Source of the DNA: Methanosarcina barkeri str. Wiesmoor
Lineage (GTDB): Archaea; Halobacteriota; Methanosarcinia; Methanosarcinales; Methanosarcinaceae
Length of the DNA: 64,000 nucleotides
Direction of reading: 5' to 3'
NCBI RefSeq assembly: GCF_000969985.1
Contig: NZ_CP009526.1
Span: 744,001-808,000 of the forward strand
The notes beneath the pieces were generated by a model that had not been told where the DNA came from, made no database searches, and saw only the letters and a program-made list of their open reading frames with translations. Within the stretch, counting starts at the first letter, position 1, and every line of letters begins with the position of its first letter. The position numbers and the translations under genes are program-made. Shown here piece by piece: positions 1 to 64,000 of the stretch.

Positions 1-1
1 T

Positions 2-76
2 ACTCTTACTGTTGCTATATGGGGTCTCTGTAGTGGTGGTCCATACACTGGTCTGAATGCCTTATTCCAATTTTGA
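2..76 (+). CDS. C-terminal end of a gene cut by the window edge (possible)
   Basis: The first bases read open in frame 2 for 24 codons and end at TGA (74-76). The peptide is hydrophobic and glycine-rich and ends in LNALFQF. Base composition is clearly less AT-rich than the following 800 bases, which is what makes it look coding. The upstream part lies outside the window and I do not recognise the family. Confidence 0.3.
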   Translation, partial: TLTVAIWGLCSGGPYTGLNALFQF

Positions 77-905
77 AGTAAATTTAATTTCTCTTCGGTG
101 GAGTGATTTTTCTTCTGCCGAACACTTTATATATTTTATGTATGTTCTTCCTTTTTTACTATATTGGGAGCGTTTCTTTTTGTTTTTCTTTAATTGCTAA
201 ATCACTGCTTATTTTTATAGGAAGAAGCGTGAAACTTCTATCTTTAGCTTAGGGGCAGTTCACGTCAATCAGAATACCAATAAATAGAGGTCACCGGTAC
301 AATATTACAAAGGCGAATATGTTTTTACCAGTTAGTTTTTAAATTTTGATCAACAACTTTTGGATTTTTATAATAATGTTTTCACGCCTTTATAGTTAAT
401 AATGTTACTGATTTTTGTATTTAGTAAATGAGTAAAGAAGTATGTAACTATGCTGAAACTTTAATTCTTTTAGAAACTCTTCTGAAAATTAAAAATAAAA
501 CAGCCCATCAATAACCCATCAATAACCCATCAATAACCCATCAATAAATTAGAAACTCTTTTAATTTTTCTTAATATCTGTAAATTTATCGTCTTATCTT
601 TTAATGTCTTAATTCTTAAAATTGCCCTGACTTGATGAAAACGGAATTATTTCAAACAAAATTCTGGATTTTTTATGAATTTTGTTCTTGACGCGGCTGC
701 AAAATCTCTCAAATATTTCTTTAAGTTTTTCTATAAACACTGTTATACATACTGATTTTTATTATTTAGATGGGGGTCTCGTAAAAATACCTGAAAAAAC
801 GTAAATCTAAATTCTTTTTAAATGATTTCGTTAATTATAGAAAAATATTTAATGAAGAATTTTTTACTATCAGGTGAAAAAATAAATAAATCTGGAGGTT
901 GAACT
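77..905. other. AT-rich intergenic region
   Basis: About 830 bases with no supportable gene; dense stops in all frames. It contains a four-copy 11-bp tandem repeat (504-547) and, just before the next gene, a GGAGGTT Shine-Dalgarno sequence at about 894-900. Confidence 0.6.
504..547. repeat. 11-bp tandem repeat, 4 copies
   Basis: Four perfect head-to-tail copies of CCCATCAATAA at 504, 515, 526 and 537. They lie in noncoding DNA with no gene within 300 bases. Confidence 0.9.
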
Positions 906-1313
906 TTGAAAATAAGGGTTGTGAGTTCAAGAGAAGAAATCTTTACACTGAATCCAAATGAGAGAATAGTGCATCTGGCTTTTAGGCCTTCAAACAAGGA
1001 TATTTTTTCACTGGTTGAGAACTGTCCGAAGATTGAAGTTATACAGCTTCCTAAATCTTACAGACGTACAGTCTCGAAATCCATAGAAATGTTCCTTGAA
1101 ATGCAGCGTATCCAGCTTATCGAAGGCGATGTCTGGGGCCACAGAAAGGACATAAATGAGTATTATCGTATTCCTTCATCAATAATCGAAGAAATAAGAG
1201 AGCTGAAGACTGAGGGTAAATCTACTGAAGCCATTGAGGAAAAGGTTTCAAGAGAAAGCAAACTTAATCCTGAAATGGTCGCTTACATCCTTAGAAAGGA
1301 TGTAGCAGCCTGA
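906..1313 (+). CDS. DUF1699 family protein
   Basis: A 135-residue soluble protein that I recognise as the DUF1699 family, known mainly from Methanosarcina and relatives and of unknown function. The start is a TTG at 906, chosen because GGAGGTT lies 5 nt upstream (894-900) and no ATG fits as well. The N-terminal half has alternating beta and alpha segments with a conserved-looking stretch IEVIQLPKSYRRTVSKS at roughly residues 43-59. The C-terminal half is charged and helical (about 90-130) and could be a small helix-turn-helix-like bundle, but that is a guess. It stands alone between long noncoding regions, so its neighbours give no clue to its job. Confidence 0.75.
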   Translation: MKIRVVSSREEIFTLNPNERIVHLAFRPSNKDIFSLVENCPKIEVIQLPKSYRRTVSKSIEMFLEMQRIQLIEGDVWGHRKDINEYYRIPSSIIEEIRELKTEGKSTEAIEEKVSRESKLNPEMVAYILRKDVAA

Positions 1314-2182
1314 GAGGCTTAAGCAGTAGCTTTGACTTCTCTTCATTTTTCTTTCTTTTTTATATTTTATTTACTATTGTTTTAAGATTCATCTTCTTTT
1401 TATAAGCTCATTATTTCTTTGAAATCTGCTCTTTTTAAAATTTGAGTCTCTTATAATTATAATCTTCTTTATTTTTTTACTTCCTTATCGTTTTAAATTT
1501 TATTATTTTATAACGTTTAATACTTACAAAATTTTATTTTCTTTTTATTTGTTATACTCTTCTATTTTCTCTAACAGTGCTTTCGAATCTTTTGTAGACA
1601 TTGATTGTATAAACTAAAAAATGATAAAATATAGCTTCAAATTTTCAGTTAAGGAATTGGTCCATAGTTTTATTATCCAAAATAATGATTCTTGGCAACA
1701 AATTCCTTGATATTATATTTGAATCATTCCTAATTTAAATTAAATGAAAAAAGCGTAATCTTCTGATGAATCAGCAGGGTTCTCGTTGATGTTTCAGGTT
1801 AATGCAAGTAGTTCCAGAGCCGAGATGAACTAAATTTCTTCTGGTTGGTAAAAATAAAAATTCGTATCATCTTCAAATTGTATGGATAAAAGTAAATTTC
1901 ATGATATTTGCTGAATATTTAAAAATTTAACGGAGTCTGCGAAACAACTTCAAGCGATGCATTCAACTTGATAACTGTATACTAAAATTGTTGTACATTT
2001 TTCAAGTTGGAAAATTCTCCAGTTGGCTGCTCACTACTATACAGCTAAAATTTGGGACATTTTCGTCCTACAATCCAAGGTTGAAATTTCCATCTTTTGC
2101 TTGAAATCGATGGATTCCAGTTATGCTGGAGTTCGAAATCAGGAAAAGGATGCTATCGATTTTCCCTGAAAATGTAACTTGA
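1314..2182. other. AT-rich intergenic region, no gene seen
   Basis: About 870 bases, pyrimidine-rich just after the DUF1699 stop (1330-1580), which would suit termination. The part from 1740 to 2160 is less AT-biased and may be decayed coding or mobile-element DNA, but every frame is broken and I cannot name a source. An 8-bp inverted repeat (1964-1971 with 2002-2009) lies inside it. Confidence 0.4.
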
Positions 2183-3355
2183 TTAATGCTCATCATCAAT
2201 TTTCTGTAATATTGAAATATACTTATTTTCTATATTTTCCCATGAGTAATTTTGCAAAACAAACTCCATCCCATTTTTACCCATAATATTCCTCATTTCG
2301 TCTGTTGTCAGGAGAAGGTCCAGGCACGCCTTAAATTCCTCATAGTTTTCATAGTAAAGGCCTGCATTGCCTCTGATACACTGGCCTTTTAACACGTCAC
2401 ATTTTCCATTTACAAGTACAGGAGTTTTACAGAGCCAGGATTCCAGCAAGACCATGGACAAACTTTCGTACTTTGAGGGCATTACTAATAGTTTTGCCGC
2501 TTTTATTCCTTCAAACTTATCCTGCTCAGGGACAAAACCTAAGGAACGAATATCAGGGTTTTGAGGAATCTCCATAGTCTGTTTTCCCAGTAATACGAGT
2601 TTAACAGAAGATTTCTTTTCTTTTTTATACCGAAGAAAATATTCAAATAGTTCCTGACAACCTTTAGATTCGTCTACTCTTCCGACAAAGATAATGAAAT
2701 TATCCAGATTATATTTCCGGGCAAACAAAGCTGCAGTAGTTTTATCCGGGATATCTATACCTACACCTACAACATCAGAAGGTATATTCGAAACTCTGAA
2801 TTTTGAGGCGACAAAATTCTTCTCTTCTTCGGTATTAAAAATAAATCGCCTGGGAGATTTGAAGAGCGAATCAAATATCGACAAATATATAGGAGGTTCG
2901 TCGTGTGCAGTAGGAACAAGCAGAGCTTTTTCTTTTACCTGTGGAAGGCCAAAGAAGGTAGTACAGTAAAGATAGGTAAAAAAGATAAAGCAAGTATAAT
3001 CATCTTTAGCATTTTTTATATAATTTAAAAGATGGGTTGAATACGGGCCCTGCATTTTCATCCATTTAACTTCATCTTCGTAGGTATGACTATCTCCAAA
3101 AATGTTCTCAGAGAATTTATTAAATGCCAGTAAATCTCTTTCATAATCAACACGAAATCTCCTGATCCGCACACCATTTAAGGTTTCTACCCCTGCAGTA
3201 TATTCATTCTTCCAGGTTGTGTAATCTATCGCGCAGGTAGTTAACACCTCCACTTTATAATATTTTGACAAATGTTCAGCTACTAGTCGGCAGTGGAATT
3301 CGGCACCTCCGTTAACTTCCAGGCCATACCGCTGGACGACTAAGGCGATTTTCAT
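2183..3355 (-). CDS. GT4 family glycosyltransferase
   Basis: 390 residues with the two Rossmann-like lobes of GT-B glycosyltransferases. The N-terminal lobe opens with KIALVVQRYG and a glycine-rich NGGAEFH acceptor-side motif. The C-terminal lobe carries IFVGRVDESKG (about 222-232) and the E-x7-E nucleotide-sugar segment around ESLSMVLLESW. This is the usual layout of GT4 (PF13439/PF00534) enzymes that build surface polysaccharide; donor and acceptor cannot be read from sequence. Its ATG overlaps the stop of the upstream glycosyltransferase by 4 bp (3352-3355), so the two are translationally coupled. It is the last gene of the minus-strand polysaccharide cluster. It is clearly paralogous to the gene at 4410-5579: both carry the GGAE motif and matching C-terminal segments. 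Confidence 0.88.
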   Translation of the reverse strand: MKIALVVQRYGLEVNGGAEFHCRLVAEHLSKYYKVEVLTTCAIDYTTWKNEYTAGVETLNGVRIRRFRVDYERDLLAFNKFSENIFGDSHTYEDEVKWMKMQGPYSTHLLNYIKNAKDDYTCFIFFTYLYCTTFFGLPQVKEKALLVPTAHDEPPIYLSIFDSLFKSPRRFIFNTEEEKNFVASKFRVSNIPSDVVGVGIDIPDKTTAALFARKYNLDNFIIFVGRVDESKGCQELFEYFLRYKKEKKSSVKLVLLGKQTMEIPQNPDIRSLGFVPEQDKFEGIKAAKLLVMPSKYESLSMVLLESWLCKTPVLVNGKCDVLKGQCIRGNAGLYYENYEEFKACLDLLLTTDEMRNIMGKNGMEFVLQNYSWENIENKYISILQKIDDEH

Positions 3356-4413
3356 TCGATCACCTTTTGAAGATACTCTTTTAGTAAATTTTCCATCGTC
3401 GATCTTTCAAAATATTTTAGTCTTTCTCTTTGTTTCCGGATGATTTTATCTCTGAAAACTTCATCCTTTACTACAAGATTAATCATTTCTGCAATCTCAT
3501 CACTTTTAAGTTTGTTAATCAGAATTCCCGAGTTTCCGAGAGTATCCGGGATTGCAGTGCAATTATAAGCAAGAATAGGCGTGTCAAAGTACATACTCTC
3601 AACAAGTGGGACACAAAAGGTTTCCCATTCGCTCATGCACAGAAACACATCAGCCAGTTTATAGTAAGAAATTAGATCATCCATTGAGACTTTTCCAGGA
3701 ATATAAACGTCTTTTAACTTTAGCTTCCGAATAATCTCCTGCAATTGATCTAGATAATTTTCGCAACCCTCAAAGTTCCCTATCAAAAACAAACGCGATT
3801 TCGGGTTTATAAGCTTATAGTAAGAGAATATTTTGAGAATAAGATGCTGATTCTTTTGAGGAATAATCCTTCCAACAAAAAGAAGATTCACGTAATCATC
3901 ATCAAACTTCGATAGGAGATTTTCATTCGGACTTTTATTGTAAATATTAAGATCCAGTAAAAGTGGAAAAATCTCAGTATTTTTAAACCCCAGGTTATCC
4001 AGCTCTAGCTGAGTATATCGAGAATTTGCTAGTGCCAGGTCGGTTATATCCGGATATAAATTGAGTTCCTCTCTTCCCCGTACCAGTAAATACTGGATGT
4101 AATCATTGATTCCATAAAGATATTTTTCAGGCGTAATTCCATGATACCTTATTATTTTCTTATCTGGCAATTGTCTTACATAATTAGAGATATCAGAGCC
4201 TATAGAGAAGTGAAATATTAACACATTGTCTTTTGAAGAGACTTTGTCATATTCAATATGTTTTTTAGCATCCATTTCAGGGTGGATATTTTCAGCGTAT
4301 ATCTGTGAGTTATATCCCCATTTTCTAAGTGTTTTATTGATCTCAATAACCTCATTGCCTATTGCATCACCAGGACTAAAGGTTGGCAATATTTGATGAA
4401 TTTCCATATTCAA
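3352..4413 (-). CDS. GT4 family glycosyltransferase
   Basis: 353 residues, GT-B fold. The start MEIHQILPTFSPGDAIGNE resembles acceptor-binding N-terminal lobes of sugar transferases. LLFVGRIIPQKNQHLIL (about 173-189) opens the nucleotide-sugar lobe, and SEWETFCVPLVESM holds the conserved glutamates of the GT4 E-x7-E motif. It overlaps both neighbours by 4 bp (3352-3355 and 4410-4413), so the three transferases are a coupled unit. It probably adds one sugar in a chain assembled on the cytoplasmic side and exported by the ABC system at 9355-11379. Substrate is unknown. Confidence 0.88.
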   Translation of the reverse strand: MNMEIHQILPTFSPGDAIGNEVIEINKTLRKWGYNSQIYAENIHPEMDAKKHIEYDKVSSKDNVLIFHFSIGSDISNYVRQLPDKKIIRYHGITPEKYLYGINDYIQYLLVRGREELNLYPDITDLALANSRYTQLELDNLGFKNTEIFPLLLDLNIYNKSPNENLLSKFDDDYVNLLFVGRIIPQKNQHLILKIFSYYKLINPKSRLFLIGNFEGCENYLDQLQEIIRKLKLKDVYIPGKVSMDDLISYYKLADVFLCMSEWETFCVPLVESMYFDTPILAYNCTAIPDTLGNSGILINKLKSDEIAEMINLVVKDEVFRDKIIRKQRERLKYFERSTMENLLKEYLQKVIE

Positions 4414-5579
4414 GCCTCTTCAAGAAACCGTACATATTTTTCAACAATCCGGCCCCAGTTAAAGTTCTCATCTACATATTTCTTCCCATTTATAGCCATC
4501 TTTCTTCTTAACTGAGGGTTATGTAAGTAAAAGTTAACGCATCCTTCAAATTCCTCGTAATTCTCAAAATACAATCCAGACCTACCTTTAATACAATGGT
4601 CCTTTGTTACAGCGCATCCGGAATGAACCAGAACTGGGGTAAGGCATAACCACGATTCCATTATCACTATTGAAAAGCTTTCGTTTATTGAGGGTTGACA
4701 AAGAAGACTTGCAGCAGCAAATGCATCATATTTATCCTGTTTCTGAACAAAACCCAGGTCAAGTATCTCTGTTTTAAATTTTTCCTGGATACTGACCTCT
4801 CCGCTTCCAATCAAGACGAGTTTAAGCTCATTCTGATTCCTCAGTTTATATTTACAAAAAAAGTCAATTAGAAGAGGAGTGTTTTTACCTGGCTCCCGCC
4901 TTCCAGCGTAAAGAATGAAATCGTTATATATTCCATACTTCTCTCGAAATCTCTTTGCTTCAAAGGAAATACTGGTATCTATACCTTCTCCTAGTATTAT
5001 TTGCTTGCCTTTAATGTCAAATATTTCATTTGCCAATTTTGCTTCGGGTTCAGCATGGAATATTAGCCCTGCCACGTTCTGGAACATATTCTTGTAAATG
5101 TCCATATATGCGTAGCTCTCGTCGTGAAGGCAGGGTATCAAAAATGATTTTTTCGGGTGGATTTGAGACCCATAATATGTAGTTCCGAACATGTAAGGTA
5201 TAAACAGGAAGTAGTCGTAGTCAGAACCATGAGTTTCAAGGTATCGGTAGAGATTGTCGCTATTAATCATTTCTTCGATGTATATTTGTTCTTCTTTTGC
5301 CGAAATTTTCTGGTTGTGCATCAATTTCGAGTTAACACGATCAAACAGTCTGGTATTCCTTTGTCGGACTTTAAATCTTCTAATTATGACATTATTTAGT
5401 TGGAATACTCCTTCTTCATAATAATTGGAGCTCCAATCCGAATTGAACTCTTTCACGCAGGTAGTAAGGATTTCAACTTCAATCCCATTTCTTGAAAGGT
5501 TCTCAGCCGTATTTTTACATTCACTTTCCGCACCACCAGGAATCTCTCCATACCAGGGAACAACAAATGCAATCTTCAT
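4410..5579 (-). CDS. GT4 family glycosyltransferase
   Basis: About 389 residues of GT-B glycosyltransferase. The N-terminus reads MKIAFVVPWYGEIPGGAES, with the glycine-rich GGAE motif; the C-terminal lobe has LYAGRREPGKNTPLL and the E-x7-E segment at NESFSIVIMESW. I chose the ATG at 5579 because GGAGC lies 8 nt upstream; a GTG two codons earlier is possible. The 3' end overlaps the next glycosyltransferase by 4 bp. Compared with the paralogue at 2183-3355 the protein is similar throughout, suggesting duplication followed by divergence of specificity. Confidence 0.87.
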   Translation of the reverse strand: MKIAFVVPWYGEIPGGAESECKNTAENLSRNGIEVEILTTCVKEFNSDWSSNYYEEGVFQLNNVIIRRFKVRQRNTRLFDRVNSKLMHNQKISAKEEQIYIEEMINSDNLYRYLETHGSDYDYFLFIPYMFGTTYYGSQIHPKKSFLIPCLHDESYAYMDIYKNMFQNVAGLIFHAEPEAKLANEIFDIKGKQIILGEGIDTSISFEAKRFREKYGIYNDFILYAGRREPGKNTPLLIDFFCKYKLRNQNELKLVLIGSGEVSIQEKFKTEILDLGFVQKQDKYDAFAAASLLCQPSINESFSIVIMESWLCLTPVLVHSGCAVTKDHCIKGRSGLYFENYEEFEGCVNFYLHNPQLRRKMAINGKKYVDENFNWGRIVEKYVRFLEEA

Positions 5580-5670
5580 TAACACTGCTCCAAAGTTATC
5601 TCACAAACTTAAAGAAAGTAGAAAGCAAGCAAAATCTTTACTTATTGATGATTTCTTGTTACTAGTTTCT

Positions 5671-8600
5671 TTATTTCTTTCCAATTACCGCATAGTCCTG
5701 GGCCCCATATAAGGCATCGTTTATCATGTCTATGTTTTGGTTAGAGATCTCAATCATTGATTCGTCATTGTCTGTATCCTCAAGATTCGGAAGCTTTTTC
5801 AATTTCATTTCAGGAGGTACAGGGGACGAAAATTTCGTTTCAATATCACGGAAACCTGCAATGCTGACTAAATATTTTAGAGTTTCCGGATGCACAGGTT
5901 TTATGTGAGAGAGGTCTATGTAAAAGTTCGCGAGGGAGAATAAGGAGAGAGGGTTAACGGTCTCGATAATAATGTAAAAACCGTATTTCATTTTTTTGTT
6001 GCAAAGGTTCAACATATTAACAAGATACCTGGGATTGAGGTGTTCAACTACCTGACTTATGAAAATCCCATCGAGGCTTTTGTCCTTGATCTCTTCAAGA
6101 GCTTTTATAGCATCTTTTAATTCGGCATTCAGACCCTTAGATTTACAGAAGTTTATCATGTCCTCATCGACATCGATTCCTGTAGCATTGATGCCTTTCT
6201 GTTTTGCTAATTCCAGAAATTCTCCCCGTCCACATCCAATGTCAAGCACATTGGTGCAATTCTCAAAATAGCCTATAAAGTTTGTCTGATGCTCTATAAT
6301 ATTTTCTCTCGAACCGCGGAACCTTTCTTCAAATACATAATAGTTAATCTGAGAATCAGCAGTTTCAGATAAATTTATCTGGGCATTAACACTTCTAGAA
6401 GCAGCAGCCTGAGTATTAGTGTTTCCAGAGGATGTATTCTTGGCATTAGCCTTTCCTATGGGAGTATTCTTAACATTAGCCTTTCCAGAGACATTAATCT
6501 GGGCGTTAGACTTTCCAGATGTATTTGTTCCCTGGTTTCCAAGTCCTTTCTGTATTCTGGACTCAAGTACTCTGTTAAGCCAGGCTTTGTTTTCAAGGTC
6601 CAGATTAACAGCAGAAACTATGGATTCGACTTCTTTCTTTATGCTGCTGACAACTTCAGATTTTAACTTCTCAGTTTCATTGCTTAATTGTTCAACTTCG
6701 GATTTTAGTAGTCTGTTTTCATCCTCGAGTTGTTCAATTTCCGATTTTAACTTCTCCACTTTATTGGAGCAGGAGTCTGCTGTTTCCTTTGCATCACTGA
6801 GAACGCCGGCAAGGTTATAATTAAGTTGGCTTTGCTTCTGGAGTACGGGATCGACATAACGTCTGATCTCTCCATGAACTAATTTTCGACCTTTTATCAA
6901 AAATGGGCCCAAAAATGGACGATGAGAACTGATAGTATAGTTATCATTACGAAGATCATAATCCGAATTAATTACTCCGGATTCTTGGGGACTTCTTGTC
7001 TTTGAGGAGACCTCTGAAAATACATGCTCTATCTCTTCAGTATTCTTGGGATCCTCATTTTCTTTTCTTTCCCTTATGTTCTCACGAATTTTTTCCATAA
7101 TCTCTTCAACATTGATTTCATCATCTTTAATCTCAAACGTATCCATTTTTGATTCCTCTGACCTGCATTCATCCGGGTTTTGCTCAACTTTTGCGCTAAT
7201 GTTAAGTAAGGGCTTATTAGTAATTTCCTGAAGCCAGAAACAGCTTTCTTGCACGAGGTCAATTTGCAACTGATATTCCCCATGTTCTTGAGGAGCGACA
7301 ATATCTACCTGAAGATCCCGCTGTTCGTTAGGATTTAAAGCAGGTAGTATTCCAGTCCTGAGTCCATCAAAAACTTCACATGTGCCGTCAGTTTTCAACC
7401 AGTGATATGAGATATTCACAGGATAAGGAGGTAAAGATACAAGCCGCTCTTTTCCGTTATTCTTAAGGGTTATATGCAACTTGAATTTTTTATTTGAGAA
7501 AGTGTTAATTGAATCTTTTTTCGACAGAGCTTCTACATTTATTCCACTGCGGTCAAGTTTTCTGGGAGATAATAATTGAACAATCCAATCCCTGTCTAGA
7601 TCTTCAAAAGAGCTTACAGCAAGGATTGTTCTGGCATTATTGTACTCTTCCGAGTTAAAAGAATTTGTGAGTGAGCCTGCTAAATCTTGAGAATCGTTTA
7701 CCCATGTCAGTATATGTGAAAAATATTTATTTAAATTAAGGAACAGGCTTTGAGGAGTTTGTTCATTGATATGTCTTAGATCTTCATAAAACGTCCTGGG
7801 GTTTTCAGGAATATAAAACCCTATTGATTTTGCGATTTTTCGCTTTTCTTCATATGTATATTGGTAGTACAACTTATTGGGGTAAACATATGTAATAAAT
7901 AAACCGTCTTCTTTAAGGAGTTCGGCGATTTTTAGAATAACTAATTCAAGTTTATCTTCTGGAACGCGCTCAATTAGATCTGTTGCAATAATTCTATCAT
8001 ATTTTTTATTAAACTTATGATTTAAAAAATTGTCTTGAATAAATTCCAGATTCTTCATCGAGCTATCGGCTAAATATTTAGCTTTAGCCGTCTTAATCGC
8101 AGAAGAAGAATCGTCAATTCCTGTCACATGCGCTCCGGACTTTGATAAGGTATAGGAGAGTTCCCCTCTGCCGCAGCCTACGTCCAGTATATTCATGTCT
8201 TTATTCGGATTAGCAAGACAAGATATGGAAACTAAACGAGAATCTTCAAATTCTCTGCCTTTATACCTTTTATAAGAGTCAATAATGTCTTCTAAATTCG
8301 AATTTTCCTTATTCAGGCCTTCTACGAACATATGCTTAGCTGAACTTTTAGTTTTAATCAGTAGTTCACCTGCATAGGAAGGTATTGTTATAGCAAATTC
8401 GATAAAGTCCTTATATTTATTTAAAAAATAAGTTGCACTCAATAAATTTTCATCAGACCAGAAATAACCGTCAACCAGAAGCCATTTTCCTTTTTCCAGT
8501 GCAAGTTCTAAATCATGGAACGTACCGTCTCCATCCTGCTGGCCATCAATATGAATAAGGTCATAGAAGTCTCCAGGTAATGTAGTCATTAACTGACTAT

Positions 8601-8928
8601 TGGCCAGCAAAAATTCTGCCTTGTAATTTTGTGTGATTTTTTTGGCCCAGTTACCAGCTCCTTTATTTCCTCCAAAAGTATTAGAATCGTTATCTATTCC
8701 CAGATAAGTTGCATTTTCTGAAGCCTTAAGAAAAGTTATCGCACTATAACCGTATCTGACGCCGATCTCCAGTATAGACATTGGACGAATCATTTTTGTA
8801 ATTGCAAATTTCATACGGTAGTAATCAACCCATTCGTTGAATAGATGTGATAATTTATCCCCAGGAAATGCGTAATTTCTAAAATCGTAGTCAGTATGAT
8901 TATAAATAGAGATTAACTCATCCAGCAT
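5671..8928 (-). CDS. triple-methyltransferase protein with coiled coil (possible chain terminator)
   Basis: About 1085 residues and five parts. Residues 1-200: class I SAM methyltransferase of the Methyltransf_24/CmcI type (ILEIGVRYGYSA, then DLIHIDG). Residues 225-445: a second one (ILDVGCGRGELSYTL). Residues 460-595: a beta-rich region like the C-terminal domain of Wzt ATPases. Residues 600-860: a charged linker, a coiled coil (repeated KLKSEVEQL-type heptads) and a repetitive Asn/Ala/Ser stretch. Residues 870-1085: a third methyltransferase (VLDIGCGRGEFLELA). The ATG at 8928 follows GGAGAACGGAGT; a TTG seven codons upstream is the alternative. It sits between the ABC exporter and glycosyltransferase genes. 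The bacterial analogue would be WbdD, whose methyltransferase plus coiled coil caps O-antigen and measures its length. That role is inference; the domains are seen. Confidence 0.82.
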   Translation of the reverse strand: MLDELISIYNHTDYDFRNYAFPGDKLSHLFNEWVDYYRMKFAITKMIRPMSILEIGVRYGYSAITFLKASENATYLGIDNDSNTFGGNKGAGNWAKKITQNYKAEFLLANSQLMTTLPGDFYDLIHIDGQQDGDGTFHDLELALEKGKWLLVDGYFWSDENLLSATYFLNKYKDFIEFAITIPSYAGELLIKTKSSAKHMFVEGLNKENSNLEDIIDSYKRYKGREFEDSRLVSISCLANPNKDMNILDVGCGRGELSYTLSKSGAHVTGIDDSSSAIKTAKAKYLADSSMKNLEFIQDNFLNHKFNKKYDRIIATDLIERVPEDKLELVILKIAELLKEDGLFITYVYPNKLYYQYTYEEKRKIAKSIGFYIPENPRTFYEDLRHINEQTPQSLFLNLNKYFSHILTWVNDSQDLAGSLTNSFNSEEYNNARTILAVSSFEDLDRDWIVQLLSPRKLDRSGINVEALSKKDSINTFSNKKFKLHITLKNNGKERLVSLPPYPVNISYHWLKTDGTCEVFDGLRTGILPALNPNEQRDLQVDIVAPQEHGEYQLQIDLVQESCFWLQEITNKPLLNISAKVEQNPDECRSEESKMDTFEIKDDEINVEEIMEKIRENIRERKENEDPKNTEEIEHVFSEVSSKTRSPQESGVINSDYDLRNDNYTISSHRPFLGPFLIKGRKLVHGEIRRYVDPVLQKQSQLNYNLAGVLSDAKETADSCSNKVEKLKSEIEQLEDENRLLKSEVEQLSNETEKLKSEVVSSIKKEVESIVSAVNLDLENKAWLNRVLESRIQKGLGNQGTNTSGKSNAQINVSGKANVKNTPIGKANAKNTSSGNTNTQAAASRSVNAQINLSETADSQINYYVFEERFRGSRENIIEHQTNFIGYFENCTNVLDIGCGRGEFLELAKQKGINATGIDVDEDMINFCKSKGLNAELKDAIKALEEIKDKSLDGIFISQVVEHLNPRYLVNMLNLCNKKMKYGFYIIIETVNPLSLFSLANFYIDLSHIKPVHPETLKYLVSIAGFRDIETKFSSPVPPEMKLKKLPNLEDTDNDESMIEISNQNIDMINDALYGAQDYAVIGKK

Positions 8929-9354
8929 ACTCCGTTCTCCAGAAAGCAATTTATTAGCACAGGCGATTAACAGTTTATGTGATTATTTTTCATAACGAGT
9001 ATTGGTAGAATAATAATTTGGTTTAGGTTAACATTTCATAAATGAATAATGGTAGGATATTAATTTAATTTATATTGAATTATTTCATAATAAGCAATAG
9101 TTGAATAATAATTCGATTTTTTGAATGCTTTTTTTGAATATTTCATAATAAGTAATAGTAGAATCTCATAATGAGTAATAATAAAATAATAATTCGATTC
9201 CAGTATTTAAATAATAATTTGATTCCAGTATTAAAATAATAATTTGATTCAGGTTGAAAATGTAAGTGCTTATAGAATTTAAGTGCCTATAGAATTTAAG
9301 TGCTTATAGAATTTAAGTGCCTATAGAATTTAAGTGCTTATAGAATTTAAGTGC
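8929..9354. other. AT-rich spacer with degenerate repeats
   Basis: No gene. From 9000 to 9250 short variants of AATAATAATTYGATTC and TTTCATAATAAG recur irregularly. From 9264 onward a regular 17-bp tandem array runs into the stop codon of the ABC ATPase gene. A promoter for the methyltransferase gene could lie here but no single TATA box stands out in such AT-rich DNA. Confidence 0.6.
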
Positions 9355-9357
9355 TTA
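9264..9357. repeat. 17-bp tandem repeat ending in a stop codon
   Basis: Five full copies of AAGTGCYTATAGAATTT (starts 9264, 9281, 9298, 9315, 9332) plus a sixth partial copy at 9349. The TTA inside the partial copy (9355-9357) is the complement of the TAA stop of the minus-strand ABC ATPase gene, so the array has grown from, or up to, the gene's 3' end. Confidence 0.9.
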
Positions 9358-10605
9358 TTTTACTGACACCTGAGGACTCATATTGAAGACACCCGAATAA
9401 ATTATTGAATCATTTCTAGAGATAACTTTCAGAATATCAACGTCATGAGCCAGTAATAAATATTCCTCAAAAGACCCTCTATCATATCCACTATTTGCTA
9501 CTCCTATCGAGATAGAATAGTTCCCAGCCGATAAAGGAATCTTCATTTCATAAGTGATTTTAATATTCTGTCCTTTTTTTAATGGTGAGTTTGTTATTCC
9601 CATACAGTAAGTATTGGTTTCAAATACCGACACTCCAAGATTATTTCTTATTGCCAGTCCATAGTGAGGGTCAGAAAAATCTTTTAAGCTTTCTAGTTCA
9701 CACACAAATTTTACAGTCTGTTCACTCTCAATATAAGAGATCGGTTCGTTTCGTTCATTTAAAATATTAAAAGATACCAGTCTAACCTCACCTGTTGAAG
9801 TGCTTGATGCACCTCCTCTTTCTATGGAATCGATTTTCGTCAATTCAACCTCAGTGTCTCCCATATGTGATTTCTTTAATATCATCCCGTAATAGTAATC
9901 AACAATACTCTTCGGGTCCCCGTACTCAAGAACACGACCTTTATCCAGCAGTATTGCAGAGTCACATAGTGTTTTCACTGCATTCATATCATGTGATACA
10001 AAAATAATTGACCCGCCTGTGTTTTTAAATTCAAGGATTTTTCTCATGCATTTTTGCTGGAAATATGCATCCCCTACTGACAGTGCCTCATCAACAAGGA
10101 AGCATTTAGGTTCTGCGTGTATTGCAACTGAAAAAGCCAGTCTCATTAACATACCTGAGGAATAAGTTCTAATTGGCTCGTAGATGAACTCTCCCAGTTC
10201 GGCAAAATCCATGATCTCAGATTTTTTCTCATCAATCTCTGCTCTGGGCATCCCAAGGAAGGTTCCGTTCATATAAATATTCTCAATACCTGTAAGCTCA
10301 GGGTTAAACCCAGTCCCGAGTTCCAGCAGGCCTGTGACCTTTCCACCAATCTCTATTGAACCGGTGTCTGGAAGCAAAATTCCGGAAAGGATCTTCAGTA
10401 TGGTTGATTTGCCTGCGCCGTTTTGTCCGACAATCCCAAGAGTTTCACCTTCCTGTACCTCAAAAGAAATATCTTCCAGTGCAACGATATCACGGTGGTA
10501 TTTCTTTCGGAAAAAGATTTCCTTGAGCCTGTCAGCAGGGGATTGATATGACTTAAACCTTTTTGAAATACCTGTTACTCGCATCATTTTTGATTCACAA
10601 CACAT
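9355..10605 (-). CDS. polysaccharide ABC exporter ATPase (Wzt/TagH-like)
   Basis: 416 residues. Residues 1-240 form an ABC ATPase with Walker A GQNGAGKS (60-67), signature YSSGMLMRLAF and Walker B KCFLVDEALSVGD, the sequence style of polysaccharide exporters. Residues about 265-416 are a beta-rich extension like the carbohydrate-binding C-terminal domain of Wzt proteins from E. coli O8/O9a, which recognises the capped non-reducing end of the glycan before export. The protein would sit on the cytoplasmic face of the membrane with the permease encoded 6 nt upstream (10612-11379). No clear Shine-Dalgarno precedes the ATG. Together with the coiled-coil methyltransferase downstream this suggests cap-dependent export, which is inference. 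Confidence 0.9.
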   Translation of the reverse strand: MCCESKMMRVTGISKRFKSYQSPADRLKEIFFRKKYHRDIVALEDISFEVQEGETLGIVGQNGAGKSTILKILSGILLPDTGSIEIGGKVTGLLELGTGFNPELTGIENIYMNGTFLGMPRAEIDEKKSEIMDFAELGEFIYEPIRTYSSGMLMRLAFSVAIHAEPKCFLVDEALSVGDAYFQQKCMRKILEFKNTGGSIIFVSHDMNAVKTLCDSAILLDKGRVLEYGDPKSIVDYYYGMILKKSHMGDTEVELTKIDSIERGGASSTSTGEVRLVSFNILNERNEPISYIESEQTVKFVCELESLKDFSDPHYGLAIRNNLGVSVFETNTYCMGITNSPLKKGQNIKITYEMKIPLSAGNYSISIGVANSGYDRGSFEEYLLLAHDVDILKVISRNDSIIYSGVFNMSPQVSVK

Positions 10606-10611
10606 AATTCA

Positions 10612-11379
10612 TTAAATAAAGTCTCGAACATCTTTTTCAAGCTTTTTGAAAGTAAGACCTGCACACAGAAGAATTGCAAAACTCAACAGGAACAGATACA
10701 GGATAGCTTCTAAATCTGGAATTTGATCATATATAAAGACACTATGGTAAGCATGAATAAATGTAAAGGCTGGATTATATATCATAATCTTTTTGACATA
10801 TTCTGGAAGTATATCATAAACATATACAATCGGTGTAAACCAGAACCAGAACTGAAGTACGATTCTTACTATTTCTCTTAAGTCCCTTATAAAAACAACA
10901 AATATTCCTATAAAAAATCCAAGGGAATAAGCAAAAAACTGCTGTACCAGATATATCAATGGAACAAATAAGACTAGAGGTTTCACTCCATATCCACTAA
11001 TTAGAAGTAAAAACAGGAATACTCCCATTGTCACGACAAAAGTGATACTCTCCGAAATAGCAATATAAAGAGGGAATGAAGAAAGATCAACCTTTACTTT
11101 GGTGATTATATGTTTTTTATCTAAAAAAACGGTAGCCGTTCTTAAGACCGTGTTTGAAAAGGCATTCCATGCAATTACACCAGAAGTAAGATAGAATCCA
11201 TACGCGTAGACTGAAGATGAACCAGGCAAACGCGATCCCATTAGATTAGCAAATATGACGGTAAATATAAAAATATCCACAAGTGGATAAATGAAGTTCC
11301 ACAAAGCTCCTAAAGTAGACCCAGAGTATTTTTCAGTAATATCTCTTTTTGCTAATTCAAGAATTAAGCCTATATTCAA
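10612..11379 (-). CDS. polysaccharide ABC exporter permease (Wzm-like)
   Basis: 255 residues with six predicted membrane helices, matching the ABC-2 permease family (PF01061) and the usual length of Wzm/TagG. The N-terminal region has KRDITEKYSGSTLGALWNF, the amphipathic entry typical of this family, followed by VDIFIFTVIFANLMG. The start is TTG at 11379, supported by GGAGAT 8 nt upstream. It partners the ATPase encoded just downstream to move a lipid-linked glycan across the cytoplasmic membrane. It follows a glycosyltransferase gene (11470-12567) by 90 bases, probably in one transcript. Confidence 0.9.
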   Translation of the reverse strand: MNIGLILELAKRDITEKYSGSTLGALWNFIYPLVDIFIFTVIFANLMGSRLPGSSSVYAYGFYLTSGVIAWNAFSNTVLRTATVFLDKKHIITKVKVDLSSFPLYIAISESITFVVTMGVFLFLLLISGYGVKPLVLFVPLIYLVQQFFAYSLGFFIGIFVVFIRDLREIVRIVLQFWFWFTPIVYVYDILPEYVKKIMIYNPAFTFIHAYHSVFIYDQIPDLEAILYLFLLSFAILLCAGLTFKKLEKDVRDFI

Positions 11380-11469
11380 ATTAATATCTCCTGATTATTA
11401 CTTCGCCGGGATGGAAGAATATTATATTTTTTTGAGAAATTTTTTGAGAAATAATCTGATCACCGGAGG

Positions 11470-12567
11470 TCATTTATCGCAAAAACAATTTTCGCAGGCA
11501 ACATTTTTTTTCATTCTATTCTCAAAAATAGAGATATCAAACATAGCTGCTCTCTTAACACATTCATTTCCATAGCTTGATGGGTTTTTCGAGATGTTCT
11601 TTACTGCCCTGATTATATCTTGAATATCTGCTTCCACAAGCATGCCGGTTTTCCCGTCGATTACCGTTTCCTTAAACCCACCTTCGTTTACAGCTACTAC
11701 TGGTTTTCCACTTGCCATAGCTTCGACAGGTGTCATTCCGAAATCCTCATCCATGGCAGTGCAGATAAAACCTCTACAGTGGGAGTAAAGGTCAAGTAAT
11801 TCCGTCTCAGAAACTTCTCCAAGAACCTTTACGTTTTCAGGTAAATTATCCAGAATATTTTTTGCATAACTTTTTGCATGATCTCCTTTGGAGTACCCCC
11901 CAACAATGACAAGCTTTTCTTCAGGCATTTTCTTGAATGCTTCAATTTGAATTTCCACTCTTTTTTCAGGATAGAGCCGGTTGACTGAAAGCCAGAAGTC
12001 TCCATATTCTTTACAGGTAAATTTTGAAGTTTCGACAGGGGGATAGATAACTTCAGCATCCCTATGGAAATATTTTTTGATTCTTATTGAGGTATTTTTT
12101 GAGTTAGTTACGATTTTACATACATGGGAAAGGTAGTATTCCGAAATTGGCTTGTGAAGCCTGACCCAGATCCGAAAGAAGATCGAAATCCAGAGAGGTT
12201 GCCTACTAATAAAGGTCTCGTAAAGGTCATAGAAAGCTCGTGTAGGGGTATGGCAGTAATAAAGGTTGGGTTTATGTTTCTTTGCCGCGAAATATGCCCA
12301 GTTGCCTGAAAAAATGAAAAAATCGTATTCCTTTGAAAAATCACAGGCTGCAAAATGATATGATGCGGAAATCTGTTTCAGAGGAGGTATTTTTGGGGTT
12401 TTTCCCAGGCTGATTATGCGTATGTTGGAATACCCCATCTTTTTTACGGACTCCATATTCAAGTCGGTAGTGATAACATCGGCATTGAAGTATTTTGCGA
12501 GCATGAGGACAAGTTTCTCTCCACCGCCAATGGCTCCGAAATAATCATGAAATATAGCTATTTTCAT
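11470..12567 (-). CDS. GT4 family glycosyltransferase
   Basis: 365 residues, GT-B fold. The first lobe opens [17 protein letters not shown], with the glycine-rich loop. The second lobe has [14 protein letters not shown] and the strongly conserved nucleotide-sugar motif [18 protein letters not shown], which places it among mannosyl/glucosyl-type GT4 enzymes (PF00534). It is the promoter-proximal gene of the cluster 12.6 to 2.2 kb, opposite in direction to aglB, and might add the first sugars of the exported chain; that is inference. The C-terminus ends in a short cysteine-containing tail (CENCFCDK), which is unusual for the family. Confidence 0.9.
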
Positions 12568-13422
12568 CGATTTCTCACTTTTTTCAGGGGTTTAATCAAA
12601 TACATATAAAAAGCTAATTTAATTATAAATGTAAACAGCGAGTCCCCCAGGAGTGGGAAGAGTATCGTGTCAGGTTTTTTATAATTTGAAGTTTCCTATC
12701 TATCCTTAAACTGCCAATCTAAAATTTATCTGTGGTATCTGATTTCCGATTAATAATACCCTATTTCCTGCAAGATTTCAACAATTCATTAAGCTCAACG
12801 ATTATAAATATATTGAAAATTGTATATCAACAGTAGAGACGTATGATACTTTCCAGATGAGATGGTTCATTAGATATATATAATACTTCCCAGATGAAAC
12901 GATTCGTTGGATAGCTAGATAGCTCATTAGATAGTGGGAGGGTTTATTAGATAGTTAATATAGTTAACCTTACCTTCATTTAAAAGATCTAACCTTACCT
13001 TCATTTAAAAGATCTAACCTTAACTTTATTTAAAAGATCTAACCTTAACTTTATTTAAAAGATCTAACCTTAACTTTATTTAAAAGATCTAACCTTAACT
13101 TTATTTAAAAGATCTAACCTTGACTTTAAACGCCACTTTAGTGTTCTCTATCAGGCAACGAAATATTTTACTCTGAAGAAATTGTGTCTTTAAGCATCAC
13201 TTTAGTGTTGTTTACCTTCATTTATTTTCATTTAATACATGTCTAAACTGAACAAACTCAATGATCAGGCTACAATTACAGTCTACGGTTATACATGTTA
13301 AGAATATTTACCTTATTATTTAGATCGTAAAACGACCTTAAAGTTATTATATTAATTCAACTACTATCAAAGATTAAGATACTCAAAAGTGCAATGAATT
13401 CAAAAATTAAAAACTAAAAGAG
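12568..13422. other. divergent intergenic region with 25-bp repeats
   Basis: About 850 bases between the divergent glycosyltransferase and aglB genes. The middle (12965-13129) is a 25-bp tandem array; short degenerate copies of GATAG/CTCATTAGATAG lie before it (12850-12960). The outer parts must hold the two promoters but no TATA box is unambiguous. No ORF is supportable. Confidence 0.6.
12965..13129. repeat. 25-bp tandem repeat, six copies plus partial
   Basis: Units start at 12965, 12990, 13015, 13040, 13065, 13090 and a partial one at 13115. The consensus begins TAACCTTAACTTTATTTAAA and ends AGATC. The first two copies share a CTTCATT variant and the next four are identical, showing local homogenisation. 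Confidence 0.9.
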
Positions 13423-15966
13423 ATGATTACTACGAACAAAGGCATGGGATGTCCGGTGGCAAAACGGCCCGCTCATAAATTAAAATTCGGTATTATTTCT
13501 TTGATTGCAGTTGCATTGGTTGCTTTTCTCATGCGCATGATCTCATATTCTGCTGCTACTGCAAACGGAAGCATAAATCTTATGGGATATGATAGTTTCT
13601 ACCATATGCGGCGCATTTTATATACGGCTTTCAATTTTCCCCATTCCCTTAATTTCGATTCTTACATTAATTATCCTGCGGGGTTTGAAGTTGGCTGGCC
13701 TCCTTTTTTTGACTTTCTGGGTGCGCTGCTTGCAAAAGTCCTGGGAGTAGGCCATCCTGACTTATATACCACCGAATTTGCAGGAGCCTTGCTGCCAGTG
13801 ATTCTGGGAATCCTGACAATAATTCCATTATATATAGCAACTGCTGCAATATTTGACCGAAAAACCGCACTTCTTGGAGCCTTGATTTTTGCAGTGATTC
13901 CAGCTCATGTCTACATATCTCGGTTTGGAGCAGTTGACCATCACGTAGCTGAAACTCTCCTCTCAACCTCAGCTTATGCGTGTTTCATACTTGCTTTAAA
14001 ATGGGCAAGAGAGGGCTCCCTTTCCCTGCCCTCTCTCAAAACTATCTCTTCTGAAAAGAAACTAGTTAAATCGTTAGTTCTCGCAGTAGCATCCGGACTA
14101 TTCTTTGCACTTCTGATTTACACATGGATAGGAGCCCTTGTCTTTGTAAGCTTTATTTTACTTTACGCATTCATACAGACCACAATCGACCTTAAGGCTG
14201 AAAAAAACTCCGACTATGTTCTTATATGCTCTACTGTAGCCCTTCTTGCAACGCTTCTATTTACCATTCCCCTGTCAGCAGGATCCGTGCGTCCAGGCCT
14301 GGAAATGAGTGCGATGTATATTTCCTGGTTCCAGGTATTCTATGTGTTCAGCATGTTAGCCGGAACCTTAATCCTCTGGGGCTTTTCCCTATATATCTCG
14401 AAAAAAGGTCTGGACTGGAAGTACTATCCAGCTGCCTTAATACTGATCTCTTTAGCAGGTCTTCTGTCCCTCAAAATTTTTTCCGCTGAATCTTATTCTT
14501 TTGTAATTGAAGGAATGAGTTTCTTCCTCGGAAAAGGTGAATACATAAGCACGATTTCCGAAGCTCTGCCAATATTTTTAACTACAGAGGGAAAACTTAC
14601 TTTTGCGCCAGTACTGGGAAGTCTCGGACTTTGTTTCCTTACCACTCTGGGAGGGTTTTTCCTGCTCGGCCTCGAGTGGATAGGAGAAAAATCAAAGCCT
14701 GAAGGAGTGTTTTTCCTCTTATGGTCGGCCTTTTTCGCATATTTAACGCTCTCTCAGAGGCGTTTCTCATATCTTTTTGCAGTAAACGTCGCGATCCTTA
14801 CGGCATATTTCCTCTGGGTTTTACTGGACTCCTTTGACTTTGAGACTGAAGTAAAAAAACTGGCGAAATCTGTTCCGATTGCCGGGAAAAATGCTACGCC
14901 TGCACTTAAGGCAGAAAAAGAAACAAAGTCAAAAAAGTCAGGGAAAGAAACAAAGTCAAAAAAGTCAGGGAAAGAAACAAAGTCAAAATCAAGGTCGAAA
15001 ATTAATAATCTTTCAGGCTCAAAACAGAATTCTCAACCCGACTACTTCAAAATTGTTTCATCTCTGGCACTTATAGGGCTTGTATTTATACCCTGCATAT
15101 GGGCAGGAGTTGCTTTTGCAAAAGATGACGGCTTGATTAATCCTGTCTGGAAGGACTCTCTCACCTGGCTTGGAGCTTCGAGCCCTGAAACTTCTTACTA
15201 CCTTGATCCTTCCGGAACTCCCGAATATGGAGTTTTGAGCTGGTGGGACTACGGAAACTGGATTGTTTACCAGTCTAAAAGGCCTGCAGTTTCAAACAAC
15301 TTCCAGACCGGCGTAGACGACTCTGCGCATTTCTTCACAGCAGACTCCGAGGAAGAAGCAAAGGCAATTCTGGAAAAGCTTAAAGTAAAGTATGTAATAA
15401 CCGACAATCTGATGGCAAGCGGCAAGTTTGGGTCTATTGTTAAGCTTGCAGGTGAGAACATAAGCAAGTATCTAAATGTTCAAACCACCAACGTAAACGG
15501 CGGGCTTCAAACTATTGCAACTGCTAAAAAGGAATTCACAGAAACCGAAGTATACAAACTTCATCAACTTGACGGGTCAAATCTGGGAAATCTGAGGCTT
15601 GTCCATGAAAGTACTGCACCTGAGGAAAATAATGACTCAACTAGTGACGTAAAGATATTTGAGTTTGTTCCCGGAGCCATGCTTTCAGGTACTACGGACC
15701 CAGGGCAAAACATTACTGCAACCCTTGAGCTCAGCTCAAATACAGGCCGAAAATTCACATATCAGAATGAAGTAGTATCAGATAAAAACGGTTTATTTGA
15801 AATAACCGTGCCTTACTCCACCGAAAATAAGACCGGTGGAGTCAATGCTCTATCTACTTATTCTCTGAATGCAGGAGGAAATGTAACAGTTTCAGAAATC
15901 CAGGTAACAGAAAAGGATGTTCTGGAAGGAAACAAGGTAGAGGTGAAAATCCCCGACTCAAAATGA
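13423..15966 (+). CDS. aglB: oligosaccharyltransferase AglB (STT3 family)
   Basis: 847 residues. The first 480 are a multi-span membrane domain; the rest is an external globular domain. Seen motifs: a metal-binding MGYDSFYH loop (D57), GAVDHHVAE near D172, and the catalytic-domain WWDYG at 607-611, the hallmark of STT3/AglB. The enzyme transfers lipid-linked oligosaccharide to Asn of secreted N-x-S/T proteins such as S-layer. Between the two domains is a lysine-rich stretch (about 495-527) built of repeated KETKSKKSG, an odd expansion that probably stays cytoplasmic. The C-terminal 130 residues are beta-rich. The start at 13423 has only a weak AAGAGA upstream. It is divergent from the polysaccharide cluster, a sensible place for a surface-glycosylation gene. 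Confidence 0.93.
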   Translation: MITTNKGMGCPVAKRPAHKLKFGIISLIAVALVAFLMRMISYSAATANGSINLMGYDSFYHMRRILYTAFNFPHSLNFDSYINYPAGFEVGWPPFFDFLGALLAKVLGVGHPDLYTTEFAGALLPVILGILTIIPLYIATAAIFDRKTALLGALIFAVIPAHVYISRFGAVDHHVAETLLSTSAYACFILALKWAREGSLSLPSLKTISSEKKLVKSLVLAVASGLFFALLIYTWIGALVFVSFILLYAFIQTTIDLKAEKNSDYVLICSTVALLATLLFTIPLSAGSVRPGLEMSAMYISWFQVFYVFSMLAGTLILWGFSLYISKKGLDWKYYPAALILISLAGLLSLKIFSAESYSFVIEGMSFFLGKGEYISTISEALPIFLTTEGKLTFAPVLGSLGLCFLTTLGGFFLLGLEWIGEKSKPEGVFFLLWSAFFAYLTLSQRRFSYLFAVNVAILTAYFLWVLLDSFDFETEVKKLAKSVPIAGKNATPALKAEKETKSKKSGKETKSKKSGKETKSKSRSKINNLSGSKQNSQPDYFKIVSSLALIGLVFIPCIWAGVAFAKDDGLINPVWKDSLTWLGASSPETSYYLDPSGTPEYGVLSWWDYGNWIVYQSKRPAVSNNFQTGVDDSAHFFTADSEEEAKAILEKLKVKYVITDNLMASGKFGSIVKLAGENISKYLNVQTTNVNGGLQTIATAKKEFTETEVYKLHQLDGSNLGNLRLVHESTAPEENNDSTSDVKIFEFVPGAMLSGTTDPGQNITATLELSSNTGRKFTYQNEVVSDKNGLFEITVPYSTENKTGGVNALSTYSLNAGGNVTVSEIQVTEKDVLEGNKVEVKIPDSK

Positions 15967-16179
15967 AGACTTCATGAACCTGAGGACTTCATGAACCTGA
16001 TTTTTTAAATGAAAATAGAAATTAAAGCCTTTTAAAATATGAAAAGAGAAAAATAACTCTTTTTATTTTCTTTTTTTCGCTTCTTTCATTCTTTTTTTAT
16101 TGTTTCTCGTATTGGTCTTGCTCAATACTTTGGGAAGACAACTTCAGTAGTGGGGTTGGTCTTGAAAATCTTGAAAGTT

Positions 16180-17646
16180 TCATTCTCCCGCACTTTCTAC
16201 TCCTACGGCACTCAGAAACCTTTTCACTACGGCTTCATTAACCAGCCTGAGTAATGTCTGACGGTCTTTTGTAGCGCTGAAAACACCAAGGGGTATCTGG
16301 GCCCCTGCTGCGTTTGCATGTCCACCTGCATCTTCGCCGAAAGCCTGGCGCATAACTTCGCCGAGGTTGATTCTTATATCGTTGCTTCGCCCGGAGATAT
16401 ATATGCGGTCTTCAGTGACCCCAAAAACCACGGTTGTAGAGATCCCTTCAAGGCTCAAAAGGTAATCTGCAGCTTGCGGAAGAGTATCCCTATCCCTTAT
16501 GTTTCCGACATTCGAGAGAAGGTAACTTCCCATTACCTGCCGGTTTCTGATTGCCTCCCCAAGCACCTCAAGGGTTTCAGTGGCCATCGAAGGCTGCTCA
16601 AGCTGATCCAGGATTCCGTGGTTTGACAGGGGATAAAGGTACGAAGCGGCTGAAAGATCAGCAGGGTCGGTCTTTCGCTTGAAATCCTGGGTGTCGGTCC
16701 GAATTCCATAGAGCAGGGCTGTTGCCAGCGTCTTGGATATATTGATATTGAGCTGCTGCAGGTACTTTGTCATTATAGTAGCCGTTGCTCCGAAGTTAGG
16801 CCGGATATCTATATACTCAGCCTTTATCTCGGTTTCTCCTGGGGGGTGATGGTCAATTACAATACCCACAAAAGAGTTGGGGGGGACCATGTTGTTAACA
16901 CCGGGAATGGAGCAGTCTATCAGGGCGATTTCATCGAAGCCTTTGAGGCCGTCTTCTTCTATCTTACCGAGGTCGATCCCGAGCAGGTTTACAAAGGCTT
17001 TATTTTCCTGATGCCCTATTCTGCCATGGTACAAGATGCTTGCCTCAACCCCTATGCTCTTTGCAATTTCTTTTAGGGCCAGTCCACTCGAAATAGCATC
17101 CGGGTCAGGGTTATCGTGGATTACAATAGCAAGTTTTTTATCCCTTATTCCTTTCAGCCACCGTGCAAGCCTGTTACCTCTATGGACCGATTCGGCTCTC
17201 TCAAGAGAACGGGAAAGGGAACTTGCGACAAGTTTGGAAGACATAAAGACATAATCTGCCCCAAGGTCTTCCATTTTTTCCTTATTGATAATATCTGAGG
17301 CCCGGGAAAAGAGTTGAACATCAGGGTTAACTGCTTTTTTGAAATTCTCAATGCCCTTTCTGTTAGCTTCGTTATTGGAAGTCAGGAAAAGTATAACAAC
17401 AACATTCTTAAGGTCGATCTTATCGACAAGCTCAGGGTCGGAAATATCGCCTACAATCGCTTCAAAGCCTTCCTCCCTGAGAGTCTCAACCTTAGCTTCG
17501 TCTTTATCTACAATAATCACGAGCTTATTGCTTTCCCTGAGCTCTTTTGCAAGCGCAAAACCAACACTTCCACTGCCCAGAACAAGGTATCTGGGTTTGA
17601 CTGTACTTTTAAGATTGCTATCCGCATCTTTTGATAAGTTAAGCAA
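16180..17646 (-). CDS. RCK_N-DHH phosphoesterase fusion
   Basis: About 488 residues. Residues 15-150 form a TrkA-N/RCK-type Rossmann domain (YLVLGSGSVGFALA, with the acidic VDKD after strand 2). From about 175 comes a DHH phosphoesterase: DNPDPDAISSG, IDCS and IDHHPPGE are the metal-binding motifs, and GGHANAAGA near the C-terminus is the DHHA1 substrate motif. Such proteins hydrolyse phosphodiesters of nucleotides; cyclic dinucleotides or nanoRNA are the family's usual substrates. The TTG at 17646 is chosen because GGGAGGA ends 6 nt upstream; a longer reading frame to 17697 lacks a site. The gene stands alone. The RCK domain suggests control by a nucleotide or ion, by analogy with K+ channel regulators. 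Confidence 0.85.
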   Translation of the reverse strand: MLNLSKDADSNLKSTVKPRYLVLGSGSVGFALAKELRESNKLVIIVDKDEAKVETLREEGFEAIVGDISDPELVDKIDLKNVVVILFLTSNNEANRKGIENFKKAVNPDVQLFSRASDIINKEKMEDLGADYVFMSSKLVASSLSRSLERAESVHRGNRLARWLKGIRDKKLAIVIHDNPDPDAISSGLALKEIAKSIGVEASILYHGRIGHQENKAFVNLLGIDLGKIEEDGLKGFDEIALIDCSIPGVNNMVPPNSFVGIVIDHHPPGETEIKAEYIDIRPNFGATATIMTKYLQQLNINISKTLATALLYGIRTDTQDFKRKTDPADLSAASYLYPLSNHGILDQLEQPSMATETLEVLGEAIRNRQVMGSYLLSNVGNIRDRDTLPQAADYLLSLEGISTTVVFGVTEDRIYISGRSNDIRINLGEVMRQAFGEDAGGHANAAGAQIPLGVFSATKDRQTLLRLVNEAVVKRFLSAVGVESAGE

Positions 17647-18127
17647 AAATAGTCCTCCCTGTTTTATATAAGTCCAGGCACATGTAAAGGAAAGCAAACA
17701 TTTGATCAGAATCCTGCCTATTCACATTTTACTGTAGTTAGTTAACTGTAAAGATAACTGTAATTTTTTGGACTTTTTTTCTTGCTGATTAGACACTCTT
17801 ATGAAACTGCGTATTATATATCGTACTCTTAAAGAAATAATATGCTTTTTATGGGAAACTCAAAAATTCCGGTATATTATGTATATTGGAATGTAACGTT
17901 ATATTGGGATGTAACGTATATACTTAATAACATCAAATAGGTTTTCCTCGGTGTAGGAAAATAAGAAATAAAGTCCCTCAATTGTTCTGGAGATATATAA
18001 CAATTTCTACTACAATCTATAAAGTCAGAGAATTCATATGAGTCCGATAATTCAGGCTTACATAAATGATTTGAAAGCTTAAATAGGCAACAGGAGACCA
18101 TATGAAATTGTCCGGCAGGTAATAGTT
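17647..18127. other. divergent intergenic region with an 18-bp direct repeat
   Basis: About 480 bases between divergent genes. It holds two adjacent 18-bp near-identical repeats (17883-17918), and a TATA-like GCTTAAATAG at about 18077-18086 that would place a start site shortly before the nnr ATG at 18128. No gene seen. Confidence 0.5.
17883..17918. repeat. 18-bp direct repeat pair
   Basis: ATATTGGAATGTAACGTT (17883-17900) is followed directly by ATATTGGGATGTAACGTA (17901-17918), 16 of 18 positions the same. A two-copy repeat with a GTAACGT core upstream of genes could be a regulator binding site; this is inference. Confidence 0.6.
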
Positions 18128-19636
18128 ATGAAGTGCATTAATTCTTTGAGGATGAAAGCGATAGACCGAAATTGCGAATGCCTTGGGCTTCTGCCTGTAC
18201 AGTTAATGGAAAATGCAGGGGCCATTATTGCACAGCACATACGGGAAAAGCTTGAGAGTGGCAGGGTACTTTTTCTCGCAGGCCGGGGAAACAACGGAGG
18301 AGATGCTTTTGTTGCAGCAAGGCATCTTGCAGGCTCTTCAGGATACACTGTAAAGGTAATGCTGCTTGGAAAAGCCAGGGATATAAGAACTAAAGAGGCT
18401 CTCCATAACTTTTCCCTTTTGAAGTTCAGTCGTGTTGATGTGCTCGAAATAACGGACTCAAGCCAGCTTGAAGCGTCAGCTTCAGAAGCGTTTCAGGAAG
18501 CTGATCTGCTCGTAGATGCAGTATTCGGAACCGGAATAAGGGGAAAGCTCAGAGAGCTTGAATCAATGGCTATTGACTTTATAAACCGGGAAGGGGAAGC
18601 TGGAAAAACCATAATCTCAATTGATATCCCCTCAGGACTTGACCCTGATGGTGGAGATTTTGAAAAAACAGTGCATGCAGGGCTTACCGTTACTTTTCAC
18701 CATATGAAAACCGGGCTTTTGAGCGAGAAGGCAAAAGAATACACTGGCATAATAAAGGTTGCAGACATCGGAATCTGTGCCGATGCCGAACAGTATGTTG
18801 GTCCCGGAGACCTTATGATGTTGCACAGGCGAGAGTCCGGGGAACACAAGGGCGATTCCGGAAAAATCCTTGTTATAGGAGGAGGCCCGTATTCAGGAGC
18901 TCCGGCCCTTGCGTCCCTTGCAGCCCTTAAAGCTGGTGCAGACCTTGTAACCGTAGCAGTTCCAGCACCTGTAGCCGAAATAGTGGCATCATATTCTCCA
19001 AACCTGATCGTCCGAAAACTCTCTTCAAATATTCTTTGTCCTGAAGATCTTTCAATCCTTATGGATCCTATAAATTCCCATGATGTAGTTGTTATGGGGA
19101 TGGGGCTCGGGAGAGCGACAGAAACCCTGGAAGCCGTTAGAAAAATCCTGCCTTTTTGCAGGAAAGCGGTTCTTGATGCCGATGCCCTCTCAGCTCTCTC
19201 AGGCGCTATTTTTGAAAGCCTTGCAGGCAACTGCGAACTGATAGTAACCCCGCATGCCGGAGAATTTACCCGTCTGAGAAATCTAGAAACTCCTGAGAGC
19301 TTGGAATCCCGTATTAAAGCCGTCAGGGAGTTTTCGGAGGAAAAAGGGGTTGTAACACTTCTCAAAGGAAAAATCGATATTACCTCGGACGGAAAGCAGA
19401 CCCTGCTGAACCGGACAGGAAACCCGGGCATGACCGTGGGAGGCACAGGAGATGTCCTTGCAGGACTTACAGGATCGCTTTTTTCCAGAAATCCCGCATT
19501 TCTCGCGGCAGCTTGTGCTGTACATATCAACGGGTCAGCCGGGGATCTGGCGTTTGAGAAAGCAGGAAACGGGCTGCTTGCAACGGATGTTCTGGAGAAA
19601 ATTCCTGAAATAATTAAAGCGGCCGAGATAGGGTAA
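18128..19636 (+). CDS. nnr: bifunctional NAD(P)HX epimerase/dehydratase
   Basis: 502 residues, the usual length of the fused repair enzyme. Residues 1-215 are the YjeF_N epimerase (LMENAGAIIA; GRGNNGGDAFVAARHL; DIPSGLDPDGG). Residues 225-500 are the ADP-dependent dehydratase of the ribokinase-like fold (GSGKILVIGGGPYSGAPALA-type opening; NPGMTVGGTGDVLAG, with the catalytic Asp region). It restores hydrated NADH/NADPH in the cytoplasm. A TATA-like sequence at about 18077 and AGGT just before the ATG support the start. It is followed by a small gene 80 bp downstream. Confidence 0.93.
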   Translation: MKCINSLRMKAIDRNCECLGLLPVQLMENAGAIIAQHIREKLESGRVLFLAGRGNNGGDAFVAARHLAGSSGYTVKVMLLGKARDIRTKEALHNFSLLKFSRVDVLEITDSSQLEASASEAFQEADLLVDAVFGTGIRGKLRELESMAIDFINREGEAGKTIISIDIPSGLDPDGGDFEKTVHAGLTVTFHHMKTGLLSEKAKEYTGIIKVADIGICADAEQYVGPGDLMMLHRRESGEHKGDSGKILVIGGGPYSGAPALASLAALKAGADLVTVAVPAPVAEIVASYSPNLIVRKLSSNILCPEDLSILMDPINSHDVVVMGMGLGRATETLEAVRKILPFCRKAVLDADALSALSGAIFESLAGNCELIVTPHAGEFTRLRNLETPESLESRIKAVREFSEEKGVVTLLKGKIDITSDGKQTLLNRTGNPGMTVGGTGDVLAGLTGSLFSRNPAFLAAACAVHINGSAGDLAFEKAGNGLLATDVLEKIPEIIKAAEIG

Positions 19637-19716
19637 AAATAAGACTGGATAAAAGAGATTAATTAAAGGCTAAATGTAAAATATTGTAAATTTGCTAAAA
19701 TGGGGAGGCAATTCGT

Positions 19717-19902
19717 ATGGTGTATGAAACTGAAAGGAAAATCGAGCTGAAAATCGAAAGAAATCGGATAAGAGTTACGATTTTTCACGGGGAAGATGAA
19801 CAGGTCATAAAACTCAACCTTGAAGAAGCCAGAGGACTTAGGGAAGAGCTGGATAAAGTAATTGAAGACTATTCACAAAGAAAGCAAATTAGAATCGATT
19901 GA
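19717..19902 (+). CDS. small conserved-looking protein, unknown
   Basis: 61 residues, preceded by GGGGAGG 8 nt before the ATG, a strong ribosome binding site that makes this tiny gene credible. The peptide alternates beta (KIELKIERNRIRVTIFH) and a helical C-terminal half (LEEARGLREELDKVIEDYSQ), a compact beta-beta-alpha pattern. I do not recognise a family. It is in line with nnr and may be cotranscribed with it. Confidence 0.6.
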   Translation: MVYETERKIELKIERNRIRVTIFHGEDEQVIKLNLEEARGLREELDKVIEDYSQRKQIRID

Positions 19903-20172
19903 TCCGATAAAATATGTGTTGAAATTCCAAAAAAACATAAAACGCCAGGAAAACATTAGAATGTCAGAAAAAGGCATTTAAATGTCAAAAATATCATAAA
20001 TATATATTGAAATGCCGAAAATATCAAAAAAGACATCGAAATGCCAAAAACACCTGTAAAATATTAAAATGTCACAAATAAGCACTGAAATTCCCGAAAA
20101 AATGGAATTGAAAGTTAGACTAGCTCAAACCAGATAAATCAAGGGTATATATACGAAAAACGCGGTGATTTT
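19903..20172. repeat. degenerate A-rich repeats
   Basis: The 270-base gap contains many imperfect copies of AAATGYCRAAAATATCA spaced about 20-26 bases (19925-20105). No gene. It ends in a TATA-like ATATATACG (20146-20154) ahead of moaC. Confidence 0.6.
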
Positions 20173-20640
20173 GTGGAAAAGCAATTTACTCATATTGAGT
20201 CCGGCAGAGCGCATATGGTAGATATCAGCGAAAAGCGTGAGGTTCCGAGATTGGCGCGGGCTGCAGGAGAAATTATACTTTCCAGGGAGACTATAGAGAA
20301 GATACAAACCGGAAACGTGGAAAAAGGCAACGTGCTTGCAACTGCGCGGGTTGCTGCCGTGCTTGCGATTAAAAAGACCCCTGAAATAATTCCAATGTGC
20401 CATCAGATCCCTATAACTGCCATAGATGTGGATTTTGAGGTCGGCAAAGGGATGATTTCAGCAGAGATAGAAGTCCGGACGGTCGGGAAAACAGGGGTTG
20501 AGATGGAAGCTCTCACAGGGGTTTCGGCAGCATTGCTGACGATCTGGGATATGGTGAAATCAGTGGAAAAAGACGAGAGTGGAAATTATCCACATACTTC
20601 AATACAAAATATCAGGGTGCTCGAAAAACTCAAAGGATAA
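20173..20640 (+). CDS. moaC: cyclic pyranopterin monophosphate synthase MoaC
   Basis: 155 residues, matching the family in length and motif order: AHMVDISEKREVPRLARA at the N-terminus, KKTPEIIPMCHQIPIT in the middle, and VGKTGVEMEALTGVSAALLTIWDM towards the end, with the active-site Lys/His/Glu residues in place. It converts the cyclised GTP intermediate to cPMP in molybdopterin/tungstopterin synthesis, needed for formylmethanofuran dehydrogenase. The start is GTG (20173) with GGTG (20164-20167) 5 nt upstream. The prs gene follows 76 bases downstream. Confidence 0.93.
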   Translation: MEKQFTHIESGRAHMVDISEKREVPRLARAAGEIILSRETIEKIQTGNVEKGNVLATARVAAVLAIKKTPEIIPMCHQIPITAIDVDFEVGKGMISAEIEVRTVGKTGVEMEALTGVSAALLTIWDMVKSVEKDESGNYPHTSIQNIRVLEKLKG

Positions 20641-20716
20641 ATCCCAGGGCAATCCCATAAAAAATAAGCTTTTTAAAGGATGGGATATATCAAGACCGCA
20701 GACTGAGGTATATATC

Positions 20717-21568
20717 TTGAAGATTATAGGTGGACCAGCATCACAATTACTTGCCAGCCGCACTGCCCGGGCTTTAGGGATAGAGCCTGTACTTTCCGAG
20801 TTTAATCGATTTCCTGATGGGGAACTTTATCTCCGAATCGCAGAAGAGACCGAAAACGAGCATGTGACCCTTATTCAGAGTACGCCCACTGATTCTGATC
20901 TCGTTTCTCTGCTCCAGCTTATTGATGCTTGTGAAGGAGCAAAAGAGCTCGATGTCGTGATTCCTTACATGGGATATGCCAGACAGGACAAGAAGTTCAA
21001 GCCCGGAGAGCCAATCAGTGCCCGCGCAATTGCCCGCTGTATCAGGGCTGACCGCGTTTTTACGATAAACATCCACGAAAAAAGTGTGCTTGAACATTTC
21101 CATGGCCCTGCGGAAAATCTTGACGCAGCTAAACTTGTCGGGGAGTATATTGCAGGTCTTAACCTGGAAAACCCACTTCTGCTTGCTCCGGATTCGGGGG
21201 CTGAAGGGCTTATAAAGCACGTCTCATCAGGCCTGGGCTTTGATTATGATCACCTGGAGAAAACGAGACTCAGCGGGGATACGGTTGTAATCAAGACAAA
21301 GAATCTCGATGTAACAGGCAGAAATGTTGTCCTTGTAGACGATATGATTGCAACAGGTGGGACAATGGCAGAATCTATCAAAATGCTCAGATCCCAGGGA
21401 GCAGCAGATGTTTACATTGCTTGTGTACATCCTGTACTTGCAAGGAACGCCGTTTTAAGGCTCTTTAATGCGGGTGTAAAGGACATTCTTGGGACCGACA
21501 CTCTTGAAAGAGCAGAGAGCAGACTGAGCGTTGCTCCCCTTATTGCAGATGCCATTAAAGGACTTTGA
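20717..21568 (+). CDS. prs: ribose-phosphate pyrophosphokinase
   Basis: 283 residues from a TTG at 20717, giving LKIIGGPASQLLA at the N-terminus as expected for archaeal PRPP synthetases of about 285 residues. GAGGT at 20705-20709 sets this start; the reading frame extends further upstream into moaC but that part is not plausible. Motifs: QSTPTDSDLVSLLQLIDA, YMGYARQDKKFKPGEPISARA (ATP side), and the PRPP loop VVLVDDMIATGGTMAES (about 210-225). It makes PRPP from ribose 5-phosphate and ATP for nucleotide, histidine and cofactor synthesis. Confidence 0.93.
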   Translation: MKIIGGPASQLLASRTARALGIEPVLSEFNRFPDGELYLRIAEETENEHVTLIQSTPTDSDLVSLLQLIDACEGAKELDVVIPYMGYARQDKKFKPGEPISARAIARCIRADRVFTINIHEKSVLEHFHGPAENLDAAKLVGEYIAGLNLENPLLLAPDSGAEGLIKHVSSGLGFDYDHLEKTRLSGDTVVIKTKNLDVTGRNVVLVDDMIATGGTMAESIKMLRSQGAADVYIACVHPVLARNAVLRLFNAGVKDILGTDTLERAESRLSVAPLIADAIKGL

Positions 21569-21628
21569 TTAAAATAGTTTAATTTTATTACCGTTAACTA
21601 TTTTTTATATTCTGTTGTTTCTAGTATT

Positions 21629-22345
21629 ATGACTCTTCCAGAAGTCTGTCCACTTGATGAAAGCCAGACATGTAAAGGGCGGGAGTGCCATCTCTTCTGC
21701 CTCGAGTGGAGATCAAGAGAACCCACCTGCCTTATAGGCTACAGTATAACAAGTAAAATTAAATCCGGAAAAGCTGGCCGTAACAGGGATACCTATGCTG
21801 AAGACACTTTCCGGAAACTAGGAAGGCAGCCGCTTTCTAAAAGAAAAGATGTCTCTGAAAAAGGAGACTGGATCCCTTCAAGGTTCACAAAAAAATCTTC
21901 GGAAAAGCCTGTTGAAAGAACAGAAGAGAGTTTTTCTAAGAATCGGCACTTCCAGAAAACAGATGTAAAGAAGCCTGACCCGAAGCCCAAGGGAAACCAT
22001 GACGAAAGGCTGAGAGAGATATATGATTCCAGCGATGCGGAGAAAGCCTCTATAAAGCTGGAATCTAGATTTAAAATTGAACCGGTTGAACAGAACCCGG
22101 TTATATATGCAGACACTCGGCCAAAAGTACAGGGAAAGTCAAAAACCCCGGAAAAAGTTGTTTCAAGAGATAAGCACACGACGATCTTTGCACCTTTTAA
22201 TAATGATAAAAAAGATGACTCGTGCCTGTCAGGGAGAGAGGAAAAGGTAATAAAGTCCGCTGAGAATAAGGAAAAGCGTAAAAAGCTTGATAAAGCGATG
22301 GAAATAGACCTTCCTGAAACTTATGATGAGGATTTCTGGAGTTAA
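21629..22345 (+). CDS. Cys-motif protein with charged tail, unknown
   Basis: 238 residues. The first 35 contain four cysteines in CPLDESQTC, CHLFC and a later TC, a likely metal-binding knuckle followed by CLIGY. Residues 45-235 are hydrophilic, lysine- and serine-rich and probably disordered, ending in DLPETYDEDFWS. No family recognised beyond likely being lineage-restricted. A TATA-like TTTTTTATAT at about 21601 lies some 25 nt before the ATG and there is no Shine-Dalgarno, so the message may be nearly leaderless. It follows prs in the same direction. Confidence 0.6.
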   Translation: MTLPEVCPLDESQTCKGRECHLFCLEWRSREPTCLIGYSITSKIKSGKAGRNRDTYAEDTFRKLGRQPLSKRKDVSEKGDWIPSRFTKKSSEKPVERTEESFSKNRHFQKTDVKKPDPKPKGNHDERLREIYDSSDAEKASIKLESRFKIEPVEQNPVIYADTRPKVQGKSKTPEKVVSRDKHTTIFAPFNNDKKDDSCLSGREEKVIKSAENKEKRKKLDKAMEIDLPETYDEDFWS

Positions 22346-22379
22346 CCGCCTTCAGTCCTAAAATGGCTGTTTTTCGCTC

Positions 22380-22397
22380 AACCTTTTTAAAAAGGTT
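22380..22397 (+). terminator. palindrome, probable terminator
   Basis: AACCTTTTTAAAAAGGTT is a perfect 18-bp palindrome 35 bases after the stop of the gene at 21629-22345. A short repeat, GTTAACCGCCTTCAG, flanks it on both sides (22341 and 22403). Confidence 0.4.
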
Positions 22398-22683
22398 TGG
22401 CAGTTAACCGCCTTCAGCTCGAAGAAATAGCTCAGACATACAGTATGAAGTTCCGGAAAGGGTTTCTTACCCTTGAAAGAAAAATATTTTCTTTTCTCCG
22501 GCGTTCCTTAAGTAAACCTGCTTGACTCCTTTATGAAACCGGTTGTTCATGGTTTTAAGGCGTTGGATTTTAAGATGTTGATGTGATTATAATTCATGAA
22601 CATAGAAGGAGTTATGGGAAAATCAACTGTAATTCTAAGAGAGAATTTTGATATCTTAAGATTCTCATTTTTCGTGCTGTTTA

Positions 22684-22865
22684 ACTATGCTGCTTAACTT
22701 ATACTGCTTAACTTATACTGCTTAACTTATACTGCTTAACTTATACTGCTTAACTTATACTGCTTAACTTATACTGCTTAACTTATACTGCTTAACTTAT
22801 ACTGCTTAATTTATACTGCTTATATACTGCTTAATTTATACTGCTTAATTTATACTGCTTAACTT
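22684..22865. repeat. 14-bp tandem repeat, about 12 copies
   Basis: Units of CTTAACTTATACTG repeat head to tail; the distal copies carry a C-to-T change (CTTAATTTATACTG) and one is shortened. The array ends about 50 bases before the TPD-nuclease gene. Confidence 0.9.
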
Positions 22866-22914
22866 TTATTTTGCATGTTCGGGAAGGAAACAAAAAAGGA
22901 TACGATGATTCAGG

Positions 22915-23703
22915 ATGGACCGCCAAACATACCAGACAATCTACAGCTCACTGCATGACTTTAAAGATGTTTTTCGCCTTTCGGAGGAATATTCAAAACC
23001 CGTAGGTGTGCTTGCAACAATTCTCAATCAGAAAGTCGTAAAAAAGACTCGGTTCAAACACAAGAAAATTTATTCAAGAGAATCTGAACTTTTTTTAAAA
23101 TGGAAACAGGGACGCACTATTCTTGATCTTGCGGAATACACAGGCTTTCCTCCTACCCTTATGGCATCCCTTATTATGAAGAATTGTCAAATTTCCAAGA
23201 AAAGTATAAACTGGCTTTTCAAAAATGTGGACTTAATCGAAAACCGCCGCCTTAGAAAGGAAGTCAAAAAAGCCCTTGAGGCCGATCACTTCTTTTCGCC
23301 TCACGCCCATGAAATGCAATGTAAAAAGGGCGAGATGGGAGAAGCACTTATCCAGAAATGGCTTGATGATAGGGAAATTTCGTATTGTACCGAAGCAGAT
23401 ATTCGAGCTAGGGGAGACGGTAAGACTCCTGATTTTGTCCTGGAAAATCCTTTATGCATTGACAATCTCATGGTCAACTGGATTGAAAGCAAAGCGCTTT
23501 TCGGAGACTACTTCGAACACGAGCACTATTCGAAAAAGCAGTTTAGGGAATATGCAGAAATTTTCGGAGAAGGTATGGTTGTCTACTGGTACGGGTATCT
23601 CGAAGATCTCCCTGCCAAGGGTTATCTTGTAAAGAACTACAGCTTTTTTGAAGAATATAAAGTGGAAGTTGACGAGCTATTTAATTATCTAGTATACTGG
23701 TAA
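22915..23703 (+). CDS. TPD-motif nuclease-like protein (CDIN1/C15orf41 family)
   Basis: 262 residues. The N-terminal half is helical and basic with a possible DNA-binding segment (GRTILDLAEYTGFPPTLMASLIMK, about residues 64-87, in helix-turn-helix style). The C-terminal half has the diagnostic GDGKTPDFVLE followed by WIESKALFGD, a D-x(n)-E-x-K arrangement like PD-(D/E)XK nucleases. This is the TPD family (PF14811), the archaeal relatives of the eukaryotic CDAN1-interacting nuclease. The biological role in archaea is not known. It runs convergently towards rad50-mre11, suggestive of a DNA-metabolism neighbourhood but no more. The ATG at 22915 lacks a close Shine-Dalgarno; a short overlapping frame starts at 22903. 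Confidence 0.75.
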   Translation: MDRQTYQTIYSSLHDFKDVFRLSEEYSKPVGVLATILNQKVVKKTRFKHKKIYSRESELFLKWKQGRTILDLAEYTGFPPTLMASLIMKNCQISKKSINWLFKNVDLIENRRLRKEVKKALEADHFFSPHAHEMQCKKGEMGEALIQKWLDDREISYCTEADIRARGDGKTPDFVLENPLCIDNLMVNWIESKALFGDYFEHEHYSKKQFREYAEIFGEGMVVYWYGYLEDLPAKGYLVKNYSFFEEYKVEVDELFNYLVYW

Positions 23704-23848
23704 ATCCTGTTTGAATACGTGTGAGTTCTGACAGAATATATTTGAACCTTGTCTGGAGTCCTTTTGACCCGGGACTGGTATATTTATGAATCCTATCTGG
23801 CATACCTGTTAACTGCGCGACAGGCATGCTGAAAAGGAGATAGTCAAC

Positions 23849-26800
23849 TTAAAGTTTTACAATAGACGACATATTGGTAATAGGGTCTTTTTCTACCTGG
23901 AAGACATGGTCTGCCGAATCTATAAGGGACTCGTCATGGGAGACCACAATAATCTGGCCTACGCCTATGCCACGCATCATGTCTATGAGTTTCAAAAGCT
24001 GGTTTATATGCCCGCGGTCCAGGAAAACTGTAGGCTCGTCAAGGATCATAGGGGGAAGCCCGTCTGCCCTATCTCCGCCAAAACCCAGAGCAAGAAGTCT
24101 GTAGATCGCACAGCGCAGGACAAGGTTAAAGATTGCACGTTCTCCTCCGCTAAGGAGTTTTGGTTCAAGTGGAGTGCCGTCTTTTCTGTAAACCGTAAGG
24201 TTATATTCCGGGTCGAGTTCGATATGGGAATACGCATTATTTGTGTACATGAAGCTGAACATTTCATTCAAAAGGGTAGAAAGAGCCCCTATGTTTCTAT
24301 TCCGCATATCCGCCCGAACGCGCATATACATGCTCTCAAGCTCCTCGGCATTGCTATATACGGCTTCAAGGTACTGCTTCCTGTTCTCAAGGGCTTTGAG
24401 TTCATCCTTCAGCTCATTGCGGCGTTTTAAACTATTCTCAACCATACCAACTTCTTTTAAGAGAGCATCTTTGGCGGCCGTGGTTTGCCGGGTTTTTTCA
24501 GTAAGGTTTGCCTGATACTCTTCAAGCTGGGTACGCTTTGACTGAAGATCTTCGAATCTGCTTCCCTGAAGTTTTCCTTCAAGCTGTTTTACCCGCTCGT
24601 TTCTTTCAAGGATTTCCCGGTCAAAAAAGCCGACTTTTTCGGCAAGGTTCCTGATTGAAGCCTCAAGCTCGGAGATTTTGTGCTTTATATTATCCATCTG
24701 GATCAGGTTTGCCCCGAGTTTTTTTGTCTTCAAGAGATGCTTTGAACTCTCGTCATGGGTTTCTTTTGCCAGGGCTTCTTTTTTCCTCAGGGCTTCAAGC
24801 TCAACTTCCAGGGTTTTGAGTTTTTCCTTTTCCTGAGTCTCTCGTTCGGCAAGCCCTTTTAGTTTCTCATTGAGCTCTCCAAGCCTCTGCCCGTAATTTT
24901 CGATCAGTGCCAGGGAAGTCCTGATTTTCCCGTTCAGGCTTTCTATTTCCGAGGTGTTTTCGGCAAGCTTTTTCTCAAAGGCTTTTGCCTCTTGAAGTAC
25001 TCTTTCACTCTCACCATGAGCTTTTTGAGCTGCCGCTTCCCATCCCTGCAGGGCTTTAATATCAGGAAGAAGCTTGCCCATCTTAGCCTCAAGTTCTTCC
25101 TTTTGTTTATTAAGGCCTTCAAGTTTAAGGGAATCTTCCTCGGTTCGGGTTTTGTGGATCGTTATCCTTTCTTGCAGGTCTTTTGCCTTATTTTTGAGTC
25201 TTTCGGTTTCCAGGTCGTAATCCGAAATCCGCTTCTCCAGTTTTTTTGCGTCCTTGAGTCGATTAAGTTTTTTCTCGACTTCGGCTTGCTGGAGCTTTAT
25301 ATCGAGAAGTTCTGCTGCAAGTTTTTCTCTCTTCTGTTCGGATTCCCCGGTTGTGCATGCAATTTCAGAGCCTTTAAGATCCTGCCCGCATGTAGGGCAT
25401 TTTCCTTCGGCAAGTAGCTGCCGGTTTTTACGGATAACTTTATCAAGCTCCCTGAGGGTAGCTTCAAGCTCTTTTTCTCGCCCATGCAGCCTGTTTTTGT
25501 TTTCCAGCAGAAGTTCGCTGAGGTATTCCAGGTCCTCGAGCTGCTCTCCGGTAAAGCCAAGTCCTTTTAACCCTGCAGAAGCTTCGGATTTTTGCTCCTT
25601 AACTTCCAGAACTGCCTTTTCATTTTCCCTGAGCTCCTCTTCAAGAATTTCAATTTCGGTTTTACTTTTTCGAACTGCGACTTTGGTATTTTGAAGTTCC
25701 TTATCAAGTGTGAGGAGATTTATGTCTCCGGTTTCTTTTTCTTTGAAAGCAAGTGCAAGTTTTGTTGAGGCTTCGTTTTTCCGTTCACGAAGAAGGCTTT
25801 CTTTTTCTTCCAGCTCATTTATAAACAAAGGAATTTCATAAGTGTCCGTGAAGCCTGTGGTCTCTTTTGCAGCTTCTTTTAGCTTTTTATTCTCATCCTC
25901 AATTCTCAGTATATTTTTTCTGTTTCCTTCAATTTCCCCGTTTGTAGCCCCGATATCCGCCCTGCACTGCATCAAACTCTGTTCGGTCTCAGCCTTTTCG
26001 TTTTCAAAGTCGCGCAGATCCTGAGTGTGAACTTCTTCTTCCCTGAGAAGAAGAGCAAGTTCTTTTGAGATTACATTTACCTTTTCCCTGGCAAGAAACT
26101 CCTCTTTTTCCTTCTGCAAGCTCAAAGCCTCAATCTCAAGGTCTCCAAAGCCGCATTCTCCCCGAATATGATTATTCTCTTCCTCTAGTCCAAGCAGAGC
26201 CTGCCTTTGTTCATGGGCTTCTCTGGCAAAGGCTTCTTTTTCCCGGATACAGCCTGCCTTGTCTTCCTGAGATTTAGACAGGGCCTGTTTCAGAGTCTGG
26301 ATTTCCTGGAGACGTTCCCTGTGTTCTGTAATCATAAGGTCGAGTTTTTCTTTCTGGGCAGCTGCAGCCTCTTTATTTTCATTACATTTTTTTAAGATAG
26401 TATCGCTTTCCTTTATCTTCTGCCTGAGCCCATTCAAAACGGCATGCGGTTCTGTACTTTCGATCCCCTCAATTTCGGCTTTTACACCCGAAAGGCTGTT
26501 ACTGGTGTCCCTTTGAAGCCTTCTTACAGCCGTTTTTGCGCTTCCTGCTCTTTCCCTGTATTCTTCGAGCTTTCCAAGCTGCAGCAAGCCGTCGATCATC
26601 CGCTGCCTGTCTTTTGGTTTTGCATTAATGAGTACGTCAATTTCGCCCTGCCTGATGTAAGCACAGTTTCTGTACGCCTCTTCGTCCATGTTCAGAAGAG
26701 AGCAGACCTCTTCGTAAGTCCGTGTAGCCTGATCAACAATACTTTCCCCATTGGCATAGAGCACGCATTTCGAATTCGAAGCGTTTTCACTTTTAGAAGA

Positions 26801-27073
26801 ATACCTGAAAGCCTGTTCTATAAGGTAATCCTGCCCTAAATGCTCAAAACCCAGGTTTATTTTTGCGTTTTCGGCCCCCTTGAAGATTACATCTGCAAGC
26901 ACAAAGTCCTTTGAAAGAATTTTGCTCCCGAAAAGTCCCATAAAACATGCTTCAAGCAGGCTTGATTTCCCGCTCCCGTTCACCCCGGAAATGACTGTAA
27001 CTCCGTCTTCAAATGTAAAATCCAGTTTTTTATAGCTCCGGATGTTTTCAATATGCAGGTTTTTGAGCTTCAC
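23849..27073 (-). CDS. rad50: DNA double-strand break repair ATPase Rad50
   Basis: 1074 residues, longer than many archaeal Rad50 proteins (about 880-900). Walker A VNGSGKSS is at 31-38; a long antiparallel coiled coil follows; the zinc hook is CPTCGQDL with C559 and C562 at the apex; the coil returns and the C-terminal ATPase half has LSGGERAIFNL (about 974-984) and Walker B MILDEP (about 1009). ATP-driven closure of two heads with Mre11 holds and processes DNA ends. The start overlaps the stop of mre11 by 4 bp (27070-27073), so the two are translationally coupled. Confidence 0.96.
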   Translation of the reverse strand: MKLKNLHIENIRSYKKLDFTFEDGVTVISGVNGSGKSSLLEACFMGLFGSKILSKDFVLADVIFKGAENAKINLGFEHLGQDYLIEQAFRYSSKSENASNSKCVLYANGESIVDQATRTYEEVCSLLNMDEEAYRNCAYIRQGEIDVLINAKPKDRQRMIDGLLQLGKLEEYRERAGSAKTAVRRLQRDTSNSLSGVKAEIEGIESTEPHAVLNGLRQKIKESDTILKKCNENKEAAAAQKEKLDLMITEHRERLQEIQTLKQALSKSQEDKAGCIREKEAFAREAHEQRQALLGLEEENNHIRGECGFGDLEIEALSLQKEKEEFLAREKVNVISKELALLLREEEVHTQDLRDFENEKAETEQSLMQCRADIGATNGEIEGNRKNILRIEDENKKLKEAAKETTGFTDTYEIPLFINELEEKESLLRERKNEASTKLALAFKEKETGDINLLTLDKELQNTKVAVRKSKTEIEILEEELRENEKAVLEVKEQKSEASAGLKGLGFTGEQLEDLEYLSELLLENKNRLHGREKELEATLRELDKVIRKNRQLLAEGKCPTCGQDLKGSEIACTTGESEQKREKLAAELLDIKLQQAEVEKKLNRLKDAKKLEKRISDYDLETERLKNKAKDLQERITIHKTRTEEDSLKLEGLNKQKEELEAKMGKLLPDIKALQGWEAAAQKAHGESERVLQEAKAFEKKLAENTSEIESLNGKIRTSLALIENYGQRLGELNEKLKGLAERETQEKEKLKTLEVELEALRKKEALAKETHDESSKHLLKTKKLGANLIQMDNIKHKISELEASIRNLAEKVGFFDREILERNERVKQLEGKLQGSRFEDLQSKRTQLEEYQANLTEKTRQTTAAKDALLKEVGMVENSLKRRNELKDELKALENRKQYLEAVYSNAEELESMYMRVRADMRNRNIGALSTLLNEMFSFMYTNNAYSHIELDPEYNLTVYRKDGTPLEPKLLSGGERAIFNLVLRCAIYRLLALGFGGDRADGLPPMILDEPTVFLDRGHINQLLKLIDMMRGIGVGQIIVVSHDESLIDSADHVFQVEKDPITNMSSIVKL

Positions 27074-29400
27074 AGGTAATCACCAAGGTTATACTGTCGA
27101 GGTACAGCAGTCTTTCTCCTTCCTTTTTTTGGTCCTGTTTTCCCCGTTTTTTCGCTTAGCTCCGTAGCCCTGGCAGGTTCCTCTTCAGGCAGCTTTTCAG
27201 CTTTGTCTGTTTTTTCTTTTACAGGTTTGTCTTTAACCCCGGGCTCAGATCGCTTTCTACTCTTTTTCTCAGGTTTACTTTCGTCTTGACTTTCAGGTTT
27301 AACTTCAGGTTCAGTTTTAAGTTCGTTTTCAGTTTTACTTTCAGTTTTGACTTCAGTTTTACTTTTGGCTCGGCTTTTAGGTTTACTTTCAGCTTGACTT
27401 CCAGGTTTAACTTCAGGTTCGTTATCTTTGTCTTTTCTGAACTCGGTTTCAATTTCTTGAGTTTTTCCTGAAGTCCTGGAAGTTTCCTGCTGAATATTCG
27501 ATTCGGGCGACGCTACAGGTTTACTGGACAACTCTGTTGATCTCGAATCAGGCAGCTTCAAAAGCCCCGAATCAGATGAACACTGCGAGTTTGATGCTGG
27601 TGCCAATGGTGACAATTCGGAAATATCCTTACTCACGGCTGAAATATCAATACTCTTTGAGGGTTCAGTGCCTTTTGAGGTCTCAGTGCCTTTTGAGGTC
27701 TCAGTGCTCTTTGAGGTCTCAGTACTCTTTTTAGTACCCTTTTTAGTATTCTTAATTCGGTCTGAAGTCTTCAGAATTCCTGAAAGTTCAGTAATTTCAA
27801 GCTTGCCGGGAACTATCCCATCCGGCATGTTTTTTCCGTCGAGGCCAGCCTCCTCTACAGCATCAGGGTTTATTTCTTCAAATTCCAGAAGTCTGGGAGT
27901 GGTGGCAGAACTTGCAGCATTGGCAGTGGTGGCAGAACTTGCAGCATTGGCAGTGGTGGCAGAACTTGCAGCATTGGCAGTGGTGGCAGAACTTGCAGCA
28001 TTGGCAGTGTAGGCAGAATCATCGGGACTGGCCGGATTGGCGGGAATCTCTATCATGAAATCAGGGTTTTTGAAGTCCATAGCTTTAGCTTCAATAAGTT
28101 TCGAGAGACGGTCCTCGGTTTCTTCGTCTACCCTTGACTTTGAGACATCAGGGCTCCGGACAATTTCATCAATAATCAGCCCGCCATCGTTTAAACTCAT
28201 TTTCCGGATCTCGCTTGCAACGGCATGGTCAGGATCAGAAAAGGTCACTTTTAAGCTTTCCTCCGGTAAGGTCTCTTTTGCCCTCCGGTCTATAAAGTTT
28301 GACACAAGAGCTCCTTTATTAAGCAGGTATTCCTCAAGTTCGCTCTGTGACAGGACTGCCCCCGAATCCCCTGAAATTTCCAGAAATACCACGGATTCAG
28401 GGATATCTTCAAGATATTCATCTACTTTAGAAAATATCTGTTCATAAGGCTTATCTTCACCTTTCAACTCTACTCGAATGGACAGGAATTTCCGGGTTGG
28501 GATCGTTCGCTTGCTAATTTCAAGCCCTTTTTCGGAAAGCGTGATGATATTGTAGGAACGTGCTTCCTTTTCGGATAGACTGTTTCGTTCCGTGCTGCCA
28601 GGGTAAGTAATCCATGTTTCTCCTGTCTTATTTTTGATTATTGAATGTTCATGGTAATCGCCAAGAAGAACTGCATCGACCTTGAAAGGAAGGTTTTCAA
28701 GCACTTCATCACAGTCCCATTCTGCATATGGAAAAGGACTCATAATCTGGTGCATCACAAGCAGTTTCCAGCCGTTTTCCACAGGGCTGGATAGGGTAGA
28801 AGAGGTGGAAGGATTAGAAGGGTTGGAAGGGGTAACAGAAGTGGAAGGAGTGGAGGGGTTAGCAGGAGTTGGAGAAGTTGAAGACTTGGACGAAATGGAC
28901 GAAGTGGAAGGGATTGGAGAAGTGGAATCAGTGGAAGAAGGAGAAGAGTCGGAAACGGCAGGAGAGTCTGGCGCCTCAAATCCTGAATAGTCGAATATAG
29001 GAATTTTTGATTTCGGGACACTGTCTATCCCGTAGATGGCTGCATTACCTAACATAAGCGGTTTTTTTCCGAGCCTTGCCGCAAGTCCCATCTCCTCAAA
29101 AAGGTCAAGCCACTGGGTATTCTGCTTGCTCTCATGGTTCCCGACAATTCCTAAAAAAGGTATGTCAGCCGCCTTCAGCCTGGACAGGAGGTTTATTGTC
29201 TCAAGGAGGTCTTCAAGGGTTGGGTTCCTCGAATCAAAAAGGTCTCCTGCATGCACTACGGCATCAACCTGCATTTCAACCGCATCGTTTACAACAAGTT
29301 CGAAAGCTGCAAAAAAATCGTTTCTCCGGACCTCGCTGTGATATTGCCTGTATCCCAGATGCGTGTCTGCAGTGTGGAGTATCCTAATTTCCCTGGCCAT
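27070..29400 (-). CDS. mre11: DNA repair nuclease Mre11, enlarged
   Basis: 776 residues against roughly 350-600 in relatives. The calcineurin-like core is intact: HTADTHLGY (D12, H14), HAGDLFDSR (D53), GNHES (N88, H89), VMHQ (H217) and GDYHEH (H250, H252) supply the two-metal site. Between motifs III and IV lies a Ser/Thr/Pro-rich insertion (about 143-208). Residues 470-500 hold four copies of a nine-residue Ala/Ser/Thr repeat, and the last 250 residues are lysine/glutamate/serine-rich and probably disordered, ending in RQYNLGDYL, which looks like a retained terminal motif for Rad50 contact or a peptide handle. 3'-5' exonuclease and endonuclease of break repair. No strong Shine-Dalgarno precedes the ATG. 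Confidence 0.93.
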   Translation of the reverse strand: MAREIRILHTADTHLGYRQYHSEVRRNDFFAAFELVVNDAVEMQVDAVVHAGDLFDSRNPTLEDLLETINLLSRLKAADIPFLGIVGNHESKQNTQWLDLFEEMGLAARLGKKPLMLGNAAIYGIDSVPKSKIPIFDYSGFEAPDSPAVSDSSPSSTDSTSPIPSTSSISSKSSTSPTPANPSTPSTSVTPSNPSNPSTSSTLSSPVENGWKLLVMHQIMSPFPYAEWDCDEVLENLPFKVDAVLLGDYHEHSIIKNKTGETWITYPGSTERNSLSEKEARSYNIITLSEKGLEISKRTIPTRKFLSIRVELKGEDKPYEQIFSKVDEYLEDIPESVVFLEISGDSGAVLSQSELEEYLLNKGALVSNFIDRRAKETLPEESLKVTFSDPDHAVASEIRKMSLNDGGLIIDEIVRSPDVSKSRVDEETEDRLSKLIEAKAMDFKNPDFMIEIPANPASPDDSAYTANAASSATTANAASSATTANAASSATTANAASSATTPRLLEFEEINPDAVEEAGLDGKNMPDGIVPGKLEITELSGILKTSDRIKNTKKGTKKSTETSKSTETSKGTETSKGTEPSKSIDISAVSKDISELSPLAPASNSQCSSDSGLLKLPDSRSTELSSKPVASPESNIQQETSRTSGKTQEIETEFRKDKDNEPEVKPGSQAESKPKSRAKSKTEVKTESKTENELKTEPEVKPESQDESKPEKKSRKRSEPGVKDKPVKEKTDKAEKLPEEEPARATELSEKTGKTGPKKGRRKTAVPRQYNLGDYL
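27899..28012 (-). repeat. 27-bp coding tandem repeat in mre11
   Basis: Four copies of a 27-bp unit within the coding strand translate to a repeated nine-residue Ala-Asn-Ala-Ala-Ser-Ser-Ala-Thr-Thr. The unit length is a multiple of three so the frame is kept. The copies are identical at DNA level, suggesting recent expansion. Confidence 0.9.
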
Positions 29401-29828
29401 TGTTCTATCAGTCTCTAATTTTTACCCTATAAGGGTTTCTATATTAGTAATTAACTACTTTTTACAGAAAATAATCTTCATCCAGTTGAGGGAGTTAACA
29501 TCTTTCACGCCGGAATGCTGGTTTATCTACATAAATCTGACATAAAATTCAAAAATAAACTTTTAAAGTTATTTCTGGTGGTCGGCTGTCTATATATTAA
29601 TACCAATTCAAGAGACCACAGTGATGATTTTAGGTTGTTTTTGTCTCGCGAAGGCGCAGGTTGGAACTGGCGGACTTCAATTGAATTAAATCTGGTATCT
29701 CAATAGGTCTTACTCAGTCTGGGAGTTATTTTCGAAAAGACAAAGGCACAAAAGAGAATGAAAAAAAAGAATTTTACCGTATCAATTATTTTTCATAAAA
29801 CTAAACATGAAAGTTTTACAAACTCGAT
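29401..29828. other. intergenic region, no gene seen
   Basis: About 430 bases between mre11 and the small gene at 29829. Short open frames exist but lack ribosome binding sites and coding character. It should contain the mre11-rad50 promoter close to 29430-29460, where ATATTAGTAATTAACT is AT-rich. Confidence 0.4.
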
Positions 29829-30191
29829 TTACACGCATCTTCTTGGGTTTGCAATTTCTCTTTTAAGAATTTCTATCCAATCCGGAGACTCTACTCCGGG
29901 ATATTCATATCCTAAAAGAATCACTTCGCTGAATTCTTCGCCTTCAACTGATATGGACCCTGTTACCTCATAGGTTGGAAATGGGGCCGGAAGGACTCCT
30001 TTTACAGTCTCATCAACTTCCAGTTTCGTAAGTCTGGTAAGGTTATCCGTAAAAAGCACTTCTTCGGCACTGCTCGCAGTTACAATAGGTATTGTACGAA
30101 TCGAGTGATATATACACGATTCAACCACAGCAAATCCAAGTACGAGTTCTTTCCAGATCATAGGTTTGTTTTGATCGGTTGTTTCTGCCAT
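29829..30191 (-). CDS. hypothetical protein
   Basis: 120 residues starting at an ATG with GGAGGA 7 nt upstream (complement of 30197-30202), a good site that supports expression. No signal peptide or membrane span. The sequence is mixed alpha/beta with a hydrophobic segment VLGFAVVESCIYHS near 17-30 and an acidic C-terminal half. I do not recognise a family. It sits alone next to the disturbed accessory stretch. Confidence 0.55.
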   Translation of the reverse strand: MAETTDQNKPMIWKELVLGFAVVESCIYHSIRTIPIVTASSAEEVLFTDNLTRLTKLEVDETVKGVLPAPFPTYEVTGSISVEGEEFSEVILLGYEYPGVESPDWIEILKREIANPRRCV

Positions 30192-30512
30192 TGTTTGTCC
30201 TCCAACTAAACATTTGGTTCCATTCGGATTAACAGTTTTTGGGCTTATAGAAAGAATATGACTGTAAGTGATAAGTTATTTTCTTTCGAGAAAATCAACG
30301 CCCACAGTTTCTATTTTTTATATTTCCATAAAATGTAAAAATGTCTCCATAAGTGTATCCAAAATAATATTACATCCTGAATATTCTTTTTCTTGGAACC
30401 ACAGCAAACAAGAACTCTCCAACAGATAGAAAAACTTAAATATTGTTAGGATCCGGTCTTCTAGAAATCTGGTAGTAGTCTTCTAGAAATCTGGTAGTAG
30501 TCTTCTAGAAAT
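30192..30512. other. intergenic region with 22-bp triplication
   Basis: Upstream DNA of two divergent genes. Most is unremarkable AT-rich sequence; the last part is the 22-bp repeat that reaches into the start of the broken SnoaL-like gene. Confidence 0.5.
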
Positions 30513-30522
30513 ATGATAGTAG
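30457..30522. repeat. 22-bp tandem repeat, 3 copies
   Basis: Units TCTTCTAGAAATCTGGTAGT plus AG start at 30457, 30479 and 30501. The third copy carries two changes (ATATGATAG) that create an ATG at 30513. Confidence 0.9.
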
Positions 30523-30527
30523 TTCAC

Positions 30528-30887
30528 ATGACATTAATACTTGAAGCACAGGAATTTGCTAGAGAATGGGTTGAGGCCTGGAACTCTCATAACATTGACA
30601 GAATTTTCGAGTATTATAGTGAAGACTTCGAAATGACCAATTCTATTATCTTCCACGTAATTAACGATCAAACAAGCACCTCAACGGCAAAAAGAATGTG
30701 AAATCATACTAAGAAAAAGTACTTGAAAGAGTTCCTGATCTTCGGTTTGAGTTGCTTGATGTATTTGTAAGTGTCAATAGCCTGGTAATTTATCATAAGA
30801 CATTTCGGAAAACGTGCTGCAGAAATTTTGTTTTTTGGAGCCGATGGTAAGGTTAATAGAAGCCTTGCTCATTATAACGAAATTTAA
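30528..30887 (+). pseudogene. broken SnoaL/NTF2-like protein gene
   Basis: The first 57 codons from the ATG at 30528 read MTLILEAQEFAREWVEAWN, then a typical SnoaL-like opening (NIDRIFEYYSEDFEM), and stop at 30701. Coding sense continues in other frames up to a TAA at 30885-30887, for instance KVNRSLAHYNEI at the end, as in intact members of about 120-130 residues. At least one frameshift is therefore needed, and the gene is probably dead. The family folds as a cone-shaped alpha+beta barrel with varied small-molecule roles. A sequencing error is the main alternative. Confidence 0.65.
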
Positions 30888-31130
30888 TTTTTGAAACTTA
30901 TCTGAGTTCGTTTTATAGATCTATTTTACTTGGAAGGCTCCCTCTTCAGGTTTAGAGTCTATCTAATCTGTTTTTATCATGGAAAATAACTCTTTATTAT
31001 ACGCCTGTAAAGCTTGTATTCAAGTAAACAGATCTTGAGTTTTACTATTTTTGCTCCAGTATGAATATCTGCAGCGGGGTTCATATCCTATGTAGACATC
31101 TCATCAGGAAACCGTGGCGATTCTCGCCGG

Positions 31131-31463
31131 TCAAAGGTCATATAATTTCTTTCCAACGTTATATCCAGCGCCGTACCCGTCTCTAAACCCGTTATAGTAT
31201 CCTCCATTGTATCCGGAATCTGGCCCGTAGTAGATCATGAGGAATATGCGTGGACTTTTACCGGCTATGCCATCTGTAAACCCGGCACTGTATCCTTTTG
31301 AGTATCCTTCCCAGTAGCCGTGAGTATAGCTGTCATTGTTATTTTCTATATATTTTACAGACTCAGATGCGCTTACAGATGAAGTAGTCATCGAAGCTAC
31401 AAAAAGGACTAACAGAAGAACGCTCAGTGTCTTTCTTATTCTTTTAGATATTTGATTTCCCAT
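31131..31463 (-). CDS. exported glycine/tyrosine-repeat protein
   Basis: 110 residues with a clear signal peptide: basic start (KRIRKT), hydrophobic SVLLLVLFVASM and a likely cut after SVSA near residue 32. The mature part is built on GYxxGYxxGFxDG steps (about 48-66) and again GYNGGYYNGFRDGYGAGYNVG (about 83-103), a regular four-residue spacing of glycine-tyrosine. Such repeats suggest a surface or cell-envelope protein or a glycine-zipper-like fold; no function is known to me. The ATG at 31463 has a purine-rich GGAGGG upstream (complement of about 31470-31475). Confidence 0.65.
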   Translation of the reverse strand: MGNQISKRIRKTLSVLLLVLFVASMTTSSVSASESVKYIENNNDSYTHGYWEGYSKGYSAGFTDGIAGKSPRIFLMIYYGPDSGYNGGYYNGFRDGYGAGYNVGKKLYDL

Positions 31464-31860
31464 TCTTTACCCTCCAACTCTTTTTAGTTTAATCTGGATT
31501 TTGTGGTCATTCACTATACTGCAATTGGCGTTTTAAACCTCTAAATATGTAGCGTTCACAGCAATTTTTTAAGATGCCTCAGTTAGATTAGTCCTACCTT
31601 GAGATTAATAAACCTGTATTTCGATTGCTGCTCAACTTATATTCATATAACTGGGTTATATATAAGAAGGATAGAAAAAATCATTCTTAACTCTACTAAT
31701 TATGGAAATATAGGGCAATAAAAGTTTAAATAACTCAAAAAAAGGAGAATCGGTCGTTCAATTTCACAAAATCACTGTTGAGTCATGCTGTTGAGCCGAT
31801 GGTTATGAAACTCTTTTACTTACCGATATGGGTTAGAAAGGAATAGAAGAAACAGTATAT
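31464..31860. other. intergenic region up to the insertion sequence
   Basis: About 400 bases with no gene. The last six bases (31855-31860, GTATAT) are the left copy of the IS target duplication. Confidence 0.5.
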
Positions 31861-33589
31861 CCTAGATTCGGCAGGTAAACATATATGTTAATATAATTAA
31901 TATTCATATCTTTTTTCTTGATCTTCTATGGCATATAAAAACAACAGTCGAAGAGTTGACTCCTCAATAAAACGTACAAGATTCTTAGGTCACCTTGGTC
32001 TTATTGTTGGAGTTTTCCGAGAACTTGAAGTTGACAAACTGATCGATGAGAAACTTCCTAAAGAACGAGATCACAAGGTTCCTCACTCCGTCTGCATCCT
32101 TGCCATGGTACTCAATGGTCTTGGTTTCATAGGACAACGTCTGTACCTTTTTCCTGATTTTTTCAGGACTATTTCTATAGAAAGACTTTTTGGAGACGGT
32201 GTCACACGAGAAGACCTAAATCAATATGCTATTGGAGAAACTCTTGACAGAATCGTAAAGTATGGTCCTGCAAAACTATTTACGGAAATCACTCTTCACA
32301 TTATGAACCGTCTACCGATTCCTGTCCATTGTTTACACGCTGACACTACAAGTGTCAGCGTTTATGGCGATTATGAAGACAAAGAAATTGAGTCTATTGA
32401 TATTACTTTTGGGATTCCCAAAAACGGAAGATGGGACCTAAGACAATTTGTACTGAGCCTGATTGTTAATCAGCATGGTATACCACTTTTCATGAACACA
32501 CATTCAGGGAATGCTTCAGACAAAAACACAATTCTGGAAGCAATCAAGTCTATTAAATCAGCTTTAAGCCCTGAAAGTAAAGTGTACTATGTTGCTGATA
32601 GTTCATTTTACACAGACAATAATATCAAGAATATAGGAAAGTCATTCTGGATCAGTCGCGTTCCTGCAACAATTAATGAGGCAAAGGAAATGCTAACAGC
32701 AAATCTAAGCCTGAAAACGTTGAAAAGCGACGAAATATACTCGTTTTACCAAACCTTTGTAGAATATGGAGGAGTTAAACAAAAGTGGGTTTTGTTACTC
32801 TCTCATAAAATGAAAGAGAAGAAAGAAGTAACTCTCAGAAGAAAGCTTGAAAAGGAACTTGAAAAAGCAGAAAAGTCGTTTAAAAAGTTGACAGGAGAGG
32901 ACTTCTTCTGTGAAGAAGATGCATTAAAAGCAGCAGAAAAATGGATTCAGGATTTCCCTTCAATTGTGTTTGAAAAAGTAAATTTGAAAACCATTAAAAA
33001 ACGTGAAGCAGGCAAAAGAGTCAGACCTTCGAAAAATGAGGAATTAAAGACATATTACAGGATTAATGGAATAATAAAAGTTAACGAAGCTTTTGTTTTA
33101 AAAGAAATAGAGAAAATGGGACTTTTCATTATTGCAAGTAATGATATCAGCCTTTCTCCTGAAGAGATGCTGAAGTATTACAAAGGACAGGATAACGTAG
33201 AAAAAGGATTTAGATTTTTGAAAAGTGATACCTTTAGCATATCGAAAGTGTATCTCAAGAATAAATCAAGAATTGAAGCGTTGACAATGATAATGGTTCT
33301 CTGCTTAATGATTTATGCAATTGCAGAATGGAAATTAAGAATAAAATTAGAAGAAGAAAATGAAACAGTTCCAGATCAAAAAGGAAAACCAACAAAAAAA
33401 CCGACAATGAGATGGATATTTTTCAAGTTTCAGGGAATTACAGAACTTATAACTCAGAAAAAAGGGAAAAAAGAGGAAAAAAAGTCAGAAATTCTAAATA
33501 TGGAAGAGATTAACTGGAAGATATTGAGTATAATGGGAGAGAAATATGAAAATATATATCTCTAGTTGCGTTAACCTGCCGAATATAGG
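31861..33589 (+). mobile_element. IS1634-family-like insertion sequence, complete
   Basis: 1729 bp. The ends are inverted repeats: CCTAGATTCGGCAGGTAAAC (31861-31880) and, on the complement of 33570-33589, CCTATATTCGGCAGGTTAAC, 18 of 20 matching. GTATAT flanks both sides (31855-31860 and 33590-33595) as a 6-bp target duplication. One full transposase fills it. Intact ends, duplication and ORF suggest recent insertion and possible activity. Confidence 0.92.
31928..33565 (+). CDS. DDE transposase (IS4/IS1634 type)
   Basis: 545 residues. The N-terminal part (RFLGHLGLIVGVFRELEV) is the DUF4277-like region of IS1634 transposases. The RNase H-like core has the first Asp in LHADTTSVSVYGD, the second in YVADSSFY and the Glu in GQDNVEKGFRFLKSD (the Y-x2-Gx2-N-x-E-x2-F signature). 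A charged helical insertion lies between the second Asp and the Glu (about 295-370). The C-terminal part ends with the hydrophobic MIMVLCLMIYAIAEW helix. It fills the element between the inverted repeats; no frameshift or stop interrupts it. Confidence 0.92.
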   Translation: MAYKNNSRRVDSSIKRTRFLGHLGLIVGVFRELEVDKLIDEKLPKERDHKVPHSVCILAMVLNGLGFIGQRLYLFPDFFRTISIERLFGDGVTREDLNQYAIGETLDRIVKYGPAKLFTEITLHIMNRLPIPVHCLHADTTSVSVYGDYEDKEIESIDITFGIPKNGRWDLRQFVLSLIVNQHGIPLFMNTHSGNASDKNTILEAIKSIKSALSPESKVYYVADSSFYTDNNIKNIGKSFWISRVPATINEAKEMLTANLSLKTLKSDEIYSFYQTFVEYGGVKQKWVLLLSHKMKEKKEVTLRRKLEKELEKAEKSFKKLTGEDFFCEEDALKAAEKWIQDFPSIVFEKVNLKTIKKREAGKRVRPSKNEELKTYYRINGIIKVNEAFVLKEIEKMGLFIIASNDISLSPEEMLKYYKGQDNVEKGFRFLKSDTFSISKVYLKNKSRIEALTMIMVLCLMIYAIAEWKLRIKLEEENETVPDQKGKPTKKPTMRWIFFKFQGITELITQKKGKKEEKKSEILNMEEINWKILSIMGEKYENIYL

Positions 33590-33669
33590 GTATATAGCGA
33601 TGGAAGAATATAATAATTGAAAGCAATATAATTTTAATTTAAAACGGGTAAAAGTAAGGGGGATTAAGG

Positions 33670-33774
33670 TTGACGATAGGGGTCAGTGAAATAATAATTG
33701 CAGTTATTATTATAATAGCTATTATATTCCTGATATTAACTTTTAAACGGCTTCGTGAATTAAAATGGAAATGA
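33670..33774 (+). CDS. small single-span membrane protein (possible)
   Basis: 34 residues from a TTG at 33670, with a GGGGGA about 10 nt upstream. The peptide has a short polar start, a pure hydrophobic span (IIIAVIIIIAIIFLIL) and a basic tail (FKRLRELKWK), a TatA-like or small membrane-anchor layout. It is too short to assign. The next 130 bases contain no other candidate. Confidence 0.4.
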   Translation: MTIGVSEIIIAVIIIIAIIFLILTFKRLRELKWK

Positions 33775-34300
33775 GAATTAAGTTAAATCTTCTGTGAAGA
33801 TATCTATTGTAGTTCATCTTAAATTTTTATATAAATATTACGAAAATACGGTTACTTCTATCTGCAAAACCGCATGCGTAATTATTTAGCCTATATAAAG
33901 CAGAATCAATAGATATCTTTATTAAAATTCAATAGACATATCTTTATTAAAATTCAATAGACATATCTTTATTAAAATTCAATAGACATATCTTTATTAA
34001 AATTCAATAGACATATCTTTATTAAAATTCAATAGGCATATCTTTATAACTTGATTTTCTTAAACTGTTGGCGATTGACTGTGTTTCTTCATTTTTCAGA
34101 GGTTATTTCTCGGATTCCTCTTTTTCACTAGAATCAATATCAAAAGACATGTTTTGATAGGCTGAATAGTTGCTCGCATACTTACTTTGACAGGTTGAAT
34201 AGTTAACCACATACTTACTTTTTTGGCTAAACATAAAGCAGTTATAAGGAGGTTGCAATCTTTCTAAAACCACAGACCACGCGAAGTTATATTTTGCGTT
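33775..34300. other. intergenic region with 25-bp repeats
   Basis: No gene. It holds the 25-bp array (33906-34045) and, at 34159-34221, two imperfect copies of a 31-base segment beginning AGGCTGAATAGTT / AGGTTGAATAGTT and ending in CATACTTACTTT. Confidence 0.55.
33906..34045. repeat. 25-bp tandem repeat, five to six copies
   Basis: Units begin AATTCAATAGACATATCTTT and end ATTAA, starting at 33926, 33951, 33976, 34001 and 34026 (the last diverges), with a partial copy before the first. Unit length equals that of arrays at 12965 and 44626 though the sequences differ. Confidence 0.88.
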
Positions 34301-34426
34301 CCTTCAGGCTTTACGGAACAATTTTTTCTTAATTTTTCGCCTGGCACTGCTTGACATTTGTTTAAGAATAATTGGTGTAGGCGTGTTTTTTCCCGCAGGA
34401 GAAACTTTTCCTTCTTGAATGGCTTC
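34301..34426. repeat. duplicated 3' end of the PHP-domain gene
   Basis: These 126 bases match 35862-35987 (offset 1561) with only about ten differences. The source copy is the last 40 codons plus trailer of the minus-strand PHP gene at 35865-36539. Here the copy is cut loose and reads forward into the repeat-protein ORF, so it is a displaced gene fragment. Confidence 0.88.
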
Positions 34427-34843
34427 GTTCCTCATTTTGATGGCCAAAGAAAAGCAGAATTTATGGAAAAAGCACTTGAAATAGCCTCAAATATTCAATC
34501 TGATTATTCCAGATCATCTGCGCTTTCTTCTCTTGTCCCTCATTTTGATGGCCACAGAAAAGCGGAATTTATGGAAAAAGCACTTGAAATAGCCTCAAAT
34601 ATTCAATCTGATTATTCCAGAGCAAAGGCACTTTGTTTTATATTATCTCTTATGAGGAATTCTCCAGTGAATAAGCTTTATTTTTTGTGGAGAAGAATAA
34701 TTCAAATTCTCAAAGAGGATACTCGAAGTAACTTACTTTCTAATATCATCACATTAATTCCAATTATGAATGATTTGGGTGGCGATGAAACGTTATTTGA
34801 AATTTCTCGGGCTATTATAGACGTGTCTAATTGGTTTCCGTAA
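34358..34843 (+). pseudogene. chimeric fragment of a helical-repeat protein
   Basis: The frame runs 161 codons from a TTG, but its first 21-24 residues are antisense translation of the duplicated PHP-gene fragment and are surely not native. Real sequence begins about FVPHFDG. It contains two near-identical 38-residue repeats (HFDGxRKAEFMEKALEIAS... ending in SDYSRxxAL), an alpha-helical pair pattern found in large repeat proteins often linked to NACHT- or CHAT-type regulators. The two repeats are also nearly identical as DNA. The rest (about 95-161) is helical. I read it as the C-terminal remnant of a larger gene truncated by rearrangement. Confidence 0.65.
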
Positions 34844-35066
34844 AGTAAGTATTTTAGTGGGTATTGTGTAGTCTACGGAGTATGTGTTAAATTTTCAGTA
34901 TTCAATGACGTCTGTATGGAGTTAAAAACCCATCAATTACACAGTACCTCACAGAGCCCTTTCTATGAATAGAGATATTTTATGTGAAGACAGGACATAC
35001 CGGATAAAATGAAATCAAAATATGAAATCAGATATCTTTGACATTTTAAAAATAGCGGGATCACGT

Positions 35067-35693
35067 ATGAAAAGCACAGTATATCTTTACGTATTTGACA
35101 CAATGGCTGACTGGGAAGTCGGTTATTTAAGCGCTGAACTAAACTCGGGAAGATTCTATAGAAAAGAGTCGCAGCCTTTAAAAATAGTCACAGTTGGAAT
35201 AGATAATACTCCTGTAATTACAATGGGTGGCGTAAAAGTACTACCTGATATTGGACATGAAGAACTTATCATTGAAGATGCTGCAGCTCTGATCCTCCCT
35301 GGAGGAAATACATGGACAGAACCAATTCACGACCCAATTTTAAAAAAGGCTGAAGAGTGTTTGAAAAAAGGTGTAATTGTTGGGGCAATTTGCGGCGCTA
35401 CAATGGGACTTGCTGAAAAAGGGATGCTGAATAACAGATGGCACACCAGCAATGATCCTGGATTTCTTAAAATGATGTGTCCAAACTATACAGGAGAAAT
35501 GTATTATAAACAAGAACCAACTGTAACTGACGGAAACCTGATTACTGCTTCCGGAACAGCTCCACTAGAATTTACTGTTCATGTGTTGAAGAAGCTGGAT
35601 GTATTCTCGCTGGAAACGTTAGATTCATGGTACAATCTTTATCGTACTCACGAATCGAAATATTTCTATGAGCTAATTAGTTCTATTCAATGA
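35067..35693 (+). CDS. DJ-1/PfpI family protein
   Basis: About 208 residues from the ATG at 35067 (MKSTVYLYVFDTMADWE); an ATG 45 bases upstream at 35022 gives a 15-residue extension that looks unconserved. The flavodoxin-like core has the nucleophile elbow VGAICGATMGLA with its cysteine, the acidic partner early (VFDTMADWE) and LILPGGNTW before it. Family members are glyoxalases, chaperone-like or thiol-protective enzymes and some amidotransferase-like proteins; substrate cannot be told. It resembles bacterial YoaZ-type members in layout. A standalone gene. Confidence 0.82.
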   Translation: MKSTVYLYVFDTMADWEVGYLSAELNSGRFYRKESQPLKIVTVGIDNTPVITMGGVKVLPDIGHEELIIEDAAALILPGGNTWTEPIHDPILKKAEECLKKGVIVGAICGATMGLAEKGMLNNRWHTSNDPGFLKMMCPNYTGEMYYKQEPTVTDGNLITASGTAPLEFTVHVLKKLDVFSLETLDSWYNLYRTHESKYFYELISSIQ

Positions 35694-35864
35694 ATTGCAG
35701 AATCTCAAATTGAAAAAAGAGAAAAAATTTAGGCTAAAGGGCATGTGGATCATTGACAAAATCTGGCAAAACAGCCCTTTAGCCTCGTTGACAAGAGATA
35801 AACAATTGTAAGGAAATTACATCCGGCCATGGTTATACCATTCTAAAGTTTCATTTTGGATCCT

Positions 35865-36539
35865 TCATGCCTTACGAAACAGTTTTTTCTTAATTTTTCG
35901 CCTGGCACTGCTTGACATCTGTTTAAGAATAATTGGTGTAGGTGTGTTTTTTCCCGCAGGAGAAACTTTTCCTTCTTGGATGGCTTCCAGCACGGCATCG
36001 AGGGTATTTTCCGGTGCGTCGATCTCGGTGTATGCCTGGCCTACCATTTCTGGAACATGGGAATCGCTTCCTGCAACTCCCGGAATTCCAAGTCTTTTTG
36101 CTTCGGCTGCGGCTTTCCGGTTGGATTTATTAAAAAGGCAGCGGGAATTGAAGACTTCAACGGCATCAATATCAAACCCCTCGAAACTTTCTATCCCGTG
36201 AGAACTACGTTTGAAGGGATGAGGGATAATAACCGTGCCTCCGAGTTTCCTGGCTCTCTCGATCGTTTCTTCTGGACTCAGATGGGGTTCGATATTCTGG
36301 CTGATTCCGAGAACAAGGATATGCCCCTTCGAAGAACTAACCTCAACCCCGGGAATGACCGTAAGCTCAAGGCCAAGTTCCAGGGCTCTTTTTTTACAGA
36401 TAAGCCCACCTTCCACGGTGTCGTGGTCACAGATAGCAAATCCATCAAGCCCCCTTTTACGTGCAATTTTAAGGATGTCATCATGGCTTGATTTACTATC
36501 TTTTGAATACTCAGAATGTACATGCAGATCAAATTTCAT
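35865..36539 (-). CDS. PHP-domain phosphoesterase
   Basis: 224 residues. The PHP metal motifs are present: HVHSEYS at residues 5-11, a second CDHDTVEG (about 37-44), HPF in the middle and GSDSH near 155-160. This is the short stand-alone PHP family, metal-dependent phosphatases such as 3',5'-nucleotide bisphosphate phosphatase; substrate unknown. The C-terminus is very basic (SSARRKIKKKLFRKA). Its 3' end has been copied to 34301-34426. The ATG overlaps no neighbour. Confidence 0.85.
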   Translation of the reverse strand: MKFDLHVHSEYSKDSKSSHDDILKIARKRGLDGFAICDHDTVEGGLICKKRALELGLELTVIPGVEVSSSKGHILVLGISQNIEPHLSPEETIERARKLGGTVIIPHPFKRSSHGIESFEGFDIDAVEVFNSRCLFNKSNRKAAAEAKRLGIPGVAGSDSHVPEMVGQAYTEIDAPENTLDAVLEAIQEGKVSPAGKNTPTPIILKQMSSSARRKIKKKLFRKA

Positions 36540-37401
36540 GCTAACAGGAGAATGAGAAATGAATTTATATAAATTTTGAAACCGGAATCTATTTGCATCC
36601 AGATTTATTACATACCTCAGAAACGTTCGTTTACTTACGAATAAATAATGTCTTAAAAATAGAGTGAAAATTCAGGAAGAATTGCGAACGGGCAGAAACA
36701 TGGCAAAAATTTTGTCTTAAGGGTGTAGTTTAGGATATTAGGAGGGTCTGATATTTTCAGTAGACACCCGTTCGCATGTAAACAAACAACTTGTGGATAT
36801 AAATACCTTTCGTATATATGCGAACAGTATGCCAGCCATACGAAAAACTCTCTGAGAAATAAATATTGGAAAACGCTATATCAATATTCCAGTAGTTTTT
36901 ATAATATTCAAAAGGTTTTATATTCTTTCGAAAGGCTCGAAAGTGATACATATCCACAGGCACAAGCTTTAGAAAGGTTTGATTCAAACTTTTTCAAAAA
37001 AAGTTTGATCAAAAACCGGATTTTTAGATGTGTCGGATTCCAACCCCACTTTCCGCAGTAAATTTTTGTAAATTCATATTTTTACTGCTATTGATTTTCA
37101 ATCAAACGTGGATTTATTGAACTTTTATGTAGTAGGTAAAAGCAACTATATGGCGTATTTAGAGGCAAAAAACGATATCATTCGATTTTCACCAAATGAA
37201 ACTAAAAATCAAAATTATTTGCACATGTTCAAAAAACGCTATTAGGAAAAATATTGATTTTCGAAAAAATACTGCGGAATGTAGGCCAACTTTTTCGAAA
37301 AAAGTTTGATCAAAAATCAGGTCTTTTAGAAATGTCGGACTCATACTTTTTTCAAAAAAGTTTGTCAAATCCTCAGGATCTTTGGGAATATCTGACCAGG
37401 T
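36540..37401. other. intergenic region with dispersed AAAGTTTGATCAAAAA repeats
   Basis: About 860 bases. Two related copies of a block (about 36978-37043 and 37285-37346) share the self-complementary ACTTTTTCRAAAAAAGTTT, then GATCAAAAAYC and TTTTAGA-TGTCGGA; a third partial copy begins at 37349. Between them is AT-rich DNA. A 76-codon frame at 36757-36987 is not convincing. The hairpins could act as terminators for hflX. Confidence 0.55.
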
Positions 37402-38712
37402 TCACTCATTTATTTGAGCTTCTTGAGGTTCAAGAAGAGAATGTGCTCTGTTAATTATCTCTGTTCTTGCTTCATAATCCAGAAAGATCCTCTCTCCGAA
37501 CTCTACTCTGTGAACGATTCCCTCTTCATATAGCCATGAGAGAATAGACATTCCTTTTTCCGAATTGGGGAGAGAAAGAGAGCAAAAACACCAGGGGGGC
37601 AGGTGTTTTATTATCTCGGCTTTTAATGCAGCCATCCCGGTGCCTTTTTTTGCGGAAACAAAGACCGGGTTAGGGGCCATATAACCTATTTGCTCCATAA
37701 TGGCATCAAGTTTGGATTCATCAACCAGATCGGCTTTATTCAGTACGGTAATAATAGGAACTCCCTGTATCCGGTCCCAGAGAGTGTCGTGAGATGTTGA
37801 AAGTTTCTGCAGGATCGTTTCGGGTTTTTCGCTTGCATCCACTACCAGAAGTATAAGGTCCGAGAGAAAAATCTCATCAAGGGTGGACTTGAAGGCGTCA
37901 ACCAGCCAGTGAGGAAGGTCCTCTATAAACCCCACGGTATCGGTCAAAAGAGCTTTTCGCCCCCCGAGGTCCAGAGCTCTGGTCATGGGCACAAGTGTTG
38001 TAAAAAGCATGTTCTTTGCCTCAACGCTTTCATCTACAATTGCATTGAAAAGCGTGCTTTTTCCGGCGTTTGTATATCCTGCAAGGGAAATCAAGGAAAA
38101 GCCTTTCCTGTGCCTTAAAGCTCGTAAAGATTCATCATCTTTTTCTGCAGATTCAAGTTCATTACGAATCCTTGTTATCCTCTTCTTCAGGTCCTGTTCA
38201 TAAGAATCCTCGTAGTCTCCGAGCCCCATGAAGCCTGCCCTTTCTTCCTTTTTAAGGAGAGACACAACAGCTCTTGCCCTGGGCACCTCGTATCTCAGTC
38301 TTGCCAGTTCGACCTGGAGTTTTGAGCGATGGGTAGTTGCCCTTTTTGCAAAGATCTCAAGGATGAGCTGGAATTTATCGATAATCTGGCATCTGCAGAT
38401 TTCCGAGATATTGAATAGCTGAGTTGTAGAGAGCCTGTTATAGAAAATAACTTTCTCTACACCCGTACTCCTGACAAGTTCGGCAAGTTCCTCAATTTTC
38501 CCCCGGCCAAGCTGGTACTTCGAATCAGGATACCTGGTTTGCTTAAGCTCACCAACTGGCAGGTAGCCTGCAGCTTTTGCAAGCTCTCTGAGTTCCTGTA
38601 AGAGGTATTCTTCACGTTCAGGGTCCGAATTGGGAATTGTTCTTTTAACGAGAATTACCCTGTTACCGTTGCCGGATCCGTTATTGGATTTCTGTTCAGC
38701 TGAAATTTTCAT
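37402..38712 (-). CDS. hflX: GTPase HflX
   Basis: 436 residues. The N-terminal HflX domain (about 20-195) has the glycine-rich LGRGKIEELAEL stretch and a helical linker. The G domain follows: G1 GYTNAGKST (about 208-216), G3 DTVGFIEDLP, G4 NKAD. A short C-terminal domain ends the protein. HflX binds the ribosome and splits or rescues stalled 70S particles. It overlaps the upstream DUF2209-like gene by 4 bp (38709-38712). Confidence 0.92.
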   Translation of the reverse strand: MKISAEQKSNNGSGNGNRVILVKRTIPNSDPEREEYLLQELRELAKAAGYLPVGELKQTRYPDSKYQLGRGKIEELAELVRSTGVEKVIFYNRLSTTQLFNISEICRCQIIDKFQLILEIFAKRATTHRSKLQVELARLRYEVPRARAVVSLLKKEERAGFMGLGDYEDSYEQDLKKRITRIRNELESAEKDDESLRALRHRKGFSLISLAGYTNAGKSTLFNAIVDESVEAKNMLFTTLVPMTRALDLGGRKALLTDTVGFIEDLPHWLVDAFKSTLDEIFLSDLILLVVDASEKPETILQKLSTSHDTLWDRIQGVPIITVLNKADLVDESKLDAIMEQIGYMAPNPVFVSAKKGTGMAALKAEIIKHLPPWCFCSLSLPNSEKGMSILSWLYEEGIVHRVEFGERIFLDYEARTEIINRAHSLLEPQEAQINE

Positions 38713-39104
38713 GCCTCGATTTCAAGTTCTTTTATCAATAGGTTACGGGCGCTCAGGGAAACATGGTGCACGAGTTCAATCGACATTCTCTCGGCAATCG
38801 ATTCCTGATACTTAAAAGCCCTGGAAAACATACTTTCGGTCACCCATTTGGGTTTATTATACATATCCCCCTTTTCTGCCACAATCGTACCCTCAAAAGA
38901 AAGCTGGTCAGCCGTATCTTCGATTAGCTGCACAACGTCCAGCAGGCTGGGGGCTCTTTTTTGCCAGAGGGGAAGAATTTTGATCTGCTTGATTTTTTCA
39001 ATATGGCTAGCCGAAACCGTAAGTGCTGCGGCTGCACATACCATATAATACCCTCCTTTAATCCTGTGCCTGCCAGATATGTCTACTGCAATAATATCCC
39101 ACAT
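38709..39104 (-). CDS. DUF2209-like protein
   Basis: 131 residues from the ATG at 39104, preceded by GAGGGTGG 5 nt upstream; a GTG at 39113 lies inside that site and is unlikely. The opening WDIIAVDISGRHRIKGGYYMVCAAA resembles an RNase H-like strand order with an early Asp. I take it for the archaeal DUF2209 family, function unknown. It is coupled to hflX by a 4-bp overlap, which hints at a job in RNA or ribosome metabolism; that is inference. Confidence 0.65.
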   Translation of the reverse strand: MWDIIAVDISGRHRIKGGYYMVCAAAALTVSASHIEKIKQIKILPLWQKRAPSLLDVVQLIEDTADQLSFEGTIVAEKGDMYNKPKWVTESMFSRAFKYQESIAERMSIELVHHVSLSARNLLIKELEIEA

Positions 39105-39191
39105 ATATTCCACCCTCGGCTGAAGATCTGTTTTTCATAAAATTAAGAAACGTTATGATCAGGGAAAAACTCCTCTCGGTCAAGTCTGAAC

Positions 39192-39270
39192 TAACACTCG
39201 AATAAACACTCGAATAAACACTCGAATAAACACCCGAATAAACACCCAATAAACACCCAATAAACACCCG
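39192..39270. repeat. 12-bp tandem repeat
   Basis: About six copies of AATAAACACYCG, some shortened to AATAAACACCC, end 6 bases before the stop codon complement (39276) of endA. Confidence 0.85.
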
Positions 39271-39275
39271 ACTAT

Positions 39276-40337
39276 TTACATCTTCGTCCGGCTGATGTCC
39301 AGGTACTCGATTTCCTCGTCTTTCTCAACCGCAAAAAGCATTTTTTTCCTGACGCTGTTTGCAAGCCTGACAGCTCCGGACATAACCGAAAGCCTGAACT
39401 CAAAATCCGCAGGGATGGCATTTACAAGGTATTCCGAATGAGGTATTTTCTCTATTGACTCTACCTTTCTGTATACTCTGAAATTTGTCCCGAATTTAAA
39501 ACCGGTTTTGACCACATGCCCCGAATCCCTGAGATTTTTATATGCACTGTACTTTCTCAGGAAAAAGCTTTCAATCTCCGAAGCTTTCTCGATAAATTCG
39601 TCAAATGAAAACACTTTACCTTTCCTGTCCCGAACCGTTATTATGCCTCTGGAAAAGAGGTAAAGGGATTCGACCAGGGAAAGTTGCAGCCTCTCGGAAT
39701 CCAGCATTTTTCCGTAAAAACCCCTTTTATAGAGAGTTTCCGAAGCCTGAGCATCCCAGGCTATTACCCTGTCTTCCAGGAAAGTAGCATCGGTTTTGAT
39801 GGCAGGATATGGCTCAGTCATTTCTCCTTTGGGAACTGCGGTTTTAACCTCATAGAAGGTAAGGTCACTTTCTTCATCCACCACAGCAAGGATAAACTGC
39901 TTATGCACGTTCTCTGCCGAGATAACTGAGTCCTGAAGAAGTTTTACGGGAAGGAGCTGCCTTTCAGACTGGACATGAACAAAAATTCTTGCTGCACTTT
40001 TACCTGGGTGGCTGCCTCTGGGATATACCCGGAAATCCGCAGCTGATGGCTGAACATAATACCCTCTTTCTTTAAGGTCCTTATAAACTATATATTTCAG
40101 CTCAAAATTCGGCTGCCTCAAAGAAGCCTGTTCGAAAAAGTATCTGAAATCGAGCATTGTGCCTTCGAGTTCGATCTCGAGCTTTCCTCTGGACAGAAGA
40201 AAAGCAGCTTCTACAAGCGAGAGTTCAAGCCCTTCGCCTTTAGGACGCCCGAAGTAACCTGTTTTATAAAATTCGGCTACCGCTTCCTTTTCGGCAAGGA
40301 CCCGGTCTCCTTTAAGTTGTGTTTTCAATAGATTCAC
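39276..40337 (-). CDS. endA: tRNA-splicing endonuclease, two-repeat type
   Basis: 353 residues, twice the size of one-repeat archaeal subunits, with two related halves (compare the LSLVEAAFLLSRGK and LSLVESLYLFSRGI segments). This is the alpha2 type known from Archaeoglobus and Methanosarcina, in which one chain holds a pseudo-catalytic and a catalytic unit. The C-terminal half has the catalytic set: Y289 (NFRVYRK), H300 (IPHSEYL) and K331/K332 (SVRKKML). It cuts introns at bulge-helix-bulge sites in pre-tRNA. It ends next to the 12-bp array and is upstream of the hflX pair on the same strand. Confidence 0.92.
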   Translation of the reverse strand: MNLLKTQLKGDRVLAEKEAVAEFYKTGYFGRPKGEGLELSLVEAAFLLSRGKLEIELEGTMLDFRYFFEQASLRQPNFELKYIVYKDLKERGYYVQPSAADFRVYPRGSHPGKSAARIFVHVQSERQLLPVKLLQDSVISAENVHKQFILAVVDEESDLTFYEVKTAVPKGEMTEPYPAIKTDATFLEDRVIAWDAQASETLYKRGFYGKMLDSERLQLSLVESLYLFSRGIITVRDRKGKVFSFDEFIEKASEIESFFLRKYSAYKNLRDSGHVVKTGFKFGTNFRVYRKVESIEKIPHSEYLVNAIPADFEFRLSVMSGAVRLANSVRKKMLFAVEKDEEIEYLDISRTKM

Positions 40338-40695
40338 CTGAAAAGAAAATGAAATGAAAATAAGTTCTTTACCAGTCTGGCTTGCTGTAGTCTAATTTGT
40401 TATAGCGTAATTTCTCTTAATTTAGATTCTCATAAAATAATTTGCTATTAAAATAATTTATTATTAAAATAATTTATTATTAAAATAATTTATTATTAAT
40501 ATAATTTGTTATAATCAGTTTGTCGTGATTGATCTGTTGTAATCTACTCTATTGTAATCTACTCTGTTGTAACCTACTCTATTGTAGTCTACTATTGTAA
40601 TCTAAATTGTTATAATCGATTAATATAATATTGCTTTTTCGACCTGCATATAGAAGGGTAGTGTTTGCATGCACTACGGAAGGAGCTTTCAAACA
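40338..40695. other. AT-rich intergenic region with simple repeats
   Basis: No gene. 40437-40510 has repeated AATAATTTATTATTA steps, and 40535-40600 repeats AATCTACTCTRTTGT. They are irregular and lie between endA and cfbB. Confidence 0.6.
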
Positions 40696-42180
40696 TCACG
40701 GAAGAACCCTGGAATCCCTAAAATTTCGTGCAGCCTCGACAAGTGAGCTTGCAAACTCTCTGTACGCAACTCCGTGCAGGTGGGCATACGAGCCCAGGGT
40801 ATTTCCAGAAATAAGCCCGTCCATACCGTTCTTTATGCCTGTACCTCTTGACAGGGTTATTGCAAATTCAGCATCCTCAGGAATTTCCCTTATTTCAGAA
40901 TGGTGGAATTCGTGTCCCTTGAAACTGTTGTATTTTTTCCCGAGAAGGCAGTCCTTATTAAGGGTCCCGATATTGTAGCTGACCACTCTTGTCTGTCCCA
41001 TTATAGTATGCCCTGGTAGGGCTCCAACCATTGAATATGTAGATTCCGGCATTGAGGCATCGTGATAGGTACCTTTTCCGGGGACGCCTGTGCTTATTTT
41101 TTCCGTAAGGTACATAAGCCCTCCGCACTCGGCATAAATAGGCATGCCTGCAGCAGAAGCCTTTTTGATATCCTGGCGCATGGACTCGTTAGCTTCAAGT
41201 TCGGCTGCAAAGAGTTCGGGGTAACCTCCTCCGATGTAGAGCCCATCAACCTCTGGAAGTGAGGCGTCTTTAACAGGGCTAAAGTAAACGATTTCTGCGC
41301 CTGCAAGATTTAGAAGATCGATGTTATCGCGATAGTAAAAGTTGAAAGCCTCATCAAGGGCGACCCCTATCTTTGGCCTGGGTGCTCCGGGATCAGAAAC
41401 CGAAGAAAAAACGCTATTTTCAGGGCTTTTCAGGGCTTTTGCGCTTTTTGCGATTTCCATAAAGCGGTCTACATCAATTCCTTTATTGATGATTTCTTCA
41501 ATACCGCGAAGGCGGGCTTCAAAGCCTCCGTCCCCAAGCCGTCTCCGGCCTTCGAGAGCTGGCATAAGCCCTAGATGGCGCATGGAAATTTGCATCGCGG
41601 GGTCTCTTGGAACAATTCCAATAACCGGAACGCCTGTATAGTACTCGATTGCCTCTTTTGCTTTTTTGGCATGTCGGCGGCTTCCGATGTTATTAAGGAT
41701 GACTCCTGCAATTTCCACATCAGGGTCAAAGTTCCTATATCCGTTGATAAGGGCAGCACTCGAACGGGTAATGCTTCTGGCATTGATTACGAAGATTACG
41801 GGACAGTTAAGGATCTTTGCTATCTGGGCAGTGCTTCCAAGGTCGCTTAAGCTTTCAAACCCTTCATAAAGCCCGCGAACTCCTTCAATAATCGCAATAT
41901 CCGCCTTCTCGCCGGCCTCGCAGGCATGAGTATAGACATCCAGAATCCCGTTCTCATCCATAAGGTAGCCGTCAAGGTTCCGGCAGAACCTGCCAGTTAT
42001 TTCAGTATGATAACTCGGGTCGATATAGTCCAGAGCGACCTTAAAGGGCTGGACTTTGTATCCCCTTGAAACGAGAGCAGCCATCAGGCCCATGGAGATT
42101 GTAGTCTTGCCTGAGGAAGAACGGTCTGCGGAAATGAGAATCCTGGGAATATTCTCTACGGATTGCTTGTCGTTAAGCAT
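40696..42180 (-). CDS. cfbB: Ni-sirohydrochlorin a,c-diamide synthase CfbB
   Basis: About 494 residues from the ATG at 42180 (MLNDKQSVENIPRILISAD), preceded by AAGGGG about 10 nt upstream. The reading frame goes on upstream for 28 codons, but these are four copies of an NKHIRV-like unit translated from a DNA tandem repeat and are probably not part of the protein. N-terminal P-loop SADRSSSGKTTISMG; C-terminal class I-like amidotransferase domain with YAECGGLMYLTE (nucleophile Cys) and GHEFHHSEI. The CbiA family acts on cobyrinate, but in this operon the substrate is Ni-sirohydrochlorin, whose two side chains it amidates with glutamine and ATP on the way to F430. Confidence 0.9.
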   Translation of the reverse strand: MLNDKQSVENIPRILISADRSSSGKTTISMGLMAALVSRGYKVQPFKVALDYIDPSYHTEITGRFCRNLDGYLMDENGILDVYTHACEAGEKADIAIIEGVRGLYEGFESLSDLGSTAQIAKILNCPVIFVINARSITRSSAALINGYRNFDPDVEIAGVILNNIGSRRHAKKAKEAIEYYTGVPVIGIVPRDPAMQISMRHLGLMPALEGRRRLGDGGFEARLRGIEEIINKGIDVDRFMEIAKSAKALKSPENSVFSSVSDPGAPRPKIGVALDEAFNFYYRDNIDLLNLAGAEIVYFSPVKDASLPEVDGLYIGGGYPELFAAELEANESMRQDIKKASAAGMPIYAECGGLMYLTEKISTGVPGKGTYHDASMPESTYSMVGALPGHTIMGQTRVVSYNIGTLNKDCLLGKKYNSFKGHEFHHSEIREIPEDAEFAITLSRGTGIKNGMDGLISGNTLGSYAHLHGVAYREFASSLVEAARNFRDSRVLP

Positions 42181-42185
42181 TTTTT

Positions 42186-42262
42186 CGATACCCCTTTTGT
42201 GTTCATTTACCCTGATGTATTTATTTACCCTGATGTGTTTATTCACCCTAATGTGTTTATTC
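42186..42262. repeat. 18-bp tandem repeat between cfbC and cfbB
   Basis: About four copies of ACCCTGATGTRTTTATTY in the gap between the cfbC stop (42282) and the cfbB start. Because the unit is a multiple of three it stays open in frame with cfbB and lengthens the apparent ORF. Confidence 0.85.
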
Positions 42263-42281
42263 AACTATTAACACTCTAATT

Positions 42282-43079
42282 TTATTTTGTTAATTCCCTC
42301 AACCGTTCATCACTAAGGGAATCGGCTGTAACTCGTTTTTCGTTTTCAAGGATTGCTTTTCCGAGTTTGCGGTAGATCTCTGCAATATCGGATTCAGGCG
42401 CTTTTTCCATTACCGAGTAACCTTCTCTTTCACAGTCCTGAACTACCTGCCTCTTCGGGATAAAAGCCATAAGCTGGCTGCCGATCTCCTCAGAAAACTT
42501 CGAAACGATTTCCTCTTCCCTGCTCACGTTTCTTGAATTACAGATTACCCCGCTAAGCGGCATTCCTATCTTCGATAAGCCTTTGCATATATTATTTGCT
42601 GCATAAAGGGGCATGTACTCTCCTGAGGTCAGGACATAAGCTTCATTTACGAATCCTTTCCTGACAGGGGCGACAAACCCTCCGCAGACTATGTCTCCGG
42701 GCACATCGTAAATGATCAAATCCTGCTCTTTTAAGAGATTTCCTGAAATGCTCTTCAATTTCTGGATGGCAACAATGATTCCTCGCCCTGCACAACCTAT
42801 GCCTGGTTCTGGGCCGCCTGCTTCCACGCATTTGACGCCTGCATATCCTTCAAAGACCACATCTTCTTTCTTTATGTCCACACCCTCACGCAGGAGGTCG
42901 AGAATGGTTGGAATTCTCCTGCCTCTTAGAAGGGTGATTGATGAGTCACTTTTAGGATCGCAGCCTATAATCATAACCTTCTTTCCTGCCTCGGCGCAGG
43001 CAGCGGCAACGTTTGAAGCTGTACTCGATTTACCTATGCCGCCCTTTCCGTAGATCGCTATGATCTTCTGGTTTTTCAA
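42282..43079 (-). CDS. cfbC: Ni-sirohydrochlorin a,c-diamide reductive cyclase, NifH-like subunit CfbC
   Basis: 265 residues of the NifH/BchL/ChlL family. P-loop GKGGIGKS at 11-18; the two cluster-ligand cysteines C96 (GIGCAGRG) and C132 ([10 protein letters not shown]) hold the 4Fe-4S between two subunits. It passes electrons with ATP hydrolysis to CfbD, which reduces and cyclises the tetrapyrrole in F430 synthesis. It lies 37 bases downstream of cfbD. No nitrogenase genes are nearby, so this is the methanogenesis-specific homologue and not NifH. Confidence 0.92.
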
Positions 43080-43116
43080 AGGATCTTCCTCCTGATTTTA
43101 TCCTGTCTCTTCTTGC

Positions 43117-44229
43117 TCAGGCTTCCTTTGCAACTTCCCTTAAGGTAGCCCCAAATTCGGATTCCACAATCCCACTGACTCCCAGTGTTTTCGGGTGGAG
43201 GTCGATTTCTACCAGCACATACTCATGCCCCATCTCTTTTAAGGGCAGGACCTGTCTAGGGCCGTTAGTTATCGAAATCAGTTCCATGTTCTTTATGTTC
43301 TCCATAGGGATTGCATGTGGAACACCCGAAATGACTGCAAAATCAAAGTCACTGTATTTTTCCTTTATTAATTCGCTTACCTTTTCGCCTGCAATCGGGT
43401 ACTCGTCCATGCCGCCAATGATTTCATGCACCTCAACTCCATGTGCTTTGAGGTCTCTTGTTATATATTCGGCATGCTGCCTTACTCTGGGAAGCCCAAG
43501 CTCCGGGTCGATATTTGCCATATTGATAAGGTTTTCTTTATTCCCTAGAGCTTCTGCAACCTCGTTGACTGCAAGGGTAATGTCTGCAAACATGTAGCCG
43601 GTTTCTTTTTTGGCATTCATGATGACAAGGCCCTTTTTGCCTTCTTTGAGAAGTTGAATTACACGCTGTGCGGCTTTGTATTTGACATCCCCGCGGGAGG
43701 GAGCAAGGTATTCCCTGCTTGCAGCCCCAAACTTTTTTTCCACTTCTGTAGCTTTTTCAAGGAGGTATTTCTGACGCTCGAACTCTTTGTGATCAATAAT
43801 CCCTGCATCGAGTGCAGATTCCAGGGCAAAGAGTACTCCTTTTGTGTTATCGTGATAGCCTGCGTGCACCTCGACTTCGATTACAGGGACATCAGGATTT
43901 GCCTCGAGCACGGCGTCATGCATTTCTTCCCCTATAATCATGCTGGGGCAGGTTCCTACAATACCTATAAGTTTAGGGTTAAAAAGTTCCACTGACTTGT
44001 TGATAAGTTGGACAAGTTTGTCATGCCCTCCGAAAACGAAGTTGTTCTCATCAAGGCCTGTGGTAACCACATGTATACCGTCTTCTTCGAGCAGCCTTGC
44101 ATGTTTAAAGGAACACCCTGGAGGCCCATGCATGATAGCAACATCAACATTTAAGTCTCTCAGAGTGTAAAGAGCCGCAACTATGGAACTTGGGCGGGGA
44201 TGAATGATTGAAATCTCTTTTTCAGCCAT
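43117..44229 (-). CDS. cfbD: Ni-sirohydrochlorin a,c-diamide reductive cyclase, NifD-like subunit CfbD
   Basis: 370 residues, shorter than NifD, as typical of CfbD. Cluster-binding cysteines are seen at C39 (GPPGCSFKH) and C94 ([13 protein letters not shown]). It carries out the multi-electron reduction and ring cyclisation to 15,17(3)-seco-F430-17(3)-acid together with CfbC. The gene is separated from cfbE by 435 bases, so it might have its own promoter. Ribosome binding: AAGAGGAT lies 6-8 nt upstream of the ATG. Confidence 0.92.
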
Positions 44230-44664
44230 AACAAATCCTCTTGTTTAGATAATATGGATACTGATAAGAATGATAGAACGCATTTCCCTGAAAACTCCTG
44301 TGTCCTCAGGATATAAACTATTACCTGTAAAATGGGATTGGGAAACACGATCAGTTGAAATTAAAGTGAGTAATGGAAACGAATACAGATTGGAAGATCC
44401 TGTATAAAACTCTATCATAAAAATTTCGGCAAATGCTTGCAGCCTATTACGGCTTGTATCCGGAATAGACTCGGATCCAAATTATATATTAAATATTTGT
44501 ATATTAGAAATTGTTATCCTGAGCAGAAATTCCTGAGTAATTTTCGTAATGCCCGAATTAACCGGAATTTCTGGGAATTCTTCAACAATTCCTCAATATT
44601 CCTCAGCGAAGAGCCTCATTATACAGTTATAACATAATTTTAACGGAAGCATTATAACATAATT
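44230..44664. other. gap within the F430 operon
   Basis: About 435 bases without a supportable gene. It contains a 25-bp direct repeat (44626-44675) and, on the minus strand, a TATA-like TTTTATACA at about 44400-44410 that could drive cfbD-cfbC-cfbB separately. Confidence 0.45.
44401..44412 (-). promoter_or_regulatory. possible box A promoter for cfbDCB
   Basis: GAGTTTTATACAG on the minus strand resembles an archaeal TATA box about 175 bases before the cfbD start. No other support. Confidence 0.25.
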
Positions 44665-44675
44665 TTAACGGAAGC
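44626..44675. repeat. 25-bp direct repeat across the cfbE stop
   Basis: RTTATAACATAATTTTAACG then GAAGC occurs twice in tandem (44626-44650, 44651-44675), one base different. The second copy contains the complement of the cfbE stop codon (44665-44667) and its last three to four codons, as with the array at 9264. Confidence 0.9.
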
Positions 44676-46251
44676 ATTTTACCGAAGAAAGTATTATATC
44701 GTCGCCTCCTGCAAATTCCGAGGCTTTTGAAAGCCCTTCTGTGAGATCTCGTGCATAAGAAATGTTTTTTCCATTTACTGCCTTCATCCGTTCTCCTACC
44801 AGGATAACCTGCTTACACTTTGCACCGAACTTTTCTATAAAACCCTGCACAAGTTCAGGAGGTAGCCCTTCACAGACCTGAGAGGATTCTTCTCCCAACA
44901 CAAGGATGATACCTTCCTTTTTTTCGTCCTTTCTCTTAAGGAGAGCGTAATCAAGGGCTTTTTCGGCCGAGAGGATATCCATGCCGGAATTGGAATTGTC
45001 TATTAAGGAGACGCCGTTCATTTCCTTTTCCTGCATCCTGCCTGAAAGCCCTCTGAATCCTTCGATTGCCGAAATAATAGCTTCAGGTTTAGTTCCAAGT
45101 TCGATGGCTGCTGCCGACGCTGCGACAAAAGCAGTCCTGTAAGCCGAAACATTATATCCAGGACGCAGGGAAGCTGATAATATTTTCTTTCCCCTGCGCA
45201 TAAAGCGAATGTCGGAACCTGAAGGTGTAGGCGAAGCCTGGAATTCGGTTGAACCTGCTGGCATTGATGAATCTGATAGGCCGGCTGAGGTTGATGAACC
45301 TGATAAACTGTCTGGTTCTGATGAACCTGATAGGCCGGCTGGCTTTTGTAAACCTGAAGGCATTACTAACTCTGAGGGTACTGATAGGGCTGAAGTCTCA
45401 GGTACTGTTTCCAGTACAAAGTCGGCTATTTGGACTGAAGTCGCGGAAAGCTGATCATTGAACGGGTCTCTGAAAGTTAAAACCTTTACCTGATCTTTTT
45501 TTGCAGCTTTAAGGGCTTTTTCGGCTCCTGCATTGATTAAAAGAGTACTTCCAGATTTTGCGTGCTTAATAAGTTGGAGTTTTGCTTCGCTTGCAAGAGC
45601 TGTATTGTTTGCAATCCCATAGTCCGGGGAAAGGGTTGTAAGAATCCCCAGGTCAGCAGTGCCTGTGCCTCCTATTGAGATCTCAAAGATAAAAAAATCC
45701 GGCCTGAATCCGGCTTCGAAAGTTTTCTCAACGGCAACCAGAATGCTTCCAGGAGTTATGCTCAGGCCTTTGTATATAAGAGAAGAAGCACCCGCTTTCC
45801 AGCATTCAAGCCCCCTTGAAGTATGCAACACTACTTCAAATTGCCTGGAGAGCATATCGGCCAGGAGGGATGCTGTACTTGTTTTTGCTTTTACGCCGGT
45901 AACTTCGACTGTTTTTATGCTTGAAAGCCTTGAATCGCCTTTGAGAATTTCTCCGACAATTTCATGGTGCGAAAGGACTTTTTTTTTCTGTGCCCTGGCT
46001 TCTAAAAGCATCGGATAGGCAGGATCAAGGTGTACAGGCGCAACAATCAAGTCGAATCCTGAGGCAGGAAGAGGAGTTTTTGAGCAGTGTATCCCGTACT
46101 TCTCTTCAAGCTCAAGCAGCGTTTCAGGTTTGACTGTCCTGTATACATCTATTCCGCTTACTTCATTTCCAGCGGCTGCAAGACTTTTTGCGATAGGAAT
46201 GCCGCCGTGGGTCAGGTCGAGCACGGCGAACTTCTTCCGGTACAGGTCCAT
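44665..46251 (-). CDS. cfbE: coenzyme F430 synthetase CfbE (Mur-ligase-like)
   Basis: About 528 residues from the ATG at 46251 ([17 protein letters not shown]), with GGGGT upstream; a TTG six codons earlier is possible. The ATP-binding motif is [14 protein letters not shown], a variant of the Mur GxxGKT/S loop; a central domain and a C-terminal domain follow ([28 protein letters not shown]). The enzyme closes the last ring by activating the seco-F430 carboxylate. Residues about 298-352 are a Ser/Pro/Gly-rich insert of short repeats ([16 protein letters not shown]) not expected in the family. It follows cfbA by 26 bases. Confidence 0.9.
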
Positions 46252-46277
46252 GATAAAACCGGACCCCAAATATGAAT

Positions 46278-46670
46278 TTAAAGGGCTTCCTGAACCCTTT
46301 TGAATACCAGGTCGGCGATAAGCTCATCGGCTCCAAGAGGGTTTGCATAGCACAGAGGAACGGTTTTTCCGTCAATTTCCAAGGTACCACAGCCATTTTC
46401 GTCCAGGCTCAGGATCCTCGGGATATCCTTTGTGATATGAACCCCAGATGCCAGGAAAACCGGTACTGCTGCAATTTTTGTCACGCCTGTACCTGAAAAC
46501 CCTTCGATTGCCTCTCCAAGGGTTGGCTCACTGTTTTCCATAAAGCCGGCTCTGACAACGACATCCGAGTGTTTCCGTGCTATATAATCTGCGATCTGAG
46601 TGACTACTTCCTTGTTGTATGGAAGTTTACTACCATGGCCTATGGCCAGAATTCCGAGTTTTTCTGTCAT
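46278..46670 (-). CDS. cfbA: sirohydrochlorin nickelochelatase CfbA (CbiX small)
   Basis: 130 residues, the size of the short homodimeric CbiX/CfbA chelatases. Metal-ligand histidines are H12 (AIGHGSK) and H78 ([11 protein letters not shown]). In methanogens it inserts nickel (or cobalt) into sirohydrochlorin, the first F430-specific step. It is the first gene of the operon cfbA-E-D-C-B. A TATA-like ATCATATAAATC at 46751-46762 on the minus strand would give a 5' leader of about 55 nt, and GAGG lies upstream of the ATG. Confidence 0.92.
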
Positions 46671-47094
46671 TTTTAAAACCTCAATCTCTGTCTGTTCAGG
46701 CTTAACACAATCATTCGGATTTGTAATAATGAAGAGTTTAACATAGTTAGGATTTATATGATATAATTCTTTTGAAAAAGGAACAGCGGGAGAAAGTTTT
46801 GATAGATATGAGCGTAATCAATAGTTATGGTAAATTTGTAATCTAACTGTCTATGTTTATTTGGTTTATCCCTGGTTATTGTTTTCAATTTTGATATACG
46901 CCATTTTCTCTTTGGGCTAAAGTTGTTATTTCGGGTGAATTACCATTACTGCTTTGGATATATTCACTCCAGCGCAACTTTAGTTTCTTATTATTAAACC
47001 TAATTTTATTATTTCGTATTAAATCATAATAGTTTTATGTTATTAATATTTATAGGTTTTAACATCTAAATTTTGTTTTTATTTGGGAGATAAT
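46671..47094. other. divergent intergenic region
   Basis: About 420 bases between cfbA and the P-type ATPase gene. It should contain both promoters. No gene or notable repeat. Confidence 0.5.
46751..46762 (-). promoter_or_regulatory. probable box A promoter of the F430 operon
   Basis: ATCATATAAATC on the minus strand fits an archaeal TATA element about 80-90 bases before the cfbA start, with an A-rich stretch just upstream that could be a BRE. The match is by eye only. Confidence 0.4.
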
Positions 47095-49032
47095 ATGATG
47101 GACAACGCTTATAGTCGTACTAGAGGTTTTTGGAGTAGCATCCGTTATTTAATAACTCGTTATCAGGATTTTTTACTTGATCCTGGAACATTGTTTACTG
47201 TGGCAAGCGGAGTTTTGCTTATAATAGCGATAGCTGCTTATCCACAAAACATGCTGTCAGAAGGAAATAGCACGGGTGAAGGTAGCTGGTTATATTTACT
47301 ATCCGCACTGGTTGGATCATCGTTTATATGGTGGTCTGCTTACCAGGGGATTAAAGAAAGGGACTTTACTGCTGATATCCCGGTTACTATCGCAACAATT
47401 GCTGCTATTGCCATCGGGCAGTATTCAGCTGCTGCAGTCGTAGCCGTACTTTTGCTTCTTGGGGGTATGCTGGAGGAACTTGTTTCTGCAAGAGCAGGAA
47501 AGGCACTCGAATCTCTGGCGAAACTATTGCCTGATAGAGTCACAGTCAGGCGTGATGGACATGATATTGTAGTATCTCTTGAGGAAGTTAAGGTAGGAGA
47601 CACGATCCTGGTCAAGTCGGGAGAACGTATTGCTGTTGACGGAACTGTTATTTCAGGCACTGCTTCGGTAAATCAGGCTGCTATTACCGGAGAGAGTCTG
47701 CCAGTTGATAAACAGGAAGGAGATAACGTTTTTGCAGGTACTCTTAATGAAGTAGGCGCAATGGAAGTGCTGGCCACTAAAGTTGGAAGTGAAACAACCA
47801 TTGGACAAATACATCGCTTGATTGAGGACGCGCAGATTCAAAAGCCAAAGATAGAGCGGCTCTTGAATAATCATGCTAAATTTTATACGCCTACTGCAAT
47901 CATCTTAGGCGGCTTGCTCTGGTGGTGGAGTGGGGATCTGACACGAGCAATTACTATGTTAATTGTATTTTGTCCATGTGTGATGGTACTCGCTACACCT
48001 ACGGCACTTGTGGCTTCGGTTGGCAACGCGGCGTTAAGAGGCAATCTTATTAAAAAAGGAGCTACGATAGAATCTATGGCCAGGATAGATACTGTTATTT
48101 TTGATAAGACAGGGACACTTACTCACGGTGAACCAAAACTTGCCAGCGTTATAGCATTGAACAACAATAAAGATGAAGACTTATTGTTATTGGCTGCAAT
48201 TGCAGAGAAGTTCAGTGAGCATCCGCTTGGAAAAGCTGTTGTCAAAGCTGCTGAAGAAAAGGGGTTCTTAATACAGGATCCGGAATCATTTGAATCCATA
48301 TCAGGAACCGGCATAAAGGTTAAAGCCAAAGGAAAAAGCATCTTTGTAGGTCGTCTGAAGCAAGCTTCTGAATTTAATATATCAATCTCTCATAAAGCTG
48401 AAGAAATCATTAAAAAACAATCTCAACTGGGCCGTAATGTAGTCATGATAGGAATTGATAACGAAATCGCAGGGTTGCTAACATTTGAGGATAGAATTAG
48501 GCCGGAGTCAAAAAAGTCCATTGAGAACCTTCATAAACTCGGAATAAAGACAATAATGATTACAGGAGACAGCAAAGTAGTTGCGGAACAGGCAGCTAAA
48601 ACCCTTGGTATAAATGAAATATATGCTGAAGTAATGCCTCAGGAAAAAGTCGAAATTGTGAAACGTCTACAGCTTGAAGGTCATAAAATTATCTTTGTAG
48701 GCGATGGTGTTAATGATGGTCCGGCACTTGTCACGGCTGATGTAGGAATAGCTATGGGGCTTACAGGAACAGATGTGGCAATAGAGACAGCAGAAGTTGG
48801 ACTATTATCCGATGATCTTTTAAAAATTCCATACCTTATAAGCGTATCCAAGAAGGCGATAAGCACTATCTGGCAAAACGTTGTATTTTCTCTTAGCGTC
48901 CTCTCAATGGCGGTTATATTGACTATACCGGGCATACTTACACCTGTAACAGGAGCATTATTACACGAACTCTCATCAATTCCAGTGATAATGAACTCAG
49001 CAAGATTAATTACATATAGTCCCAAAGATTGA
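47095..49032 (+). CDS. heavy-metal P1B-type ATPase
   Basis: About 645 residues. TGES actuator motif, CPC in the membrane (C293 and C295, FCPCVMVLATPTA), phosphorylation site DKTGTLTHG (D337), HP motif SEHPLGKAV and GDGVNDGPAL hinge are all present. There is no N-terminal metal-binding HMA domain, only a charged start. The final helices have LLHELSSIPVIMNSARL, whose His-Glu recalls Co/Zn-type pumps, while CPC is shared by Cu and Zn/Cd pumps; the metal cannot be fixed by reading. It exports metal ions from the cytoplasm. The ATG at 47095 (or 47098) follows GGGAGA (47085-47090); an in-frame TTG at 47083 is not likely. Confidence 0.9.
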   Translation: MMDNAYSRTRGFWSSIRYLITRYQDFLLDPGTLFTVASGVLLIIAIAAYPQNMLSEGNSTGEGSWLYLLSALVGSSFIWWSAYQGIKERDFTADIPVTIATIAAIAIGQYSAAAVVAVLLLLGGMLEELVSARAGKALESLAKLLPDRVTVRRDGHDIVVSLEEVKVGDTILVKSGERIAVDGTVISGTASVNQAAITGESLPVDKQEGDNVFAGTLNEVGAMEVLATKVGSETTIGQIHRLIEDAQIQKPKIERLLNNHAKFYTPTAIILGGLLWWWSGDLTRAITMLIVFCPCVMVLATPTALVASVGNAALRGNLIKKGATIESMARIDTVIFDKTGTLTHGEPKLASVIALNNNKDEDLLLLAAIAEKFSEHPLGKAVVKAAEEKGFLIQDPESFESISGTGIKVKAKGKSIFVGRLKQASEFNISISHKAEEIIKKQSQLGRNVVMIGIDNEIAGLLTFEDRIRPESKKSIENLHKLGIKTIMITGDSKVVAEQAAKTLGINEIYAEVMPQEKVEIVKRLQLEGHKIIFVGDGVNDGPALVTADVGIAMGLTGTDVAIETAEVGLLSDDLLKIPYLISVSKKAISTIWQNVVFSLSVLSMAVILTIPGILTPVTGALLHELSSIPVIMNSARLITYSPKD

Positions 49033-49427
49033 GAATGAACACAAATTCTCTCAGGGCTATTTTTTATTTTTGAGCTGATCCCAAAAATCGATACTGCTTC
49101 TCTGAATATTATATCCTGGATTATCAATAGAGTTTAGGATCCTGAAAAATAATTCTGAAACTTTTACTGATATGGGTATAAAATTAGTTTTGGGATAAGC
49201 GCTCTCTGTATAAATCTTTTGTAAATCGATAGAGATGGATTTACTTAACTACTGAAGCCAATTCTAAACCTTCATTGTAAATACTTGAGATTCTGTAAAA
49301 CATAAGATTTTCATGACGATATTTTACAAGAAAGTGATGGAAGAATAGAACTCTATAATAGATAAAAAAGGTTTTAAGAGACCCTAAGAGACCCCAAAGA
49401 AAAATTTCAGTTTAAATTCATGCGTTT
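49033..49427. other. convergent intergenic region, nothing seen
   Basis: About 395 bases between convergent genes. No gene or regular repeat. GAGACCCTAAGAGACCCC at 49379-49395 is a short direct doubling. Confidence 0.5.
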
Positions 49428-49868
49428 TCATACTTTCGGCGCGATCTCTTCCGGGAACCATTCCTGAATCTCTTTTGGCATATTGAATTTTACATCCCGA
49501 AGTTCGCCTTCTCCCATGTGCCTGTACATGACCAGCAGGACAGCCTGAATAACTTCAGCCGGGTTTACATTCTCATCGAACTCAAACTGTGCGTGTACCC
49601 TTCTTGCAAACTCCTCTTTTTTGAATTTCTCGGGCTTATCCCTGAGAGTCCAGCCGTCATAATATATTCCTTTAATTATAAGGGGCAACTGTGAAGCAAG
49701 ATCAACTGCTTCTTCTGCCGGAAGCCTGTCCCGGATCGCGTGCAATGTCCCTCTCAGAGCCTGATATGCACTATCCTTGCTCTGCCATTTCAACTGGGTC
49801 AGAATATCCTTGATCCATACATTGGTTAAGTCTATACTGTTGTCAAGATTCCTTACTCCCGTAGTCAT
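49428..49868 (-). CDS. DUF2267 family protein
   Basis: 146 residues matching the DUF2267 family: NVWIKDILTQL near the start, then AYQALRGTLHAIRDRLPAEEAVDLASQLPLIIKGIYYDGW, the core signature, and FARRVHAQF further on. The fold is all-helical and the function is unknown; members are common in stress- and plasmid-linked gene sets of bacteria. It lies convergent to the metal ATPase and its upstream region is a 17-bp tandem array. Confidence 0.88.
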   Translation of the reverse strand: MTTGVRNLDNSIDLTNVWIKDILTQLKWQSKDSAYQALRGTLHAIRDRLPAEEAVDLASQLPLIIKGIYYDGWTLRDKPEKFKKEEFARRVHAQFEFDENVNPAEVIQAVLLVMYRHMGEGELRDVKFNMPKEIQEWFPEEIAPKV

Positions 49869-50237
49869 TTCAATCCCCCACAGATTGAATAAATATCGTT
49901 AGACAATGGTATTGTTAGGCAATAAATGTCGTTCGGCAATAAGTATTGTTAGGCAATAAATATCGTTCGGCAATATGTATCGTTAGGCAATAAGCGTCGT
50001 AAGACAATGGTATTGTTAGGTAATAAGTATCGTTAGACAATGGTATTGTTAGGCAATAAGTATTGTTAGGCAATAAATATCGTTAGGCAATTAGATATCG
50101 TTTGACAGAATAAATTATGGGCTGTATTTATATAATAATATCTAAAAACAAAACTAGAAGAGGAATGTCCGGGGCACGGCCAGATTTCTGGATCAGGAAC
50201 CGAAAAAATCTCAGGTTTTACAGACCAGCAAGGTATT
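49869..50237. other. intergenic region filled by a 17-bp array
   Basis: No gene. The tandem array takes up 49884-50105; the rest is unremarkable. Any promoter of the DUF2267 gene would lie inside the array. Confidence 0.6.
49884..50105. repeat. 17-bp tandem repeat, about 13 copies
   Basis: Degenerate units of CAATAARTATYGTTAGG run head to tail, with changes such as GACAATGG for GGCAATAA. The whole region directly upstream of the DUF2267 gene is made of it. Confidence 0.88.
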
Positions 50238-50828
50238 TCAATGCTTTACCAAATCAAGAACTTCTATGTCGTCAGCCAATTTTGGAATTACGTTGTGTTC
50301 AGCTCCGATGAACAAAATTCCAGTTTCTTCGTCCTCCAGAGTTTTGTTTATCCTTGAAGCTATGTATGCATCTCTTTGTTCAAGCAAAAAACCTTTTTTA
50401 GCAATATATCTCTTTTTTGCCTCTTCCTTTTTTGCAGTGGAAGAGTCCTTTAACATATCAAGCAATAAATTACGCTCTTCAATCAGAAGCTCAGGATTTT
50501 CAGTGGCAACGATCCTGGCTCCCTTTGCCGCCATTTTTTCGATAATCTGATAATTTTTACTTCCGAGCTCTGCCGTACTGCGAATAATTTTAATTCCCAT
50601 TTCCCCTTCACATGGTAAGCCATCCTGATAAATTCTAGTATGCTCAAGATCAAGGTTGAGCTGAAAAATTTCCTTTTCAAGTTCATTCCAGAATTTTTCA
50701 ATAAGCTTCTGATTATTTTCCCATTTTTCTCTGCCAAATTTAGAAATAGCCATCTGTGTTAGTTCTTTACTTAAAGAACCCATATCTGCAGAGGTATGGA
50801 CGATTCTTATATATACAAGCTTTCTCAT
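50238..50828 (-). CDS. hypothetical protein
   Basis: 196 residues from an ATG at 50828 with GTGGGAAC just before it. The sequence starts with a beta strand (KLVYIRIVHTSADMGSL), has long charged helices in the middle, and ends ETGILFIGAEHNVIPKLADDIEVLDLVKH. The last part looks like a strand-loop-helix of an alpha/beta domain. I do not recognise the family. It lies 146 bases downstream of the PadR-type regulator on the same strand and could be its target. Confidence 0.6.
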   Translation of the reverse strand: MRKLVYIRIVHTSADMGSLSKELTQMAISKFGREKWENNQKLIEKFWNELEKEIFQLNLDLEHTRIYQDGLPCEGEMGIKIIRSTAELGSKNYQIIEKMAAKGARIVATENPELLIEERNLLLDMLKDSSTAKKEEAKKRYIAKKGFLLEQRDAYIASRINKTLEDEETGILFIGAEHNVIPKLADDIEVLDLVKH

Positions 50829-50974
50829 GTTCCCACGCTATCTAAAGTTGTTTTACAGGAATCTTTTGCGTAGACCACGATCGGGATTCCAAATTATATT
50901 TCCATCTTGTCGAATCTTTAAAATCGACTCGTCAGGCTATACCTCACCTGAAAAATGGACATCATTATCCAATT

Positions 50975-51370
50975 TTATAGATCAGTTGGATTCTCAGATA
51001 ATATATTGTCTATCCACTCTATAATATATTCAGCAGCTTCTTTAAATTCTCTTATTTGTTTATCAATTGACTGACTTCCATCTTCGGTAAGAATATAATA
51101 TTTTGTTCTAAGATCGCCTTTTATGGTGTCAATTTCAAGCAAATTTTGATTTTTTAATGAGTACAATATAGAATATATTGCACTAGGGGATATGTAAACA
51201 TGAAATCTATAAAAAATTTCTTTTGCAATATCTTGCCCAGACATCGAATTGTTCCTGATAATACAAAGTACTGCAATATTCAGATGTTTCTTTATTATGT
51301 ATTCAATGTGAATATTTTGGGAATGTGATTCTCGAGTTTGAACTATAGGTTTCTCTTTTTCAGGATCCAT
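50975..51370 (-). CDS. PadR-type transcriptional regulator
   Basis: 131 residues with a PadR-like winged helix: LCIIRNNSMSGQDIAKEIF (helix-turn-helix), SPSAIYSILYSLKNQNLLEI (recognition helix and start of wing), GDLRTKYYILTEDG (wing). A C-terminal helix follows for dimerisation. PadR proteins usually repress nearby genes and respond to small molecules or stress. Its place between the unknown gene at 50238 and the gas-vesicle locus makes both candidate targets; no operator is visible. Confidence 0.8.
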   Translation of the reverse strand: MDPEKEKPIVQTRESHSQNIHIEYIIKKHLNIAVLCIIRNNSMSGQDIAKEIFYRFHVYISPSAIYSILYSLKNQNLLEIDTIKGDLRTKYYILTEDGSQSIDKQIREFKEAAEYIIEWIDNILSENPTDL

Positions 51371-52472
51371 TTCTTCACCTTAGTCGATGCCAAAATTGAC
51401 ATATACAATATTTTATAGTCTAATTGTCAAATTATTCTCGGGTCTAGTAACTTTATATCTTCTATTACATCGACTTTGAATCCCTAATTTGACCGAAACA
51501 TCTGTTTTTGGTGTGTATAGATAGAGTTTAAGTTTATGTTTTCCTAAATAAAATTACAGTTCGATCTCGCTTTTTTTGATTTTTTTCTCTTTTTTTCCAT
51601 TTTTCCGAAAGATTCTGTGTCGATGCAATACTTTTTTGTAAGTAAATACCCTACTTACCCGAATTTGACAGAAGCGTGGTTTTTGAATGTTTGAAGGGGC
51701 TTCAAGCTTCGTTTTCTTTAATACAATCTAGGTAGTGTAGCGAATCGGCTGTAAATTCAAAGTCAAGTTTTTCCTCATTGTGTGAAAGTAGGTTCTTTTG
51801 AAACAGTGCATTCTTCTAGGAAACCCTTGAGATTTGTGATTTTACAGAAAACTAACATGATATTCTTTGAATAGCATGCACAACCAATGAAAGTGCTTGC
51901 AGATGGCAGCATTTTCGTGCTAAATCAACATACTGCTTGATCCAAGGATTTTACGGATTTCAAATATGTTTTAGTAGGCTTATTTACTTTATATAAGTTT
52001 TTAAATAATTTTTATTCCTGCACTTGATTTTTTCATATTATTATTCAGGTCAATTGCTTGATTAAGTCTGAGTTTTTATTAATCAATTCTAAATCTATGA
52101 CCAAATATTGCAATATATATCATCAAGGAGTCACAAAAAGACTCCAAAGTCGCAGACAAGCTTTTTAAATATGTTTAACCTATCCTATATATAATCTCTT
52201 ATTAAATAAATTACTCAAAAGCGATACTATTTTACAAAGTTTGTAAATTAATCACTATATATGAATATTGAAAAACATATTTATAAATTCTAAACTAAAG
52301 TTGTTTTATAATTTAAAAGCCACGCTTAATTCTTTACTAAATGTTGCTATATCTTTCAGTACCAATTTCTGGCAGTTTTGTGAATTTTCTATAAATTCAA
52401 ATTAAGTAACGGCGCAATCTATTCAGTTTAACCTGCAGCAGGATATGCAGGCTCAACTTTGATTCAGTTGAA
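51371..52472. other. 1.1-kb gene-poor region
   Basis: No intact gene. The stretch 51700-51960 is less AT-rich and, on the minus strand, reads as short protein-like pieces (for example WIKQYVDLARKCCHLQAL) in broken frames, so it may be the remains of an old gene or transposase. The rest is AT-rich. It separates the gas-vesicle locus from the PadR gene. Confidence 0.45.
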
Positions 52473-53018
52473 TTACTCACTATAAATTCCGCTTATTAGT
52501 GTGTCATAAACTGATTCAATATTTACTGAATGTAAACTGAGTACACTGTCATTGTTAATCTTGATACACAATTCTTTCCTTTCTTTTTCCTCGTGAACGT
52601 TTGTGACGAGAACGACTTCCTGTATGTCTTTTAGTTCGACTTCGTACAATATCTTATTAAAGGCCTTGTGCCAGCCAAAAATTCTGCGATTTGTCAAATA
52701 CATATAACCGTAATTCCAGGCTTTCCCCTGGTTCTGAGAATAGGAACCAAAAAAATTCATCTTCGTTTCTTCCTCCGCCATAAGAGTTGGCGAAGTCACT
52801 CTATGTTCGAGTGCCCAGGCTCTTGTACTCTGGTCAAACTGCTCAAATACGCCGTATTCAAGCATTGTTTCAATTCCAGCAGCTAATAGTTTGAGACTCA
52901 AACCTATCAGAGGCACACCTGCAACTGTGATCAGAACATCGGCGTTTAGAACGAGTCCTTTGTTAAGTAACCTATCCAGAAGTTCCACTAAGGAATCTTG
53001 TTCACGTTCCGGCATCAT
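52473..53018 (-). CDS. GvpA/M-type protein fused to a GRAM/PH-like domain
   Basis: 181 residues. Residues 8-75 are of the GvpA/J/M family: SLVELLDRLLNKGLVLNADVLITVAGVPLIGLSLKLLAAGIETMLEYG, the same order as GvpA. Residues about 95-181 are a separate domain with YMYLTNRRIFGWHK, the hallmark strand-turn of GRAM or bacterial PH-like domains, then beta strands. A lone GvpM/J is about 80-110 residues, so the second half is an addition. Its ATG overlaps the gvpL stop (ATGA, 53015-53018). It is the last gene of the cluster and may be a minor shell or nucleation protein that also binds a lipid or another Gvp; that is inference. Confidence 0.78.
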   Translation of the reverse strand: MMPEREQDSLVELLDRLLNKGLVLNADVLITVAGVPLIGLSLKLLAAGIETMLEYGVFEQFDQSTRAWALEHRVTSPTLMAEEETKMNFFGSYSQNQGKAWNYGYMYLTNRRIFGWHKAFNKILYEVELKDIQEVVLVTNVHEEKERKELCIKINNDSVLSLHSVNIESVYDTLISGIYSE

Positions 53019-53818
53019 GTATGTTCGAAATCCTTTTTGAGATCAATAAAGCTATAAGGTGCCCAGGGTCCTGTAAACCTGACTGCAAAACCTTCACGTT
53101 CATTTATTTGTTCAAGAACATTCCCTAAATTTTCAACATTTTCATTAGATACAAGGCAGGAAAGTGTAATCACAGATTTTTTGCCCTTGAATTTCTCTGG
53201 AACATTGGATTTTTTTTCTTCAGGAACCATCTCTTTTACATTCTCGTGAATAGCTCTCCCAAATTCTGCCCCAAGTTTTGAAAGTTCCTTTGTTATTGCT
53301 TGATCTCGCCGAATATCAAACTGTTTCTGAAGAATGTAGCCTTTTCCTTTTGACATTCCTTGAATTTTTGCATTCAATGCTTGAAGTTCATGACTGTCTT
53401 TGAGAACCTTTTCAGCAAGAATTTTCGGATCATAAAAAATTTGGACTAAATACTCTGCAGTATCATTTAATTTCTCAAGTTCAGTTTTAAAGGGTTCATA
53501 GTTTTTCTGCAGCCAGGATCTTATGGTTTCGTCATTTCCAAGTGCAACACACCCAAAAGAAAATGGAAGTAATGTACCAAATTTTTCAGTCATCTTGTCG
53601 ATAGCATAGTTATGAGTGAATACCCATTCTTTTGCCTGCTGTTCGTCCTTTGCTGGTTCAGGTTTCTTTTCTGAGAAATGGACAGCTGCAGCAATGTCTT
53701 TATAAATAATTGTATACACAGGATTGTCGTTAATCCCAATCGTTCCCAGGTTCTGTTCAGTAGCTGTATTGAGAATTGCGTAAACATAAAGGCAGTTCTC
53801 CTGCTCTGTTTCGTTCAT
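53015..53818 (-). CDS. gvpL: gas vesicle protein GvpL (GvpF/L family)
   Basis: About 267 residues. GvpF/L motifs are seen: CLYVYAILNT at the start, TLLPFSFGCVALGNDE in the middle (the LPxxFG-type segment), and FAVRFTGPWAPYSFIDL near the end. These proteins are minor parts or assembly factors that bind GvpA. The ATG at 53818 is preferred over a TTG six codons earlier; the longer form overlaps the broken gvpK at 53757-53973. The 3' end overlaps the GvpA/M-GRAM gene. Confidence 0.9.
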   Translation of the reverse strand: MNETEQENCLYVYAILNTATEQNLGTIGINDNPVYTIIYKDIAAAVHFSEKKPEPAKDEQQAKEWVFTHNYAIDKMTEKFGTLLPFSFGCVALGNDETIRSWLQKNYEPFKTELEKLNDTAEYLVQIFYDPKILAEKVLKDSHELQALNAKIQGMSKGKGYILQKQFDIRRDQAITKELSKLGAEFGRAIHENVKEMVPEEKKSNVPEKFKGKKSVITLSCLVSNENVENLGNVLEQINEREGFAVRFTGPWAPYSFIDLKKDFEHT

Positions 53819-53973
53819 TTTTATCGGCTTCCCCAATCCACCCTATTGGATTTATAAATTTAACAATTACCTCGTCTACTACCTTATCAAGTTCGTCTCT
53901 CATAGAATAAACACAATGTTCAAGTTCATTGTCAGTTTTTATCACCCTCAAATACTTCGTTCAGATCCGAATT
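53757..53973 (-). pseudogene. truncated, frameshifted second gvpK
   Basis: The minus strand encodes DNELEHCVYSMRDELDKVVDE and on, a match to residues about 70-123 of the intact GvpK (54003-54374), ending in NSQYSY against DSQYSH. Just upstream, one frame off, is SDLNEVFE, matching SDLHEALE of GvpK. The part before that is lost behind a TAA. So this is the 3' half of a duplicated gvpK with one frameshift, overlapping the start of gvpL. Confidence 0.8.
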
Positions 53974-54002
53974 GTATTAATTCCACTTGGTTCCAGGCTT
54001 TA

Positions 54003-54374
54003 TTAGTGGCTGTATTGAGAATCGAGTACAGGTAAAGTGTGTTCTTCGTCGTTTAGTTCGCCTTTTTTGACTTCTTCAGCCCACCATCTCGGGTTTAAGA
54101 ATTTATCGACTACATCATCTACAACTTGATCAAGTCCTTCTCGTACAGAAGCAACACAGTTTTCAAGTGCATTATCTTCTTTTATTCTCTCAAGTGCTTC
54201 ATGCAGGTCCGAAAGAGCCTCTCCTAGCCTTTCAATCTCTTCATCGCTCAAAGATTCATTTTCTATTCTCAATAATGCTTGTCTTTCAAGTAAGTCCTGA
54301 ATAATCTCGACAAGAGCTACAACAAGGCCCAATAATCCTTTCTTTAAATTGTCTTCATCAATTGTGATCGTCAT
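54003..54374 (-). CDS. gvpK: gas vesicle protein GvpK
   Basis: 123 residues of the GvpK family: the N-terminal helix IDEDNLKKGLLGLVVALVEII, then QDLLERQALLRIENESLSDEEIERLG, the conserved core, and a C-terminal helix. GvpK is an essential minor gas-vesicle protein of uncertain mechanism. The gene begins inside gvpH (overlap 54358-54374) and is followed by its own truncated copy. Confidence 0.92.
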   Translation of the reverse strand: MTITIDEDNLKKGLLGLVVALVEIIQDLLERQALLRIENESLSDEEIERLGEALSDLHEALERIKEDNALENCVASVREGLDQVVDDVVDKFLNPRWWAEEVKKGELNDEEHTLPVLDSQYSH

Positions 54375-55047
54375 TGTTTTCCCTTTTTATCTTAAGCTGA
54401 AGTACCCCGTTTTTGTAGCTTTTCTCTTCGATAGATCCCGATTTACACGGCAACGATATTTTCTTACTATAGACACCGGCAGAAATATACAGAGTATCGC
54501 CTTGAATTTCTATGTTTATGTCTTTCTCTTCTACATCAGGAATTTGGGCTATTACATAAACAAAATCCTGTTTTTCAAATACATCAAAAATCGGTCCAGT
54601 TGGCTCTGGAGCTTCTACTGTTACGTTTTTTATATCTCTTGAAACTCTGCCTGTAATTTTAGAAGAGTCATTTCTGGAAGACATAGGTCTTATGGACAGT
54701 CCATAGCTCACTACTGGCTTGCTGCTCCAGCCAGTTTCGAGCCTGTGCTTTATTTCCATATCTGTTTCAGCAATTCTCTGTCTGAATTCTGGGGAACTAT
54801 TTTCAAGAATCTTTACGATTTTCCCGAAGCCTGGAATTGATCCCACGATATCTCCTACAAAGCTGGGATGTTCGTTATCTGTAGCTTTGTTCTCTTTTTC
54901 TCCAAGCTTCTGTTCAAGTTCTTTAATTCTATTCCCCAGATCCTGGATTTTAGTTTCCAGGTCTTCAGCTTTCATATCACTTTTTGTTTCCTTCTCATCG
55001 TTATTTGTTTCCTTCTCACCGTTGTCCTTTTTATCACCATTACACAT
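54358..55047 (-). CDS. gvpH: Hsp20-like gas vesicle protein GvpH
   Basis: 229 residues. A charged N-terminus and a coiled coil (about 27-52, KIQDLGNRIKELEQKL) precede a middle GvpH-like segment (PSFVGDIVGSIPGFGKIV) and a C-terminal alpha-crystallin/Hsp20 domain (about 150-225: DVFEKQDFVYVIAQIPDV, then NIEIQGDTLYISAG, ending GVLQLKIKR). GvpH is a chaperone-like factor that keeps GvpA or GvpM soluble. GGGAGAG about 10 nt upstream supports the ATG. The 3' end overlaps gvpK by 17 bases. Confidence 0.88.
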   Translation of the reverse strand: MCNGDKKDNGEKETNNDEKETKSDMKAEDLETKIQDLGNRIKELEQKLGEKENKATDNEHPSFVGDIVGSIPGFGKIVKILENSSPEFRQRIAETDMEIKHRLETGWSSKPVVSYGLSIRPMSSRNDSSKITGRVSRDIKNVTVEAPEPTGPIFDVFEKQDFVYVIAQIPDVEEKDINIEIQGDTLYISAGVYSKKISLPCKSGSIEEKSYKNGVLQLKIKRENNDDHN

Positions 55048-55129
55048 TGATAGATCTCTCCCAGTTACTCGAATTATAATTCTTTAAGGAAAGTGAGCTG
55101 TATAAAACACTAAACTGGCAGCAATGTCT

Positions 55130-55546
55130 CTACTGTTGATTTTCTTCCTCAAGTGTGGAGTTTCTGTCTTGATCAATCTCGATGTAACTTGCAGGGATTA
55201 TTGCCCGTTTTTTCTTAGAAAGTGGACTTGTCCATCCGCAAATTGGGCATCCTTTCTCGATTAAAAGCTTCTCCTCCCTTCGATTTCCACATTCCGGACA
55301 GTAAGCATAGGCTTCGTGTACTTTCTCCCATGCCGGGGTATCAATATTTGTTCCCGAAGGGAACTCGAGACCATATTTTGCTGCAGTTTCAAAGGATGCC
55401 AGAGTAGCTGTAATTTTAACTCCAAGAAGCTCAGTTCCCGCGATAGATACTGAAATATCAGCGTTCAGTACAAGTCCTTTATCCAGAATCCTATCTATTA
55501 CATCCGCAAGTCCGCCGGTTTCCCTGACAACACTTCCGTTGCTCAT
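55130..55546 (-). CDS. gvpJ: GvpJ-type GvpA paralogue with C-terminal zinc ribbon
   Basis: 138 residues from the ATG at 55546, 7 nt after GGAGGA; a longer frame to 55576 lacks a site. Residues 8-65 are GvpA-like: LADVIDRILDKGLVLNADISVSIAGTELLGVKI. From about 80 comes YCPECGNRREEKLLIEKGCPICGW, two CxxC knuckles of a zinc ribbon, then a basic KKKR stretch. GvpJ normally is GvpA-like plus a short tail and is needed for nucleation; the ribbon is an unusual addition that may bind protein or nucleic acid. It sits between the short GvpH-like ORF and gvpH. Confidence 0.82.
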   Translation of the reverse strand: MSNGSVVRETGGLADVIDRILDKGLVLNADISVSIAGTELLGVKITATLASFETAAKYGLEFPSGTNIDTPAWEKVHEAYAYCPECGNRREEKLLIEKGCPICGWTSPLSKKKRAIIPASYIEIDQDRNSTLEEENQQ

Positions 55547-55576
55547 ATTCTTCCTCCATTCATAGTATTTCCTCAA

Positions 55577-55841
55577 TTGATTATCTCAGGGACTTTTTTA
55601 TATCTCCAGGATTTACGCAGTTGAACTGAGAAATCAGTAGCATTAAATCTTTGACTGTTTTAATTTTTAATTAAAACTACAACCTTTTTATCATAATTGA
55701 TTTTGTATTTCAAGGGTGTAAGTCCTATACTGAGTATCAGTTCCACTACAGCTGGTCGTCATCAATCAAAAGTCTCGAAGATATTGAAGGATCTTTATTT
55801 TTTATAGATCGTAATCATTTAACCGAAGGCAAACGAAACGC
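55577..55841. other. gap inside the gas-vesicle locus
   Basis: No intact gene in 265 bases. On the minus strand a short piece, PSISSRLLIDDDQL, looks protein-like between stops, so it may be decayed coding sequence from the neighbouring GvpH-like ORF. This is weak. Confidence 0.3.
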
Positions 55842-56150
55842 TTATTTTCTTTTTTTTAAGTGGCGTGTTACAGGGCTCTTGATCAAAAGTTTAGGGTAAA
55901 GTTTTAGAGTGCGGAAGTCACTGGGTTTTGTATCAATCGTGATATTGTAACTATACTCAGCTTTCGAGCTAAAAGGCCCATTAGTTTTGCCTGATCCGGA
56001 TTTTTGATTAATTTTTTGATTATCCATTTCCTCAAGTAGTTTTAGAAAATTGTATAATCCGGAAGGTTTTTCTTCGGCTTTTATCGATTTTGAATTCTCT
56101 TTTTCTTTTCCATGCGATAGTTTATCAGGACAAGATGTCGGTTCTGACAT
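55842..56150 (-). CDS. short GvpH-like protein, possibly truncated
   Basis: About 102 residues from the ATG at 56150, which lies within the end of gvpG (overlap 56125-56150); a frame to 56180 is possible. The part SGLYNFLKLLEEMDNQ followed by AEYSYNITID recalls the N-terminal half of GvpH/Hsp20-type proteins of other gas-vesicle clusters. The C-terminal Hsp20 domain is missing: the frame ends in KSPVTRHLKKRK next to an eight-A run where one base change would let it run on about ten codons. It could be a broken GvpH or a distinct GvpI-like basic protein. Confidence 0.5.
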   Translation of the reverse strand: MSEPTSCPDKLSHGKEKENSKSIKAEEKPSGLYNFLKLLEEMDNQKINQKSGSGKTNGPFSSKAEYSYNITIDTKPSDFRTLKLYPKLLIKSPVTRHLKKRK

Positions 56151-56406
56151 TGAGATTCGTCTCCAGAACTCTTTCTGCAAATTTTAGTTGTCTCATAAGA
56201 TCGGTTTTCCTTTCATCATATTCTTCTTTTGAGAGCTCGTCAAACTCGTAGAGCATTTGGTTTTCTTTGATCTTGTTTTTAATTTTATCAACATTGTACA
56301 ATTCTTTATAAGCAAAGTCCTTTATTATTTCAATGTTTGAAATAAGATCGAGTCCAGGGATTTCAATTCCTAACATCCTTAAAAAAAGATCATCAAAGAA
56401 AAACAT
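56125..56406 (-). CDS. gvpG: gas vesicle protein GvpG
   Basis: 93 residues, right size for GvpG. The diagnostic opening MFFFDDLFLRMLGIEIPGLD matches the family, followed by IIKDFAYKELYNVDKIK and long charged helices. GvpG is a small helical assembly protein usually encoded directly after gvpF, as here: its ATG shares one base with the gvpF stop (TAATG at 56406). Translational coupling is likely. Confidence 0.92.
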   Translation of the reverse strand: MFFFDDLFLRMLGIEIPGLDLISNIEIIKDFAYKELYNVDKIKNKIKENQMLYEFDELSKEEYDERKTDLMRQLKFAERVLETNLNVRTDILS

Positions 56407-57065
56407 TACCTGAAACCACCCTTTTTATTAGATAAAATATGTATATCTACAAAGTTATAGGGAGGCCAGGGCCCACTATATTGAAATTTATACTCAGGAT
56501 ATTTTAGTTTAAGCTTTTCAACTTCATCTGAAAAATCCTGAATTTTTTCCTTATCTACAAGATAGGAAGTATTCATCAAAAGACGGGAACTGAAAAGGTT
56601 AAGGTCCTTCAAATGAGAAGCGATTTCCCCAAGCCTTTCGATTGATTCGGCCTTACATTGTTCCATTTTTTGATTGTCTATTTTAGTGTCTTTTGGCAAA
56701 AGAATTTTTATCCCGAGTTCAACTTTATTATCCACGATTGTAATGGCTTTTTTAATAGCTTTTTTTCCGGCCCGCATGGATACTTCGATCAATTTCTTGT
56801 TTTTAAAAACCATTCCATACGCTACCGGAATAATACTACATTGTTTCATTACTTCATTGACAACATTTTGATGAACATTTATTTCCTCTTCATTATCAAT
56901 CTCGTATTTTTTGAAGGGTTCATTGCTCACGACAGGACAAAAATCATTGCAAGCCAGTGTGAATACCTCATGTCCTTGAAAACCTATATTACCAAAATTT
57001 ATAGCTTCCTCTGGGGATTTGATTATGCAATAGACATATTTACTATTTTCAGGAGCTGTCTTCAT
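56406..57065 (-). CDS. gvpF: gas vesicle protein GvpF
   Basis: 219 residues, the usual length of GvpF. KYVYCIIKSPEE starts the ferredoxin-like N-terminal domain; SIIPVAYGMVFKNKK is the conserved middle; FQYSGPWPPYNFVDI the C-terminal motif shared with GvpL at 53015. GvpF is a minor shell protein or assembly factor that contacts GvpA. AGGGAG 5-6 nt before the ATG is a good ribosome site. The start lies inside a possible small broken ORF (57049-57205). Confidence 0.92.
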   Translation of the reverse strand: MKTAPENSKYVYCIIKSPEEAINFGNIGFQGHEVFTLACNDFCPVVSNEPFKKYEIDNEEEINVHQNVVNEVMKQCSIIPVAYGMVFKNKKLIEVSMRAGKKAIKKAITIVDNKVELGIKILLPKDTKIDNQKMEQCKAESIERLGEIASHLKDLNLFSSRLLMNTSYLVDKEKIQDFSDEVEKLKLKYPEYKFQYSGPWPPYNFVDIHILSNKKGGFR

Positions 57066-57205
57066 CGAATCTCCCTTCCAGATCTTCTAGAGCAATTTTC
57101 AAATATTTATTCAAAACTTTGTTTTCTATACGTATCAGAATTCAGTTTATAGCAAGCTCTAAGTACGTCGAAATCTCTTTTAACTGCGTTAAGGATTTCA
57201 CCCAT
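57049..57205 (-). pseudogene. small frame-interrupted ORF before gvpF
   Basis: On the minus strand ATG at 57205 opens MGEILNAVKRDFDVLRACYK and continues to SDTYRKQ, with stop at 57107. One base further the frame reads NKVLNKYLKIALEDLEGRFDE and ends at 57049, 17 bases inside gvpF. Removing one base near 57120 would join them into a charged helical protein of about 51 residues, coupled to gvpF. No family recognised. It may be a dead small gene, a sequencing error, or chance. Confidence 0.35.
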
Positions 57206-57451
57206 ACACGAAATTGCTTACAATAACACAAGCATCGCCTACCCACATCTTTTTTGGTTACCTTGTAGCATATTCATTATTCAGGTTTAATGGCAATCAT
57301 TGCAATTCATTTGTACTTGGTAAGGTACACTATGTCTAAACATCGTTATTTATGCTAATTTATAAGAAAGATATCGGAAAATTTATACAAATATACTTAA
57401 ATTTTATATATGGTAATTATTAATCAATGGTAGATCTACTAAATTCTACTT
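57206..57451. other. gap between gvpO and gvpF
   Basis: AT-rich, no gene seen. Minus-strand TTTATATA-like sequences near 57390-57415 (complement of AATTTTATATATGG) could be a promoter for gvpF and later genes. Confidence 0.35.
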
Positions 57452-57751
57452 TTAGTTATCATCTTGTGTAAACATGTCAGATCTGCGCCGCATCCCTATT
57501 TTATTATAATCTATTATGTCCATATTTGAGTTAAGTTTCATTTCATAAATGCTCAGTATATCCTGTGAGTCGGGAATTGATTTTCGTTCAAGGACCTCAA
57601 CAAGGAGTTTAAGTATACCATCCTCTCTGGACATACTTACAACCCCCTCAGCTTTCTTTCTAGTGATACCTTCTATCATTAATGTTGCTTTATTAAGATC
57701 TTCAATTAGTGAACTTATTTTAATTCCATCTTCCTTTACATTAGCGTTCAT
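57452..57751 (-). CDS. gvpO: gas vesicle protein GvpO
   Basis: About 99 residues from the ATG at 57751, preceded by AAGGAGAGG; an upstream ATG at 57796 adds 15 residues and overlaps the stop of the small frame at 57787-57976. Family features: an N-terminal helix, the conserved centre EGVVSMSREDGILKLLVEVLERKSIPD, and LSIYEMKLNSNMDIIDYNKI, the strand region typical of GvpO, ending in basic residues (GMRRRSD). GvpO is essential for gas vesicles in haloarchaea and encoded after gvpN, as here. Confidence 0.88.
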   Translation of the reverse strand: MNANVKEDGIKISSLIEDLNKATLMIEGITRKKAEGVVSMSREDGILKLLVEVLERKSIPDSQDILSIYEMKLNSNMDIIDYNKIGMRRRSDMFTQDDN

Positions 57752-57786
57752 TTCCTCTCCTTTATCTCTAATTTTTTTTCCCCTGT

Positions 57787-57976
57787 TTACTTCCATACCA
57801 ATTCTCCCATACTTTTTCTGAGTCTTTTGTCCCTGAATTCAGGATGTGCCTGTATTTTTCTAAGCCTCCGGCTCTTGATTTTTAAGTATGCCTCTTTTAT
57901 TTCGTCGAATACCCGTTAGCTTACTGCGGATGCGCCAGCACAGTTTTGATTGTTCCTGCAAGTGTTTTGAAAACAT
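57787..57976 (-). pseudogene. small basic ORF between gvpN and gvpO with one frameshift
   Basis: ATG at 57976 follows the gvpN stop (TAAATG) and reads MFSKHLQEQSKLCWRIRSKL. One base over, the frame continues VFDEIKEAYLKIKSRRLRKI, then QAHPEFRDKRLRK and ends at a TAA (57787-57789) overlapping the upstream gvpO ATG (57796). Dropping one G from the GGG near 57914 would give a single 62-residue, strongly basic helical protein that links gvpN and gvpO without gaps. I do not recognise it. The fit to both neighbours makes it likely to be, or have been, a real gene. Confidence 0.45.
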
Positions 57977-59290
57977 TTATGCAAGTTCTGAAACTGCTTT
58001 ATCTACGAGCTTCTCTGTCTTAATCACCGATGCCGAATCTTGCTTCTTATTATTACTCTCTGGGGCTGCTTTGCTTACAGTTTTTTCTGCCTTGACTACT
58101 GGTGTTGGATCTTGCTTCTTATTAATCGCAGGAGCTTTTTTACTTACAGTTTTTTCTGTCTTGACTACCGGTGCTGGATCTCGCTTCTTATTACTCTCCG
58201 GGGTCGTTTTATCTACGGGTTTCTCGGTCTTATGTATTTCAGCTTTGGAATTCTCTTTTTCAGAATTAAGTTCTAAAATAACTTCATTTACAAGCTTCTC
58301 TTTCTTAAGAAGTTCCGCATTGGAACTTGTTTTTGTTGCAATAACATCGACAAACAATTGATCAAAATAATCTTTTGTATTGCCGTTCAGTTTTTTCATA
58401 GCTTTTCCAACCATAATACCAGACCTGATTCCAGGTTTCTGGATATCATCAGTCTGATCCCTTATCTTCCTGATAACAGATACGATTTTTTCAGTCTCTT
58501 TCTCAGACAGACCTGTATGCTCTTTTACTATCTGAGCCTCGGTTTCAAAGCTATAATAGTCCATGTATATACCCACCATTCGATCCAGTAAAGCATCCTG
58601 AGGAACATGAACTCCTGCATATTCAATTGAATTACTTGTCAGAATTGCCCTGAAATCTGGATGCACTTTTATGTATTTTTCCCCACCAAACCTGGCTGGT
58701 AATTCAAGGATTCCTTCCTCAAAAACCGAAAGTAAAACATTGTTTGCAATTGGTTTTGCTCTGGAAAACTCATTATATATGAGGGTATATCCGTACTTAC
58801 ATGCAATAGCCAGAGGATTATCAATCCATTCGGGCTTTATAATATCCGAGCTTTTAAAAACGTTATGAATATAATTATCTCTTATCGATTCCTGCTTGAT
58901 TTGAGCATATCCACCTATGAGATCCTTTGTTGTAAGTGACTCATCCCCGTTAATCCATATAACAGGGCGTCCGAGTTCTTTTGCAATATGTACGGCAAGG
59001 CTTGTTTTTCCACAGCCTGTAGGGCCAATTAAATGCACGGGATATCCAACTTTTATCCACAATTTTATTCTTTCACTTAATTTCTGGATTTCAGTATTAT
59101 TTATAAAATATTCCATTTCAGGAACAAGATACTTTTTTTCTTCAGAGCAGTTTTTCAAATCTACACTGGATGAAAGTGGTTCCTTTATAGGTTTCAGATC
59201 CTCATTGTTTGATTCCTGTTTTGTCTCCTCCAAGGTTTTGTGAATAGGTTTACCCCTTACTACTCTCTGGTGCGTTGCTTTATATTTCAT
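57977..59290 (-). CDS. gvpN: gas vesicle AAA+ ATPase GvpN, extended
   Basis: 437 residues against about 300-350 in relatives. Walker A GPTGCGKT is at 89-96; VIWINGDESLTTKDLIGG follows; Walker B-like TLIYNEFSRAKP and the sensor LTSNSIEYAG identify a MoxR/GvpN-type AAA+ protein. GvpN is needed for gas vesicles to reach full size. Residues about 350-437 are a lineage-specific tail of four 21-24 residue repeats (PVVKTEKTVSKKAPAINKKQ is one). A minus-strand TATA-like GATATAAAAC at 59331-59340 would serve as its promoter. Confidence 0.92.
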   Translation of the reverse strand: MKYKATHQRVVRGKPIHKTLEETKQESNNEDLKPIKEPLSSSVDLKNCSEEKKYLVPEMEYFINNTEIQKLSERIKLWIKVGYPVHLIGPTGCGKTSLAVHIAKELGRPVIWINGDESLTTKDLIGGYAQIKQESIRDNYIHNVFKSSDIIKPEWIDNPLAIACKYGYTLIYNEFSRAKPIANNVLLSVFEEGILELPARFGGEKYIKVHPDFRAILTSNSIEYAGVHVPQDALLDRMVGIYMDYYSFETEAQIVKEHTGLSEKETEKIVSVIRKIRDQTDDIQKPGIRSGIMVGKAMKKLNGNTKDYFDQLFVDVIATKTSSNAELLKKEKLVNEVILELNSEKENSKAEIHKTEKPVDKTTPESNKKRDPAPVVKTEKTVSKKAPAINKKQDPTPVVKAEKTVSKAAPESNNKKQDSASVIKTEKLVDKAVSELA

Positions 59291-59963
59291 TTTTCTTTCC
59301 TCTTTTTTGTAATTACAGTCATCAATATTTGTTTTATATCGGGTTACTACCTTGTGTTTTGAGGCAAAAACACAGTTTTTAAAACTAATAAATCTAATAT
59401 TGTGGAAGTGTAGTCGAATAATCTGTATTATAATGAATATAAAATTTCAAAAGACTGTTTCTCCATTGTTTCTTACGGACAATCTTCCATCAACGGTCAT
59501 CTCTTACTCGTACAGTTTTTTATTACCCGTACAAAAAGCAAAGAGCCACAGATCTTTTGAAAATTGTCTTCGGTTAAGACGTAAAGTGCCAGAGGGGCGA
59601 TTTGTCTCCTCTTTAAATTGGGTGTAAAACAGTAAACTGTATATGTGGAAATGTAAGTAAGAAAGTGAAAGTCCTAGAGTAATAACACAAGTAAAAAAGT
59701 GATATAACTTTTTTACAGTGTAATGGAAATATCCTTATTTTCAGAATGCTTACCACCAAATCTAAAGAGTATATTTTAATTTGATTGTTTACTTTGGAAT
59801 TGACAAGTTCCTTTAGGAACTATTACAAAATCATGGTCTGGATGATGAACTCCAAAATCTTAAAATATGCTTTAGGTAGAGCTATTGAATATGTTATTTG
59901 GCGTGGATCCTAACCGAATACAAATGGATTTCTTGTATTTTTTAAATTATTTGCATCCTAAAG
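59291..59963. other. intergenic region before gvpN
   Basis: About 670 bases, no supportable gene on either strand. The end near gvpN contains a candidate TATA box. Plus-strand short frames at 59830-59900 look weakly protein-like but have no start or context. Confidence 0.4.
59331..59340 (-). promoter_or_regulatory. possible box A promoter of gvpN and following genes
   Basis: GATATAAAAC on the minus strand lies about 40-50 bases before the gvpN ATG, the right distance for a short leader. By-eye match only; if real, the accessory genes have a promoter apart from gvpA. Confidence 0.35.
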
Positions 59964-60275
59964 TTATCCATAGAATTCTTTGGTATAAAGTTCGATTTCA
60001 TTCTGGAGTCCTTTTATCTCGGATTCCAAATTATGAACTTCATCTCTCATCCAGTTTGATTTCTGCTCAAAAATTTTAATTTCTTCATCGATTTCTTTCT
60101 TGATCTCTGTAACTCCAGTTTGAATCTGTACGACTCCAGTTTGGAACTGAATGGCTTCTTCCTTACATTCCGATTGAAGTTGCATTACTGAAGAATTAAT
60201 CTTTGAGACTGCATCTCTTTGTTCCAGTGCCTTAGTACTTATATCCTTATTTAGATCCGCAACGCTCTTGTGCAT
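59964..60275 (-). CDS. coiled-coil protein in the gvpC position
   Basis: 103 residues, wholly alpha-helical with heptad spacing and no membrane part. Internal repetition is visible: AIQFQTGVVQIQTGVTEIKKEID, with QTGV twice seven residues apart, then MRDEVHNLESEIKGLQNEIEL. The gene lies between the gvpA copies and gvpN, the position of gvpC in haloarchaea and cyanobacteria. GvpC is a repetitive helical protein that binds the outside of the shell and stiffens it, so this is a candidate functional equivalent; there is no clear sequence similarity to known GvpC by eye. The start ATG at 60275 has AAAGGAG 5-8 nt upstream. Confidence 0.6.
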   Translation of the reverse strand: MHKSVADLNKDISTKALEQRDAVSKINSSVMQLQSECKEEAIQFQTGVVQIQTGVTEIKKEIDEEIKIFEQKSNWMRDEVHNLESEIKGLQNEIELYTKEFYG

Positions 60276-60631
60276 GTTTTCGACTCCTTTTTTTATACAT
60301 ATCGGTTTCTGGCTTATTTTTGAAAAAATACAGAAATGCTTTTATTATGTATGATTTATACATACTATTGGGCCAGTTCCAAAATCTAGTGATTTTTAAT
60401 TTTGTGTTCATCACTAGACTTTGGAACTGAGTTGTAATATTCCATGTGTTTTATGAACAAACTGTATCAAAATCGCATTTAATTTTATTATTGGAATAAA
60501 GCATTCTACTACAAGGTTAATTTATAAATAAAATTTAGAGTAATTTTTTTCTGAGTTTAATGTTAACAATGCTCATTATCCAACTCTCGAAATAGGTCGA
60601 TTTTTGATACAATCTTTTCATTTTTTAGAAA
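60276..60631. other. gap between gvpA copies and the coiled-coil gene
   Basis: 356 bases, AT-rich, no gene. It holds the strong inverted repeat at 60374-60429. Confidence 0.7.
60374..60429 (-). terminator. strong hairpin downstream of the gvpA array
   Basis: The arms CAGTTCCAAAATCTAGTGA (60374-60392) and TCACTAGACTTTGGAACTG (60411-60429) are complementary at 18 of 19 positions around an 18-nt loop. It lies 200 bases after the last gvpA and 100 before the next gene. It could terminate or stabilise the gvpA message, giving far more GvpA than downstream proteins; alternatively it is a small inverted-repeat element. Confidence 0.6.
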
Positions 60632-60862
60632 TTATGCTGCAATTGCTGGTTTTTCCTCTCTTGCAGCAATTTCGATTTTTGTAATCTCTTCTGCATAGTG
60701 CAGGAATGTATCAACAGATGCGACAACAACTCTTGCTTCAATGGCCAGTATTTCAATGCCAACAAGCGAGACTCTTGCCCATGTGTCAACCACTATGCCT
60801 TTGTCGAGAATTCTGTCAAGCACTTCTGCTAGACTGGAACTGTCTGGACTCTGTGAAACCAT
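60632..60862 (-). CDS. gvpA: major gas vesicle protein GvpA, copy 3
   Basis: 76 residues, the standard Gvp[42 protein letters not shown] and YAEEI follow in order, the amphipathic beta-hairpin core and flanking helices of the shell subunit. The protein is identical in all three copies; this DNA copy differs at a few silent sites (for example GGTTTC for GGTATC at codons 2-3). The leader GTGATATAA before its ATG is a weaker ribosome site than that of copy 1. Confidence 0.96.
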
Positions 60863-60895
60863 TTATATCACGTTCAGTTTTTATTTTTTTAGAAA

Positions 60896-61126
60896 TTATG
60901 CTGCAATTGCTGGTTTTTCCTCTCTTGCAGCAATTTCGATTTTTGTAATCTCTTCTGCATAGTGCAGGAATGTATCAACAGATGCGACAACAACTCTTGC
61001 TTCAATGGCCAGTATTTCAATGCCAACAAGCGAGACTCTTGCCCATGTGTCAACCACTATGCCTTTGTCGAGAATTCTGTCAAGCACTTCTGCTAGACTT
61101 GAACTGTCTGGACTCTGTGATACCAT
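60896..61126 (-). CDS. gvpA: major gas vesicle protein GvpA, copy 2
   Basis: 76 residues, same protein as copies 1 and 3. The ATG at 61126 is chosen so the protein matches the others; the frame is open three codons further. It starts 33 bases after copy 1 ends and stops 33 bases before copy 3, so the three form a perfect 264-bp tandem array. GTGGT lies 5 nt upstream. Confidence 0.96.
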
Positions 61127-61159
61127 TTTTACCACTTTCAGTTTTTATTTTTTTAGAAA

Positions 61160-61390
61160 TTATGCTGCAATTGCTGGTTTTTCCTCTCTTGCAGCAATTT
61201 CGATTTTTGTAATCTCTTCTGCATAGTGCAGGAATGTGTCAACAGATGCGACAACAACTCTTGCTTCAATGGCCAGTATTTCAATGCCAACAAGCGAGAC
61301 TCTTGCCCATGTGTCAACCACTATGCCTTTGTCAAGAATTCTGTCAAGCACTTCTGCTAGACTTGAACTGTCTGGACTCTGTGATACCAT
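61160..61390 (-). CDS. gvpA: major gas vesicle protein GvpA, copy 1
   Basis: 76 residues, first in transcription order. GGTGAG six bases before the ATG is the best ribosome site of the three. GvpA polymerises into the ribbed, gas-permeable, protein-only shell. Upstream minus-strand TATA-like sequences at 61501-61510 and 61614-61628 are candidate promoters; both are followed by AGAGG, a shared TATAAAGAGG pattern. The three copies would raise the dose of this most abundant protein. Confidence 0.96.
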
Positions 61391-61500
61391 TATTTACTCA
61401 CCATCCATAATCTAATTTTTATACATTTGTGAGTTAGAGCGAAGATTTCATCTCTGATGGAATCGACATATTTCGGCATTACTTGTATCTAAAATTGCCT

Positions 61501-61510
61501 CTTTATATCT
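61501..61510 (-). promoter_or_regulatory. candidate box A of gvpA, proximal
   Basis: AGATATAAAG on the minus strand, about 115 bases before the gvpA start. Confidence 0.35.
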
Positions 61511-61613
61511 CAAAAAATCCAGTAAGACGAAATACCACTTCTCTAAATCTCTACAAATTTTGTTCGTTTTTACTAGAGTAAATCCATAACGGTATACCTT
61601 ACTATGGTTTCTC

Positions 61614-61628
61614 CTCTTTATATACTTT
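61614..61628 (-). promoter_or_regulatory. candidate box A of gvpA, distal
   Basis: AAAGTATATAAAGAG on the minus strand is the better archaeal TATA match, with an A-rich upstream flank, but implies a leader of about 200 nt. Confidence 0.4.
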
Positions 61629-62223
61629 AGTATGTAATATATTTTGTTTTAAAAAACATATTAAATAAATATACCTATTTTAATTAGAAAATTATTCTAA
61701 ATTTCTATACTAATTTTGTTTCAAAAATAACATTTTTTTTCAAATTGTATGAAAAAATAGTTTCCCATATTTTCTAAAAGATTAAAACTTATGTGATAAT
61801 CCCAAATATACCACTTATATCTTAACGCTCTTATCTATTTATATATATAATAATCATAGTATTTAATTTTCGTAAGTAGTCAGCTTGGATAAGACAACAT
61901 CACTAATTATCTTTATTAAGATTTAATAGGCAAACTTCTTTGAGATGATTTTCTTTAATTTTCGGTTGATCAGGTTGTGCCTCATTAACTGTTAGGTATT
62001 TTATCTTTGAATACTCCTTGTTTATCTGCACCTGCTTCCCAAGCTTACATGCATATCGGAAACTAATAGTTGTATAAAGCAGAAAATAAAATTGAATACT
62101 AATATGTGAAGATTCAGAAAAATTTCAACTGACTATGGGTATCATCCAAAGTCAAATAACTTATTTTGAGTAAGTTGAATAGTTTTTAAAAAAGTTAATT
62201 TAAGGGATAGTTTACTCCAATTA

Positions 62224-62703
62224 TTATACGCTTCTACTCTCAGTTATAGCCTCTTTTGCGTGGCTTATATTGCTCTCCTTATATGACATCTCGTCAAAAT
62301 CTCCGCGCAAAGCTTTAAGTGCATATTTTTCCAGATCTATTTCCTGTCTAGTACGGAAGCCAAATCTCCTTAGTATAGATACAGGAGGGCACCAGCCCTG
62401 CACAGCATACTGGAGCAGACAGGTTGAAGCTATTGTGGGCAAAATAAGCCATATTTTGCTTCTTTTTAAGCCAAGTATTATTCCAATTAAAGAAACAGTA
62501 GATGCGCGAATTTCAATAATACGTCCTATATCCCACTCTTTGTCAAGCTCTTCAATCCTTTTGCCTATTTCATAGTCGGTCTTGCTTGCATAAAACCTGA
62601 CCATTGCAGCTATCTCTGTGTCTATTGCCTGATTAATCTCAGGAGGTGTATTAGCCCGTACCCTATCTCCTCTTATGAGTTCACTATAATTGCTCACTTC
62701 CAT
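62224..62703 (-). CDS. DUF2892-like (YgaP-type) membrane protein
   Basis: About 159 residues from the ATG at 62703, seven bases after GAGGGGG; the frame extends to 62724 without a better site. Residues 70-105 make two short membrane spans (ASTVSLIGIILGLKRSKIWLILPTIASTCLLQYAVQGW), followed by CPPVSILRRFGFRTRQEID, the motif that follows the DUF2892 transmembrane hairpin in YgaP-like sulfurtransferases. No rhodanese domain is present; the N-terminal 65 residues are soluble and helical. Function unknown. It lies upstream of the gas-vesicle locus on the same strand, 830 bases away. Confidence 0.65.
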   Translation of the reverse strand: MEVSNYSELIRGDRVRANTPPEINQAIDTEIAAMVRFYASKTDYEIGKRIEELDKEWDIGRIIEIRASTVSLIGIILGLKRSKIWLILPTIASTCLLQYAVQGWCPPVSILRRFGFRTRQEIDLEKYALKALRGDFDEMSYKESNISHAKEAITESRSV

Positions 62704-62724
62704 AAAATTCCCCCTCTTAATCAT

Positions 62725-62956
62725 CCTTTCTCAATGTGTAATCAGACCGGAATTGCCTTTTACTAAAAGAGGGTAGGGGTACACGAATATAAAGTTAATC
62801 AGAATAACTTAGTTTCAGGACTTGGTTATTAAACGAAAAAGAAGTGAACACACTTTTTCCATATTTTTGTTTGTTTTCTGAGATATTACGAGGAAAAAAT
62901 AGATTTTTACATATTAAGAATGGATTCCTTTTGGGAATCCTCACTTATCTCCTGTT
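62725..62956. other. short gap, nothing seen
   Basis: About 230 bases with no gene or clear signal. Confidence 0.4.
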
Positions 62957-63826
62957 TCATACCTCGATTAGTCCATTGGGGTAATAAATTACCTCTGCTC
63001 CTTTAAAGTATATGCCTCCAGGATGTCTGTATCCATTTGACCCGCTCCAGTCAAAATTCAGCCAGTACTGAAGTTTCTCATCTTTAAGTTCTCTGCCTGA
63101 GTACCAGATATTTTCAGCATAGTAATATCTGCTCTGTACATACCTGAGAATTTCAGATGCAGTTTCCTTGCTATCTCCTATGTAAAGTTCAGGATAGGCA
63201 TGTCCGTAGCTCTCGTTTGTTACAGTAACGACTCTTGTATTGAACCCCATATTTTTTAAAAGGGCAGACATGACTATGGAATAGTCGTCACAGTCCCCCT
63301 TATAACCTTCATTTATAGTCTGAGAGGCATCGAAGAAAAACTCGCCGTTTTTTTCATAACGATACTCCCAATGCTTGTTCACATAATCAAAAACATCACA
63401 GGCGTCCTTAATATTGTATCCTGAGGTTTTTCCAGTTATATTGAAAACTTCGGATGTGATTTTCTCATTTTCTGACCCAATACCTCTCTGAAAATTAATG
63501 GACAATAGCCTGTATTCCCTGGGATAGACGACGTTTGTTTTTTCTTCATGATAAGTCGGAACTTCTGGTATCTCAGGAGAAGTTGAATCATCCAGGTATA
63601 CGGAGCTCTCATTCTTTTCTGTCTTATTTTGGTCTCCCAGTCCTGTCTCATCAGACAAAGGGTTATCCGTCCTATTGGGTGTTAAATTCTGTAAATCCTT
63701 TGCCAGATCTTCAGAGTTCAGACCTGAAACAGGAATATTATCGGCGGCGGTAGGATATATACATCCGGAAGCAAATGCAAAAATAAGAAGGAGACTTAAT
63801 AATTTAAAAAAATTCGTCCTGATCAC
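62957..63826 (-). CDS. transglutaminase-like lipoprotein
   Basis: About 289 residues from a GTG at 63826 with AGGAAGT 6-8 nt upstream; the longer frame to 63922 is unlikely because a lipoprotein signal starts right here (IRTNFFKLLSLLLIFAFASGC, cut before the Cys). A Ser/Asn/Glu-rich linker follows. The C-terminal domain has the transglutaminase-like triad: Cys in GYKGDCDDYSIVMSALL, His in YGHAYPELYIG, and Asp in LNFDWSG. Such secreted papain-fold enzymes act on cell-surface peptides or are inactive binding domains; substrate unknown. It would be anchored on the outside of the membrane. Confidence 0.8.
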   Translation of the reverse strand: MIRTNFFKLLSLLLIFAFASGCIYPTAADNIPVSGLNSEDLAKDLQNLTPNRTDNPLSDETGLGDQNKTEKNESSVYLDDSTSPEIPEVPTYHEEKTNVVYPREYRLLSINFQRGIGSENEKITSEVFNITGKTSGYNIKDACDVFDYVNKHWEYRYEKNGEFFFDASQTINEGYKGDCDDYSIVMSALLKNMGFNTRVVTVTNESYGHAYPELYIGDSKETASEILRYVQSRYYYAENIWYSGRELKDEKLQYWLNFDWSGSNGYRHPGGIYFKGAEVIYYPNGLIEV

Positions 63827-64000
63827 TTTGTCGACTTCCTGGATCAATATAATTGAAATTAAATGCAGTGCAAAGAAGGTATTAAATTTATATATTGCAG
63901 ATTTGTAGCTATAAACCTGCAATGTATAAATTTGTAAGCTATTTAACTTTTAGAAAAAGCTTTGAAGTATAAACTTCTAAGCCATAATTTGTAACAATGG
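63827..64000. other. window end, AT-rich
   Basis: No gene. AAACTTCTAAGCC and ATAAATTTGTAAGC steps suggest degenerate repeats. A minus-strand TATA-like run near 63885-63895 could be the promoter of the lipoprotein. Confidence 0.35.

Follow-up and report, generated by a model that had tools for sequence, protein, structure and literature searches.

Gas vesicle proteins in haloarchaea, cyanobacteria and methanogens

In Anabaena, GvpC sits on helix alpha-2 of GvpA and follows the rib, one 33-residue repeat (49.5 Å) corresponding to four GvpA subunits spaced at 12.1-12.7 Å (PMC9994262, PMC10185304). Methanogen clusters are described in the text of a 2022 review as being without gvpC, and the table of that review gives the Methanosarcina barkeri cluster as gvpAAA-NOFG-JHKLM, where a dash stands for unrelated genes (PMC9501494). 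A table of the gvp genes of Methanothrix thermoacetophila contains Mthe_0058 (gvpN) and Mthe_0060 (gvpA) but not Mthe_0059, which lies between them (PMC10470525).

A conserved gene lies between gvpA and gvpN

The window analysed here is a stretch of 64,000 nucleotides from M. barkeri str. Wiesmoor (NZ_CP009526.1, positions 744,001 to 808,000), and the positions given below are numbered within it. Its gvp cluster lies on the minus strand. Three tandem, near-identical gvpA genes (60632..61390, Pfam GvpA) are followed by an open reading frame that we call X (59964..60275). Directly downstream of X lies gvpN, encoding an AAA ATPase (57977..59290, TIGR02640 match above cut-off), followed by gvpO (57452..57796, Pfam GvpO), gvpF (56406..57065, Pfam GvpF/L) and gvpG (56125..56406, Pfam GvpG). 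The remainder of the cluster (52473..55576, also minus strand) comprises gvpJ-like, HSP20-like gvpH, gvpK, gvpL and gvpM-like genes, of which the gvpA-like ones were named by their order in the table of PMC9501494. This is the order printed in the review for M. barkeri, with X at the position of the first dash. The domain matches thus support the initial annotation in placing a 103-residue reading frame in the gvpC slot of a gvpA-X-gvpN-gvpO arrangement. The parallel that it drew to a cyanobacterial gvpA-gvpC-gvpN-gvpO order does not hold, since gvpO is absent there and Anabaena has gvpA..CNJK (PMC9501494).

X begins with ATG and encodes 103 amino acids, predicted to form a single amphipathic helix that ends in LYTKEFYG. 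A Shine-Dalgarno-like AAGGAGT (60283..60289, minus strand) lies about 8 nt upstream of the start, and an AAGGAG-like site precedes the start in most of the seven Methanosarcina X genes. Compared with three Methanosarcina orthologues, X has a dN/dS of 0.22-0.29, and values of 0.19-0.31 among the short Methanosarcina copies indicate purifying selection. The orthologues differ in length by whole codons, with no frameshift or stop. X is therefore a real, constrained gene. It evolves faster than the other gvp genes, for which dN/dS is 0.08-0.18 (gvpF, gvpG, gvpN, gvpO and gvpA).

Several other genes of the neighbourhood were noted. The second dash of the published order corresponds to a gene of 102-112 amino acids (55842-56180, minus strand) that overlaps gvpG and carries the motif FLKLLEEM..KSG..KGP.SSKxEYSY. 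It is conserved in Methanosarcina gvp clusters and detectable in those of Methanoperedens and Methanothrix (best E 1e-12). No Pfam match was found for it, and weak matches in haloarchaeal clusters suggest that it may be a relative of gvpH/gvpI. Two GvpA-domain proteins (55130-55576 and 52473-53018, minus strand) have C-terminal extensions, one having a zinc-ribbon-like CPECGN...CPICGW and the other some 130 additional residues. The cluster here, like many methanogen and some DPANN gvp loci, is flanked by a gene for a PadR-family regulator (PF03551; 50975-51370, minus strand), a candidate gas-vesicle regulator in archaea that lack GvpD/GvpE.

X is predicted to be a single repetitive helix

AlphaFold2 predicts X as one unbroken helix from residue 2 to 102 with a mean pLDDT of 95.1. 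The motif QTGV is found twice, at residues 45-48 and 52-55, with a spacing of seven residues, and self-similarity at a shift of 7 exceeded all of 200 composition shuffles, with further peaks at 25, 50 and 32. The helix is amphipathic at 3.55 residues per turn (hydrophobic moment 1.14, against a 95% level of 0.75 for shuffled sequences). The description of X as fully helical and internally repetitive is in agreement with these results, and the short Methanosarcina copies carry degenerate repeats only. The prediction for a homologue of the Methanothrix type shows a single helix of 205 residues, joined by a low-confidence linker to a small helical domain at the N-terminus. A Foldseek search of the PDB with the single-helix model of X gave no match. 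Anabaena GvpC was not found among the PDB chain sequences, which leaves no solved GvpC for comparison with X. Matches of X to FAM184, Prefoldin_2, SMC and similar entries of Pfam and NCBIfam (E 0.001-1) were rejected as sub-cut-off and typical of coiled-coil composition.

X belongs to a family of methane archaea

A GvpN search of 238 genomes of the class showed gvpN to be present in 34. Orthologues of X were observed in the same place in four further Methanosarcina genomes (G014, G020, G017, G002), of which G020 and G017 each have an additional gvp cluster with another, longer copy. The gvpA-X-gvpN slot thereby occurs in seven Methanosarcina loci, one of them cut by a contig end before gvpA. 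In Methanothrix/Methanotrichaceae- and Methanoperedens-type clusters, a helical protein is encoded on the same strand between the last gvpA and gvpN in every cluster whose contig extends over the slot, with the possible exception of L063; two loci whose slots are cut by contig ends (L069 and L072) stand outside this count. Family members named by the genome scan include Methanosarcina spelaei, Methanosarcina sp. ERenArc_MAG2, many Methanothrix and Candidatus Methanoperedens. X measures 71-103 amino acids in the five Methanosarcina genomes, and 157-370 in the second clusters and most relatives. The homologues of the Methanothrix/Methanotrichaceae/Methanoperedens type (180-370 amino acids) usually have an N-terminal SAP/Rho_N-like domain followed by helical repeats; PF07498, the corresponding Pfam entry, matched 9 of 24 members below the cut-off (best E 0.004). 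All 31 aligned family members terminate in FYG or FYYG.

A profile built from the non-Methanosarcina members only recovered X as the sole match in the genome of the window (E=1.7e-9). Each of the five Methanosarcina genomes with X gave a significant match (E 1.7e-9 to 2e-4), and none was obtained in seven Methanosarcina genomes lacking X, two of them with gvp clusters. X thus combines the three features by which we define a methane-archaeal GvpC-like family, namely the profile match, the slot and the C-terminal FY(Y)G, and is best regarded as one of the short representatives of this unannotated family. Mthe_0059 would be the place where the family predicts the gvpC of Methanothrix thermoacetophila. 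The protein had been proposed to be lineage-specific; the family, in contrast, is spread over the Methanosarcinia and extends to a further class of the phylum, where one genome (G283) carries gvpA, a 131-residue X ending in YINDFYYG, and gvpN. A plasmid search with X returned nothing. Two X-like contigs labelled Nitrospirae (L108) and Bacteroidales (L120) were rejected as bacterial members: they carry archaeal-type gvp clusters, with GvpN 56-60% identical to that of Methanosarcina, and look like archaeal contigs that reached these assemblies through binning errors.

Whether X is lacking from related gas-vacuolate Methanosarcina, a point raised in the initial annotation, has a mixed answer. Nine Methanosarcina genomes have gvpA-type genes; five carry X, and three of the four that lack it also lack gvpN. 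In the Methanosarcina clusters of G001, G009 and G023 (L010, L013 and L019), gvpO directly follows gvpA, with neither gvpN nor X. In G006 and G120 (L012 and L078), gvpN is present and X is truly absent from the slot. In many Natrialbales (L155-L179), too, the slot is without gvpC and gvpN comes immediately after gvpA. Four gvp-bearing Methanosarcina do without X and these Natrialbales show gvpA-gvpN; such dispensability is more in keeping with a protein that reinforces the shell than with one at the core of assembly. Genes for GvpN 49-58% identical to that of the window also occur in Woesearchaeota, Nanoarchaeota and Aenigmatarchaeota assemblies (L128, L130-L134, L137), with no gvpA just upstream.

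A C-terminal box shared by X and haloarchaeal GvpC

The codons of the C-terminal box LYTKEFYG occupy 59967..59990 (minus strand). In all 16 aligned haloarchaeal GvpC proteins, which are related and in part redundant, FYG occurs exactly once per protein, at the end of the repeat region, where 0.018 would be expected per protein. Variants of the box are FFG in Halorubrum vacuolatum (L136) and FTG in L148.

The hhalign comparison of Methanosarcina X with the repeat region of these 16 haloarchaeal proteins gave a score of 41.9 over 127 columns, the last of which place FYG on FYG, in a match that hangs mainly on the box. The reversed control scored 11.2. The maximum was 17.0 in 150 column shuffles and 33.7 in 150 heptad-block shuffles, which preserve coiled-coil character, so that no shuffle of either set reached the observed score. 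When the last eight columns were removed, the score fell to 20.6, which is within the null (6 of 100 shuffles as high). The long methanogen homologues alone scored 28.9 against haloarchaeal GvpC, not above the null (2 of 150 heptad-block shuffles). Because the score drops into the null without these eight columns, the sequence link between X and haloarchaeal GvpC is mainly the [aromatic]-x-x-x-F-Y-G box, and homology would rest on this short box together with position.

Pfam and HMMER searches gave a different picture. X had no match to PF05465, PF01304 or NCBIfam entries, and no 32-residue Halo_GVPC repeats above the Pfam cut-off. An HMMER profile of haloarchaeal GvpC found X in none of the methanogens tested. 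The acidic tail and C-terminal CxxC..H..H domain were both absent from the X sequence. The statement that X has no recognisable GvpC sequence is hence accurate for single-sequence and Pfam searches, but it overlooks the aromatic-x-x-x-FYG box that X shares with haloarchaeal GvpC. The profile check proposed alongside it was likewise divided, between a hhalign score above every shuffle on one side and, on the other, the HMMER result and the dependence on the last eight columns.

Proposed function and alternative explanations

By the features that define GvpC functionally, X has a gene between gvpA and gvpN and a predicted rod-like, amphipathic repeat helix. Our preferred reading is that X is quite probably the GvpC of methane-metabolising archaea, a rib-binding, shell-reinforcing helix that is unusually short in Methanosarcina. 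The proposal of a shell-stiffening GvpC analogue, shorn of its lineage-specific part, agrees with synteny, helical-repeat architecture, the shared C-terminal box and the shuffle-controlled profile match. A GvpC-like working of X is likely; that it binds vesicles and stiffens them, how it is oriented and what the box does are inferred. On the model of Anabaena GvpC, X would follow the outside of the GvpA rib, its hydrophobic stripe resting on helix alpha-2 of the GvpA subunits. At about 8.3 residues per GvpA, its 103 residues would cover about 12 subunits. The FYG end, as the least variable part, may anchor or cap the helix. By tying neighbouring GvpA subunits together, X could raise the collapse pressure and partly set vesicle width.

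The spacing of the repeats can be compared with that of GvpA. In Methanotrichaceae the repeat is 58 residues, or 87 Å, which equals seven GvpA at 12.4 Å, and the number of residues per subunit is that of Anabaena, where 33 residues go with four; by our own estimate such an integer match could come about by chance about 6% of the time and is suggestive only. The shifts of 25 and 50 residues in X correspond to three and six GvpA subunits. Periods of 18, 43 and 68 in longer relatives do not fit this spacing, and the fit is for that reason a prediction and not a proof.

That X is a convergent analogue of GvpC, an unrelated helix that has come to occupy its slot and do its work, seems unlikely to us: convergence would agree with the lack of HMMER-level similarity and the dependence of the profile match on the box, but box, slot and architecture coincide in 31 of 31 aligned members and in the 16 aligned haloarchaeal GvpC proteins. 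We give somewhat less credence still to a role outside the shell, in which X would help assembly, for instance as an adaptor whose FYG end links GvpA to the GvpN ATPase. Haloarchaeal GvpC itself binds GvpN and GvpO (PMC9501494), and X never occurs without gvpN in the gvp-bearing Methanosarcina genomes tested. The two genomes that have gvpN without X nevertheless indicate that GvpN can be independent of X, and long tandem helical arrays with a fixed 58-residue period suit a periodic surface better than an adaptor. It is very improbable that X in Methanosarcina is what decay has left of the longer GvpC of its relatives. Its short length and faster evolution would be expected of decay, yet dN/dS is 0.19-0.31, the reading frame has no frameshift or stop, the C-terminal box is intact and the Shine-Dalgarno-like site is kept; the distant form in G283 is likewise short.

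If X is GvpC, the shell pair of GvpA and GvpC would be common to haloarchaea and methane archaea, and the statement that methanogen vesicles are built without GvpC would fall. For the engineering of acoustic reporters, it would offer a reinforcing helix of very small size, along with naturally occurring variants of 71-370 residues for comparison. A broader and distinctly tentative extension, which we regard as possible at best, is that GvpC is an ancestral archaeal gas-vesicle component overlooked in methanogens, in which repeat length encodes rib pitch (33 per four, 58 per seven) and repeat number acts as a natural wall ruler; the Methanosarcina forms, at about 12 subunits, would then be the smallest natural GvpC.

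Comparison with known systems

The long homologues of Methanothrix, Methanotrichaceae and Candidatus Methanoperedens are orthologous to X as judged by the slot, a repeat core of the QIKENxxAxxKMxSG type and the C-terminal box. They differ from X in their greater length, in their multiple repeats, 58 or 32 residues long, and in the SAP/Rho_N-like domain, which is missing in Methanosarcina. Haloarchaeal GvpC (Halobacterium, Halorubrum, Haloquadratum; PF05465, Halo_GVPC) resembles X in the gvpA-gvpN slot, in its helical repeats and in the aromatic-x-x-x-FYG that closes them. It is larger, at 264-413 amino acids, and has the acidic tail and the CxxC..H..H domain that X lacks. X is also not strongly acidic, with a net charge of -7 compared to -53 for the repeat region of one haloarchaeal GvpC.

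Cyanobacterial GvpC (Anabaena, Nostoc; PF01304) is like X in its gvpA-gvpC-gvpN slot (L099) and its amphipathic helical repeats, and its C-terminal region contains ..SIFG. Its strict 33-residue repeat sets it apart, and neither such a repeat nor profile similarity to cyanobacterial GvpC was found in X. The haloarchaeal and cyanobacterial proteins, each accepted as GvpC on functional grounds, provide a yardstick: compared with each other, they showed no similarity (profile score 10.6, null mean 11.5). Two cyanobacterial sequences were used, one of them checked through a 249-bit match to PF01304. Judged by this yardstick, the tie between X and haloarchaeal GvpC appears no weaker than that between the haloarchaeal and cyanobacterial proteins.
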